From a virus: DNA of 41,701 nucleotides. The notes under the pieces were generated by a model. The model saw only the letters and a program-made list of their open reading frames with translations, was not told where the DNA came from and made no database searches. Of the stretch, positions 1 through 41,701 are shown piece by piece. The stretch covers positions 1 through 41,701 of IMG/VR virus record IMGVR_UViG_3300046804_001849. One strand, written 5' to 3'. The stretch's first letter is position 1; each line of letters starts with the position of its first letter. The translations under genes were made by a program, and so were the position numbers.

Positions 1-452
1 AATTTGTCCATCCTATCAGCCATATAGTATCTAGGTCTTTCGGCAAGGTACTGGTTTGTGTGGTGAGAGAATTTGTTGCTAAAGTATCTTAGTTTATTTA
101 TTCCAGAACGTGGTCTGAATCTTCCAAAGCAATCTTCTAAAGAGAAGAGCATCTGTTCTTTGTCTTTTTTAGAAACAAAAGATGATGGAATGTTTTCATC
201 TGTAAATCCAGAGTCAATCAGAATATCTGAATCCGTTGCTCCAGTATAGAAGTTTCCTTCATCCTTTGGGTCATAAGAGTTTATTAGAGTTTTGTACTTG
301 TTTCCAGATTCTGCTAGTGGCTGGAATCTGTAGTTTCCAACCTTGGCTATGTTGGTTGCTATGTTCATGTTCCACTCTGCAATTACCGCAGACTGTGTTC
401 TTATTGTAGAAGAAGTTTCTAGGTGATTCTGAAGCTCAGTATTTGAAAACAT
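1..452 (-). CDS. Distal tail-associated protein, 3' end outside window
   Basis: An open frame of 150 codons runs off the left edge with no stop. It starts MFSNTELQNHLETSS. The ATG is preceded by AAGAGG about 6 nt upstream and lies one base after the stop of the previous gene, so it is co-transcribed with the tape-measure/distal-tail block. It contains the stretch RPRSGINKLRYFSN, which I associate with long minor tail proteins of actinobacteriophages; that association is from memory. No signal peptide or membrane segment is visible. Position downstream of the tape measure and of a probable distal tail protein fits a baseplate or tail-tip protein. The family is not certain and the C-terminal part cannot be seen. 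Confidence 0.6.
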   Translation of the reverse strand, partial: MFSNTELQNHLETSSTIRTQSAVIAEWNMNIATNIAKVGNYRFQPLAESGNKYKTLINSYDPKDEGNFYTGATDSDILIDSGFTDENIPSSFVSKKDKEQMLFSLEDCFGRFRPRSGINKLRYFSNKFSHHTNQYLAERPRYYMADRMDK

Positions 453-453
453 A

Positions 454-1095
454 CTAAACCTCTTCCAGGGTTACCGATATATTCCAGAAGTCATACTTGC
501 CTCCACGCTTTTCAATGTTGTAGGAAAAGTCAGAAATAAACATTTCAATCACTTGGTTATATTGTCCTAAGTGACCGTAAGCTGATGCATCTTTACCAAA
601 GGTTCTGTAGTTGTCATATGCCAAGTATACCCAGAATGACCCCTTGTGAGAATTGTACCAATCCAAAACCTCTGCCCCTCCAGCACCGCCATCAGTTGTG
701 TAAGAATAGTCTATATCATTTGTATATATAGATTTTCCAGTTGAGGCATTGAAATTTTGATTTACAGCAAATGATCTTGATGGAAGCATGGTCCATGATG
801 TGCTAATGGTTAGCTTATCAGCAACATGATATGAACGCATACGACCATTAATCATACGTTCACGTTTTTCAATTCTTGTTGGTTTGAAGTCAATTGTTGC
901 ACGGTTATCGTCTGATAAAATTATGAATTGGTTTGCAGTGGTCTGATCCGCAGATGGGCTTAGTCCTGTATTTACTTCATACCCTACTGGAACGTAAAGA
1001 CCATTTTCTGCTAGAGTACCTGAATTTTCTGACCATAGCATTGCCTGTGGTCTAGCATATTTTTTTCTACCAGTAAGGTATGCCGATGTTGCCAT
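454..1095 (-). CDS. Minor/distal tail protein
   Basis: This 213-residue soluble protein is rich in aromatic and polar beta-type sequence, with no membrane segment or Cys cluster. It lies between the tape measure (stop 3 nt before its ATG) and another tail gene, the usual place for a distal tail or tail-tip hub protein. Its C-terminal half (DFSYNIEKRGGKYDFWNISV) resembles the beta-sandwich of distal tail proteins in style, but I do not recognise a diagnostic motif. The Shine-Dalgarno is weak: AGAGG lies about 15 nt upstream of ATG, so translation may depend on coupling to the tape measure. Function is inferred from order only. Confidence 0.6.
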   Translation of the reverse strand: MATSAYLTGRKKYARPQAMLWSENSGTLAENGLYVPVGYEVNTGLSPSADQTTANQFIILSDDNRATIDFKPTRIEKRERMINGRMRSYHVADKLTISTSWTMLPSRSFAVNQNFNASTGKSIYTNDIDYSYTTDGGAGGAEVLDWYNSHKGSFWVYLAYDNYRTFGKDASAYGHLGQYNQVIEMFISDFSYNIEKRGGKYDFWNISVTLEEV

Positions 1096-1097
1096 TG

Positions 1098-3881
1098 TTA
1101 GATTCTATTACCTCTGAGTCGTTGAGCATCAATCTGCTTAATCTGTGCCATTACAGTTTGTGCAATCTGGTTTGGATCAGAATCAGACTTAACATTAATG
1201 CTTAGGTTATAATTATACACTGAATTGCTATCTGAATTTTCACTATAGCTGCCATTGTTTATAGCCTTTAGATTATTGACTCCAAAATCGTCTACTGCAT
1301 ATTTCTTTATAACAAATTCACCTGGGGTTAGCATTGCTGGAATAGTGTCTGTGCCCATTGCAAACCCACCTGCTGCAAAATACTTAGGAACTATTCCTCC
1401 TGTAGAAAGACCCAGACTCTTAAGGAATGTGTAATTGCTCATTCCAGTATTGTTCATAGAACTTACGGTAGGAGTTGAAGATTTTGCAGATTGACCTGCC
1501 GTAGGACTTTGCCCACCAGCTATTGTTGATGCCCATCCGCCAATTGTGTTTCCTGCCGCAATTGTTGCTGACATTCCAATATTTAAAACTTTGGCTTGCT
1601 CTGCAGTCAATCCAGCAGTTCCATTGCTCTGAAGTTGAATCAGTGCCTTTCTTGCAAATTCAGAATCATAACTAGTTGTTGTGGTTGTGCTTGGAGTTGG
1701 AGATATAACTATTGTTGTAACAGGTGGTGCATACGTTACTGGATTATTGCCACCGTTATCATCTATTGCTTTCTTAGTTGCAGCAGGATCAATAATATCT
1801 CTAGATACCGCAGCATTTTGTGCTTCTAATGATGCAATTCTTGCATTTAGTTGATCAATTGTTAGGATTTCTCCATTTACAGTAACCGTTAAGGCTCTTA
1901 GTGCAGCATCTTTAGCATCTGATAGAGCTTTCTTTTGCTTGTCCAGTGCATCTACAGCAGCCTTTGCACGGATATCTGCTGCTGTTTTAGCTGCTGCTGA
2001 TATATCACCCTTTGATAATGCATCAGCCATGTCGAGTTGTGATTTTTGAGAATCTGCAATTTGCTTATTTAGTTCTGCAACCTGTTCTAATGCTGCAACC
2101 CTATCATCATATGCTTTATTAATTGCATCTTCTTGTGGCTTAAGAGAAGCAATTGCATCCTGATACTGAGTGATATAAGCACTACGAACATCATTTTCTC
2201 TTTGTGCCTTTTCTGAAGGCGACAGGGCTGCCGTTTCTGCAGCGGCAGATCCTGCAAGATATTTCTTTTCTACAGCAATTAGATCAGCAATGGCTTTATT
2301 TCTATCTTTATCATTCTTAATGTTTAGAGCAGAAGCCATTGCAGCCTTAAAGTCTGCATCTGCCATCATTTTTGATAGAAGTGTCTTATCTTTAATCTTT
2401 GCATTAAGAAGATTTCTAACTTTAGTTTCTTCGCCAAATTGTCTGATTGCTACAGCCTGTTTTGAAACAAAGGAGCTTACCACCTGCTTATCAAATGCTT
2501 CTTGAAGCTTTTTACCAGCACTTGTCAGAACAGCCTTGCCATTTTTAATAGTCATGTATAGACCACGTGCTTTAGCATCAGCACCAGCTAGCATTTGTGC
2601 AAATCCAGATCCAAATCCAGATGCGATTATGGCTTGAGTGGCTTTATTTTGAGCAACAATTGCCTGCTGATCTTGCAGCAGTGTAGTTCCACCACCGCCA
2701 GTAGAAGATGTGCTTATTGTAGCTGTAGTTGTAGCTGTAGAAGCCTTATCTCCTCCAGATGCCATCCAGTCATCAAATGCTTGTTTATTATTTTCCATAT
2801 AGTTAATAGCAACATTAGCCGTAATAGCCTTATTTCCATTAACCTTATCCCAGTTCTTATACTTGTCTGATCCCTTTTCAATGTAGCCTAGTTTTACAGC
2901 TATGTCTTTTGTAATCTTTTTAGGAATCTTGTTGTACATTGTAAGCTTAGAGAATGCTTTATCTGGGTCTTTTAATGCAGTAGCAATATTTACCTTGACA
3001 CCGTGCTTATCTGCCCATTCCAGATATTTTAGCATCTTTCCACTTGTGCTCTTACCGCCCTTATCTGTCATTGCTAGAACTGCATTAATAGTTGTTGGCT
3101 TTGCACCCCTTGAAATAAGTTGTTGCATTAGAGCATTTGTTTGTCCTGGAGCAGTTTTAAATGCTGCATTAAATGTTTTTGTCAAAGTTTTATTTGACTG
3201 ATTGTCGGTCATGTATTTGACAATTGTCGGATCTAGAGATCCTGAAGCCAAGCCAACTTGAAGATTTATCTTTAAGTCATTCTGAGGCATTTGTGTTAGG
3301 CTCTTGTTTAGGTCATCGTACATTTTAGCCAGTGTTGGCTCAGCCTTCTTCATAGCAGCAATATTACTATCAATTACTGAATTGAATATGTCTGCGTTTC
3401 CCTTTGCCAACCCCTGGAGTTTTCCTGTTGTATCTGCATTTGTACTTTGAATAGTATCTATATGATCTTGAGCATCCTTGGTAAGATTTCCATTTTTGTC
3501 GTATGACTTTTTATCAGCCTTAATGGAATCAATCATTTGTTGGTTAGTTTGTAATGACTGAATACCGTATTGTGTTGCAGCAGCTGCCTTTTTGGTATCG
3601 GTTACCTGTATCGCACTTGTTCCACCCAACTCGTCAGTTGTCACATATTGTGTTGAAACTATTTGATTCATAGTGTTCTTAAAGTTGTCTTGCGCATTCT
3701 TAGATATTTGCACTGCTACATCTAGAGGTTTTGCATTTGGACCAACGACATTTGCCCCACCTGGACCAATAAGGGTATCTAGGCTACCAGTTATTGATGT
3801 GGTAAGTTTTAGATCTTTAAACTCAGCACCGAGGGCTGCTGCAAACGACTTAGCCTGATCTGCAGTAAGAACACCTTCCAT
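1098..3881 (-). CDS. Tape measure protein, C-terminal part (separate frame)
   Basis: This 927-residue frame carries the distal part of the tail tape measure, which sets tail length and fills the tail lumen. It is Ala/Lys-rich with long helical stretches (about residues 560-700) and ends with a Gly-rich segment containing AAGGFAMGTDTIPAMLTPGE. That motif is typical of the C-terminal region of actinophage and Firmicute-phage tape measures. The putative ATG overlaps the end of the N-terminal frame by 73 bp and has no Shine-Dalgarno. The residues around it (SAVMEGVLTADQAKSFAAAL) read as the natural continuation of the upstream protein. It is therefore probably not an independent gene but the second half of one 2.7-kilo-residue protein, joined by a frame change or separated by a lost base. 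Confidence 0.8.
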   Translation of the reverse strand: MEGVLTADQAKSFAAALGAEFKDLKLTTSITGSLDTLIGPGGANVVGPNAKPLDVAVQISKNAQDNFKNTMNQIVSTQYVTTDELGGTSAIQVTDTKKAAAATQYGIQSLQTNQQMIDSIKADKKSYDKNGNLTKDAQDHIDTIQSTNADTTGKLQGLAKGNADIFNSVIDSNIAAMKKAEPTLAKMYDDLNKSLTQMPQNDLKINLQVGLASGSLDPTIVKYMTDNQSNKTLTKTFNAAFKTAPGQTNALMQQLISRGAKPTTINAVLAMTDKGGKSTSGKMLKYLEWADKHGVKVNIATALKDPDKAFSKLTMYNKIPKKITKDIAVKLGYIEKGSDKYKNWDKVNGNKAITANVAINYMENNKQAFDDWMASGGDKASTATTTATISTSSTGGGGTTLLQDQQAIVAQNKATQAIIASGFGSGFAQMLAGADAKARGLYMTIKNGKAVLTSAGKKLQEAFDKQVVSSFVSKQAVAIRQFGEETKVRNLLNAKIKDKTLLSKMMADADFKAAMASALNIKNDKDRNKAIADLIAVEKKYLAGSAAAETAALSPSEKAQRENDVRSAYITQYQDAIASLKPQEDAINKAYDDRVAALEQVAELNKQIADSQKSQLDMADALSKGDISAAAKTAADIRAKAAVDALDKQKKALSDAKDAALRALTVTVNGEILTIDQLNARIASLEAQNAAVSRDIIDPAATKKAIDDNGGNNPVTYAPPVTTIVISPTPSTTTTTSYDSEFARKALIQLQSNGTAGLTAEQAKVLNIGMSATIAAGNTIGGWASTIAGGQSPTAGQSAKSSTPTVSSMNNTGMSNYTFLKSLGLSTGGIVPKYFAAGGFAMGTDTIPAMLTPGEFVIKKYAVDDFGVNNLKAINNGSYSENSDSNSVYNYNLSINVKSDSDPNQIAQTVMAQIKQIDAQRLRGNRI

Positions 3882-6800
3882 AACAGCAGACTGCTAGCCA
3901 TATTTTTACCAATTTCTTCTTGAGACATACCATTAGCTTGCATTGTTTTAACATCTGCAATTGTGGATTTTCCAAAACTACTTCCTAGAAGTTTTTTACC
4001 TATTGAAGTATCTTTGACTCCTACTGCTGCATTGTATGCATCTGATCTAGTTCTTGCTGCTGCTTCGGTTGCACTAACAGTTTTTGTAATCTTGCTTAGG
4101 GCAATAAGCTTATCTGTAGTCATGGCGGTTGCTTTCGCCATGTTTATTCCAGCTTTACGCTGTTTATTTTGCTCTTCATTATATGCATTAAATGCCCAAA
4201 TACCTCCAGCAATAATTGCAACTAAGCCTATTAATCCTGCTGTTACTGCAATGATTGGTATTTCTAGCAATGCTAATGCTCCGTCTAGAGTTACAACTTC
4301 TGCCACCTCAACACCTGTAGCTGCATCAAGGGCAACGGTTTCTCCTACCAAAACGCCCTGTGCTGCGTCTAGTGCTGTTACCTCCGCTACCTGTGCTCCC
4401 TCAGCTACGGCAAGAGCTGACTCTTCCGCAACTCTGGTTGCATCAACCTCAGTTTGTGCTATGGTTGCTGCTGTATTGGCTTCTTCTGCAGCAGTTTTTG
4501 CTTCTACTGCACCTGTTGCTGCAGCCTGAGCACCTGCAGCTGCCTTTTGACCTGCTGCAAGTTCCGCTGCTGCTACTTCGGCTAACTTTGACTTGTTTGC
4601 AAACAACACCATTCTGGTAGCCATTGATCTGACGCCATTAATGAATGGATTTATCATAGGGATTAGCATGCTTGCCATCATGATGTTCATCATGTTTTTG
4701 TTTACAAACTTACCTACTGCCCCCTTGTCCTGACTCAACATCATAGGAGCCATCATAAGACCCATTGATATTCCGCCGAGACCCTTGATGTTTGTCTTAG
4801 TTTGGTTTACGCCCATACGAGCAGCATCTACCCTAGCAGTTGCATTAGCTGCAATAGCTCTTTGCTCTTCTGTTGCAATACCTTTTCGCTGTGCTGCTTC
4901 CAGTTCTCTAGTAGCTACGGCAGCTTCTTTTTGTGCTCTCTGGAATTCAATTAGTGCTGCTGCAGCTGGTCTTCCCGAATTCATTAAATCAGTAAACTTA
5001 TTTCCAATGAATGTAAACATTTGAGATGCTGCAGCATTTACTTTACTTGCTCCAGCTTGTCCGATTGTTCCAATTTCTGCAAGCTTATTAGATATTTGCT
5101 GGAATACAGTTGGTGCCTGCAGCATTGTCTTTAGCTCTACAATTCTAGCTTCAGTTAATTTCTGTTCTGCCGAAATAAGTTGAACCAGTTGCTTATCTTC
5201 TTCTGTCATCAAACGAGTTTTTTCAACTGTTTGCATGATTGTTGCTTTTTGAGTTTTTGCCAAAGCCATTTGTGCTGCTAGCTGTGATTCAAGATTACCT
5301 CTGAGTCCAAGAGCATTAGCGGCACCGACAACTCCAGATTTTGCACCAGAAATTGCTCCAGTGGTAGCACTGACTGCCCTGGCTCCTATGCCAGAAATAG
5401 CAGACCCTATAGATTTAATTTTTGCAGTAAAGCTTCCCCAGATACCCTGCTGTTGTGCAACTGCTTGCTGTGCTATTCCAGCCTTTACTGCTGATAGACT
5501 ACCCTTTGTTAAGATAGCTCCAAAGTCACCCATGGCTACTTGGAACTGAGCAATTCTGTTTGTAACATTAAAAGCTTTTCCGACACGAAGCATTTCTGCT
5601 TCAATATCAACGGCACCAGCCTTCATAGCCTTTGTTCCACCTAGGAAATCTTCTTTGATCCATTCCCATTCGGTTAGGAAGTTACCCCTGGCAACAGTCA
5701 TAATAGCTTTTAGTTGTTGGAATGCTTGTCCCATTGCTGATGACTCAGGAACTACCGCAGAGAAAGCTTTCTTTAAATTACCCTCAATAAAAACAGCATC
5801 GCTAGTAATCTGTCCCTTAGCGGCAGAAAGTGTTGCCTTCATAGGATTGATTATTGCTGCCCATTCTTCTTTTAGCCATGCACCCTCACGAGCCAAGTTT
5901 GCTTTTGCATTTTGTAGAGCTGTAGGGGGCACTGGTGTAGATACAACAGCATTTGATCTATTAATGTTTGCAGCAGTTAATGCAGTAGATCCAGCACCAA
6001 AGAATTGTGGCATTGACTTTTTAACTAGTGGCTGCTTTGAAGCCTCTACCATTGGCTTAATAAATGCTGATCCAAGTGCTTTTCCTGCAGCATCTGCTTG
6101 AGGTTTTGCTTCTTTTACTGGAAGCATTATTCCATCAACAATATTTTTGCCACTAAGCTCTGCACCCAGTTTAGAAGGCGATGCACTTCTTGAGTTTTTG
6201 TCTACAGATTTTACAACTCCAGAGGTTACTGCTTTTGAAGATTCAGTTCCAATGTTTTGACCAACTACTTCCAGCTCGGCTTTAGCAGCTGCTGCAAGGT
6301 GAGTTGATGCCTCTGCCCTTCTTGCTGGATCGGCAGTAAACATCTTTGATTTTGATCCACCTTCTCGTGAGTCTCTTGGTGAGGCATGTGCAACATCAAG
6401 GGCAGAAGTTAGTCCGCCACCTATCTGTTCACGTCTTGCCTGGTTGTATGCACCTTGTACAGAAATTGCTCCTGGTCCATAAGCTTTGGCTTGTGCTTCC
6501 GAATCAAAAATTTTATTTGCTCCAGATGTGGAGATTAGCTGTTTTATTCTTGCATCAAATACAGAAATATCTCCAGAAAGTTTTTCTATATTTCCGCCAC
6601 CTGCACGTACCGAATCATTCCACTTTTGAACTCCAGCAGTATCATATGCCTTTAAGAACTCTTTTGGATTTGCACCACCCTGTGCAAGTTGTCTGTTTAG
6701 ATCAATTGGAATACCAGACATTCCCAGTTGTGATTTTGCAATTACTTTCTGTCCAGTTATTGCACTCTGATAACTTGTACCGCCACCAACATGTGCAAAA

Positions 6801-9319
6801 GATTCCTGCTGCTTATCTCCTACACCAACTCCAGTTGATGTTTTTTGCATGGCTTTTAGCTGTGTTCCAGTTTTTGCTATTTGCACATTTTGTTCTAATG
6901 CAGCTACCCACTTATTTAGTTCAGCCTCTCCCATTTTTGCTGCAGTATTCATGTTTCTGAACATACCACTAGCTGTACTTGTTGTAACACCAAATTCAGC
7001 TAAAATATTAACTACTTTTTGAACCTGTGTGCCAAATCCAGCAGCTTCCATTTTTGCAGCATTTGTTGGGATACTTGCATAATTTTTATTTGGATTTCCA
7101 ATATCTGCAGCATATCCTGCTGGAAGTATTACTCCTCCAGGCTGTCCTCCTCCAGATAGGTTTGGAATTCTTATCTTTTTACCGCCAAGAAGTGCCTTTA
7201 CAATTCCAGGATTTTTCTTTACGGTTGCTACAGAAAGAACAACCTCACCATTAGAAAGATTGGTTGGAACTGCATCATCAGTTGGACCACCTGGACCCTG
7301 AACAACTCCACCAGTAGCATATCCCTTTGGCATTGGTCCCATAGGACCTCTAGGAATTAGATTTGTTGCAGCATAAGCTTCTTGAATAGCTATTGCTCTT
7401 TGGTATTCAGAAACAAGCAGTGAAAGGTTTTCTCTTTCTGTTGAGAATGCCTGTGCTAGATTTACGTGTGCTTGCTCAAGAGATACGGCAGCTGCCTTAG
7501 CATCTATCTGCTCTTTGGTCATGTAGTGAGTTGTTTCACCTAGAACTCTACTTTCAGTTTGAGTTCTATTAATAAAGCTTTTAACATTTGCAAAAAGCTT
7601 AATTATGTTTGCTACACCGTTTGCTAGTAGACCGATAGCCATTAGGACTACTGGACCAATTCCAGCTACCCACATTGTTAGATTTGAGAAGAATCCACCA
7701 GAATTTTTGTTAAGATCATTAAATCCTTTTATAAATGTTGTTAAGAATTTTGTTAGTGGAATAACAGCTGTCATAAACTGTTCGCCGAGTGGAACTAGCG
7801 ATGTCTTAAGTTCCTGCTGAGCCTTTTTAAACTTATTCATTGGTGAATTAGCTACACGGTTTAACTCTCGCTCAGAAAGAATTGAAAGTTCTGCCTTTGA
7901 CTTATTGGCAATATTTAAAATCTGTGCAGCTTGACTATTTGGATCTGCTACGTTTTGTAGCAATGCTGACATTCTTGAGAATTGGAATTTACCAAATAGT
8001 TTCTCAATTGCTCTAGCACGATTGAGTGGGTCAAGTTTGTCAAGAGCAGTAGCAACATCAAGAACTGTTTGTTTTAGATTACCTTTATCCTTATTGACAA
8101 TTCCAGTAATGTTGATTCCAAGTGTTCCGAGGAAGTCAGAGGCTGCCTTGCTTGGATTAATTAAAGATGCAAGACCAGACTTTAGTGCGTTAGCACCCTG
8201 ACTAGCACTAATACCGCCTTCACGCATAGCTGTCATGAAGAATGTTAAGTCTTTGACATCTCCACCGAGCTGTTTAACTACTGGACCAGCTTTAGGAATT
8301 GCTTCAGTAACATCCTGAATAGATAGGATAGTTTGATTTTGAGCGTAGTTTAGGAAGTCAACATTTGTTGCAAGGTCTTTAGTAGAAACTCCAAAAGCGT
8401 TTGTTAATGCTACAGTTGTTTGCATTGCATCTGCTGTTGATACCCCACCAAGTGCGACGAGTCTTTGAGTTTCTGCTACTTGCTGAAGAAGATCATTTCC
8501 AGTTTTACCCATTGCTGCAATCTGGGATGCAAGATCCATTGTGTCAGATACCGCAATACCAAATTTTGTAAATTCGTGACCAAGCTTTGTAATACTTGCT
8601 GTTATTTGTCTGGTTTCTGCTTCTGTAGTATTTAAGTCACCGTATACACGTCTCAATTTTAGAGAAGCAGTTTCCATTTGAGTATATGCTTTAGTTGCAG
8701 CTGATGCAACCATTAGCAATGGAATAGAAAAACCAACCATGAGCTGACGACCAGCCCACTGAGTGTTCTTACCAAAGTTTAAAAGATTGGTAGATCCTTG
8801 GTGAAGAAGTTGATTTAAAAGTTGTTGTTTCTGAGCAGCAAGAGCAGTTCTTGTTGCCAGATCATTCATATCAAGGGATAACGGTCTTACCTTGATAGCC
8901 TGTAGTGCACCATTTGCATCACGCCCCATTTTAATGTATTGGGACTGCAGACTCTTAACTCGTGATTCTGCTACCTGATTGATAGTTGCAAATTCAGAAG
9001 CAAATAGCTTTCCAAAACTTTTAGATGCTCCACCAGCATATCTAAAATACTCTCCCATAGAGAGTTTATTTTTTTCAAGTGCTGTGGTAAAAGCTTCTGT
9101 GGAACTTTTTACAGTGACCATGCTGGCTGCAAATTTGCCAGATGCATTTATCCCATTTAAGAGATTTTGCTGCATATTTGATGATACAGCAGCAGGTGCA
9201 GCACCTGCTTTTGACATTTGTGTATGAAAAGCTGAAATCTGATTCTGAAGAAGTCTGAGACTAGCTACCGCACTGGTAGTGTCTACATTGACCCTTATAT
9301 TGGATTGGACTTCAGCCAT
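3809..9319 (-). CDS. Tape measure protein, N-terminal part
   Basis: This 1836-residue frame is the start of the tail tape measure. The region of about residues 170-460 has the phage minor tail/TP901-type tape-measure core (runs such as QIAAMGKTGNDLLQQVAETQ and NALKSGLASLINPSKAA). A Gly/Pro segment GPGGPTDDAVPTNLSNGEVV lies near the middle, and hydrophobic stretches occur, including LLEIPIIAVTAGLIGLVAII near the end. The ATG at 9319 follows AAAAAGGCGGTG and comes 29 nt after the tail chaperone stop, the canonical order. The last roughly 30 residues after IGKNMAS turn into non-helical sequence, as expected after a frame change, while the C-terminal half continues in the -1 frame. With 1098-3881 the total would be about 2730 residues. 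At the usual roughly 0.15 nm per residue this suggests a tail near 400 nm. Confidence 0.9.
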   Translation of the reverse strand: MAEVQSNIRVNVDTTSAVASLRLLQNQISAFHTQMSKAGAAPAAVSSNMQQNLLNGINASGKFAASMVTVKSSTEAFTTALEKNKLSMGEYFRYAGGASKSFGKLFASEFATINQVAESRVKSLQSQYIKMGRDANGALQAIKVRPLSLDMNDLATRTALAAQKQQLLNQLLHQGSTNLLNFGKNTQWAGRQLMVGFSIPLLMVASAATKAYTQMETASLKLRRVYGDLNTTEAETRQITASITKLGHEFTKFGIAVSDTMDLASQIAAMGKTGNDLLQQVAETQRLVALGGVSTADAMQTTVALTNAFGVSTKDLATNVDFLNYAQNQTILSIQDVTEAIPKAGPVVKQLGGDVKDLTFFMTAMREGGISASQGANALKSGLASLINPSKAASDFLGTLGINITGIVNKDKGNLKQTVLDVATALDKLDPLNRARAIEKLFGKFQFSRMSALLQNVADPNSQAAQILNIANKSKAELSILSERELNRVANSPMNKFKKAQQELKTSLVPLGEQFMTAVIPLTKFLTTFIKGFNDLNKNSGGFFSNLTMWVAGIGPVVLMAIGLLANGVANIIKLFANVKSFINRTQTESRVLGETTHYMTKEQIDAKAAAVSLEQAHVNLAQAFSTERENLSLLVSEYQRAIAIQEAYAATNLIPRGPMGPMPKGYATGGVVQGPGGPTDDAVPTNLSNGEVVLSVATVKKNPGIVKALLGGKKIRIPNLSGGGQPGGVILPAGYAADIGNPNKNYASIPTNAAKMEAAGFGTQVQKVVNILAEFGVTTSTASGMFRNMNTAAKMGEAELNKWVAALEQNVQIAKTGTQLKAMQKTSTGVGVGDKQQESFAHVGGGTSYQSAITGQKVIAKSQLGMSGIPIDLNRQLAQGGANPKEFLKAYDTAGVQKWNDSVRAGGGNIEKLSGDISVFDARIKQLISTSGANKIFDSEAQAKAYGPGAISVQGAYNQARREQIGGGLTSALDVAHASPRDSREGGSKSKMFTADPARRAEASTHLAAAAKAELEVVGQNIGTESSKAVTSGVVKSVDKNSRSASPSKLGAELSGKNIVDGIMLPVKEAKPQADAAGKALGSAFIKPMVEASKQPLVKKSMPQFFGAGSTALTAANINRSNAVVSTPVPPTALQNAKANLAREGAWLKEEWAAIINPMKATLSAAKGQITSDAVFIEGNLKKAFSAVVPESSAMGQAFQQLKAIMTVARGNFLTEWEWIKEDFLGGTKAMKAGAVDIEAEMLRVGKAFNVTNRIAQFQVAMGDFGAILTKGSLSAVKAGIAQQAVAQQQGIWGSFTAKIKSIGSAISGIGARAVSATTGAISGAKSGVVGAANALGLRGNLESQLAAQMALAKTQKATIMQTVEKTRLMTEEDKQLVQLISAEQKLTEARIVELKTMLQAPTVFQQISNKLAEIGTIGQAGASKVNAAASQMFTFIGNKFTDLMNSGRPAAAALIEFQRAQKEAAVATRELEAAQRKGIATEEQRAIAANATARVDAARMGVNQTKTNIKGLGGISMGLMMAPMMLSQDKGAVGKFVNKNMMNIMMASMLIPMINPFINGVRSMATRMVLFANKSKLAEVAAAELAAGQKAAAGAQAAATGAVEAKTAAEEANTAATIAQTEVDATRVAEESALAVAEGAQVAEVTALDAAQGVLVGETVALDAATGVEVAEVVTLDGALALLEIPIIAVTAGLIGLVAIIAGGIWAFNAYNEEQNKQRKAGINMAKATAMTTDKLIALSKITKTVSATEAAARTRSDAYNAAVGVKDTSIGKKLLGSSFGKSTIADVKTMQANGMSQEEIGKNMASSLLLWKVFLLQIRLSRLQQPSVLSLKI

Positions 9320-9348
9320 TCATCCACACCGCCTTTTTATTTATAAAA

Positions 9349-9666
9349 TTAAACTGCTCCACCGAGAAGACTTGCATCCTGGAGTTTAATTCCTGATGCT
9401 TCTTCAACGATTTCGTAAACCAAAGGAAGGTCTAGAATTTCTTCTAGGTCTATCTTTGGATCAAGCTCTGGTGCATATTGTGCCAGAGCAATCTTGATAC
9501 ACTCCATGAGAATATCCATTGACTTATCATTGTTTTCTGCTACTGCAGCAATGCCCTCAAATGTAGTCATGAATTTACGCAGTAGAGAGATCTTAAGCGG
9601 TCTTGCTACGATCTCTGTTCCGTCTAATAGACTGATCTTTTTGCCTTCATTGATTGTTAGAGCCAT
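9349..9666 (-). CDS. Tail assembly chaperone (short paralogue)
   Basis: This 105-residue acidic protein lies directly upstream of the tape measure, the position of lambda G-type tail assembly chaperones that bind the tape measure during tail polymerisation. I place the start at the ATG preceded by GGAAAAGGAAAAAAA and not at an in-frame codon 15 residues earlier, because of this Shine-Dalgarno and the paralogue's N-terminus. Its whole length aligns with residues 1-96 of the gene at 9722-10423: LLDGTEIVARPLKISLLRKF matches LTDGTELYITPLKIKYLRQF, and both share the block Y(E/K)IVE.(A/S)SG(I/V)KL. A TGTTATAAT promoter sits upstream, so it can be expressed independently of the longer paralogue. Confidence 0.8.
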   Translation of the reverse strand: MALTINEGKKISLLDGTEIVARPLKISLLRKFMTTFEGIAAVAENNDKSMDILMECIKIALAQYAPELDPKIDLEEILDLPLVYEIVEEASGIKLQDASLLGGAV

Positions 9667-9699
9667 TTTTTTTCCTTTTCCATTAATTGGGTTTATACA

Positions 9700-9708
9700 A
9701 TTATAACA
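9700..9708 (-). promoter_or_regulatory. Extended -10 promoter, short tail chaperone
   Basis: TGTTATAAT on the minus strand lies in the short gap between the two chaperone genes. It gives a leader of about 26 nt that contains the AAAGGA ribosome site of the 9666 start. No -35 hexamer is evident, as is common for extended -10 promoters. Confidence 0.6.
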
Positions 9709-9721
9709 CAAGATAAAATTA

Positions 9722-10423
9722 TTAATCTATTCTTTCATAGTCTAGCCCCATACCAATTCCGAATCCAGCTTTTACCGCACTCTGTCCTTGCAGTGCTACG
9801 ATATCGTTAGCATTGGCGGCATTCCCATTTCCGAATACTCGTGCTTTCATTTCTTCCCATTCATCTGTTTTGCCAGACTCTTTGTCCAAATCTACGCCCT
9901 GCAGTCCAGCCATGAATTTCTTATCATTATAACTTAATTCTCTACTTGCTTGCAGGGTTGCGACTAACTCTGGCATGGATAGGCAAGTCTCAAGGTCTTC
10001 ATAATCTTTCCATTTGCCAATCAAAAATACCTCTGACTCCAATTTTGCAAGATCAAGAGTTTCCCAAGTTGTTTCGCTTTTTGGTTTATTGTTTTTTGAA
10101 CTAGGCTGATTAGCATTACTAGAACTCTCTTTGCTATCTTTTAATTTTACACCTGATGATACTTCGACTATCTTGTATAGAGTTTCAATATCTATAGAAT
10201 CTTGAACGTCATCTATTGTTTTTATTGATGGATAATATTGTTTCATTGCAATTGCAACACATTCTGATAACATGTCTATTGTTTCAGATTCGCTTTTTTG
10301 AACACCAGACTCTAAGAATTTTTGCATGAACTGTCTTAGATACTTTATCTTTAATGGTGTTATGTATAATTCTGTTCCATCGGTCAAATATACCGTCGCA
10401 GATTCATATATTTCTGTTGCCAT
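9722..10423 (-). CDS. Tail assembly chaperone with C-terminal extension
   Basis: This 233-residue protein has an N-terminal domain (about 1-96) homologous to the adjacent short chaperone, then a Ser/Asn/Lys-rich linker (about 97-120) and a C-terminal domain with ETTWETLDLAKLESEVFLIG and a Gly/Met-rich end. In many siphophages a G-type chaperone and a longer G-T form are made from one gene by -1 frameshifting. Here the long form is encoded in one frame and the short form by a separate downstream gene. The ATG lies 6 nt after TGATATACT and has no Shine-Dalgarno, so it is probably translated from a leaderless transcript. A terminator for the major tail gene ends just upstream. The role is inferred from family resemblance and gene order. 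Confidence 0.78.
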   Translation of the reverse strand: MATEIYESATVYLTDGTELYITPLKIKYLRQFMQKFLESGVQKSESETIDMLSECVAIAMKQYYPSIKTIDDVQDSIDIETLYKIVEVSSGVKLKDSKESSSNANQPSSKNNKPKSETTWETLDLAKLESEVFLIGKWKDYEDLETCLSMPELVATLQASRELSYNDKKFMAGLQGVDLDKESGKTDEWEEMKARVFGNGNAANANDIVALQGQSAVKAGFGIGMGLDYERID

Positions 10424-10429
10424 CTATAT

Positions 10430-10438
10430 AGTATATCA
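10430..10438 (-). promoter_or_regulatory. Leaderless-type promoter (TGATATACT), long tail chaperone
   Basis: The minus strand reads TGATATACT, then the 6 nt ATATAG, then the ATG of the 9722-10423 gene. A start 6-7 nt after the -10 would fall on the A of ATG. The TG of the promoter abuts the U-tract of the preceding terminator. Confidence 0.7.
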
Positions 10439-10445
10439 AACACAA

Positions 10446-10473
10446 AACCGCCCAGTGTTTAAACTGGACGGTT
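10446..10473 (-). terminator. Rho-independent terminator after major tail gene
   Basis: Two 11-nt arms (10446-10456 and 10463-10473) with one G-U pair enclose a 6-nt loop. In minus orientation the hairpin is followed by TTTTGTGTTT. It lies 26 nt beyond the major tail stop and would insulate that gene from the chaperone genes. Confidence 0.85.
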
Positions 10474-10499
10474 CTGCTATTAAGTTATATATTTAGTTA

Positions 10500-11141
10500 T
10501 TAAGCTGCTGGTACTGTACGGTCAACGATCTTACCATAAGATGCGTTGTCGTTAGGTAGCAGACGGAATGAAACTGCAAACTCAGTTGCAGCGTCACGCT
10601 TTGCAGCTACAGATACGTTCTCAATTGATAACGCACGGTATGCTACATAGATACGCTCTAGCTCTGAACCAATTGCACAGTCTCCTGTACCTGGACCGAC
10701 AGCAACTAGACCACGCTCAACAGGACATTCTCCGATGTCACCTGCTGAAAGATTTAGGGCTGGGTTACCAGCACCCCATGAACCGCTTGCAACAGTTCCT
10801 AGGTCTGAATCTTTACCTGCAAGTGAGAATAGAAGGTTCTCCAGAGTTGCCTCTGCGAAAGTTGTCTTTAGGTTAACCTTCATACCCTGCTTGTAGAGCT
10901 TAGCTACGTCAAGAACCTGGTCAACCTTAACTTCACCGAAGTCAGGCTGGAACTCTAGGTCTAGACCGTTAGTAGTGTAACCAACGTTGCGGAAATCTGC
11001 ATTGCTTGATAGGGTAGTCTTAAGAGAAGTACCATCAACTAGTGCAGGAAGATCAGCGTCAGTTAGTTGACCCTGCTCGTATGTAAAAAGTGCAGCTGCA
11101 CCAACAATGATGTTTGCACTTGAACCACGTGAATATGCCAT
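10500..11141 (-). CDS. Major tail protein
   Basis: This 213-residue soluble protein starts MAYSRGSSANIIVGAAALF. It lies between the head-tail completion genes and the tail chaperones, which is the major tail tube protein position. It is beta-rich with conserved-looking Gly/Asp turns (GYTTNGLDLEFQPDFGEV), typical of actinophage tube subunits. The chosen ATG has GAGGTG 6 nt upstream; an in-frame GTG three codons earlier overlaps that ribosome site and is less likely. It has its own TGTTATACT promoter with a leader of about 45 nt and a strong terminator after its stop, so it is a monocistronic unit. That fits a protein needed in many copies. Confidence 0.82.
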   Translation of the reverse strand: MAYSRGSSANIIVGAAALFTYEQGQLTDADLPALVDGTSLKTTLSSNADFRNVGYTTNGLDLEFQPDFGEVKVDQVLDVAKLYKQGMKVNLKTTFAEATLENLLFSLAGKDSDLGTVASGSWGAGNPALNLSAGDIGECPVERGLVAVGPGTGDCAIGSELERIYVAYRALSIENVSVAAKRDAATEFAVSFRLLPNDNASYGKIVDRTVPAA

Positions 11142-11193
11142 ATTTTTCACCTCTTTTTCTTAGTAGAATAATTGGGCGTGTTTCCTCGTTATA

Positions 11194-11202
11194 AGTATAA
11201 CA
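11194..11202 (-). promoter_or_regulatory. Extended -10 promoter of major tail gene
   Basis: TGTTATACT on the minus strand, about 53 nt upstream of the ATG, gives a leader that carries the GAGGTG Shine-Dalgarno. It lies between the upstream gene's stop (11210) and the major tail start. Confidence 0.65.
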
Positions 11203-11209
11203 GCGTTTT

Positions 11210-11884
11210 TTATTTATGCCAGTCGTAATCTATAATCATCTTATTACCAGCAAATGTTCTAGCTGTGGCAAAATTAATAATATCTCTGGTTTCCTGTAAC
11301 TGATATACCTTTATGTGGTGGAAATATGGCAATAGGACATCTTTCCCCATGATTCTTGCTGTGGGAACCGTTCTTAAAGCTAGGACTGGATTGCCATCTT
11401 CATCAAGAATTGGGCTGCCATCCGAATTATATGTTGGATCAAAAATCTGATTTCCAAAGGCATCTAGGACTGGCTCTGGTGTTCCTGGATACAGTTCCTG
11501 ATATTTTCTAACCCAGGCATTAACTTCTTCTGCCGATTCATCTCCACGGTCAAGTAGGTCCTGAATCTCTTGAGTTACCTCTATAAGTTTTGAAACTGCT
11601 TCAGTGGTTAGAGAAAAAAAGTAATAAAGTAGTTGCTCCGATTTAATGTGTGGAAAAGGAAGTCTACGCATTTTAAACATGCGATCATAAATTGCTGCTG
11701 CCCCATTAAAATAATACTTAACTGTTGGACCGTCTCCAACTAATTGTGACATCGTGAATCCGTCAGTTGCTGCAGATAAATCTGTTGGCATTGTTGGAAA
11801 CATGGGCACAGCAAATTCATGACTCTGCATAATCTTGTCTTGAAGGTATGCATTTATAAAACTTGGTGGATGATGAATTGCCAT
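11210..11884 (-). CDS. Tail completion/terminator-like protein
   Basis: This 224-residue soluble protein starts MAIHHPPSFINAYL. I use the ATG overlapping the previous stop as TAATG, with AGGAG 10 nt upstream, and reject an in-frame upstream extension inside the preceding gene. It lies just before the major tail gene, where tail terminator or tail completion proteins are usually encoded. I see no diagnostic motif. An Asp/Gly/Asn-rich insertion at about residues 125-165 (FGNQIFDPTYNSDGSPILDE) looks like a surface loop. The C-terminus (FAGNKMIIDYDWHK) is well ordered. The role is assigned from synteny. Confidence 0.6.
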   Translation of the reverse strand: MAIHHPPSFINAYLQDKIMQSHEFAVPMFPTMPTDLSAATDGFTMSQLVGDGPTVKYYFNGAAAIYDRMFKMRRLPFPHIKSEQLLYYFFSLTTEAVSKLIEVTQEIQDLLDRGDESAEEVNAWVRKYQELYPGTPEPVLDAFGNQIFDPTYNSDGSPILDEDGNPVLALRTVPTARIMGKDVLLPYFHHIKVYQLQETRDIINFATARTFAGNKMIIDYDWHK

Positions 11885-12555
11885 TATAGGGATACTCCTG
11901 CTTCTATTATCCAATTATACCCTGTTTTAAGTCCTGTTTGATATCCAGATTTTATTCCGTTATAAAAATTTTTAGAATATTCTGTTGGCGTAGATAGATA
12001 TGCTCCCAACCCAGTTTGTTGCAGAAATGCTTGAGAAAAATAACTTTCAAAAAACAATCTAAAAGTTTTTTCATATTCCCCTATGACTTCCTGACCACCT
12101 GGATTTTCTACGTAAATATCCTGTTTTGTAAAAACTTCTTGTCCGTTATCGTCAAACACTAAAACATCAGAAGTTTTTGTCCTAATTGTAACTGGGGTTC
12201 CATTTTCCATTATTGTCGCTTTGTCAAAAAATGGTACTTTGGAACCCTCTTTAATAGTTTTTGATTGAGTAAAGGTAGATCCAAACTCTATCATTGATCC
12301 AGATGCTATTGAACTTATTTCAAACAATCTTGCATCTGCATTTCCTGTTTGGTACCACTCATACACATGATGCAATGCTGCTGGATTCATTCTTGCATTA
12401 GAGTCTATAAAGTGTCCCAGAATAACCGAAACTCTTTTACCAACTAACTCCAGGAATTTATCTCTTCCCATCCTAATTCCATCAATATATCCTAGGGAGT
12501 ATTGAACTAAATTATTCATGTCCTTTATAAAGGCTCTGTCATCAAACCTTATCAT
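11884..12555 (-). CDS. Head-tail joining / HK97 gp10-like protein
   Basis: This 223-residue soluble protein has a helical N-terminal half (DMNNLVQYSLGYIDGIRMGR) and a loop-rich middle. It lies in the run connector, closure, joining, completion, and is coupled to both neighbours: its ATG overlaps the previous stop (ATGA) and its stop overlaps the next ATG (TAATG). By position it corresponds to the gp10-like tail completion or minor capsid component of siphophages. No sequence motif makes this certain. Confidence 0.55.
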   Translation of the reverse strand: MIRFDDRAFIKDMNNLVQYSLGYIDGIRMGRDKFLELVGKRVSVILGHFIDSNARMNPAALHHVYEWYQTGNADARLFEISSIASGSMIEFGSTFTQSKTIKEGSKVPFFDKATIMENGTPVTIRTKTSDVLVFDDNGQEVFTKQDIYVENPGGQEVIGEYEKTFRLFFESYFSQAFLQQTGLGAYLSTPTEYSKNFYNGIKSGYQTGLKTGYNWIIEAGVSL

Positions 12556-13001
12556 ATATCCGCTGCCTGGTTATCTGAACGTGCCAATACCACCTTAAAA
12601 TAATCAGTTTTTCCAAATGGACCAACTATTGGGTTAAAGGTTGATATTTCAAATATTGTTGACTTTCCAGCACGAATACCAGCAGACTCGTTATAGATTA
12701 TATTTCCATTAGCGTCTCTAATGTTTGCAATAATTATGTTTGTGATTGCAAACAAACCATCTCTGCTTGATTGAGTTAGATCTGTTTTTACTCTTCCGAC
12801 CAACTGATTATCAATCGTTATGCTGGGATTTGGCTGAACATCTTGCTTATATTTTCTACTGGCTGGATTAAAGGCACAGGCTATGGTTCTATCAAGAATC
12901 CATTTTTTTGATGTGCTTCCATATCCAGCATCGGTTACTATTGGATAGAACACATCTGCAAGGATTGGGTATACGACACTTGTTTCTTCGCAAGCAGCCA
13001 T
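12552..13001 (-). CDS. Head closure / connector protein
   Basis: This 149-residue, mostly beta protein has no membrane segment. It lies immediately downstream of the probable adaptor, and its stop overlaps the next ATG by 4 nt (ATGA). A GGTGA element 7 nt before the ATG, overlapping the end of the upstream gene, is its ribosome site. Small size and order match the stopper/closure protein that seals the portal-adaptor channel in siphophages. That is inference from the module layout. Confidence 0.55.
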   Translation of the reverse strand: MAACEETSVVYPILADVFYPIVTDAGYGSTSKKWILDRTIACAFNPASRKYKQDVQPNPSITIDNQLVGRVKTDLTQSSRDGLFAITNIIIANIRDANGNIIYNESAGIRAGKSTIFEISTFNPIVGPFGKTDYFKVVLARSDNQAADI

Positions 13002-13002
13002 A

Positions 13003-13926
13003 TTATATCACCGCTACTTTTAAAGTTCCTCTAATGTATTTGTCTAGCATTCTGTCAACAACCATATTTCCAGTGCCCTTGAAAACCTGTGGATCAAACT
13101 TTATTGTAAATTGGTCTGTATCATATGAGCTAATATATTTTTTGGCATAGTCTAGATTTCCACACTTTAAATCATTAATAAGCATGGTTGTTGCACGAAC
13201 AACATCTGGTGGTAGTGCACGGAATCCTTCATCTAAAACAAATAAGTAGTCATATCCTAATGTAAATACTCCGCCATCTCGTCTTTGTTCAAACATAATG
13301 TCTCCACGTGATATTGGCAATGATAGGTCTGGAACAGTTTGAGATAGTCTATTATATTCGTAATTTGAAGTTTTCTGAATTGCTGAGTTATCTAGAGTTA
13401 TTGAAAAATTGTACAGATTGGTAGATGGATCTGCAGCATCTTTATCATAAATAAGAACGTTGTTCTCGTATACTTTTAGTACACGGTTTGCCATACGCCA
13501 TACTGGCATATAATCTGTTCCATTACCCTGTGATTGTAATATTGATTTGTGGTTGTAAAAACCATCATTTATATATGTATCAATTATTGAACGAGCAATA
13601 ACCTCATACATCCTATATTCTTTTATTTCTGATGCTGTTTCGCCAAGATCGCTAGCATTTACGTATGGTCTTACAATTGTAAGGTTATCTTCATATATAA
13701 TGTGTTCATGCTCTGCGTCATAAAAACGAATAAGGAATTCACGATCAAACTCAACTTTTGTTAGTGGTATCTGATATATAACAATACCGTTTGAATCTGA
13801 TGTTATGGTTGTTTCTTCAATTGAGTGGTCCACCAAATCCTCCACATAGACTATGTAGTCATAATTTGCATCTGGCAAATTCCATGTTGTTACTAGAGGA
13901 TAAGGTGGAACTCTCATTACTTCCAT
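13003..13926 (-). CDS. Head-to-tail adaptor-like protein with N-terminal beta domain
   Basis: This 307-residue protein starts MEVMRVPPYPLVTTWNLPDA. The ATG at 13926 is preferred to a TTG eight codons earlier because the latter overlaps the previous gene. AAGGAG lies 13 nt upstream of the ATG, somewhat distant, and the previous stop is one nucleotide away. The first 95 residues or so look like an Ig-like beta domain. The middle is helical (YEVIARSIIDTYINDGFYN) and includes an RALPPDVVRATTMLINDL helix of the kind seen in gp6-like adaptors. Location after the capsid and before closure genes supports a head-tail adaptor. The extra N-terminal domain may be exposed. Confidence 0.6.
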   Translation of the reverse strand: MEVMRVPPYPLVTTWNLPDANYDYIVYVEDLVDHSIEETTITSDSNGIVIYQIPLTKVEFDREFLIRFYDAEHEHIIYEDNLTIVRPYVNASDLGETASEIKEYRMYEVIARSIIDTYINDGFYNHKSILQSQGNGTDYMPVWRMANRVLKVYENNVLIYDKDAADPSTNLYNFSITLDNSAIQKTSNYEYNRLSQTVPDLSLPISRGDIMFEQRRDGGVFTLGYDYLFVLDEGFRALPPDVVRATTMLINDLKCGNLDYAKKYISSYDTDQFTIKFDPQVFKGTGNMVVDRMLDKYIRGTLKVAVI

Positions 13927-13927
13927 T

Positions 13928-14380
13928 TTACTTGCCGAACTCCTTGGCAACTTCTTCTGGAGTTGCTAGACGAACGTGATTACGTGTTAACCACTGATCG
14001 GCTTGCTCTTTAGTTACAATGTTGTAGCCAAAATAAACTTTTCCAACACCCTGCCAAGTTACGTTACGAGTTGAGTGAATAGCCACAGTATCAGCCTTTG
14101 GCTCTTCTTTCTTTGCCTTTGGCTCTGCCTTCTTTTCTGTCTTTTCGACAACCTTTACACCGATTGCACCATTGCCAACGGCATCTAGGTGCTGAACCTT
14201 TTTAGGCTCTTCTGGAACTATGACATTATCTTCTGCTTTTGGAGCTTCTGCTATTACTGCTTCAGGCTCTACAACCGCAGGAGTGTCTTCAGTCACTGTT
14301 ACTTCTGGTGCTACTACTTCTGCTGGTGCTGCTGGAGCATCCTCTGTTGTAGTGTTTTCGTTATTTGTATTTTCTGACAT
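13928..14380 (-). CDS. Capsid-associated protein with disordered acidic N-terminus
   Basis: This 150-residue protein has a first half that is Glu/Ala/Pro/Val-rich and low complexity, then a Lys/Glu segment, then a compact C-terminal domain of about 50 residues (WQGVGKVYFGYNIVTKEQAD and RLATPEEVAKEFGK). It lies directly after the major capsid gene. It has its own terminator-promoter boundary and a strong AGGAGG ribosome site 5 nt before ATG. I recognise the C-terminal pattern as one that follows capsid genes in actinophages, but not its function. Decoration, head completion or assembly are all possible. The acidic low-complexity composition resembles that of the nested scaffold segment. Confidence 0.6.
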   Translation of the reverse strand: MSENTNNENTTTEDAPAAPAEVVAPEVTVTEDTPAVVEPEAVIAEAPKAEDNVIVPEEPKKVQHLDAVGNGAIGVKVVEKTEKKAEPKAKKEEPKADTVAIHSTRNVTWQGVGKVYFGYNIVTKEQADQWLTRNHVRLATPEEVAKEFGK

Positions 14381-14399
14381 AATAACCTCCTAAATATTA

Positions 14400-14408
14400 A
14401 TTATAACA
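14400..14408 (-). promoter_or_regulatory. Extended -10 promoter after capsid terminator
   Basis: TGTTATAAT on the minus strand lies 20 nt upstream of the ATG at 14380. It gives a very short leader that just includes the AGGAGG site (14386-14391). Confidence 0.65.
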
Positions 14409-14414
14409 GATATT

Positions 14415-14452
14415 AAAAAGGGGACAGGAGCCGAAACCCCTGCCCCCCTTAA
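14415..14452 (-). terminator. Terminator after major capsid gene
   Basis: In minus orientation an AAGGGG...CAGG arm pairs with CCTG...CCCCTT and is followed by TTTTTAATA. There is a small bulge in the stem. It lies 14 nt after the capsid stop and directly ahead of the next promoter. Confidence 0.8.
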
Positions 14453-14466
14453 AGGTGTGCTACAGA

Positions 14467-15615
14467 CTAGCTGTCTGCACCAGCGTCAGCGAATGCAATT
14501 GCATCCTGCTCTTCCCACTGTACACCAAAGCGGACGAATACGGTGTATTCAATTGTGTCCTTCTTTGGCTTGTACTCACGGTTGACGGTGATGTCACGCT
14601 GGAATCCCCAAATACGGTTCTGAGGGAATGTAAGGTCTACATAACCTGCAGGGTAGTAAGGAACTTCCTGAACATCGACACCGAGAACACGAGTAGTACG
14701 TGCTCCACCGAATGTCTGACCGTTACCGTCTAGGTAAGCCTGACGGTTAGCAGGGGTACCTGCTGGAGTACCAGCAAATGCCTCAGCAATAGCGTCAGCT
14801 AGGGTACCGTTGTGCTTGATGATTCCCTGGAATGCATCAGTACCTGCGTAGAACTTAAGGTTGTTCTTAAGTGCACGGTACTTGCGTGGCATTGAAAGGA
14901 TGATGTTCTGAAGAACATCTGTGGTCCATGCGTTGTCTGCAACAGTTACAACAGACTCGTGAGCTGCGCCATCTGTCTGAGCCTTGTTAACAAAACCCTG
15001 CATAATACCGAGGAATGCTCCATCGCCTGAGTTACCAGTACCGTTGATCGCTAGATCTTCAATGTCATTAGCAAAAGCGTTAGTCATTAGACGTACTAGG
15101 TGGTCCTCAAGAGCACCTCCCTCAATACCATCTTCTAGAGCTTCAGCTGAAACTTCCCAATCAAGACGAATCTTCTTGGTAGTAAGCTCAACCTTAGTGA
15201 ATGTTGCACCAGCGTTGGTGTAATCACCAAGTGCCTGTGCAGCAGCACGAATTACACGCTCACCGACGTTAACCTTCTCAAGCTCCATAGTGTTAGCTCT
15301 CATAGTTACACGGCGACCATCCTTGGCGAGTACAGTAGCATCCCATACGTAGTCAATAAAACGACGTGCCTGTTCAGGGCGTAGGATACCGCTACCTGCA
15401 TCACCTGAAGGGTTTACAGCGTTTGGACCAGTGGTTGCACCGAATGCAGCAGTTGGGATGTTTCCTACAGCAGCACCTGTGTGGTAGTTACCTGGAACGT
15501 TTGCACCATCTTCTGAACCAGATGCGAATGCACCCTGTCCTTGGTAAAGACCAGGCTGTGTACCACCTAGATTTCCAGAGGTACCTGGCTGGTTCTTAAT
15601 AATTTCTTCCGACAT
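14467..15615 (-). CDS. Major capsid protein (HK97 fold)
   Basis: This 382-residue protein starts MSEEIIKNQPGTSGNLGG. The start is fixed by TAGGAGG about 8 nt upstream; an in-frame GTG three codons earlier overlaps this site. The N-terminal 80 residues or so are Gly/Pro-rich, as in the delta or flexible arm. The rest has the HK97-like capsid pattern: a long strand/helix region (ELTTKKIRLDWEVSAEALED), an A-domain-like middle, and a C-terminal strand (ITVNREYKPKKDTIEYTVFV). It follows the prohead protease with a 29-nt gap and is ended by its own terminator. The protease directly upstream implies maturation cleavage of scaffold and perhaps of this N-terminus. Confidence 0.9.
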   Translation of the reverse strand: MSEEIIKNQPGTSGNLGGTQPGLYQGQGAFASGSEDGANVPGNYHTGAAVGNIPTAAFGATTGPNAVNPSGDAGSGILRPEQARRFIDYVWDATVLAKDGRRVTMRANTMELEKVNVGERVIRAAAQALGDYTNAGATFTKVELTTKKIRLDWEVSAEALEDGIEGGALEDHLVRLMTNAFANDIEDLAINGTGNSGDGAFLGIMQGFVNKAQTDGAAHESVVTVADNAWTTDVLQNIILSMPRKYRALKNNLKFYAGTDAFQGIIKHNGTLADAIAEAFAGTPAGTPANRQAYLDGNGQTFGGARTTRVLGVDVQEVPYYPAGYVDLTFPQNRIWGFQRDITVNREYKPKKDTIEYTVFVRFGVQWEEQDAIAFADAGADS

Positions 15616-15644
15616 ATTGTTCACCTCCTAAAGTGATTTTCTGT

Positions 15645-16208
15645 TTACTTAAATAAATCGGCAGTTTTGAGGAAACGACCGCCCCATAGGGATTTCTCAA
15701 CCAATTCTGGCTGAGCTTCCTGTACGATCTCGCCTAGATCGCCAGACTTACGGAAAGCAGTGTCAGCCTCAACAGCGTCAACTCTCTTTCCAAACTCATT
15801 AAACACAGTCTGAGTTGCAGCTACCTCATTTTTTACTGCACCAATTGACTTGCTTAGTTCTGCAATCTGCTCAGCTTGTGCTTGAACAACTGCAGTTAGA
15901 TCGCTAAAGGCTTTGGTAACAACATCTTTGACATCTGCAATAGCAGCATCAAATCCATTGTCTGACTTAGCAACAGGTGCAGCAATTTCATCTGCTGGCT
16001 CATTGCTCTCGTCATCGGTAGCAGGCTCTGCAGCCTCTTCCAATGGAACAACAGAAGTAGTGATGTCACCCTTCTCAACGCCAGCATCTGCAACATCTGC
16101 AACTGCTTCTGCCTCTGGAGCGACCTGTGATTCTTCAACTGCAGGGGCATCTACTACAGCTTCTTCAGCTGGAGCATCTACTACTGCATCATTTGTTGTG
16201 TCAGTCAT
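15645..16208 (-). CDS. Nested scaffold protein (internal in-frame start)
   Basis: Within the protease frame, Met254 is preceded by a near-perfect Shine-Dalgarno, AAGGAGG, 8 nt upstream of ATG. The product, 187 residues starting MTDTTNDAVVDAPAEEAVVD, would be the C-terminal half alone. It is an acidic Ala/Glu/Pro-rich segment followed by a helical coiled-coil region (VVQAQAEQIAELSKSIGAVK) and a basic/hydrophobic tail. This mirrors lambda, where the scaffold Nu3 is made from an internal start in the protease gene C. Excess free scaffold over protease-scaffold fusion is expected. The evidence is the ribosome site, domain boundary and composition; expression is not shown. Confidence 0.72.
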   Translation of the reverse strand: MTDTTNDAVVDAPAEEAVVDAPAVEESQVAPEAEAVADVADAGVEKGDITTSVVPLEEAAEPATDDESNEPADEIAAPVAKSDNGFDAAIADVKDVVTKAFSDLTAVVQAQAEQIAELSKSIGAVKNEVAATQTVFNEFGKRVDAVEADTAFRKSGDLGEIVQEAQPELVEKSLWGGRFLKTADLFK

Positions 16209-16967
16209 AGGACTTACCTCCTTGTTAATCTCAGTTGTCTTAATGCCTTTAGCACTATCAACTAAGAACTTTATCATATCTGTTTTTTCGTTATCGTTCT
16301 TTTCAACGAAACCTATGTTCTGCATTGGAGTTCCGAAAGTAGGTGAAATCTCAACCTCATTTTCAGAAAGCATTACAATGCCAGATTCTGAATCCCAAAA
16401 TACGTTTTCAATAGCCACGCCTACGGCTTCTCCTTTTACAGTGTCAACGCCATCTACCTTCTCTACAGAAAGAATGTTGGCAAACTGGTTTGCTGGAGTA
16501 TCTACTAGAGAAAGTTCTACTAGATCATAATCTTTAATAATACGAACAGTACTATCCATCTTTTCATCATAAGCATCATCCCACTTGTTCATTCTACCGC
16601 CGATAGAAAAACCAGAGAGGGTGCCGTCTAGAACTTTTTCCCAGGTGTCCTGAGCACCCTTTGAAACATATGCAGAAACGAATACTCCAGAATAAAACTT
16701 CTTTGTTTCAGGATCAAAGTATTTGTCTTCTTTAAAAGCTACCATTTTACCTACAGCTAGTGGCTGGTGCATTTCTCTAATATTACCTCTGAACTTTGAA
16801 AAAGCTTTCATTGATGCATCAGAAGTAACAATGTCTTTTTGACGATCAACATTGTCCAGTGTAGCGAATCCAGAAACGATACGACGTTCCTTGTCCACCT
16901 TAGAGAAAGGCATTGAAAGACGAACGTTGTCGCCTTCAGAATTCCATTGTGCTTTAGCTATAGTCAT
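15645..16967 (-). CDS. Prohead protease fused to scaffold domain
   Basis: This 440-residue protein carries, in residues 1-165, a HK97/S78-type prohead protease: GFATLDNVDRQKDIV near 34-47, candidate catalytic His67 in REMHQ, and Ser121 in LSGFSIGG. A conserved VELSLVDTPAN follows. Residues 254-440 are an acidic low-complexity stretch and a coiled coil, typical of scaffold, which can also be translated separately from Met254. It lies between portal and capsid. The ATG at 16967 has no Shine-Dalgarno but is 9 nt after TATAAT, suggesting a near-leaderless mRNA. It is expected to cleave scaffold and capsid during head maturation. Confidence 0.9.
   Translation of the reverse strand: MTIAKAQWNSEGDNVRLSMPFSKVDKERRIVSGFATLDNVDRQKDIVTSDASMKAFSKFRGNIREMHQPLAVGKMVAFKEDKYFDPETKKFYSGVFVSAYVSKGAQDTWEKVLDGTLSGFSIGGRMNKWDDAYDEKMDSTVRIIKDYDLVELSLVDTPANQFANILSVEKVDGVDTVKGEAVGVAIENVFWDSESGIVMLSENEVEISPTFGTPMQNIGFVEKNDNEKTDMIKFLVDSAKGIKTTEINKEVSPMTDTTNDAVVDAPAEEAVVDAPAVEESQVAPEAEAVADVADAGVEKGDITTSVVPLEEAAEPATDDESNEPADEIAAPVAKSDNGFDAAIADVKDVVTKAFSDLTAVVQAQAEQIAELSKSIGAVKNEVAATQTVFNEFGKRVDAVEADTAFRKSGDLGEIVQEAQPELVEKSLWGGRFLKTADLFK
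16217..16223 (-). promoter_or_regulatory. Internal Shine-Dalgarno for nested scaffold
   Basis: AAGGAGG on the minus strand, spaced 8 nt from the in-frame internal ATG at 16208, is one of the strongest ribosome sites in the window although it lies inside a coding frame. Confidence 0.75.
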
Positions 16968-16976
16968 GGTAGTTTA

Positions 16977-16985
16977 ATTATAAGA
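16977..16985 (-). promoter_or_regulatory. -10 element 9 nt before protease ATG
   Basis: TCTTATAAT on the minus strand is followed by 9 nt (TAAACTACC) and ATG. There is no Shine-Dalgarno between. It lacks the upstream TG, so it is a weaker member of the leaderless-type set. Confidence 0.5.
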
Positions 16986-17018
16986 CCCTTTTTAATATAA
17001 TATCACAAAATGATAAAC

Positions 17019-18668
17019 TTATTTTGAAGATCTTCCTTCTCCCTTTGGATTTCTACCATTAGTTGTTGTAGTTTTATCTGAAGCATTATTTGCTCTTTGT
17101 GCATCTCTTGCACGATTACCAGCATTATTTGCTTTAGCATCCGCTGCTTGACGTGGTGTAGGAATTACTGGATCATTACCGCCATCACGATGAGGAAGTC
17201 CAAGAACTGTTCTTGCTTCATTGGGAACCATAATCTGATTCTTTACATACTCTGTTAGAATTTGTGCTTGAGATATTTCATCTGTAAGAGTTAGCTCATT
17301 AAACTTAAATTCAAGAATATCAGTTTTTTCTTTTATGATTCTATTAATCATTTTTTCAAGATTGGTTTGTGCTGGTCTTGCTACCTGCTCTTTAAAGGTT
17401 CTGTCTTGTGCAAGAGCTGCAGCAATTTGAGACGAATCTCCACCACCAATTTTTGACAATGGGACTTGATGTGCAACTAGGATATCATCACGGTTACGAA
17501 TACGATACTCGTTAAAGGATGCTTCCTGAACTCCGTTTTCAATTGGTTCCATTTTAAACTCAACCTTGTTGGTATCTGAATCTCCTGGAAGTGGAATGTA
17601 TAGTGTGCGGTGATTAGAACCTTTTAGACTTGTCTGTAGGAAGCGGAACATCTTATCTTCTGCTTCTTCAGAAAGCTTTGCACCCTTAAGAGTTACAACA
17701 TAACGAGGAACAGCCTTGTTGCCAAAATAGTCAATGTTATATTGAGATGCAAGTTGATCTCCGTGTAGTGAAGATACTGCAGACATTATGTCTGGAACTC
17801 CATAGAAAGTATTTAACGGTGAATATTCTTTATAGTGCAAGATCTCATTTGGACGAGGATCATTTGTTAATGGATTTGGATTTTTTGCACCAAAATTTCG
17901 GAAGTATACAATTTTATTTCCAATAATCTGTAGATATCCATCACGTAGTCTACGTACACGCATAGTGGTGGCTGGTATGTGTCCAACATATCCAATCTCT
18001 CCAGTTACAGTTCTACCGATTTCTAAATAACCATTTCCAGTTGCCTGAACATCTGTGTAGAATTTTTCAAGAATGTGAGTAAACGATTCATCTGAATTCA
18101 AAGATTCTAGCCAATCACGCATTTCGACTTTTGCACGTTCAATACGCTTACGTGCTTTCTCTACTGCAGAATCATTATCAGATCCCTCAAGAGACATCAT
18201 GGTTCTTTTTGTAACATCAAAGTCATAGCCTAGACCAACAATGTTTTCTACTTTAGCATCAATTGCTGCATGGTTAGCAAACGAAGTATCGTAAAAATTT
18301 GCAAGTTCATATAGGTTCCATGGGGGTGTAATGACATCAAAGATACCATAGCCATTTCGATATACACGACCTGGATTAATTTCTTTAGAGTATGTTCCAC
18401 TTAGACCAGTGCTATTTGTCAATGCCGAATTCTGATATCCAGGTGCCATTACATCAACATTGTTATACTGAATTGTAGTCTCTACTGGGGAATCATTATT
18501 TGCCTTAGACATTCTGTCAGAACGACGTTTAAAGTTTTTTTCTAGACCAGACAGTCCTTTTAGATCGTCCCAAGATTTTGCAAAAGGATCCTGATCTTTG
18601 AATGCGTTAGCTTCTTGCTCATATTCAGGCAATCCTAAATCTCTAATATAGTATTCATTTTCTGACAT
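17019..18668 (-). CDS. Portal protein
   Basis: This 549-residue protein has portal-type features: an N-terminal region leading to YGIFDVITPPWNLYELANFY, a central alpha/beta part with GNGYLEIGRTVTGEIGYVGH and PATTMRVRRLRDGYL, and the PLNTFYGVPDIMSAVSSLHG and QVPLSKIGGGDSS segments common in phage portals. The C-terminus is Asn/Lys/Gly-rich and probably disordered. It forms the dodecameric DNA channel at one capsid vertex. The ATG overlaps the previous gene's stop as TAATG. The terminase, usually just upstream, is not in the window. Confidence 0.9.
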   Translation of the reverse strand: MSENEYYIRDLGLPEYEQEANAFKDQDPFAKSWDDLKGLSGLEKNFKRRSDRMSKANNDSPVETTIQYNNVDVMAPGYQNSALTNSTGLSGTYSKEINPGRVYRNGYGIFDVITPPWNLYELANFYDTSFANHAAIDAKVENIVGLGYDFDVTKRTMMSLEGSDNDSAVEKARKRIERAKVEMRDWLESLNSDESFTHILEKFYTDVQATGNGYLEIGRTVTGEIGYVGHIPATTMRVRRLRDGYLQIIGNKIVYFRNFGAKNPNPLTNDPRPNEILHYKEYSPLNTFYGVPDIMSAVSSLHGDQLASQYNIDYFGNKAVPRYVVTLKGAKLSEEAEDKMFRFLQTSLKGSNHRTLYIPLPGDSDTNKVEFKMEPIENGVQEASFNEYRIRNRDDILVAHQVPLSKIGGGDSSQIAAALAQDRTFKEQVARPAQTNLEKMINRIIKEKTDILEFKFNELTLTDEISQAQILTEYVKNQIMVPNEARTVLGLPHRDGGNDPVIPTPRQAADAKANNAGNRARDAQRANNASDKTTTTNGRNPKGEGRSSK

Positions 18669-19045
18669 TACTCGTCACTTCCATACATAGCAATTGTATC
18701 CTTAGCTGCCTGAACAGCACCTAGGTCATTCATATTTGGAATAAGTCCCTGACTCATTCTATCAATTTGTTCTGAATATTCTTCGTCTGAGATTCTACCC
18801 ATTCCTGGATAAAACTCATAAGACCCGTCGCCCTGACCAAGTGCCTTTGCTTCTTGCTCAAGTTTGCGAATTTGGAATGCGTCACCCCTATGAGACGGTA
18901 TGTTTAATACATTTCCATTGCCATCTGTAAAAGGCTTGCCGTTTGCCTTTTTCCAAATGTAGATTCCCCAATCATATTGCTTGTCTATGACTGTAAGTTT
19001 TGTGTCACCAATTTGACCAGGTGCTCTAAATTTTTCGGTATTCAT
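18668..19045 (-). CDS. Small head-region protein preceding portal
   Basis: This 125-residue soluble protein starts MNTEKFRAPGQIGDTKL. The Gly/Asp-rich, Glu/Gln-helical sequence gives no recognised motif. Its stop overlaps the portal ATG (TAATG), so the two are translationally coupled. I choose the ATG at 19045 because TGGTATACT ends 7 nt upstream of it, giving a leaderless transcript. An in-frame GTG two codons earlier is nearly at the expected transcription start and less likely. Position suggests a packaging, portal-assembly or internal head protein; the function is unknown. Confidence 0.6.
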   Translation of the reverse strand: MNTEKFRAPGQIGDTKLTVIDKQYDWGIYIWKKANGKPFTDGNGNVLNIPSHRGDAFQIRKLEQEAKALGQGDGSYEFYPGMGRISDEEYSEQIDRMSQGLIPNMNDLGAVQAAKDTIAMYGSDE

Positions 19046-19052
19046 AACCACT

Positions 19053-19061
19053 AGTATACCA
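19053..19061 (-). promoter_or_regulatory. Leaderless-type promoter of portal operon
   Basis: TGGTATACT on the minus strand, then 7 nt, then the ATG at 19045, with no ribosome site between. It would start transcription of the small protein-portal pair at or next to the start codon. Confidence 0.7.
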
Positions 19062-19063
19062 TA

Positions 19064-22000
19064 TTATACAGCTTTAATAATATTCGACTGCCAGGTAACA
19101 TCTTTATACAATGAATAACTTAACATCTTGATGCGAAGATGATCTTCTCCTCCCACTGGAAGTGAATTATCAACAACCACCTTGTTTGTTCCAGTGTATG
19201 CCCTATAAATGTCTGATGGATTAACTCCATAATAGCTAGTTCTTGACAAAATAAGAACTTCCTGCCACTTAAATGATGTATCCCAATATATCCAATCAAG
19301 ATCAATGGTGTCTGCACTTGCGACCTTGTACCATGGTCTTGTAGCAGTTTGCTGAACCTCTTGCAAGTTGGTTGACTTATAGTGAGAAATTGTATTGACA
19401 ACTAGGGGTCCAGTTATTCTCAGTGCACCAGTCTTTAACCCAAAATCAAGAACTATCGGGAATGATATGCCAAGCATGGACCATTCTTTAATGGTTATAA
19501 CTGGATCCTTTACAATCTTTCCATTTAGATAGAATGCAATATTTGTTTCTAGCGTTCCAGTATTAAGATTTACTGCATATATTTTTGCCCTGGTTCCACT
19601 AGGATGTGTTGCCACCATGTAGAACTTAATGTATGAGTTGTTGCTTTGTATTTCAAAAATTTCAGTTGGAGAATACGGGAAGAAGTCTTGGTCATACCTT
19701 AAAGCCATTTGCATAGCAATAACCTTAAAATCTTTTGCTTTAGATTCATTAATTGGAATAGATATTCCCCTATTTATTTCTGGATCATAGGTTCCTCTTA
19801 CTTGAATACCGCTATTTTTTGTCAAGTATAGGTACGGTGTACTTCCCTTATATATTGAGAATGGATTTTTATTTTTATAGTCAAAATAAAGACCAACTTT
19901 TTTATATGGCTTTAGGTTAGTTCCAAATCTTGTACCGATGATATTTGTGTTTGTAACCGATAGTGCTTGAGAAGCATACTGAAGAGATCTAATCATAATG
20001 TTTTTGTCGGTAATTCCCTTAACATTAATATCGATATGTGTCACTATTGCAAGTTTGTCAAAAGCTATTCCAGATGGTGGATAGATAATAACATTATCAA
20101 CAACTTCATACTTTGTTGTTAGCCAGTTTGGTCCTGGCAAAATAATTCCATCTTTTGGTGTTGGCTCTGTAACAGTAAAGTAATCTTGTGGTGCATTTGC
20201 TCCAGCTGACAATAACTGAAACGACACAAAGGTTCTAACAATTGAGTTTGAGGTATCGTATGTATATGATTTTGTTGATTTGTTCTTCAAATCGTTATAG
20301 GTGTCAAACCCAGTAAACAGATGATTGTCTAGTGATGAATAATCTCTTTGAATTGGATAGGAAAATTGATTTTTCAATTCCTGATACGTCCAGGATCCTT
20401 CTTGAACACTCTCTGTGAATTTACTTGGTGCTGGATAGTCAATATTAAATTGAATAAAATCAATGTCGTATTTTTTATTACCATTTCCATCATCAACATA
20501 TTTTGCAAAATATGATAATGGAAGATAGTCTTCCCAGTATGAATCAACCGCAATATCTAATACTGACTCTCCTGCCTCATTGCTAGAAACAAACATTGTA
20601 TAACTTGCAGTGTGATTAAGAACTGTTGTGGTGGCAAATGAATATGGATCACCACCGTCAATCACATATTTCCAGAAAGCTAAATCATTTTCAGTTCCAA
20701 AATCATAGAAGCTTTGACCTGTAGCATCATACTGCACGTCCCCAGAATACAGGTCAAATACGTTTTCAAAATCTACTGGAACTCCTCTTTCGTCAAACAG
20801 GTATGAAATTTTATTTAGATTTCTTTCAGTTGAAATATTTATACTATATATTTTCCCAGTAAAGGTATTAGAAAATTCTTTTGTTCCGCCAACATACAAT
20901 TTTAAACTAGATCTATTTCCAAAGAATGATGAAACATCTTTTCCATAATAGTTTGAGAATCTATCTATATCAATGCCTGCGATGAATTGGTCATTCATGG
21001 CATACAGATCTGACTCATAGATATTCTGTGCAATATTGTTTTGATATAGGTCATATGATATTTTTGAGTGTCCTACTGATACAGAAAAATAATTTTTTGT
21101 AACATCATCATACAAAAGCATTAATACTTGCTTTTCTAATTCTTCTGGTCTTTCTGTTATTTTGAATACACCGTATACAGAAGACATGTTTTCTTTAAGA
21201 ATATTTATATTATTAAATAATATGTATCCATCTGTTTCTGACCATGAGTTGTTTGGCTTCATCAAAACATATTTATCAGATTCAGGTGGTAATGTCTTTA
21301 TTGCTGTTGACCAATCAGAAGTATTTCTGTTATTGAAAACAATATTTGGCAAAGCATAGTTTGGTGTTGAAAGTGTGTTATTTTCGATTCCCAAATTTTC
21401 TAGGATTCCCTGATTCCATTTTCCATTTTTAGGATATGAGTAGTCGTTTGCATAATTTGCAAAAGGGTAGTCAATAAAAACAGATGTCCCACTATATGCA
21501 GTATTAATATTTTCTGGGAACTCTACACCCTGACCATATACATATCTTCTTTTTGCAACATCTGATTGAACTAGATATGGATATATAGCAATGCAATCTA
21601 TATCAAAAGGATAGATTTCTGAACTTGAGTATAGTCCTAAGAAATCTTGGTCTTTGCCTAATGAATTAAGTTTAGATGGAAAAGTAAGTGAATCTATTAG
21701 CTTAATACTAAAGACCTCTTCTCCATTTACTAGGACCGTTGCCAATGATTCTGAAAATCTTATATGTAGCAATATTGGTCTAAACCATTCTCCAATATAG
21801 TGATAGGCTTCTTGAGAGCCTATAACAAATTTAAGGAATGGACCATCCATATACAATCCGTCTCTAGATGATATTGGACCAAATATTCTTGTAGAGGTTG
21901 TGGTATTTCCATTTACTCGTAACCACATTTCAAAAGTATATGTTTTATATCTACCAGATTCATTTAAAAATCCATGACCTGGTATTACTAATGATGGCAG

Positions 22001-22837
22001 ATCCCCGTTATCTAGTAACGTGGTAACATTTGATGATCCATAGACAATCGGAATTCCTGCATTTTTAGCAGAAAGAGTTTTTTGTTTTGACAGATAAAAA
22101 CCTTTGGATGAATCAAGACCGTATGCATTTGCAGGAACTGCATATACACCACTTGTTGTAGATAGTGCAATATCAGACTGTTCTGATAATGATTGAACAT
22201 TTACGCCCAGTGATGTGGCATTAAATTCTTCTGACCATTGCCCTAGGGAAAGTCCATTGACTAAAAATTCATAGACTTCTGCACTATTTTTTGACTTTAT
22301 ATATTTTATATTTATAACTGGTCTAAAGAAAATATTATCATGGAACGGTATGTCAAATGTTTCAGATAAAAACATCCATCTATCTGATATTGGTGTATCA
22401 AAGTTTTTGTATTTGTATACCAGACCACCAGATGCTTCATCTATGTACTCAAACCCTATTTCCACTGACGAAATATAGTCAGCTAATGAATATATGTAGG
22501 CACCCATGGACACGGTTTTCATATATTCATCAAGTTCGTTAAATCCAACAATGTGGTTACTTATAAATTTTATATTTCCTGTTTTTCCAGTTGGTGTCGG
22601 TGCTGTAATCTTAAAAGTATTACTATTTGGAAATGGTTCGCCAACAATGTCTGTTATTGTTTCGACATATGTATTGCTTTGTTTTTTTGTTGATCCAATA
22701 TATGCCGTCCATTGAGATAGGTCACGATCTTCTTCTGTAACCAAAGAAATATAGTCCAAGGTCTCGTCTAGTGACCATAGTGATATTGGATGTTCTGAGA
22801 ATACCTTTTCGGCATATAAATTTGACGGATTAGTCAT
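19064..22837 (-). CDS. Large minor tail protein with LamG-like domains
   Basis: This 1257-residue protein starts MTNPSNLYAEKVFSEHPISL, continuing WSLDET. The N-terminus matches the style of actinophage minor tail proteins that begin with a concanavalin/LamG-type module (kin to 'PVAYWPLNE'). The region of about residues 285-440 has a second LamG-like pattern (YTFEMWLRVNGN, LHIRFSESLATVLVNGEEVF), and further beta-rich repeats run to the end. There are no transmembrane segments. It is probably a virion surface or tail-associated carbohydrate-binding protein. Its location before portal, and not after the tape measure, is unusual. The promoter TGGTAAAAT lies 8 nt from ATG, preceded by a terminator, so it starts a transcription unit. 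Confidence 0.7.
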   Translation of the reverse strand: MTNPSNLYAEKVFSEHPISLWSLDETLDYISLVTEEDRDLSQWTAYIGSTKKQSNTYVETITDIVGEPFPNSNTFKITAPTPTGKTGNIKFISNHIVGFNELDEYMKTVSMGAYIYSLADYISSVEIGFEYIDEASGGLVYKYKNFDTPISDRWMFLSETFDIPFHDNIFFRPVINIKYIKSKNSAEVYEFLVNGLSLGQWSEEFNATSLGVNVQSLSEQSDIALSTTSGVYAVPANAYGLDSSKGFYLSKQKTLSAKNAGIPIVYGSSNVTTLLDNGDLPSLVIPGHGFLNESGRYKTYTFEMWLRVNGNTTTSTRIFGPISSRDGLYMDGPFLKFVIGSQEAYHYIGEWFRPILLHIRFSESLATVLVNGEEVFSIKLIDSLTFPSKLNSLGKDQDFLGLYSSSEIYPFDIDCIAIYPYLVQSDVAKRRYVYGQGVEFPENINTAYSGTSVFIDYPFANYANDYSYPKNGKWNQGILENLGIENNTLSTPNYALPNIVFNNRNTSDWSTAIKTLPPESDKYVLMKPNNSWSETDGYILFNNINILKENMSSVYGVFKITERPEELEKQVLMLLYDDVTKNYFSVSVGHSKISYDLYQNNIAQNIYESDLYAMNDQFIAGIDIDRFSNYYGKDVSSFFGNRSSLKLYVGGTKEFSNTFTGKIYSINISTERNLNKISYLFDERGVPVDFENVFDLYSGDVQYDATGQSFYDFGTENDLAFWKYVIDGGDPYSFATTTVLNHTASYTMFVSSNEAGESVLDIAVDSYWEDYLPLSYFAKYVDDGNGNKKYDIDFIQFNIDYPAPSKFTESVQEGSWTYQELKNQFSYPIQRDYSSLDNHLFTGFDTYNDLKNKSTKSYTYDTSNSIVRTFVSFQLLSAGANAPQDYFTVTEPTPKDGIILPGPNWLTTKYEVVDNVIIYPPSGIAFDKLAIVTHIDINVKGITDKNIMIRSLQYASQALSVTNTNIIGTRFGTNLKPYKKVGLYFDYKNKNPFSIYKGSTPYLYLTKNSGIQVRGTYDPEINRGISIPINESKAKDFKVIAMQMALRYDQDFFPYSPTEIFEIQSNNSYIKFYMVATHPSGTRAKIYAVNLNTGTLETNIAFYLNGKIVKDPVITIKEWSMLGISFPIVLDFGLKTGALRITGPLVVNTISHYKSTNLQEVQQTATRPWYKVASADTIDLDWIYWDTSFKWQEVLILSRTSYYGVNPSDIYRAYTGTNKVVVDNSLPVGGEDHLRIKMLSYSLYKDVTWQSNIIKAV

Positions 22838-22845
22838 GATAGTCT

Positions 22846-22854
22846 ATTTTACCA
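22846..22854 (-). promoter_or_regulatory. Leaderless-type promoter of LamG-like tail gene
   Basis: TGGTAAAAT on the minus strand, 8 nt (AGACTATC) and then ATG at 22837. The U-tract of the preceding terminator ends about 8 nt upstream of the TG. Confidence 0.6.
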
Positions 22855-22867
22855 CATTAAAGAAAAA

Positions 22868-22893
22868 TACCCTGCCAAATAAATGACAGGGTA
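22868..22893 (-). terminator. Terminator after small Cys-rich gene
   Basis: The 10-nt arms TACCCTGTCA and TGGCAGGGTA (one wobble pair) enclose a 6-nt loop and are followed on the minus strand by TTTTTC. It lies 5 nt past the stop of the 45-residue gene. Confidence 0.9.
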
Positions 22894-22898
22894 GTTTA

Positions 22899-23036
22899 TT
22901 ATCTAAAACTCATTTGACTTGAGTGGTCACTTTTACCTAATCCACACCTTTCACAAGATACAAGTTCAGCTTTAGTAAAAGGACATGTTTTAACATTTAT
23001 TTTATGACCGACAATTTTGCACAATATTTTTTTCAC
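22899..23036 (-). CDS. Small Cys-rich protein, DUF1660-like
   Basis: This 45-residue protein starts with GTG and reads MKKILCKIVGHKINV... with the later block CPFTKAELVSCERCGLG. The N-terminal (K)(L/I)LCK..GHK and a distal CxxCG are the pattern of the short prophage proteins grouped as DUF1660; that assignment is from memory of the pattern. Cys/His content suggests a single metal site. The GTG overlaps the upstream oxygenase stop as GTGA, so it is translationally coupled, and a strong terminator follows. Function is unknown. Confidence 0.7.
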   Translation of the reverse strand: MKKILCKIVGHKINVKTCPFTKAELVSCERCGLGKSDHSSQMSFR

Positions 23037-23686
23037 GATAATGGTATCCAATGCTGTTCTGGTATTTCCTTATTGCCAGACAATACTGATAGTGGTATAA
23101 CGTCATATGCTATTGTTATTCGTGGACCATCCCAATCCCAGTCTCCCATAGCATGTGGATGTCCCATTTCTGAAACTACAGCACGATTATCTTTATTAAT
23201 ATTTATTTTACGCTCTCTATTGAATATCATATAGTGAGTTTCTGATGGTTCAGCTTTTACACAATAATATCCGTGGAAAAACGGTGCTCCAGCAGGTCCA
23301 TGGTCATGCCAATCAAGCTTTCCATTCCCAGACTCATTGATGTTGAACCATCCCTGCAACATGTAATTTTGTTCTTTAAAGTCTATGCCATAATAGTCAC
23401 ATGCCTCATGAATCATTGATGAAACTTCATCATATAGTTTTCTGATCTCTGGAACGTGAAATTGGAATACATTGTACTGTTGCCATTTCATTGTTGAAAT
23501 ACTGTTGGATTCTTTCCAAATATCAGTATCTGTTACTGGCGTAACCCCTCTTAAGGTAGCATTTTTAATGCTATCATATCTTTCTTGAAGTTCTACAGAT
23601 AGCTTTTCTAAATCATTATTTAAAAAACGTTCAAAAAATTTATGTGGTTTCGGCAATACGCCAGCAGGATTTTGTTCAATACCCAT
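23033..23686 (-). CDS. 2OG-Fe(II) oxygenase-like protein
   Basis: This 217-residue soluble protein has the double-stranded beta-helix pattern of phage 2-oxoglutarate/Fe(II) oxygenases. GWFNIN lies at 112-117, the metal segment WHDHG at 126-130 (His127, Asp128, His129), HGYYCVKAEPS after it, a distal His (176 or 178, HPHAM), and PRITIAYDV with Arg189 as likely 2OG anchor. Such proteins occur in many phages, often next to structural genes; substrates are mostly unknown. A TATACT promoter about 25 nt upstream and GGAG before ATG begin this unit, which also holds the Cys-rich gene. Neighbours are FTP-repeat and LamG fibre genes, so a virion protein could be the substrate (inference). Confidence 0.75.
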   Translation of the reverse strand: MGIEQNPAGVLPKPHKFFERFLNNDLEKLSVELQERYDSIKNATLRGVTPVTDTDIWKESNSISTMKWQQYNVFQFHVPEIRKLYDEVSSMIHEACDYYGIDFKEQNYMLQGWFNINESGNGKLDWHDHGPAGAPFFHGYYCVKAEPSETHYMIFNRERKININKDNRAVVSEMGHPHAMGDWDWDGPRITIAYDVIPLSVLSGNKEIPEQHWIPLS

Positions 23687-23708
23687 TTTGTCTCCATTCT
23701 ATATGTAT

Positions 23709-23714
23709 AGTATA
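23709..23714 (-). promoter_or_regulatory. -10 element of 2OG oxygenase gene
   Basis: TATACT on the minus strand, preceded by GTG, about 22 nt upstream of the ATG at 23686. The leader includes GGAG 6 nt before the start. Confidence 0.5.
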
Positions 23715-23734
23715 CACTATAGCATGCTAGAAGT

Positions 23735-25480
23735 CTACTTGTGACAAACTATTCCACTGGCAATAAAGGTATCTGTATCATCTACACTAATCAGATATAC
23801 GTCCTGAGTAGCTATCTCAGTATCAATTGTCAAAATTTCAGTTGAGCGATACCCATTAGAGTCCTTGTCGTACTCCATAAATATATCTCCAACAGAAAGA
23901 TTAGATACCTGCTCCCAAGCAAAATTCTGATCGGCTACCTTGGCTAAAATTGGGTGTGATGGTGTGTAAGATTTCTTTTTATCATTATTAATAAAGATAA
24001 TTTTGTCTGACTGGTTTTTAACAATTTCACGAACTGTTCCATTCTTTACAGAAAGGTTTTCTAGCCATTCATATTCTATTCTTGAATTCTCAATGTCAGC
24101 TTTAGAATCGTAGTTGTCCCAGATAGGTGATACAACAGAATCTCCAACCTTTAGATCTTTAGCTAGTGTTAGTGTTGTTTCACCAGTGTCAGATATAGTT
24201 AAAATTTCAGAATTTTCTCCAACACATACAAATCCAAAGGCAGCTACTGGAGTAAAGCTAAAGTTTCCATATGGAATGAATCCAAATGGTGTAAATGCAA
24301 AGTTTGAATAAACTGGAGTAAATCCAAATGGCACAAAACTAAATGGTGTAAATGCAAATGGTGCAAATGCAAATGGTGTAAATGCAAAGTTTGAATAAAC
24401 TGGAGTAAATCCAAATGGCACAAAACTAAATGGTGTAAATGCAAAGTTTCCATATGGGGCAAAACCAAAAGGAGTGAAACCAAAGGGGGTAAAACCAAAA
24501 GGGGTGAAACCAAAAGGAGTGAATCCAAATGGGGTGAATCCAAATGGGGTGAATCCGAATGGAGTGAATCCAAAAGGGCTGAAGGCAAAGTTTGTAGTTA
24601 CTGAATTTGATGTTCCAGCGGCACTAGTTCCATTGGCATTTGTAGCTGTTACGCTATAGGTTTGAGCAGTACCCATTTCCTGAGCTATAGATGTTGATGT
24701 TGATGCTGTGCTACCAGACTTTCCATCAGATGATGTCCAGTTATAAATTGATATAGCTTTTCCACCATCATTAGGTGCAGACCAGGATAGGTTATCTGTT
24801 CCTGCCGATGGGGAAGATGCTGAAACACCGTATGGTGCACCTGGCACAGTTGTTACTGTTATCATTCCAGAAGTGGTATTTGCTGTACTATCACCATTAG
24901 CGTTTCTAGCAATTACTGAAATATAAACACTTGCATTACTTCCAATTCCACCAACAGTGATTGGAGATGATGCACCAGTATTAGATTGACCGCCAACTCC
25001 TCCTCCGATGGTAGCTACATATGCTGTTATTGATTTGCCACCGTTTGAAGCTGAAGCATTAAAGTTAATTGTAATTGCACCATCATTAAAAGCTCTATTT
25101 GTTCCCACATCTGATGCAGAAATAAAAGTTGGTGATGATGGAACAGTTGTAACTGTTACAGAAGAAGAAGATGAAGAAGATGCTGAAGTTCCTTTATCGT
25201 TGGTCGCAGTAACTGTAAAAGTTGGAGTAGCACCAGTTGCAAATCCAGTTATAACGATTGGTGAAGATGAACCAGTTGCAGTTTTTCCATCAGATGCAGT
25301 TACTGTATATGATGTTGCTGCTGCAGAGCCTGATGGAAGATCAAAAGATACAGATACAGCACCATCATTATAAGCTCTATTAAGTCCAACATCTGTTCCA
25401 ATTACATTTATTGGTGCTGATGGTTGCAAAAAGTCATTCTGCTGAAGTGACTTTTTTCCTGCTCTTTTACTTACTGCCAT
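23735..25480 (-). CDS. FN3 repeats + Phe-rich FTP repeats + C-terminal Hint domain protein
   Basis: This 581-residue protein has four parts. Residues 20-296 hold three fibronectin-III-like modules (SYTVTASDGKTATG, ITAYVATIGGG, YSVTATNANGTSAAG). Residues 297-417 are a hydrophobic repeat, seven near-identical FGFTP pentads and then variants such as FSFVPFGFTPVYSNFAFTP. Residues 419-581 are a Hint (intein/hedgehog) fold: it begins with Cys419 (CVGENSEIL), has the TPSH block (Thr506, His509), and ends VYLISVDDTDTFIASGIV-CHK. The penultimate His580 is present, but the usual terminal Asn is Lys581 and there is no C-terminal extein. This predicts N-S acyl shift and cleavage or transfer at Cys419, not splicing. 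CAGGAG lies 8 nt before ATG. Probably a virion fibre or adhesin. Confidence 0.8.
   Translation of the reverse strand: MAVSKRAGKKSLQQNDFLQPSAPINVIGTDVGLNRAYNDGAVSVSFDLPSGSAAATSYTVTASDGKTATGSSSPIVITGFATGATPTFTVTATNDKGTSASSSSSSSVTVTTVPSSPTFISASDVGTNRAFNDGAITINFNASASNGGKSITAYVATIGGGVGGQSNTGASSPITVGGIGSNASVYISVIARNANGDSTANTTSGMITVTTVPGAPYGVSASSPSAGTDNLSWSAPNDGGKAISIYNWTSSDGKSGSTASTSTSIAQEMGTAQTYSVTATNANGTSAAGTSNSVTTNFAFSPFGFTPFGFTPFGFTPFGFTPFGFTPFGFTPFGFTPFGFAPYGNFAFTPFSFVPFGFTPVYSNFAFTPFAFAPFAFTPFSFVPFGFTPVYSNFAFTPFGFIPYGNFSFTPVAAFGFVCVGENSEILTISDTGETTLTLAKDLKVGDSVVSPIWDNYDSKADIENSRIEYEWLENLSVKNGTVREIVKNQSDKIIFINNDKKKSYTPSHPILAKVADQNFAWEQVSNLSVGDIFMEYDKDSNGYRSTEILTIDTEIATQDVYLISVDDTDTFIASGIVCHK
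24283..24358. repeat. 76-bp perfect direct repeat, copy 1
   Basis: This sequence is identical to 24370-24445 at an 87-bp offset (29 codons, in frame). It encodes the same peptide block around TPVYSNFAFTP. Perfect identity within an otherwise diverged repeat tract suggests a recent in-frame duplication. Confidence 0.85.
24370..24445. repeat. 76-bp perfect direct repeat, copy 2
   Basis: Second copy of the 24283-24358 unit. The intervening 11 bp keep the frame. Confidence 0.85.
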
Positions 25481-25495
25481 TTCATATTCTCCTGA

Positions 25496-27970
25496 TTAAG
25501 CTGTTAGGTCTCCGAAAACAACCCAAGTATCTGTTGCTCTCTTAAATAGTGTAGCAGATGACCACTGTGTGCGTAGCTTAAGTCCTGGTGTGGCATTTAC
25601 AGTTACTCCAGCAGCTCCTGCTATTGTTACCTGTCCTGCTCCAGTTTGAAGAATATCAAATGATGTTCCTACTGGATATGCTACTGATGAATTTAACGGA
25701 ATTGTTAATGTTACGCCAGAGGCTGAGTTTATTTCTACAAGCTTATCACGATCAGTCAAGACTGTTGTGTATGCCCCAGTTTGCTGGTTAATTGTAGTTA
25801 ATGATGGAACACCCTGTTTAGTCTGAGCACCGTCAGAAAACTCTACTCCACCCAATTTTAGTGTGTCGTATGTGACTGATGTAAAATCAACTACGTTTGA
25901 GGTAGGTTCTACACCTCCAGAAATCAACTTCCACTTTCCACTATCAGAGGCATCACGAACTAGTCCAGTGTGGAAGTGACCTGGATTTATATCTCCGTAT
26001 GCACCGTAAATACCGATATCTACTGCGTCAGTATCATATTGTGTTGATGATAGATAAATTAGAGAATCTGTGAGTTCTAGATTTGCTGATGAAACTGTTG
26101 TAGTTGTACCATTGACAACTAGGTTACCAGAAATAGTTAGGTTTTCTGCTGTGGCATTTCCAGTAAGTGCTGGTGCTGCAAGTGGAGCTTTTGCTGCAAG
26201 AGCAGAGTCTAGACCAGAAATCTTTGAAGTGGCAATTGCTGCAGTAGAACTTATATCTCCATTAACAATAGTTCCATCTGCAATCATAGTACTTGTAACA
26301 GTTCCAGTATCAGCTGCTGTGATTGCAGTACCAGAAATCTTTGTTGCAGCAATTGCAGCTGAAGCGTTGATATCTGCGTTAACAATAGTTCCGTCTGCAA
26401 TCATTGTTGATGTCACAGTTCCTGTATCGGCAGCAGTAATTGCAGTACCTGCAATTTTTGTAGCAGCAATGGCAGCAGTTGCTGAAATATCAGCATTAAC
26501 AATAGTTCCATCAAGAATTTTAGCTGAAGTAATTGCACCATCTGCTATATCTCCAGCCACAATGGTTCCATCAGCAATCATAGTAGAGGTCACTGTTCCA
26601 GTATCAGCTTGAGTTACTGCAGTTCCAGAAATCTTAGTTTTTGCAATATCTGCTGTTAAAGATATGTCTCCGTCAACAATTGTTAAATCTGCTATCTTGT
26701 CTGAAGTAATTGATCCAGTAGTTACGGCTCCCGAAAGAACTCCAGATGCCAGCATTGTTGCAGTAACAGTTCCAGTATCTGCTGCTGTGATTGCAGTACC
26801 TGCAATTTTTGTAGGATCAATAGCTGCTGAACCATTAATGTCAGCATTTACTATGGTGCCATTTGCAATCATAGTGCTAGTTACTGTACCAGTATCTGCT
26901 GCTGTAATTGCAGTACCTGCAATTTTTGTAGCAGCGATGGCTGCTGCACTATTAATGTCAGCATTTACGATAGTTCCATCAAGAATTTTAGCTGAAGTTA
27001 TAGCTCCGTCAGCTATGTCTCCAGAAACAATTGTTGCATCCGCAATCTTTGCAGAAGTAATAGTTCCATCAGCGATGTCTCCAGCAACAATAGTTCCATC
27101 TGCAATCTTTGCAGAAGTAATAGCACTATCTGCAACTTTTGCAGAAGTAATTGCTCCGTCAGCTATATTAGTAGATAGAATGGTGACTCCTGCTATTTTT
27201 TCAGAAGTTACTGAGCCATCAGCAATGCTTTGATTTATTACTCCACCAGTTGCAATCTTATCTGATGTTACTGCATCGTCTGCAATTTTAGCAGTAGTCA
27301 CAGAACCATCATAAAGTTTGTCTGTTGTTACGGCATAGTTTGCTATTTTTGCAGTACCTACAGAGCCATCGATAGTTATTCTTTGATTATCTAATCTAGG
27401 ATCAGAAGTCAATACAAGATCTGCAGTATCAAGAATACCGTGGACATTTGTAGTGTCTGCTGAGTGAGTTCCGATTGCTGCAGATGAAGACGCATCTGCA
27501 TATTGCTTTGTTGCCAAGCTTGACATATCTGATATTCCGTGAACATTTGATGTTGCTGTCATGTGGGCTGCAAGTTCAGTGTGAGCAGTTGTTGCTACGT
27601 CAATATCTGCAGAAATTCTAGCATTACTTTCTGTAATAATTTTATCATCAAGATAGTCTGAAGCTGTATTTAAACCAGTTACAATTTCATTTAAAGTATT
27701 TAGGGTATCTGGTGCACCATCAATTAGATTTCCAAGCTGGCTTACTGGAATTTGTCCAGATGAATCAAGTGTTGCAATTCCGTTAGCCTGTCCTAGATTT
27801 AGGTCTGAAGCATCTTTAAAGTATGAAAGGTTTGACCAAGTAGTTGATCCATCACCTATTTTAAATTTTCCAGTGTCTGTCTCAAAACCAATTTCGCCTG
27901 GGGCTAAAACTGTATTTGCTGCTGTCCATTGAGAGGCTGTTCCTCTTCTTTGTTGCATTCTAATTGCCAT
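25496..27970 (-). CDS. Long tail fibre with IADGTI repeats
   Basis: This 824-residue protein starts MAIRMQQRRGTASQW; the start is supported by GGTGGAG 6 nt before ATG. Residues 1-55 are the phage fibre N-terminal module (LAPGEIGFETDTGKFKIGDG) also found in the next gene. Residues of about 195-575 are a long repeat of ITSAKIADGTI / TKIAGTAITAADTGTV units, likely a trimeric beta-helix or beta-roll shaft. Residues of about 600-824 form a distal head including LTDSLIYLSSTQYDTDAVDI and a terminal domain ending TWVVFGDLTA that is shared with the 36614-37246 gene. It probably binds host surface structures. Confidence 0.85.
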   Translation of the reverse strand: MAIRMQQRRGTASQWTAANTVLAPGEIGFETDTGKFKIGDGSTTWSNLSYFKDASDLNLGQANGIATLDSSGQIPVSQLGNLIDGAPDTLNTLNEIVTGLNTASDYLDDKIITESNARISADIDVATTAHTELAAHMTATSNVHGISDMSSLATKQYADASSSAAIGTHSADTTNVHGILDTADLVLTSDPRLDNQRITIDGSVGTAKIANYAVTTDKLYDGSVTTAKIADDAVTSDKIATGGVINQSIADGSVTSEKIAGVTILSTNIADGAITSAKVADSAITSAKIADGTIVAGDIADGTITSAKIADATIVSGDIADGAITSAKILDGTIVNADINSAAAIAATKIAGTAITAADTGTVTSTMIANGTIVNADINGSAAIDPTKIAGTAITAADTGTVTATMLASGVLSGAVTTGSITSDKIADLTIVDGDISLTADIAKTKISGTAVTQADTGTVTSTMIADGTIVAGDIADGAITSAKILDGTIVNADISATAAIAATKIAGTAITAADTGTVTSTMIADGTIVNADINASAAIAATKISGTAITAADTGTVTSTMIADGTIVNGDISSTAAIATSKISGLDSALAAKAPLAAPALTGNATAENLTISGNLVVNGTTTTVSSANLELTDSLIYLSSTQYDTDAVDIGIYGAYGDINPGHFHTGLVRDASDSGKWKLISGGVEPTSNVVDFTSVTYDTLKLGGVEFSDGAQTKQGVPSLTTINQQTGAYTTVLTDRDKLVEINSASGVTLTIPLNSSVAYPVGTSFDILQTGAGQVTIAGAAGVTVNATPGLKLRTQWSSATLFKRATDTWVVFGDLTA
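26246..27388 (-). repeat. Degenerate coding repeat of fibre shaft
   Basis: Repeated units encode variants of IADGAITSAKI and AATKIAGTAITAADTGTV in the 824-residue fibre. Several copies are close to identical at DNA level, so unequal recombination could change shaft length. Confidence 0.8.
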
Positions 27971-27971
27971 A

Positions 27972-28721
27972 TTATGCTCCACCGCCGTCTAGGGTTATAT
28001 CTAAACCATGATTTATTGAGTATACAACTGCGTCTACGGCACGTTGATCTGTGAAATATTTATTAGTTCCCTCTTCAATATCTGAAGTAGTTAAAGCATT
28101 TATTGCTGAAGATATTGCAGAATCTGAGTGAGAGTTAGCTGAAGATATTGCCTGTGATTTAGCAGTTGCAATTTCTGAAGTAATTGTTGTATGAAGAGCT
28201 GTATCTGCAGAAGTAGCAAAAGACTCTGCATCTGTTTTAGCTGAAGCAACTGTAGATGCTACAGTAACTGCAAAGTTTGGATCATCTCCGATGGCATCTG
28301 CAAGTTCTTTCAAGGTGTCTAGTGTACTAGGTGCAGCATTTACAAGATTAGTAATTGCAGAATCTGTATATCCTTCTGCTGCTGTGATTGCCTCTGATTT
28401 GGCGGTAGCAATTTCTGAAGTAATAGTAGTGTGAAGTGTTGAATCTGCATTAGTTGCAAAAGTTTCTGCAGTTGAAATTGCCTGAGATTTTGCAGTATTT
28501 ATCGCAGAATTTCTATTAGTAACTTCTGTAGAAATTTCTCCATCGATATATGATGTAAGATCTTCAACAAAATACTCTAAGTTTAGCCATGTGCTGGTTC
28601 CATTTCCAATTTTAAACTTTCCAGTGTCCGATTCAAAACCGATTTCACCACTTGCAAGTATTGGATTAATATCTGTCCACTCAGCTGCTGGACTTCTACG
28701 CTGTAACATTCTAGTTGCCAT
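27972..28721 (-). CDS. Tail fibre paralogue, short
   Basis: This 249-residue protein starts MATRMLQRRSPAAEW. Its first 55 residues are a clear paralogue of the N-terminus of the next fibre (GEIGFESDTGKFKIGNG). The middle is an Ala/Ser/Thr-rich alpha-helical coiled coil (ITSEIATAKSEAITAAEGYT, repeated), and the end carries LTTSDIEEGTNKYFTDQRA, a module also found in the 464-residue fibre. AAGGAG lies 10 nt before ATG, with a TGGTATAAT promoter in a 45-nt leader. It is probably an alternative or co-assembling fibre subunit. Confidence 0.8.
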   Translation of the reverse strand: MATRMLQRRSPAAEWTDINPILASGEIGFESDTGKFKIGNGTSTWLNLEYFVEDLTSYIDGEISTEVTNRNSAINTAKSQAISTAETFATNADSTLHTTITSEIATAKSEAITAAEGYTDSAITNLVNAAPSTLDTLKELADAIGDDPNFAVTVASTVASAKTDAESFATSADTALHTTITSEIATAKSQAISSANSHSDSAISSAINALTTSDIEEGTNKYFTDQRAVDAVVYSINHGLDITLDGGGA

Positions 28722-28763
28722 TAAAAACTATCTCCTTATGGGGGTTTGCCCAATCTTGTTATA

Positions 28764-28772
28764 ATTATACCA
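28764..28772 (-). promoter_or_regulatory. Extended -10 promoter, fibre genes
   Basis: TGGTATAAT on the minus strand, about 42 nt upstream of the ATG at 28721, abutting the stop of the preceding gene. The leader holds AAGGAG. Confidence 0.65.
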
Positions 28773-29150
28773 TTAATTTAAATAGGTACTTGCCATGCCG
28801 CCGTTGAATACTGCTGACCATACACTTGTCATTGCATTTCCACCATCTGTATCCATTCTATTAGGAATATCTGTCTGAAGTGCTATATTTAACCAAATTC
28901 CATTTAAATAAACTTTTAGCATTACAGCTTCTGAGTCTAGCCAAAACATTCCATTAAATGGAGATGCAGGATTTTCTGCTTGAACAACTACTCCAGAATT
29001 TGAAGAAGATATAACAGAATCTACATAATCTTTTGTTGCTGCGTGAGAAGGAGCAGTGGGTGCACCAACTTCGACTGGTCCGCCAAAAATACCGCCTTCA
29101 TTTACAAGCAATCCATTTTTGACTTTAAAGTCTTTGTTTATTACCTCCAC
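28773..29150 (-). CDS. Small fibre-associated protein
   Basis: This 125-residue protein starts with GTG (MEVINKDFKVKNGLLVNEGG) preceded by GGAGGAG 4-5 nt upstream. The N-terminal pattern of D(K)NFK(I/V)K(S/N)GLVV is shared with the 464-residue fibre, and SHAATKDYVDSVISSS is the collar-like repeat often seen in phage fibres. The rest (GMFWLDSEAVMLKVYLNGIW) is beta-type. It is likely a fibre subunit or fibre tip. Confidence 0.65.
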   Translation of the reverse strand: MEVINKDFKVKNGLLVNEGGIFGGPVEVGAPTAPSHAATKDYVDSVISSSNSGVVVQAENPASPFNGMFWLDSEAVMLKVYLNGIWLNIALQTDIPNRMDTDGGNAMTSVWSAVFNGGMASTYLN

Positions 29151-29168
29151 TGCTCCTCCTTTCTATTA

Positions 29169-30563
29169 TTAGTCGCCGTATGCCATCAGGGTACCTGAAA
29201 CAATTGCCTCAGTTCCTGTAGCTGTTGGTGTTGCTAGTAGACGGAACTGATTATTTACTGAATCGTAATCAACAGTAATGTCTGCAATGTTTCCGTTAGT
29301 ACCAACAATACCATATTCTGTAATTGCAAGGTTCTTATTGATATCTGCAGTTACAAGAATTTCTGATACTTGTGAGTGGTTTCCGCTTCTAGTTCTAACA
29401 ATAAACTTAGCTGATCCATAGTTTGTTGACCATGCGTAAATTGCTGCAGTTTCAATGTTAGCGATGTATGCGTATGAACCAACCTGTCTGGTAGCCCAGG
29501 TAACATCTATCTCTTTATAGGTAGGAGTTGCATTCGAATTACCATTTGCAATTGCAGTATCTGTGTATGTGTTTGCATTTGCTTCTGCTGCGTTAGCCTT
29601 TGTAGTAGCATCTGTCGCTGCAGTAGAAATTGCATCCGAAACTTCTGCATCCACATATGTAGTATCAGCCTTTGTTGCAACCAAGTTAGCAACATCTGTT
29701 GCATAGTTTGGATTGTCAGCAATTGCTGCAGCCAACTCATTAAGAGTATCTAGAAGTGCTGGTGCACCATCTACAAGTGCTGCAACTTCCTGATCTGTAT
29801 AAGCCTTAGAATCTGTAAGTGCTTGATCTGCTGCACCTAGTGCATCATATGTACCAGCAAGGTTAAGATTTGTAATTGCTGTTGAAATTGCTGAGTTACG
29901 ATCTGTAACCTCTGTAGAAATTGCAGAAGAAATTGCAGAAGAAATTGCAGAGTTGCGGTCAAGAACTTCTTGAGAAACTGCATTGTCTGTGTAAGAGTTT
30001 GCTGCTGCTTCAGCAGCGTCTGCTGAACCTGCTGCATCGTAATTTACTGCAAGACCATCTGCATACGACTTAGCGTTATTCTCTGCGGCGGAAGCGGCGG
30101 TGTCTGCATACGATGTAGCATTGTTGTATGCTCCCTGTGCAGAACCTGCTGGATCGTAGTTTGATGCAAGTGAGTCTGCGTAGTTCTCTGCAGTTGTGAT
30201 TGCAGAACTTACTTCACTATTGGTGTAGTTGTTTGCACTGTTTAGTGCATCTTGTGCAGATCCTGCTTCATCCCAAAGACCAGTATTAGCGTCAATTGCT
30301 CTCTGATTTGTAAAGTAAAGGTTTGTACCCTCTTCAATGTCACTTGTTGTAAGTGCGTTTATTGCTGTAGAAACAGCAGTTGCTATATCTCCACCAACTG
30401 CATCTAGTGCTCGTTGATTTGTAAAGTAAAGGTTTGTAGTACCTTCCTGCAGATTGTCAGTTGAGTTTGCGGTAGTTAGAATATCATTACCATTGATAGT
30501 ACCTGTGGTACCCTCAACTACTAGACCACTTTTAATTTTAAAGTTTTTGTCTACTGTTGCCAT
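29169..30563 (-). CDS. Tail fibre, coiled-coil type
   Basis: This 464-residue protein starts MATVDKNFKIKSGLVVEG with AAGGAG 5-6 nt before ATG. It contains two copies of the fibre module EGT(T)NLYFTNQRA(L/I)DA (about residues 40-110). A long Ala/Asn/Asp/Tyr-rich segment of heptad-like repeats (YADTAASAAENNAKSYADGL) follows, with SAISSAISSAISTEV runs, and then a C-terminal globular domain of about 100 residues (VTWATRQVGSYAYIANIETA). That domain resembles the body of the 147-residue protein at 30581. It probably forms a trimeric fibre. Confidence 0.8.
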   Translation of the reverse strand: MATVDKNFKIKSGLVVEGTTGTINGNDILTTANSTDNLQEGTTNLYFTNQRALDAVGGDIATAVSTAINALTTSDIEEGTNLYFTNQRAIDANTGLWDEAGSAQDALNSANNYTNSEVSSAITTAENYADSLASNYDPAGSAQGAYNNATSYADTAASAAENNAKSYADGLAVNYDAAGSADAAEAAANSYTDNAVSQEVLDRNSAISSAISSAISTEVTDRNSAISTAITNLNLAGTYDALGAADQALTDSKAYTDQEVAALVDGAPALLDTLNELAAAIADNPNYATDVANLVATKADTTYVDAEVSDAISTAATDATTKANAAEANANTYTDTAIANGNSNATPTYKEIDVTWATRQVGSYAYIANIETAAIYAWSTNYGSAKFIVRTRSGNHSQVSEILVTADINKNLAITEYGIVGTNGNIADITVDYDSVNNQFRLLATPTATGTEAIVSGTLMAYGD

Positions 30564-30580
30564 TTTTATCTCCTTATAAG

Positions 30581-31024
30581 TTAAGCCTTAAGTCCCATAC
30601 GAGCAAATCGTACAGTAACTGGCGCAATTTGTGGATCTGGTGTAACGGTTATACTAATTACTCCACTTTGATCCTTTGAGACATCAATGGTTCCAACATT
30701 CCCATCATTGTCCATAATACCGTATTCAGAAACATTTAAATCATTTCCATCAATCAGTATTGAAATTTCTGTAGCATAGAATTTATTTAATCCTTCATGC
30801 TTAATTGAAACAATATACTTTACCCAACGCCAATCAGATGCAATTACTGAATCTACAACTGTTGGGTTTTCAATTCCATATACAATATTTTCGTTATTGC
30901 CAGCTGTTCCTAGGTCTGTAGCCATAGACGAAGCTGTGTCTATGAGATCTGAATAGTCTTGCTCGGTAGGCTTATCTCCTGTTTGGAAACGTGCTTTTAT
31001 ATATGAGATTGGGGTAATAGCCAT
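30581..31024 (-). CDS. Fibre tip-like protein
   Basis: This 147-residue soluble protein has a second half (ATEISILIDGNDLNVSEYGI, then DNDGNVGTIDV) that aligns with the C-terminal domain of the adjacent 464-residue fibre (SEILVTADINKNLAITEYGI, then GTNGNIADITV). It therefore looks like a free-standing copy of the fibre head. The N-terminus (ISYIKARFQTGDKPTEQDYS) is a conserved phage-tail collar-like start. The gene starts with ATG 6 nt after TGATATAAT and has no Shine-Dalgarno, so it is probably leaderless. Confidence 0.65.
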   Translation of the reverse strand: MAITPISYIKARFQTGDKPTEQDYSDLIDTASSMATDLGTAGNNENIVYGIENPTVVDSVIASDWRWVKYIVSIKHEGLNKFYATEISILIDGNDLNVSEYGIMDNDGNVGTIDVSKDQSGVISITVTPDPQIAPVTVRFARMGLKA

Positions 31025-31030
31025 ATTAGT

Positions 31031-31039
31031 ATTATATCA
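31031..31039 (-). promoter_or_regulatory. Leaderless-type promoter, fibre-tip gene
   Basis: TGATATAAT on the minus strand, then ACTAAT, then ATG at 31024; the 6-nt spacing predicts initiation on the start codon. Confidence 0.75.
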
Positions 31040-31048
31040 TTATTTAGA

Positions 31049-31273
31049 TTATAATACGTAGTTGTTAAATCCGATAATAGCTATTCCGATAGGTGCTGGG
31101 TTATTTGCACTATACTCTTGCAATCCCAGATTATATACCCGAATTCTAAAAGGTAAAATGTCTTTTACAATAGTTGAATATTTTGATTCTGATACTTTAG
31201 TTTTTGGATACTCATTATGCTTTGCCAGTTTGACCACTGGATAATCTGATGTTTTAGCAATTGCTACTGGCAT
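31049..31273 (-). CDS. Small virion-region protein, unknown
   Basis: This 74-residue protein reads MPVAIAKTSDYPVVKLAKHN and onward, basic in its N-terminal half and beta-type at the end (PIGIAIIGFNNYVL). Its ATG overlaps the previous stop (TAATG), so it is translated by coupling with the 122-residue protein. No family is recognised. It lies among small beta-sandwich virion proteins. Confidence 0.5.
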   Translation of the reverse strand: MPVAIAKTSDYPVVKLAKHNEYPKTKVSESKYSTIVKDILPFRIRVYNLGLQEYSANNPAPIGIAIIGFNNYVL

Positions 31274-31641
31274 TAGATTGTTACATCATCGATAACGATG
31301 AATGTTCCTCTCAGAACTGTCCAAATTCTTGTATCGTCTGTGAGTTGTATATCAAATACATCCCCAGTTCTTATTGCTCTCGATTGTACCGCACTAAGTT
31401 TTACGGTAAACTCTCCGATAGTATCGTTTTCTGTTGGTGCTGGGGCAAGAGATGTTACAATAGCTGTCCCACGTTTAACGTCTGCACGAATAGCCCACTC
31501 GGCAATTATCAGTGGCTGCTTTAAGTCATCTGTTACATAAACTTTAAATGCTGCAGTATCTCCACGAACTATTGTCCAGGTTACTACTGGTGGTGTATTT
31601 CCTACACTATATGCTGATGCCGATCCTCTTGAAGTTGCCAT
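31273..31641 (-). CDS. Small beta-sandwich virion protein (paralogue 1 of 3)
   Basis: This 122-residue protein has the pattern VTWTIVRGDTAAFKVYVTDD near the start and RIWTVLRGTFIVIDDVT at the end. It is shared with the genes at 38290-38652 and 38795-39181. The size and opening resemble BppU-type baseplate upper-protein N-terminal modules, a weak resemblance. The ATG lies 6 nt after TGATATAAT without a Shine-Dalgarno. Confidence 0.6.
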   Translation of the reverse strand: MATSRGSASAYSVGNTPPVVTWTIVRGDTAAFKVYVTDDLKQPLIIAEWAIRADVKRGTAIVTSLAPAPTENDTIGEFTVKLSAVQSRAIRTGDVFDIQLTDDTRIWTVLRGTFIVIDDVTI

Positions 31642-31647
31642 TATCTA

Positions 31648-31656
31648 ATTATATCA
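31648..31656 (-). promoter_or_regulatory. Leaderless-type promoter
   Basis: TGATATAAT on the minus strand, then TAGATA, then ATG at 31641. It lies in the 18-nt gap after the previous gene's stop. Confidence 0.75.
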
Positions 31657-31659
31657 CTA

Positions 31660-32172
31660 TTAAGCTAGTCCAGCTTTTAGTGCCCCCCAGGTTCCATTTC
31701 CTTTTGCTTCAACAATAATAATACCTTCTGTTGCTGAAGAGTATCCAACTATTCCAACTGCAGGACTTCCGCCAGATGGTCTAGCGTTGGTTAGCCCTCC
31801 AGCTTCGGCAATATACAATATATCTCCAGCTGACCAACTTGACGTATTAACGTTTTCCAATATTCCAGATACGATAGCTATTCCAGTAGATCCTGCTGGG
31901 GTATCTCTTTTTAGCAGTCCGAGAACTGGGCTTGATGTGTTTGGTAAAGATTTTCCTATTGTTGTATTTGTAGAAAATCCAGTTACGTATACTGGAGTTC
32001 CAGCAACAAAACTACTAGAAGTGTTATTATATACTTTAATCTGAGAATATGATGCTAACGGAAGTACAGCCTCAAGTTTTTCAACAAGTTGCTTAATGTC
32101 TCCGTGTACGTTAACAGAATCATCTGCTAGTGGATACGGTAGATTGTATGATAAAGAATGTCCTGTTGCCAT
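31660..32172 (-). CDS. Small virion protein, fibre-like
   Basis: This 170-residue soluble protein starts MATGHSLSYNLPYPLADDSV, then a short amphipathic segment (DIKQLVEKLEAVLP), then a Gly/Ser-rich beta domain (VAGTPVYVTGFSTN, GIAIVSGILENVNTSSWSAG, GGSPAVGIVGYSS). The last part resembles small carbohydrate-binding or capsid-decoration-like domains found at fibre tips, without a diagnostic motif. The start codon lies 6 nt after TGATATAAT, so a leaderless message is likely. The gene directly follows the sugar-enzyme cassette but has its own promoter. Confidence 0.55.
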   Translation of the reverse strand: MATGHSLSYNLPYPLADDSVNVHGDIKQLVEKLEAVLPLASYSQIKVYNNTSSSFVAGTPVYVTGFSTNTTIGKSLPNTSSPVLGLLKRDTPAGSTGIAIVSGILENVNTSSWSAGDILYIAEAGGLTNARPSGGSPAVGIVGYSSATEGIIIVEAKGNGTWGALKAGLA

Positions 32173-32178
32173 TTTATA

Positions 32179-32187
32179 ATTATATCA
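32179..32187 (-). promoter_or_regulatory. Leaderless-type promoter
   Basis: TGATATAAT on the minus strand, then TATAAA, then the ATG at 32172; no ribosome site between. Confidence 0.75.
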
Positions 32188-32198
32188 TGTAAATAAAA

Positions 32199-33161
32199 TT
32201 AATTGTTTACTTGGCTATCTACCCATTTATATGTTTTTTCTAATCCTGAATACAAAGTTTCATTTGGCTTCCATCCCAGCTTTTCTTGAATTAAACTGTT
32301 GTGTGAGTTTCTTCCAGCTACGCCTCTAGGACCATGAACGTATTTCTTAGTTAATTTTTTTCCAGATATTTTGATAACCATATCAGTTAGTTGATCTATG
32401 CTAACCATTTCCTCTGATCCTAAGTTTACTGGACCTGAAAAATCTGAATTCATTAATTTTTCTATTCCAGTCAGGCACTCGTCTATGAACAGGAACGATC
32501 TTGTTTGTGTGCCATCTCCCCAGACTTCTACGGTACCGCCGTCCTGCTGTTCTGCAACCTTTCTACAGATAGCAGCTGGAGCTTTTTCTTTTCCACCAGT
32601 CCAGGTTCCAAGTGGTCCAAAAATATTGTGGAATCTTGCTATTTTTACATCGATATCATGCTCTCGTCCAAATGCAAGATATAATCTTTCACTGAAAAGC
32701 TTTTCCCATCCATACTCTGTGTCTGGATCAGCTGGGTATGCAGATGATTCTTCACAATGTGGGCTATTTGGATCTAATTGATTTCTTTCAGGATAAATGC
32801 ATGCTGATGAAGAATAGAATATTTTTTTAACATTGTTAGCTACACATGCCTGCAAAACATTAGCATTGATTAATACTGATGTTGACATTACCGAAGAGTC
32901 ATTTCCATGAGCAATATATCCGATTCCACCCATGTCTGCTGCCAGCTGATAAACTTCATCATAGCTGTTATGCAAAAATATTTCATCAATCATTGACTGT
33001 CTTGACAAATCTCCTACAAAAAATTTTGAAGCTGCTGATACTGAAAACATTGGAAGTTTAATATCTGCTCCGACTACATTATTTCCTTCGGCAACAAGTT
33101 TTTCTACTAGGTGATTTCCAATAAAGCCACCTGCTCCTAATACCAATATATTCTTCATCAT
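32199..33161 (-). CDS. GDP-mannose 3,5-epimerase-like SDR enzyme
   Basis: This 320-residue extended short-chain dehydrogenase/reductase has the NAD-binding GAGGFIG at 9-15, YGWEK with Tyr150/Lys154 as YxxxK, and SSSACIYP containing Cys121. The blocks LAADMGGIGYI, RFHNIFGPLGTW, GGKEKAPAAICRK (Lys193), VWGDGTQTRSFLFIDEC and HGPRGVAGRNSHN match plant-type GDP-mannose 3,5-epimerase almost word for word. Cys121 and Lys193 correspond to the acid/base pair known in the Arabidopsis enzyme. The product of that enzyme is GDP-L-galactose (and GDP-L-gulose). A fucose synthase or UDP-sugar epimerase is less likely given these motifs. It follows a GT11-like gene by 3 nt. The tandem ATGs sit after an AGGA site, so either may be used. 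Confidence 0.85.
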   Translation of the reverse strand: MMKNILVLGAGGFIGNHLVEKLVAEGNNVVGADIKLPMFSVSAASKFFVGDLSRQSMIDEIFLHNSYDEVYQLAADMGGIGYIAHGNDSSVMSTSVLINANVLQACVANNVKKIFYSSSACIYPERNQLDPNSPHCEESSAYPADPDTEYGWEKLFSERLYLAFGREHDIDVKIARFHNIFGPLGTWTGGKEKAPAAICRKVAEQQDGGTVEVWGDGTQTRSFLFIDECLTGIEKLMNSDFSGPVNLGSEEMVSIDQLTDMVIKISGKKLTKKYVHGPRGVAGRNSHNSLIQEKLGWKPNETLYSGLEKTYKWVDSQVNN

Positions 33162-33164
33162 ATC

Positions 33165-34169
33165 CTATCTAATAATTATATACTTTGGTTCATCATGATA
33201 ATACATCCAGTGATTTTCATTTCCTTCTGTAAAATCAACATCAATTTCTATTTCGCCGTCTACTCCGTAAATCAATCTTTTATCAACTACTGGACTGTAT
33301 ACTTTTGCGGTTGGTGAAAGAAAACATGCCCACCAGCTAAAGCTGCTGTTTGCACGGAAAACTGTTCTAGCAAAATAGATTTTTAAAAAATCTTCTAGCC
33401 AATCAAACATTTTACCTGGTCTATATTCTGATCCAACTGGATATGTCCAACCATATCTTTCCTCATTTTTTCTACCATAGTGCCACTTACCTATGTAGTC
33501 GTCAGAAATCCATTCTATTTTTTCTGGATCATATCCATATTTAAAAAATGCATTGTAATAAGATAACTGAGATATTACAGAATAACCCTGGTGATTATTT
33601 TGATTATATATCGGATTTGAAATGTCATCTCTTCTAAGGTGAGCTACATCATATGTTCCAGCTATTGAAGACCAGTATTTGTAGGCATCTGTATTTTTAA
33701 CTTCATCTGAAAGTTCAAAAACTTCTTTTAAGAACTCTTTACTCATTTTTGTGTAAATGTTTTGATGATATGCACACACACTGTCAAAATACATTGTGCC
33801 AAATCTGTTTAGATCATATCCAGTTTTTGACTCTGGCAGAACTCTTTCGGCACCTGGAAAAATTTTTGAAATTTCTTCCTTATGTCTTTCATCTGTATGA
33901 AAATCATCATGTGACTGATTTAGCATTAATCTTAAATTATCATCTTTCAATATTGTATGAAATTGATTTTTAAATAATTTAGTTCCCTCCCAATCAGATG
34001 GCAAAATAAAATTGGCGTTATTTATTTTTGCATATGTGACACCATAGGCGTATTGATGCATTCTGTTTCCGAATCTACCATTCCAATGTGCCAGGATTAG
34101 ATTGTGTTCTATATCGCTAGTATAATTGTTTCCTAGCACCATACTAGTTTTTAAATTATCTGATAGCAT
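33165..34169 (-). CDS. GT11-like fucosyltransferase (alpha-1,2 type family)
   Basis: This 334-residue protein has the GT11 signature set: GRFGNRMHQYAYG near residues 31-43 (family GxGNQxFQYA), HLRRDDI at 177-183 (the HxRRxD donor-site motif), and FRANSSFSWWACFLS at 271-285 (family S.STFSWWAA). No signal or transmembrane segment is present, so it is cytoplasmic. GT11 enzymes transfer L-fucose from GDP-L-fucose. The adjacent epimerase instead points to GDP-L-galactose, whose sugar is the 6-hydroxy analogue of L-fucose. The ATG is 1 nt from the upstream stop. The acceptor is unknown and may be a virion glycan or host surface glycan. Confidence 0.78.
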   Translation of the reverse strand: MLSDNLKTSMVLGNNYTSDIEHNLILAHWNGRFGNRMHQYAYGVTYAKINNANFILPSDWEGTKLFKNQFHTILKDDNLRLMLNQSHDDFHTDERHKEEISKIFPGAERVLPESKTGYDLNRFGTMYFDSVCAYHQNIYTKMSKEFLKEVFELSDEVKNTDAYKYWSSIAGTYDVAHLRRDDISNPIYNQNNHQGYSVISQLSYYNAFFKYGYDPEKIEWISDDYIGKWHYGRKNEERYGWTYPVGSEYRPGKMFDWLEDFLKIYFARTVFRANSSFSWWACFLSPTAKVYSPVVDKRLIYGVDGEIEIDVDFTEGNENHWMYYHDEPKYIIIR

Positions 34170-34170
34170 T

Positions 34171-34761
34171 TTATTTTATCCAACTTAGCACTTCGTATTT
34201 GCTACCTTCGGTTACTTCTATTATTGAAGAATTGTAGACATATGTTGATGGAAATATCAGCATTTCGTTAGCACCTATTTTATAAGATAAATTAAAATTT
34301 GGGAAATATACTTCTCCACCTGAATAATTATCATTAAATCCAAATATAGTTGAGATTCTTCTGTGAAAAGTTGGATGATCATCTATATGGTTGGAAAACA
34401 TTTGACCTTTTTCATACTTTACAATTTCAAAATTATAGTGTTCTGAAAATAGTATTCCATATGTTTGCATGTAGTCTTGTTCTACTGGTGCAAAGAAAAA
34501 TCTAAAAACTTCAGATATTTCGTTAATAAAAAAGTCTGCTGGACTTGCTATATCGGCAATACCCATAAATGGTATTCCAATTGTACTGCAATCTCTAAGT
34601 TTTGAATCTACAGCATCACTGTCTAGCGATCTAACTTCTGCTTTTGCCCATGCAAGTGTGCCGAGTGTTACTGCTGACTCTATTTCATCTATAAAATCTA
34701 GATCTAGGTCAATAACATTTTTATAAACAACAATTCCTGGTGCTAACTCTTGCTTTTCCAC
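34171..34761 (-). CDS. Prolyl 4-hydroxylase-like 2OG/Fe(II) protein, atypical active site
   Basis: This 196-residue protein starts with GTG (MEKQELAPGIVVYKNVIDLD) one base after the previous gene. The P4H-type fold is clear: FEIVKYEKGQMFSNHIDDHP with the metal pair His125-x-Asp127, then RRISTIFGFNDNYSGGEVYF, and the distal block IFPSTYVYNSSIIEV followed by TEGSKYEVLSW. In typical members the distal block reads FPS..YPHEV.PVT.G.RY. Here the third iron ligand is Ser178 and the 2OG-anchoring Arg is Lys188. It may be inactive, or use a different chemistry. It lies between a Thr/Pro-rich fibre unit and the glycosyltransferase. Confidence 0.7.
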   Translation of the reverse strand: MEKQELAPGIVVYKNVIDLDLDFIDEIESAVTLGTLAWAKAEVRSLDSDAVDSKLRDCSTIGIPFMGIADIASPADFFINEISEVFRFFFAPVEQDYMQTYGILFSEHYNFEIVKYEKGQMFSNHIDDHPTFHRRISTIFGFNDNYSGGEVYFPNFNLSYKIGANEMLIFPSTYVYNSSIIEVTEGSKYEVLSWIK

Positions 34762-34762
34762 A

Positions 34763-34993
34763 TTACCACTTTCCTAGTGGGCACTCAGCTTTTTCTAATT
34801 TTGTCTTCAAAAGCATAAAGCATCCACATTTTTTACATTGATTGCTAAGCTTTATCAATTCTGGACACGCTTTGCACATAGAAAATCTTTCTTGTGCTTT
34901 TTCTTCGGATGCACGTTCAACACTTGGATCTATCATGTCCCAAGGTCTAGTGTCACCCAAATTTTTCTTATATTCTTCCCATTTTTCAAACAT
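34763..34993 (-). CDS. Small zinc-ribbon protein (DUF6171-like)
   Basis: This 76-residue protein has a helical N-terminus (MFEKWEEYKKNLGDTRPW) and a Cys-rich end: CKACPELIKLSNQCKKCGCF, then a helix and ECPLGKW at the terminus. It is the paralogue of the plus-strand gene at 39870. The pattern CxxCP...CxxCGCFM..K..L..A.CP.GKW matches, from memory, DUF6171. One zinc ion is likely bound. It begins with TAGGAG 7 nt before ATG and a TATACT element, inside an inverted repeat that covers the start codon. Function is unknown; this one travels with the fibre-modification genes. Confidence 0.7.
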   Translation of the reverse strand: MFEKWEEYKKNLGDTRPWDMIDPSVERASEEKAQERFSMCKACPELIKLSNQCKKCGCFMLLKTKLEKAECPLGKW

Positions 34994-35034
34994 TGTTTAT
35001 CTCCTACATTAAGTATATATCATAAACAATGTTT
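34988..35034 (-). promoter_or_regulatory. Inverted repeat enclosing -10, ribosome site and start codon
   Basis: The perfect 13-bp arms (34988-35000 and 35022-35034) are separated by 21 bp. The right arm in the transcript contains the ATG of the zinc-ribbon gene, and the loop contains TATACT and TAGGAG. Read-through RNA from the fibre gene could form the hairpin and hide the start codon. RNA started inside the loop would not contain the left arm. Confidence 0.65.
35012..35017 (-). promoter_or_regulatory. -10 element of zinc-ribbon/modification cassette
   Basis: TATACT on the minus strand lies within the loop of the inverted repeat, about 19 nt before the ATG at 34993. It could start the downstream cassette separately from the fibre gene. 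Confidence 0.5.
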
Positions 35035-35040
35035 TTGCTA

Positions 35041-36606
35041 TTAAAGTGGTCCTCTAGATGTTGGGGTAAAGCTAAATGGAGTAAAGCTAAATGGTGCTAC
35101 TGGAGTAAAACTAAATGATACAAAGTTAAAGGCAGATACTGGGGTAAAACTAAAGTTTCCATAAGGTATAAAGCTAAATGCAGCTACTGGAGTAAATCCA
35201 AATGGAACAAAGCTGAAAGGTGTAAAGCTAAAGTTTGTATATGGAGTAAAGCTAAATGGCGTAAATCCAAATGGAGTGAAGCCAAATGCAGACACAAAGT
35301 TAAAGGCTGGGGTGCTACTTGTAGTAGTGGTTGTTGTGGTAGTAGTGCTAGTAGTTGGCGGAGCTTCGTAGCATGAAATTGCAGCTCCAGTACATGTGTC
35401 ATAGTATTCTAATGAACTTGCACAACTACTGGTTGTTCTAATTGCTCCTGATACTGGGGTACAGGTTGCTGATGTTGTTGTAGTTGTTGGTGTTACAGAA
35501 ACACAGCTTCCACCATTCCAATAGTATCCACATGACCAGCATTCGCCCTGGGTTAGTCCACTAGGTGATGGTGGACAAGTATTTGTGGTACTTGTTGTAG
35601 TTGTTGGTGTTGTAGTTGTTGGTGTTGTTGGGGTTGGTGGAACACACCCCAAACTTGCACCAGTGCAATCATTGTAGTATTCAAAGAATGATGGGCAGTC
35701 AAAGAAGTTCGGTCTATAGGCACCTGATGTTGGAACACATGTAGTGGTTGTAGTAGTTGGTGCTGTAGCACGGCAATAGCCACCATCCCAGTAATATCCA
35801 CATCCCCAACACACTCCTTCTGATAGCCCTGTTGGACTTGATGGACATGTGCTTGTAGTGGTAGTTGATGTAGTTGTACTAGTAGTCGTTGGTGGTGCCG
35901 ATAGACATGATATAAATAGGGTATCTACTAAATTACCGCACTCGTCGTACCAGTTTGTAACTTTGGCACCATAAGTACATCCAAACTGCCCTGGAGTATA
36001 ATCATTAAATTGGTTAGATGTTACATATGACTCAGAGCAGAAGTTAGTTGCCGTAAAACTTGTTGTTGGAGTTGAGCTTGTTGTTGATGTTGTAGTCGGT
36101 GTAGGAGTTGGTGTAGGAGTTGGAGTGTATGTTGCACAATTAATTGTTGGTGATGTATTTGATGACGAACCACAGTTCCATCCTGCTGGATTTCCATATT
36201 GTGACTTTAGGGTGAGACATGTTGATGTAACATCTTGTCCACTCTGAACAGCTGATGTCCCACTTGTTGATAGGTTTGCTCCTGAACAAAATGCAAAATA
36301 TGCATAAGTTGTTGTACTTCCACCACCAGTACTTGTTGGCGATGTTGTTGTAGGCGTATATTGAATATAATTATAATAATTAAAAGAAACACTTGTTTCA
36401 TAATCTACTAGGGTGTTATGGCTAGGATACTGAGATAGTGTTTGCTCATGAAGAACATTATCATATGTATTAGTATAGTTTTCATCTTGGATCTTAAGAC
36501 CTGAAGCTAAAATTGCAGCACGAGCTTGTGTTCTAGTTAATCCAACTAGATTAGGAACCTTAACCATTCCTTTTGAAGAAGCTATGTGTGCTGACGATCT
36601 TAGCAT
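35041..36606 (-). CDS. PASTA + Thr/Pro-rich + Cys-module + FTP-repeat fibre protein
   Basis: This 521-residue protein has, at about residues 14-82, a PASTA-like module (VKVPNLVGLTRTQARAAILA), known elsewhere for cell-wall peptidoglycan or beta-lactam binding. From about 85 to 430 runs of Thr/Ser/Pro (TPTPTPTPTPTTTS, TTSTTTTTTTTTS) separate Cys-rich modules: two copies of CW(G/S)CGYYW(D/N)GG(Y/S)C and three or more of a C...EYY(N/D).CTGA..(G/S)C type. Residues 435-516 are Phe-rich FTP repeats like those of the Hint protein, and it ends TSRGPL. AGGA lies 5 nt before ATG. It lacks a signal peptide, so is presumably a virion component made in the cytoplasm. Thr-rich linkers are plausible O-glycosylation sites (inference). 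Confidence 0.75.
   Translation of the reverse strand: MLRSSAHIASSKGMVKVPNLVGLTRTQARAAILASGLKIQDENYTNTYDNVLHEQTLSQYPSHNTLVDYETSVSFNYYNYIQYTPTTTSPTSTGGGSTTTYAYFAFCSGANLSTSGTSAVQSGQDVTSTCLTLKSQYGNPAGWNCGSSSNTSPTINCATYTPTPTPTPTPTTTSTTSSTPTTSFTATNFCSESYVTSNQFNDYTPGQFGCTYGAKVTNWYDECGNLVDTLFISCLSAPPTTTSTTTSTTTTSTCPSSPTGLSEGVCWGCGYYWDGGYCRATAPTTTTTTCVPTSGAYRPNFFDCPSFFEYYNDCTGASLGCVPPTPTTPTTTTPTTTTSTTNTCPPSPSGLTQGECWSCGYYWNGGSCVSVTPTTTTTSATCTPVSGAIRTTSSCASSLEYYDTCTGAAISCYEAPPTTSTTTTTTTTTSSTPAFNFVSAFGFTPFGFTPFSFTPYTNFSFTPFSFVPFGFTPVAAFSFIPYGNFSFTPVSAFNFVSFSFTPVAPFSFTPFSFTPTSRGPL
35059..35304 (-). repeat. FxFTP-encoding repeat, second copy in genome
   Basis: Encodes residues 435-516 (blocks such as FGFTPFGFTPFSFTP, NFSFTPFSFVPFGFTPVAAF). 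It is less regular than 24230-24592 but composed of the same pentads and the same NFSFTPV.AF junctions, which suggests exchange or common origin. Confidence 0.8.
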
Positions 36607-36613
36607 ATCAATC

Positions 36614-37246
36614 CTAAGCCGTTAGGTCACCTATTAATAGCCAAACATCTGTTTCTACTTTATATAAACCTGCTGCAGAATACTGAGCAGAAATCTTTTT
36701 GTTTGAATTTTTACTTCTGATAGTTACTCCAGCACCCTCAACAAAAGCTAGTTGTCCAGTTCCGTACTGGAATGCATCTATTCTTGTTCCTATCGGAAAA
36801 GCAACAGAGCTATTTGGTGGTACGGTAAAGGTAATGGCACTAGAAGAATTTGCATTCAAAGTTCTTCCAGAATCTTGCAATGCTAGCACGTGATTAGCTG
36901 TGTATGTTGCATATTGTGTATCTGTGTATGTTATCCAGGATGTGGCTGCTGTTGAATAGTATTGAATTTGATTAACAACATTTCCACTGTTATCTTGCTT
37001 AATAAAACAAACAATTCCGTGAGTTGGCGATGGTATTGCTAAATCTCTAGCCGATGGATTTAAGAAATTGTTAATTCCAGCAGTACTTGTCAAAACATCT
37101 TGGAAAGTTACTACTGAGTGAAAATCATGAGTTCCAGTCCAACTATAGTTTGCAGCTGTATTTGATAAACCTGCAATAGGGAACCAGGTATCAGTTTCTG
37201 AATCGTATACATAGGCTTTTTTAGGTGATGTTGATGTAGTAGACAT
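36614..37246 (-). CDS. Virion fibre-tip protein with shared C-terminal domain
   Basis: This 210-residue protein starts MSTTSTSPKKAYVYDSETDT; the ATG overlaps the previous stop as TAATG. The final 80 residues or so (ALQDSGRTLNANSSSAITFT, then PPNSSVAFPIGTRIDAF, ending VWLLIGDLTA) are homologous to the C-terminus of the 824-residue fibre. The N-terminal part (AYVYDSETDTWFPIAGLSNT) is distinct. It probably works as a fibre tip or a decoration protein of the tail. Confidence 0.65.
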   Translation of the reverse strand: MSTTSTSPKKAYVYDSETDTWFPIAGLSNTAANYSWTGTHDFHSVVTFQDVLTSTAGINNFLNPSARDLAIPSPTHGIVCFIKQDNSGNVVNQIQYYSTAATSWITYTDTQYATYTANHVLALQDSGRTLNANSSSAITFTVPPNSSVAFPIGTRIDAFQYGTGQLAFVEGAGVTIRSKNSNKKISAQYSAAGLYKVETDVWLLIGDLTA

Positions 37247-37701
37247 TATCCGATCTTTCTCCATCCGAGTGATGAATCATAAACATATATGGCAAGTGGC
37301 GAAGCATTCTTATCTACCCAAAGTGCACCTTCAGAAAATGTTTCAGTTGGCTCTTCGTTTTGATATATGGCTGTTGGTACCGATGGAGTTGGACCAAATG
37401 TGGATGTTGCATCTACCCAGATATACCCGTCTTCAGTTACCGTTGGTCTAGTTGCAGAAATAGATGAACCAATACCTTTTGAATTGATTGCACTAATTCC
37501 ATCAGCTAGAGTTTGTAGGTGACGAGCTATTGATGGATTTGGAAGGTTGCTTGGATTGGTATTTGATCCGTCATATGTGGCAGAACCATAGTGATAAAGC
37601 TTTAGGGCTGCTTGAATGTCTGCTGGATCATCATATCCAGGCATTTTTGTATTAAATAGTCCAGATCCACCCGAAGTGCCATCTATATTTTCAACAGTCA
37701 T
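37246..37701 (-). CDS. Small structural-region protein, unknown
   Basis: This 151-residue protein starts MTVENIDGTSGGSGLFNTKM. It has two W-V-D turns (GYIWVDATSTFGPTPSVPTA and GALWVDKNASPLAIYVYDSS), a pattern seen in phage fibre or tail-collar modules. The TGGTATAAT promoter, a short leader and AAAGGTGA with 6-nt spacing begin this two-gene unit. Role not recognised; the neighbour's fibre-tip domain suggests an adaptor between fibre parts. Confidence 0.55.
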   Translation of the reverse strand: MTVENIDGTSGGSGLFNTKMPGYDDPADIQAALKLYHYGSATYDGSNTNPSNLPNPSIARHLQTLADGISAINSKGIGSSISATRPTVTEDGYIWVDATSTFGPTPSVPTAIYQNEEPTETFSEGALWVDKNASPLAIYVYDSSLGWRKIG

Positions 37702-37719
37702 CTATTTTCACCTTTTTAA

Positions 37720-37728
37720 ATTATACCA
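37720..37728 (-). promoter_or_regulatory. Extended -10 promoter
   Basis: TGGTATAAT on the minus strand about 18 nt upstream of the 37701 ATG; the short leader includes AAAGGTGA. Confidence 0.65.
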
Positions 37729-38290
37729 CAGTAATCATTAAGTATACTATTCTTTGATCTGCTATGGATTGCCAAGAATTATCTACAAATTCTGCTGCTC
37801 TTATTGTAACTGGAAGAAATATCTCTTGACTTGTAATAACTACTTCTTCGATAGTTACTGAAGATGCTATTGGAGCAGTTCCAGATACTGAGTGCTGAAT
37901 ATTAAAGTTTGATGCAACTGGATTGGACACCATTTGCGGAAGTGCAATTTTGTAAATTGGAATATTTACAGTAACTTCACCGTCAACAAAAGTAACTTGC
38001 TTGTTTACACTATGTATGTTTGGAAGAAGTTTTACACGTCGCTCCCATACGTTGCCTACATCTGTAGACACATACTGATAAAGATACAAGTATTCATCAT
38101 CAGTAGTTAATAGGTTGATATACATATCAAAAAGCTGTGTATCCTGTGGATTAACAATGTCTGGCTTTCCATCTCCAAAAAGAATTAGGCTGCCACGATC
38201 TCCCTGAACACCAAAGTCTGTAGATACAACAATGCTAGAAGGTCCACCTAAAACAGCTAATTCTGTTGTTGATAAAATAACCTCAGCCAT
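37721..38290 (-). CDS. Structural-region protein, unknown
   Basis: This 189-residue, beta-rich, soluble protein starts MAEVILSTTELAVLGGPSSI. The segment GVQGDRGSLILFGDGKPDIV near the N-terminus recalls collagen-like or adhesin junction sequences that end phage fibre collars, but only faintly. It is coupled by TAATG to the preceding paralogue gene. No Cys or membrane segments. Confidence 0.5.
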   Translation of the reverse strand: MAEVILSTTELAVLGGPSSIVVSTDFGVQGDRGSLILFGDGKPDIVNPQDTQLFDMYINLLTTDDEYLYLYQYVSTDVGNVWERRVKLLPNIHSVNKQVTFVDGEVTVNIPIYKIALPQMVSNPVASNFNIQHSVSGTAPIASSVTIEEVVITSQEIFLPVTIRAAEFVDNSWQSIADQRIVYLMITVV

Positions 38291-38652
38291 TATGCACCAG
38301 TTACCTGATCAGTTACAGAAATTGTTCCAGTCAAAAGAGTGTGAATGTAATTATATGGGCTTGCAGTTTTACTTATTTCTACGTCGTATACATACTGTTC
38401 GCCAGCAATCATTGTTGTTGCATTTCCTGGCAAAATTGCACAAAGAATATGAGTTAAGTCACTTGATATTTCGGCATAACCATTAATTTGATTTGCTAAA
38501 CCATCTGTACCACGTGCTGTTGAGATGGTGAATTTAGCATTTCCATATCCAGACATATCAAAAACGGCACCAGTAGTATCTTTTGGATAAATTTTAAATT
38601 CATATGTGTCACCTTTATAGTAACTAATATTTAAATTTCCTGGAAATGCCAT
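38290..38652 (-). CDS. Small beta-sandwich virion protein (paralogue 2 of 3)
   Basis: This 120-residue protein starts MAFPGNLNISYYKGDTYEFK and ends YVYDVEISKTASPYNYIHTL, then LTGTISVTDQVTGA. It belongs with 31273-31641 and 38795-39181. The start codon overlaps the stop of a 12-residue upstream peptide (TGATG) with AGGA just before it, so translation is probably coupled. Confidence 0.6.
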   Translation of the reverse strand: MAFPGNLNISYYKGDTYEFKIYPKDTTGAVFDMSGYGNAKFTISTARGTDGLANQINGYAEISSDLTHILCAILPGNATTMIAGEQYVYDVEISKTASPYNYIHTLLTGTISVTDQVTGA

Positions 38653-38690
38653 CAGAGTCCTGCCTTACATATATTGGGGGTAAAAGTCAT
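38652..38690 (-). CDS. 12-residue leader peptide
   Basis: The minus strand encodes MTFTPNICKAGL and then a TGA that overlaps the next ATG (TGATG). Its own ATG lies 6 nt after TGGTATAAT, so it would be leaderless. It is too short for normal gene finding. It may serve mainly to bring ribosomes to the next gene, since that gene's own promoter region lacks any other ribosome route except AGGA inside this ORF. No function is claimed for the peptide. Confidence 0.5.
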   Translation of the reverse strand: MTFTPNICKAGL

Positions 38691-38696
38691 AAACTC

Positions 38697-38705
38697 ATTA
38701 TACCA
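38697..38705 (-). promoter_or_regulatory. Leaderless-type promoter of leader peptide
   Basis: TGGTATAAT on the minus strand, then GAGTTT, then ATG at 38690. Confidence 0.65.
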
Positions 38706-38711
38706 CTTTAA

Positions 38712-38795
38712 TTATTTTGTTTTATAAGTAACGTTATTGACTTTAATGATTGGAGGTTTTCCAACTGTTACATTTTTAATCTTAATTACAGCCAT
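38712..38795 (-). CDS. 27-residue basic peptide
   Basis: MAVIKIKNVTVGKPPIIKVN and seven more residues to a TAA stop. It is basic and beta-type. The ATG overlaps the previous stop (TAATG) and the frame is free of rare features. It sits between two paralogous virion genes. It may be real because of the tight coupling, but is too short to assign. Confidence 0.45.
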   Translation of the reverse strand: MAVIKIKNVTVGKPPIIKVNNVTYKTK

Positions 38796-39181
38796 TATAG
38801 TGTTCCCATACTTACGTCACCAATGACGTTTATTGTTCCAATGATTGGAGTCCAGATTCTGGTACCACCATTAATCAAGATTTCTAGATCAAAAGCTAGT
38901 TCGGCTACTACTCCACCATAACCTTCACCCCAGGCAGATGTAAGATCTGGAGTTGCTGTTATAACTGCATACCCATCGCCATGAGTAACTTCAAGTTCGT
39001 CGATAATATCACCACGATAGTCATATGTTGATGATGTATATATCCATCCAGATGTATCAAAAGTAGTAGCTTCGTCATTCTCTAGAAAGTCAATTCGGAT
39101 AGATGCGGTATCTCCTCTTACAACATTCCAGGTAAAGGAAATTGGTACGTCTCCGAATACAGATGGATTAAAGTTCGTCAT
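38795..39181 (-). CDS. Small beta-sandwich virion protein (paralogue 3 of 3)
   Basis: This 128-residue protein reads FTWNVVRGDTASIRIDFLEN early and RIWTPIIGTINVIGDVSMGT late. It is clearly related to the 31273-31641 gene (VTWTIVRGDTA, RIWTVLRGTF) and more distantly to 38290-38652. It is the first gene of the structural region after the 39213 terminator. The ATG lies 6 nt after TGATATAAT; no Shine-Dalgarno. Confidence 0.62.
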   Translation of the reverse strand: MTNFNPSVFGDVPISFTWNVVRGDTASIRIDFLENDEATTFDTSGWIYTSSTYDYRGDIIDELEVTHGDGYAVITATPDLTSAWGEGYGGVVAELAFDLEILINGGTRIWTPIIGTINVIGDVSMGTL

Positions 39182-39187
39182 ATCATA

Positions 39188-39196
39188 ATTATATCA
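39188..39196 (-). promoter_or_regulatory. Leaderless-type promoter starting the structural region
   Basis: TGATATAAT on the minus strand, then TATGAT, then ATG at 39181. It lies directly beyond the U-tract of the 39213 terminator. Confidence 0.75.
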
Positions 39197-39212
39197 TTAT
39201 AAAAATAAAAAA

Positions 39213-39257
39213 CTAGTGCCCAAGGCGTGGGTATGAGAGACAGACCTTGGACACTAG
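39213..39257 (-). terminator. Strong terminator between membrane-protein gene and structural region
   Basis: 13-bp arms (39213-39225 and 39245-39257, one G-U) with a 19-nt loop, followed in minus orientation by TTTTTTATTTTT. In plus orientation there is no U-tract, so it acts on leftward transcription. Confidence 0.85.
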
Positions 39258-39435
39258 CTAATAAAGTATAACATAAAATATATGTTTTTGATTGTTAATA
39301 AATTGTTATAAAGAATTTATATAAAAAGTACTTGACAAATATTTTTTATGTATATAATATATATATTAATTAATAGATAGATAGTAAATATATAATATAT
39401 ATCTTATAGTTATTAGTTTTTATATATTATAATAA
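39258..39435. other. AT-rich noncoding segment with possible rightward promoter
   Basis: No supported gene. Almost entirely A/T, with runs such as TATATAATATATATAT. TTGACA at 39332-39337 with TAATAT 17 bp or TATAAT 15 bp downstream could be a plus-strand promoter; it would read against the 39436-39705 gene. TTGACAAAT and the upstream GTTATAAAG resemble the promoters at 41064 and 41631. Confidence 0.4.
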
Positions 39436-39705
39436 TTATGATTTTTTGGAAATGTAATCTAGAAGAACTTCATACATGTGATCTATCTTCTGGTTCATTT
39501 CTCTTCTTAAAGCTTCAGCTTCTTTAACATCTTTTTCCAGTCTGTTTACCTGGTCCTTTAAAGATGATCCGCCGTTTGGTTTTAGTTCATGTTTGATTTC
39601 GTCAAAATAGTGTTTGACCAACCATCTGACACCGAGTGCCGATGCCGAAATAACGGAGGAGATTCCAACTACTACTCCTATGATGGTGTCCCATGCTAAT
39701 ACCAT
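39436..39705 (-). CDS. One-helix membrane protein with coiled-coil tail (holin candidate)
   Basis: This 89-residue protein has one hydrophobic helix at about residues 7-29 (TIIGVVVGISSVISASALGV, then RWLV), a charged linker (HYFDEIKHELKPNGGSSLKD) and a heptad-like helix (LEKDVKEAEALRREMNQKID). Membrane anchor plus cytoplasmic coiled coil is a common form for small actinophage membrane proteins, including holins. No endolysin is next to it, so holin is only a candidate role. It is followed by a long AT-rich gap and a terminator, so it is its own transcription unit. TATAAT is 9 nt from ATG. Confidence 0.6.
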   Translation of the reverse strand: MVLAWDTIIGVVVGISSVISASALGVRWLVKHYFDEIKHELKPNGGSSLKDQVNRLEKDVKEAEALRREMNQKIDHMYEVLLDYISKKS

Positions 39706-39714
39706 AATATTACA

Positions 39715-39720
39715 ATTATA
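39715..39720 (-). promoter_or_regulatory. -10 element 9 nt before membrane-protein ATG
   Basis: TATAAT on the minus strand, followed by TGTAATATT and ATG at 39705. Not TG-extended. No ribosome site is visible. Confidence 0.45.
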
Positions 39721-39793
39721 AACCCTTATTTAGCTCGGCGGTTTTTTCGGCGGCGAATAAGAGATACTATCCCCACTATGTATAAAACAAATA

Positions 39794-39819
39794 TACAAAT
39801 ATGGGAAAATATATTTGTA
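39794..39819. promoter_or_regulatory. 9-bp inverted repeat between divergent arms
   Basis: TACAAATAT / ATATTTGTA with an 8-bp spacer, between the leftward gene start (39705) and the rightward gene start (39870). A dyad of this size in a divergent control region is a plausible repressor site. No regulator is identified. Confidence 0.5.
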
Positions 39820-39820
39820 G

Positions 39821-39834
39821 GTCAATAAATTGAC
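39821..39834. promoter_or_regulatory. GTCAA-TAAA-TTGAC dyad overlapping a -35-like hexamer
   Basis: A perfect 5-bp inverted repeat. Its right arm together with the next base forms TTGACT, the likely -35 hexamer of the 39870 gene. Binding here would block that promoter. Confidence 0.45.
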
Positions 39835-39854
39835 TTTAAGTTCTCCGTGATGTA

Positions 39855-39863
39855 TGATATGAT
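39855..39863 (+). promoter_or_regulatory. Leaderless-type promoter of plus-strand arm
   Basis: TGATATGAT, then ATATAC, then the ATG at 39870 on the plus strand. TTGACT lies upstream, 17 bp from an overlapping TATGAT. Confidence 0.65.
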
Positions 39864-39869
39864 ATATAC

Positions 39870-40067
39870 ATGGGAGACGTAAAGTTTATCGACCTCTTTG
39901 ATCCTAATCAACCGAGAAGCGACAAAGAACTAATAAATGAAAGACTTGCAATCTGCAACGAGTGTCCCTGGCTTCACAAGAATCTAGTTAAATGTCGCAA
40001 ATGCGGATGCTTCATGAAACTAAAGACTACTTTGAAGCAAGCAGAATGTCCTATAGGAAAGTGGTAA
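39870..40067 (+). CDS. Small zinc-ribbon protein (DUF6171-like), early paralogue
   Basis: This 65-residue protein reads MGDVKFIDLFDPNQPRSDKE then CNECPWL, KCRKCGCFMKLKTTLKQAEC and PIGKW. It is homologous to 34763-34993 over the Cys-rich region. It is first in the rightward operon and, with no Shine-Dalgarno and ATG 6 nt after TGATATGAT, probably leaderless. A single zinc ribbon. Function unknown. Confidence 0.75.
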   Translation: MGDVKFIDLFDPNQPRSDKELINERLAICNECPWLHKNLVKCRKCGCFMKLKTTLKQAECPIGKW

Positions 40068-40069
40068 GT

Positions 40070-40255
40070 ATGAGAAAAGAACAAGCTGTCGAATTAATGA
40101 CAAAAGCTATTAATGACATGAATACCGAAAAGGCTGAAGAGCACGGTGTTCCTGCAAATGAAATTCAGCAGATGGTGTGGCAGGCTACACCTGAATTAAA
40201 CCGTGTCAACGGTCTATTGTTTGATGTATTGTTTGAGAATGGGTTTATTAACTAA
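40070..40255 (+). CDS. Small helical protein, unknown
   Basis: This 61-residue protein starts MRKEQAVELMTKAINDMNTE and ends FENGFIN. I use the ATG after AGGAAAGTGG just behind the previous stop, and not the longer in-frame extension into the zinc-ribbon gene. The sequence is acidic and helical. Its stop overlaps the next ATG (TAATG). No family recognised. Confidence 0.6.
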   Translation: MRKEQAVELMTKAINDMNTEKAEEHGVPANEIQQMVWQATPELNRVNGLLFDVLFENGFIN

Positions 40256-40428
40256 TGAGCGATAAATTTGTATTTAGCAAGCATTATCAGGATAAGGGAT
40301 GGCTCCAGACAGAGTACTCTACCCTGCAGCGATCATCAAAAGACATTGCAAAGGAACTCCACATCTCCTACAAACTAGTAGAGATCTGGCTACGCCAATT
40401 TGGAATTCCTATCCGACCAAGACTATAA
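40255..40428 (+). CDS. Small HTH DNA-binding protein
   Basis: This 57-residue protein runs from the TAATG overlap to IPIRPRL. The segment RSSKDIAKELHISYKLVEIW with LRQFGIPIR is the pattern of small phage helix-turn-helix proteins (DIAKELGIS...V..WLR.YGIPIR). It is basic at the end. It may regulate one of the arms, or bind DNA in another role. Confidence 0.65.
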   Translation: MSDKFVFSKHYQDKGWLQTEYSTLQRSSKDIAKELHISYKLVEIWLRQFGIPIRPRL

Positions 40429-40508
40429 GCTGGTTGGATTTGGTGGAGTTTTTCCACAAGTACAGTTACCGTTACACATATATTTAGTTTATCATAGAAA
40501 GGATTAGA

Positions 40509-40577
40509 ATGATTACGTTCCTCGTAGTGTTTGCTGTTGTTTGGTTTGTTATGAATTCTACTTTTGGTAGACGATAA
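40509..40577 (+). CDS. 22-residue membrane peptide
   Basis: MITFLVVFAVVWFVMNSTFG and two Arg residues. One hydrophobic span fills residues 2-14. AAAGGA lies 6 nt before ATG; the stop overlaps the next ATG (TAATG). It is the first of three coupled tiny membrane peptides. Confidence 0.5.
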   Translation: MITFLVVFAVVWFVMNSTFGRR

Positions 40578-40672
40578 TGCGTAAATTATTAACAGTGGTC
40601 ATTGGTACCGCTTTGATGTTCACCTGGATGTTTGTTTTTATGTCCATAGTGAGATTTTTTATCCAGAAATGA
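40577..40672 (+). CDS. 31-residue membrane peptide
   Basis: MRKLLTVVIGTALMFTWMFV then FMSIVRFFIQK. Positive N-terminus followed by a hydrophobic helix over about residues 4-28. Coupled to both neighbours by TAATG and ATGA overlaps. Confidence 0.5.
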   Translation: MRKLLTVVIGTALMFTWMFVFMSIVRFFIQK

Positions 40673-40746
40673 TTTTAATAGGGGCTATTTTGTCTCTTGT
40701 ATGGACAGGATTTATCCTTTATTCTGTATTCCGTCGAAAAAACTAA
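40669..40746 (+). CDS. 25-residue membrane peptide
   Basis: MILIGAILSLVWTGFILYSV then FRRKN. Hydrophobic span residues 2-20 and positive C-terminal tail. ATGA overlap with the preceding peptide. Confidence 0.5.
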   Translation: MILIGAILSLVWTGFILYSVFRRKN

Positions 40747-40754
40747 CAAAATTT

Positions 40755-40825
40755 GTGCGATCACACGAATTTTGGTAAATCTCCCCCTAAAAACTTGGTA
40801 AATCTCCCCCTTTTCGTGCGATCAC
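40755..40825. repeat. Box-repeat-repeat-box array
   Basis: Symmetric order: GTGCGATCAC, TTGGTAAATCTCCCCCT, TTGGTAAATCTCCCCCT, GTGCGATCAC. Each outer box has GTG/CAC arms around CGAT. Confidence 0.7.
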
Positions 40826-40983
40826 GCAATTTCGTTATCGTTTTGTTATAATTATATCCAGCAAAATCTGAAAAATTATATAAAAATGGGTTTTGATCAA
40901 AATCTGAAAATTTTGTAGAGATGTATGATACATAAAACAAACCAAAACGCAAATTTAATATAGTGAGCACACAAGTCTAGACT

Positions 40984-41037
40984 CTACTCAGCCATAAAAT
41001 CTTTTGACTACTCACCGCAAAAGTCTTTCAACTATCC
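40984..41037. repeat. Degenerate 24-bp tandem repeat
   Basis: Units start CTACTCA at 40984 and 41008 and CTATCCG at 41032. The units share an A-rich centre followed by TCTTT and a terminal (G/A)A. Two full copies and one partial. Confidence 0.5.
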
Positions 41038-41063
41038 GTTATCAAAACGTTATCAAAATAGAC

Positions 41064-41097
41064 TTGACAAATGACTAATAGTATGATTGAATATATA
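41064..41097 (+). promoter_or_regulatory. TTGACA promoter of small Cys gene
   Basis: TTGACA at 41064-41069. The -10 is ambiguous (TTGAAT 17 bp downstream, or GAATAT/TATATA just after). A paired GTTATCAAA lies directly upstream. Confidence 0.5.
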
Positions 41098-41124
41098 TAG
41101 ATAAAGAAAAGAAAGGAGTTCAAG

Positions 41125-41244
41125 ATGAACTCACTAAAGGTAAATGTAGCAACAGGACACTGCGTAATCTGCGAGGGCAACCTCTACCAGAACGAGGCTT
41201 ACTGCCTAGGTTGTGTAACACAGTATGGTGTATCTAACCGATAA
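41125..41244 (+). CDS. 39-residue two-CxxC zinc-ribbon peptide
   Basis: The frame reads MNSLKVNVATGHCVICEGNL then YQNEAYCLGCVTQYGVSNR. Two CxxC knuckles (CVIC and CLGC) make a zinc ribbon likely. AAAGGAG lies 6 nt before ATG. It has its own TTGACA promoter. The frame is short, but the ribosome site and Cys pattern support it. Confidence 0.65.
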   Translation: MNSLKVNVATGHCVICEGNLYQNEAYCLGCVTQYGVSNR

Positions 41245-41292
41245 GTGTCTGACCCATACCGTATACTAATAACACTACCCCAGGAGAATATC

Positions 41293-41439
41293 ATGCGTAA
41301 AGCCCTCAACTACATCAAGCAAGAACTAACCTACATGAACAACGACATTGACTTTGTAAAGACTATCAGTGTCTATCTCTATCTAATCATTGCATGCTCT
41401 GCTATGCTGGTTGGTCTTTGGATTGGTCTCCACAATTGA
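41293..41439 (+). CDS. 48-residue one-helix membrane protein
   Basis: I take the ATG after CAGGAG (6 nt spacing): MRKALNYIKQELTYMNNDID, then FVKTISVYLYLIIACSAMLV and GLWIGLHN. The last 24 residues form one transmembrane helix. An extension to an upstream GTG lacks a ribosome site. Function unknown. Confidence 0.65.
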   Translation: MRKALNYIKQELTYMNNDIDFVKTISVYLYLIIACSAMLVGLWIGLHN

Positions 41440-41513
41440 TTGACCCATGGTTAATCTTAGATCTATTGTTGGATGAAGAAGAAGAGGACCAATTGGAAGA
41501 TGATTCTAATTAG
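41436..41513 (+). CDS. Possible 25-residue acidic peptide
   Basis: Begins at TTG overlapping the previous stop and reads MIDPWLILDLLLDEEEEDQL then EDDSN. Acidic amphipathic sequence. The TTG start and absence of a clear ribosome site make it uncertain. Confidence 0.3.
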   Translation: MIDPWLILDLLLDEEEEDQLEDDSN

Positions 41514-41562
41514 CGTACTTGTTGTTACCGCCCTAATAACCGTATATCTATTTAATCAATAG
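41473..41562 (+). CDS. Possible 29-residue membrane peptide
   Basis: MKKKRTNWKMILISVLVVTA then LITVYLFNQ. Basic N-terminus plus one hydrophobic helix, the usual form of tiny phage membrane peptides. It overlaps the acidic frame out of phase. A shorter start (MILISV, 41500) is possible; neither has a strong ribosome site. Confidence 0.4.
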   Translation: MKKKRTNWKMILISVLVVTALITVYLFNQ

Positions 41563-41630
41563 CTTGACAAACATCGAAAGGTGTGGCGCCCCCCGTTATC
41601 AAACTGTTATAAAAAAGATGCTAAATAAGC

Positions 41631-41660
41631 TTGACAAATGTCCGAGGGTCATACTAAGAT
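41631..41660 (+). promoter_or_regulatory. TTGACA-N18-TAAGAT promoter
   Basis: TTGACA at 41631-41636 and TAAGAT at 41655-41660. A GTTATCAAAC-TGTTAT pair lies about 35 bp upstream, as at the 41064 promoter. Confidence 0.55.
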
Positions 41661-41677
41661 AATAGTAGAAAGAAAGA

Positions 41678-41701
41678 ATGGAAAACAAAATGAACGAAAA
41701 C
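41678..41701 (+). CDS. Start of a gene cut by the window edge
   Basis: MENKMNEN, open at the right edge, after AGAAAGAAAGA and behind the 41631 promoter. Only eight codons are visible. Confidence 0.4.

Follow-up and report, generated by a model that had tools for sequence, protein, structure and literature searches.

The window analysed here, a stretch of 41,701 nucleotides representing positions 1 to 41,701 of the IMG/VR virus record IMGVR_UViG_3300046804_001849, comes from a tailed phage with genes for a portal, a protease, a major capsid-like protein and a tape-measure protein. Its head protease is nearest to those of Streptomyces phages (about 41% identity), which makes an actinobacterial host likely. 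A sequence-only reading of this DNA had described one gene as coding for FN3 domains, a phenylalanine-rich repeat and a C-terminal Hint domain which is not followed by a C-extein. This layout was borne out by the sequence and by a structural model, and the residues which had been singled out, i.e., Cys419, the TPSH motif, the penultimate histidine, the lysine in place of asparagine and the stop codon, are all found as described in the open reading frame (Table 1).

Table 1. Features of the Hint protein gene and of related or adjoining genes in the window. Residue numbers are those of the 581 amino acids protein.
Feature	Position	Strand	Remarks
Open reading frame, 581 amino acids	23735..25480	-	short basic leader, three FN3-like domains, FxFxP segment, C-terminal Hint domain
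Three FN3-like beta-sandwiches, residues 24-296	24593..25411	-	Pfam fn3, model and structural matches
(F-x-F-x-P)n segment, residues 298-415	24236..24589	-	predicted disordered
Hint (hedgehog/intein) domain, residues 419-581	23738..24226	-	
Cys419	24224..24226	-	first Hint residue, block A nucleophile
T506-P-S-H509	23954..23965	-	block B TxxH
H580-K581	23738..23743	-	penultimate His retained, Lys instead of terminal Asn, then stop
Second FxFxP protein of the phage	35041..36606	-	N-terminal PASTA-like domain, ends FTPTSRGPL, no Hint domain
Upstream gene, tail-fibre protein	25496..27982	-	Mtd_N domain
Downstream gene, 217 amino acids protein	23033..23686	-	invariant H..H...H...R; putative, oxygenase-like spacing

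The FN3-like domains match Pfam fn3 with an E-value of 2e-4, which is under the curated cut-off; they are also seen in the full-length model, and the structural matches of this region are FN3 proteins and phage minor tail proteins. With these sandwiches the protein has the feature by which phage-tail FN3 proteins are recognized. The following segment of 118 residues contains 20 FxFxP units and consists of 35% phenylalanine and 17% proline without a single charged residue. Within its coding region (24279-24445 of the window) two stretches of 80 nucleotides, 87 nucleotides apart, are 98.75% identical and, judged by this identity, are a recent internal duplication.

Hint domains are known in inteins, hedgehog proteins, and bacterial toxins and adhesins. 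The isolated Hint domain of the window yielded an E-value of 5e-8 with the Pfam family Intein_splicing, its 33.3 bits being slightly under the curated cut-off of 35.8, and a profile of its relatives built with the window sequence left out matched it with an E-value of 4e-24 (for a million sequences). The predicted structure of the domain had a pLDDT of 89.6 and a pTM of 0.84. When this model was compared with the PDB by Foldseek, the top 50 matches listed were all Hint-fold entries. They include mini-inteins, the BIL domain of C. thermocellum, hedgehog (1at0, E-value 4e-6 in the fold search, 12% identity in the structural alignment) and, as the best match, BIL2 of the BUBL1 locus of T. thermophila. 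The profile of the Cys1 group of relatives described below likewise matched the C. thermocellum BIL structure 2lwy (E-value 5e-6). The comparison of residues 419-581 with intein, BIL and hedgehog domains proposed in the sequence-only reading thus gave matches to all three kinds, and its Hint assignment agrees with Pfam, the leave-window-out profile, the model and Foldseek. That a fibre protein matches the motifs by chance and has no Hint domain at all might be argued from the Pfam score and from a single-sequence phmmer search against the PDB, which gave nothing significant. This has next to no probability, as profile, model and fold searches are concordant and the Foldseek list of Hint-fold entries only contradicts it. 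The Hint fold is well supported by sequence and model, and with the predicted fold and a nucleophile, Cys419, at position 1 the domain is assigned to the Hint superfamily, being neither an intein nor a hedgehog protein.

An intein would carry a C-terminal asparagine, glutamine or aspartate, a C-extein with cysteine, serine or threonine at position +1, and exteins on both sides. The window protein ends with H580-K581 and a stop codon, and nothing follows its Hint domain. As both the C-extein and the asparagine are absent, splicing is impossible for this protein. With inteins it has the fold in common, and the block A of its relatives (CIHEDTLI.TP.G) resembles the Cys1 motifs of L206 and L207, which are in a Rubritepida metagenome-assembled genome and a Rhodococcus contig; in contrast to inteins, it has no endonuclease.

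To see the domain in its family context, viral contigs were scanned for (FxFxP)3, which yielded at least 118 loci, most of them with a Hint-like C-terminus after the repeats. A second scan was seeded with the Hint C-terminus and not with the repeats. In nearly all of its matches (an exception is, e.g., L197) aromatic and proline-rich repeats of the types FxFxP, FFPP, HFPP, FFAPP or VPP were found just before the Hint domain, located between it and an N-terminal part which can be FN3, PASTA or other. A second protein scan for relatives resembling the window protein recovered only the same genome. In all, 79 domains of less than 85% identity, including the window domain and three jumbo-phage domains, were aligned after removal of near-copies and one cut-short row. 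Within-class identity had a median near 34%. Position 1 was cysteine in 51 rows, serine in 28 and never anything else. The tree requires a single cysteine-serine change, the Cys1 and Ser1 domains forming two clades and not repeated switches. Within the Cys1 group the branch of the window domain is very long (2.39), its best identity being 28%. The protein is a divergent representative of a large family which has apparently not been described before. Isolated phage records gave no matches when searched directly with the Hint domain of the window, with a Cys1 relative of the FN3 kind or with an FD-ending Ser1 relative, and plasmids gave none either; a genome collection yielded only two short matches, resembling intein Cys1 motifs in unrelated proteins. 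The literature searched contained no account of FxFxP-Hint proteins.

The two groups differ in their active site residues. In the Cys1 group only three alignment columns are fully invariant, Cys419 being one of them, and its domains nearly always end with His-Asn plus 1-10 further residues. The penultimate histidine is present in 51 of 51 Cys1 rows, a count partly biased since one scan had this histidine in its motif; in the repeat-seeded set it is present in 19 of 19. The residue preceding Cys1 is not conserved. The block B histidine is replaced by glutamine or glutamate in 35 of the 51 Cys1 rows and is retained in the window. Ser1 domains have it in 28 of 28 rows and end in aspartate in 26 of 28; in some of them (L005, L008, L025, L033) the chain runs on past the aspartate into a conserved stretch of about 40 residues, the first of which is often serine. 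The sequence-only reading had made its prediction dependent on homologues keeping Cys419 and TxxH. The window domain keeps both; among the relatives cysteine gives way to serine, still a nucleophile, in 28 of 79, and the block B histidine is lost in the majority of Cys1 rows.

The missing asparagine, noted in that reading, is true for the window and is exceptional in the Cys1 group. The residue aligned to Lys581 is asparagine in 49 of 51 Cys1 rows, the exceptions being the window with lysine and L024 with threonine, which supports Lys581 as a real departure from the family. The window gene ends with CAC AAG TAG and that of the relative L083 with CAC AAT AAG TAG, so the change looks like an in-frame deletion of a single codon. 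Only one further copy was found (L004); its contig is 100% identical and belongs to the same genome, and the lysine variant therefore rests on one genotype. As the tree needs only one cysteine-serine change, the association of cysteine with asparagine is weak evidence of coupling between the two.

Another finding was that the repeats also occur without a Hint domain. Eighteen distinct relatives, including the PASTA-FxFxP protein of the window phage, have their C-terminus at most a few dozen residues after the repeats, which indicates that a protein ending in repeats is a viable final form. Two places after the gene of this second protein lies a 2OG-Fe(II) oxygenase gene (34171-34761), and sugar epimerase-like and glycosyltransferase family 11-like genes (32199-34169) are located within the tail-fibre module. 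In other genomes two FxFxP-Hint proteins are encoded on one contig (L070, L039, L069, L025, L032 and contig 3300032268_000887 with L041 and L044); the two Hint domains of L070 are closely related to each other, which suggests from their sequences that the domain was copied within one genome. Free-standing Hint-like genes are found directly downstream of PASTA-FxFxP-Hint genes (L024:2275-2772, L044:8688-9338, L058:7039-7656, L064, L071, L118, L141). Most of them have no Cys1; the copy in L024 has the cysteine and adjoins a Hint domain ending with HTK.

Tail-fibre-type genes are found upstream in 49 of 54 loci of relatives. Downstream, the family of the 217 amino acids protein occurs in 17 of 56 loci. 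Within three genes, 2OG-Fe(II) oxygenase or Asp/Asn hydroxylase genes occur in 26 of 56 and DUF6065 in 25 of 56, both counted in family loci alone. These counts support a tail-fibre module and not a specific partner, and a location of the Hint protein in the virion is inferred from gene order. Hydroxylation by the product of the adjoining gene is unsupported, as a profile search with its family gave no significant match despite the invariant histidines and arginine.

With Cys1 and TxxH present and both the asparagine and the C-extein absent, an acyl shift at Cys419 would be expected, resolved by water or another nucleophile. Such a course of reaction is established for hedgehog and BIL domains, and according to reviews cleavage is the main activity of BIL domains which lack a +1 nucleophile, the B-type being able to cleave at the N-terminal side (PMC7664689, PMC7765530). 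The window domain shares with BIL domains the Hint fold and the absence of a +1 nucleophile. Cys1, TxxH and the lack of asparagine are B-type features, but the penultimate histidine is kept and the nearest relatives end in His-Asn, by which most Cys1 members resemble the A-type. Different from BIL domains, the present ones are the last domain of phage tail-region proteins, right behind phenylalanine- and proline-rich repeats, and the family also has a separate Ser1 group ending in aspartate.

The reading we favour, to which we give an even chance of being correct on the basis of sequence, model and analogy, is a tail-region precursor with a self-removing Hint domain. The Hint domain would fold and attack the Val418-Cys419 bond to yield a thioester, which water would hydrolyse to release the domain. 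The product would be an FN3 protein ending in the hydrophobic FxFxP tail, like the natural Hint-less relatives, and the Hint domain, as a C-terminal cap which can be removed, would keep the sticky tail in solution up to assembly. In the absence of asparagine the C-terminal reaction would be closed to the window member, which would act like a B-type BIL domain or the first step of hedgehog. The proposed role would be comparable to that of the Peptidase S74 chaperone, a self-removing C-terminal domain of other tail fibres and low-complexity fibre proteins (PMC7824862), the catalytic residues of which, serine and lysine, are unrelated to Hint. Cleavage is supported by position 1, which is cysteine or serine in all 79 rows despite the low within-class identity, by the Hint fold, by the repeats preceding it, by the Hint-less relatives and by the tail-fibre neighbourhood. 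Together this suggests self-trimming of these proteins during the building of virus particles.

The long branch and the loss of a near-invariant residue mean that the window domain could be decaying. The Hint domain might then no longer cut and be retained for its folded state, capping the hydrophobic tail in aid of solubility or assembly. The block B histidine missing in many Cys1 relatives and the free-standing Hint-like genes, most without Cys1, after some family members would fit this, but an invariable cysteine or serine at position 1 is unexpected without chemistry, and the window retains its cysteine and TxxH; we regard loss of cutting as unlikely, though worth keeping in mind. The loss of the block B histidine also indicates that N-side chemistry is maybe not selected in those Cys1 rows, and the invariant His580 together with the near-invariant asparagine points to C-side chemistry. 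Asparagine cyclisation could accordingly be the main reaction of the wider family, lost in the window, with N-side cleavage being secondary. As most members would thereby shed only 1-10 residues, usually a single lysine, and as the Ser1 members have no asparagine at all, we consider this very improbable.

Instead of water, another molecule might attack the thioester or ester through its amine or hydroxyl, so that the FxFxP tail becomes covalently attached to it, as in hedgehog; this molecule could be a glycan or lipid, a protein of the virion or a second FxFxP protein. Hedgehog Hint domains have TxxH and lack the terminal asparagine, a combination also seen in the window in addition to Cys1 and the C-terminal position; the fold is common to both (1at0), and the best structural match is the BUBL1 BIL domain. 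The two FxFxP proteins encoded on several contigs would also be in line with acyl transfer. Against it, the protein ends with the Hint domain and has no sterol-recognition or acceptor domain after it, the residue before Cys1 is variable and no partner was identified, which leaves transfer rather unlikely. We further think it a quite doubtful proposition that in many environmental phages the Hint domain activates the C-terminus of a phenylalanine- and proline-rich adhesion tail for covalent joining at assembly or host contact, Cys1/His-Asn and Ser1/Asp being two chemical solutions. Hydrolytic removal of the Hint domain remains our preferred reading.

Proteins of similar build exist in other phages. 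Jumbo phages of Erwinia and Yersinia have collagen-like/Ig virion proteins (PHROG 38766), annotated as virion structural protein or as tail fiber protein, with a C-terminal Hint domain which likewise has Cys1, TxxH and the E/D-P-x-D motif and which has a short tail after HN. They are distantly alike and differ by collagen-like instead of FxFxP repeats and by keeping the asparagine. In the structural libraries, unstudied proteins of uncultured phages share the layout of the window protein; the best full-length and domain matches were the FN3/PASTA proteins A0A6J5NYB8, A0A6J5MFV5 and A0A6J5NY54 (UniProt) of uncultured Caudovirales, predicted proteins for which the searched papers contain no description of function.

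Judged by their sequences, many environmental phages carry Hint domains behind very phenylalanine-rich tails. If such domains are widespread at the ends of phage tail-region proteins behind phenylalanine- and proline-rich repeats, this would be a distinct use of Hint in virion maturation. As one family contains two natural active sites, Cys1 with His-Asn and Ser1 with the block B histidine and aspartate, how the N-side and C-side residues divide their tasks would be testable within it.
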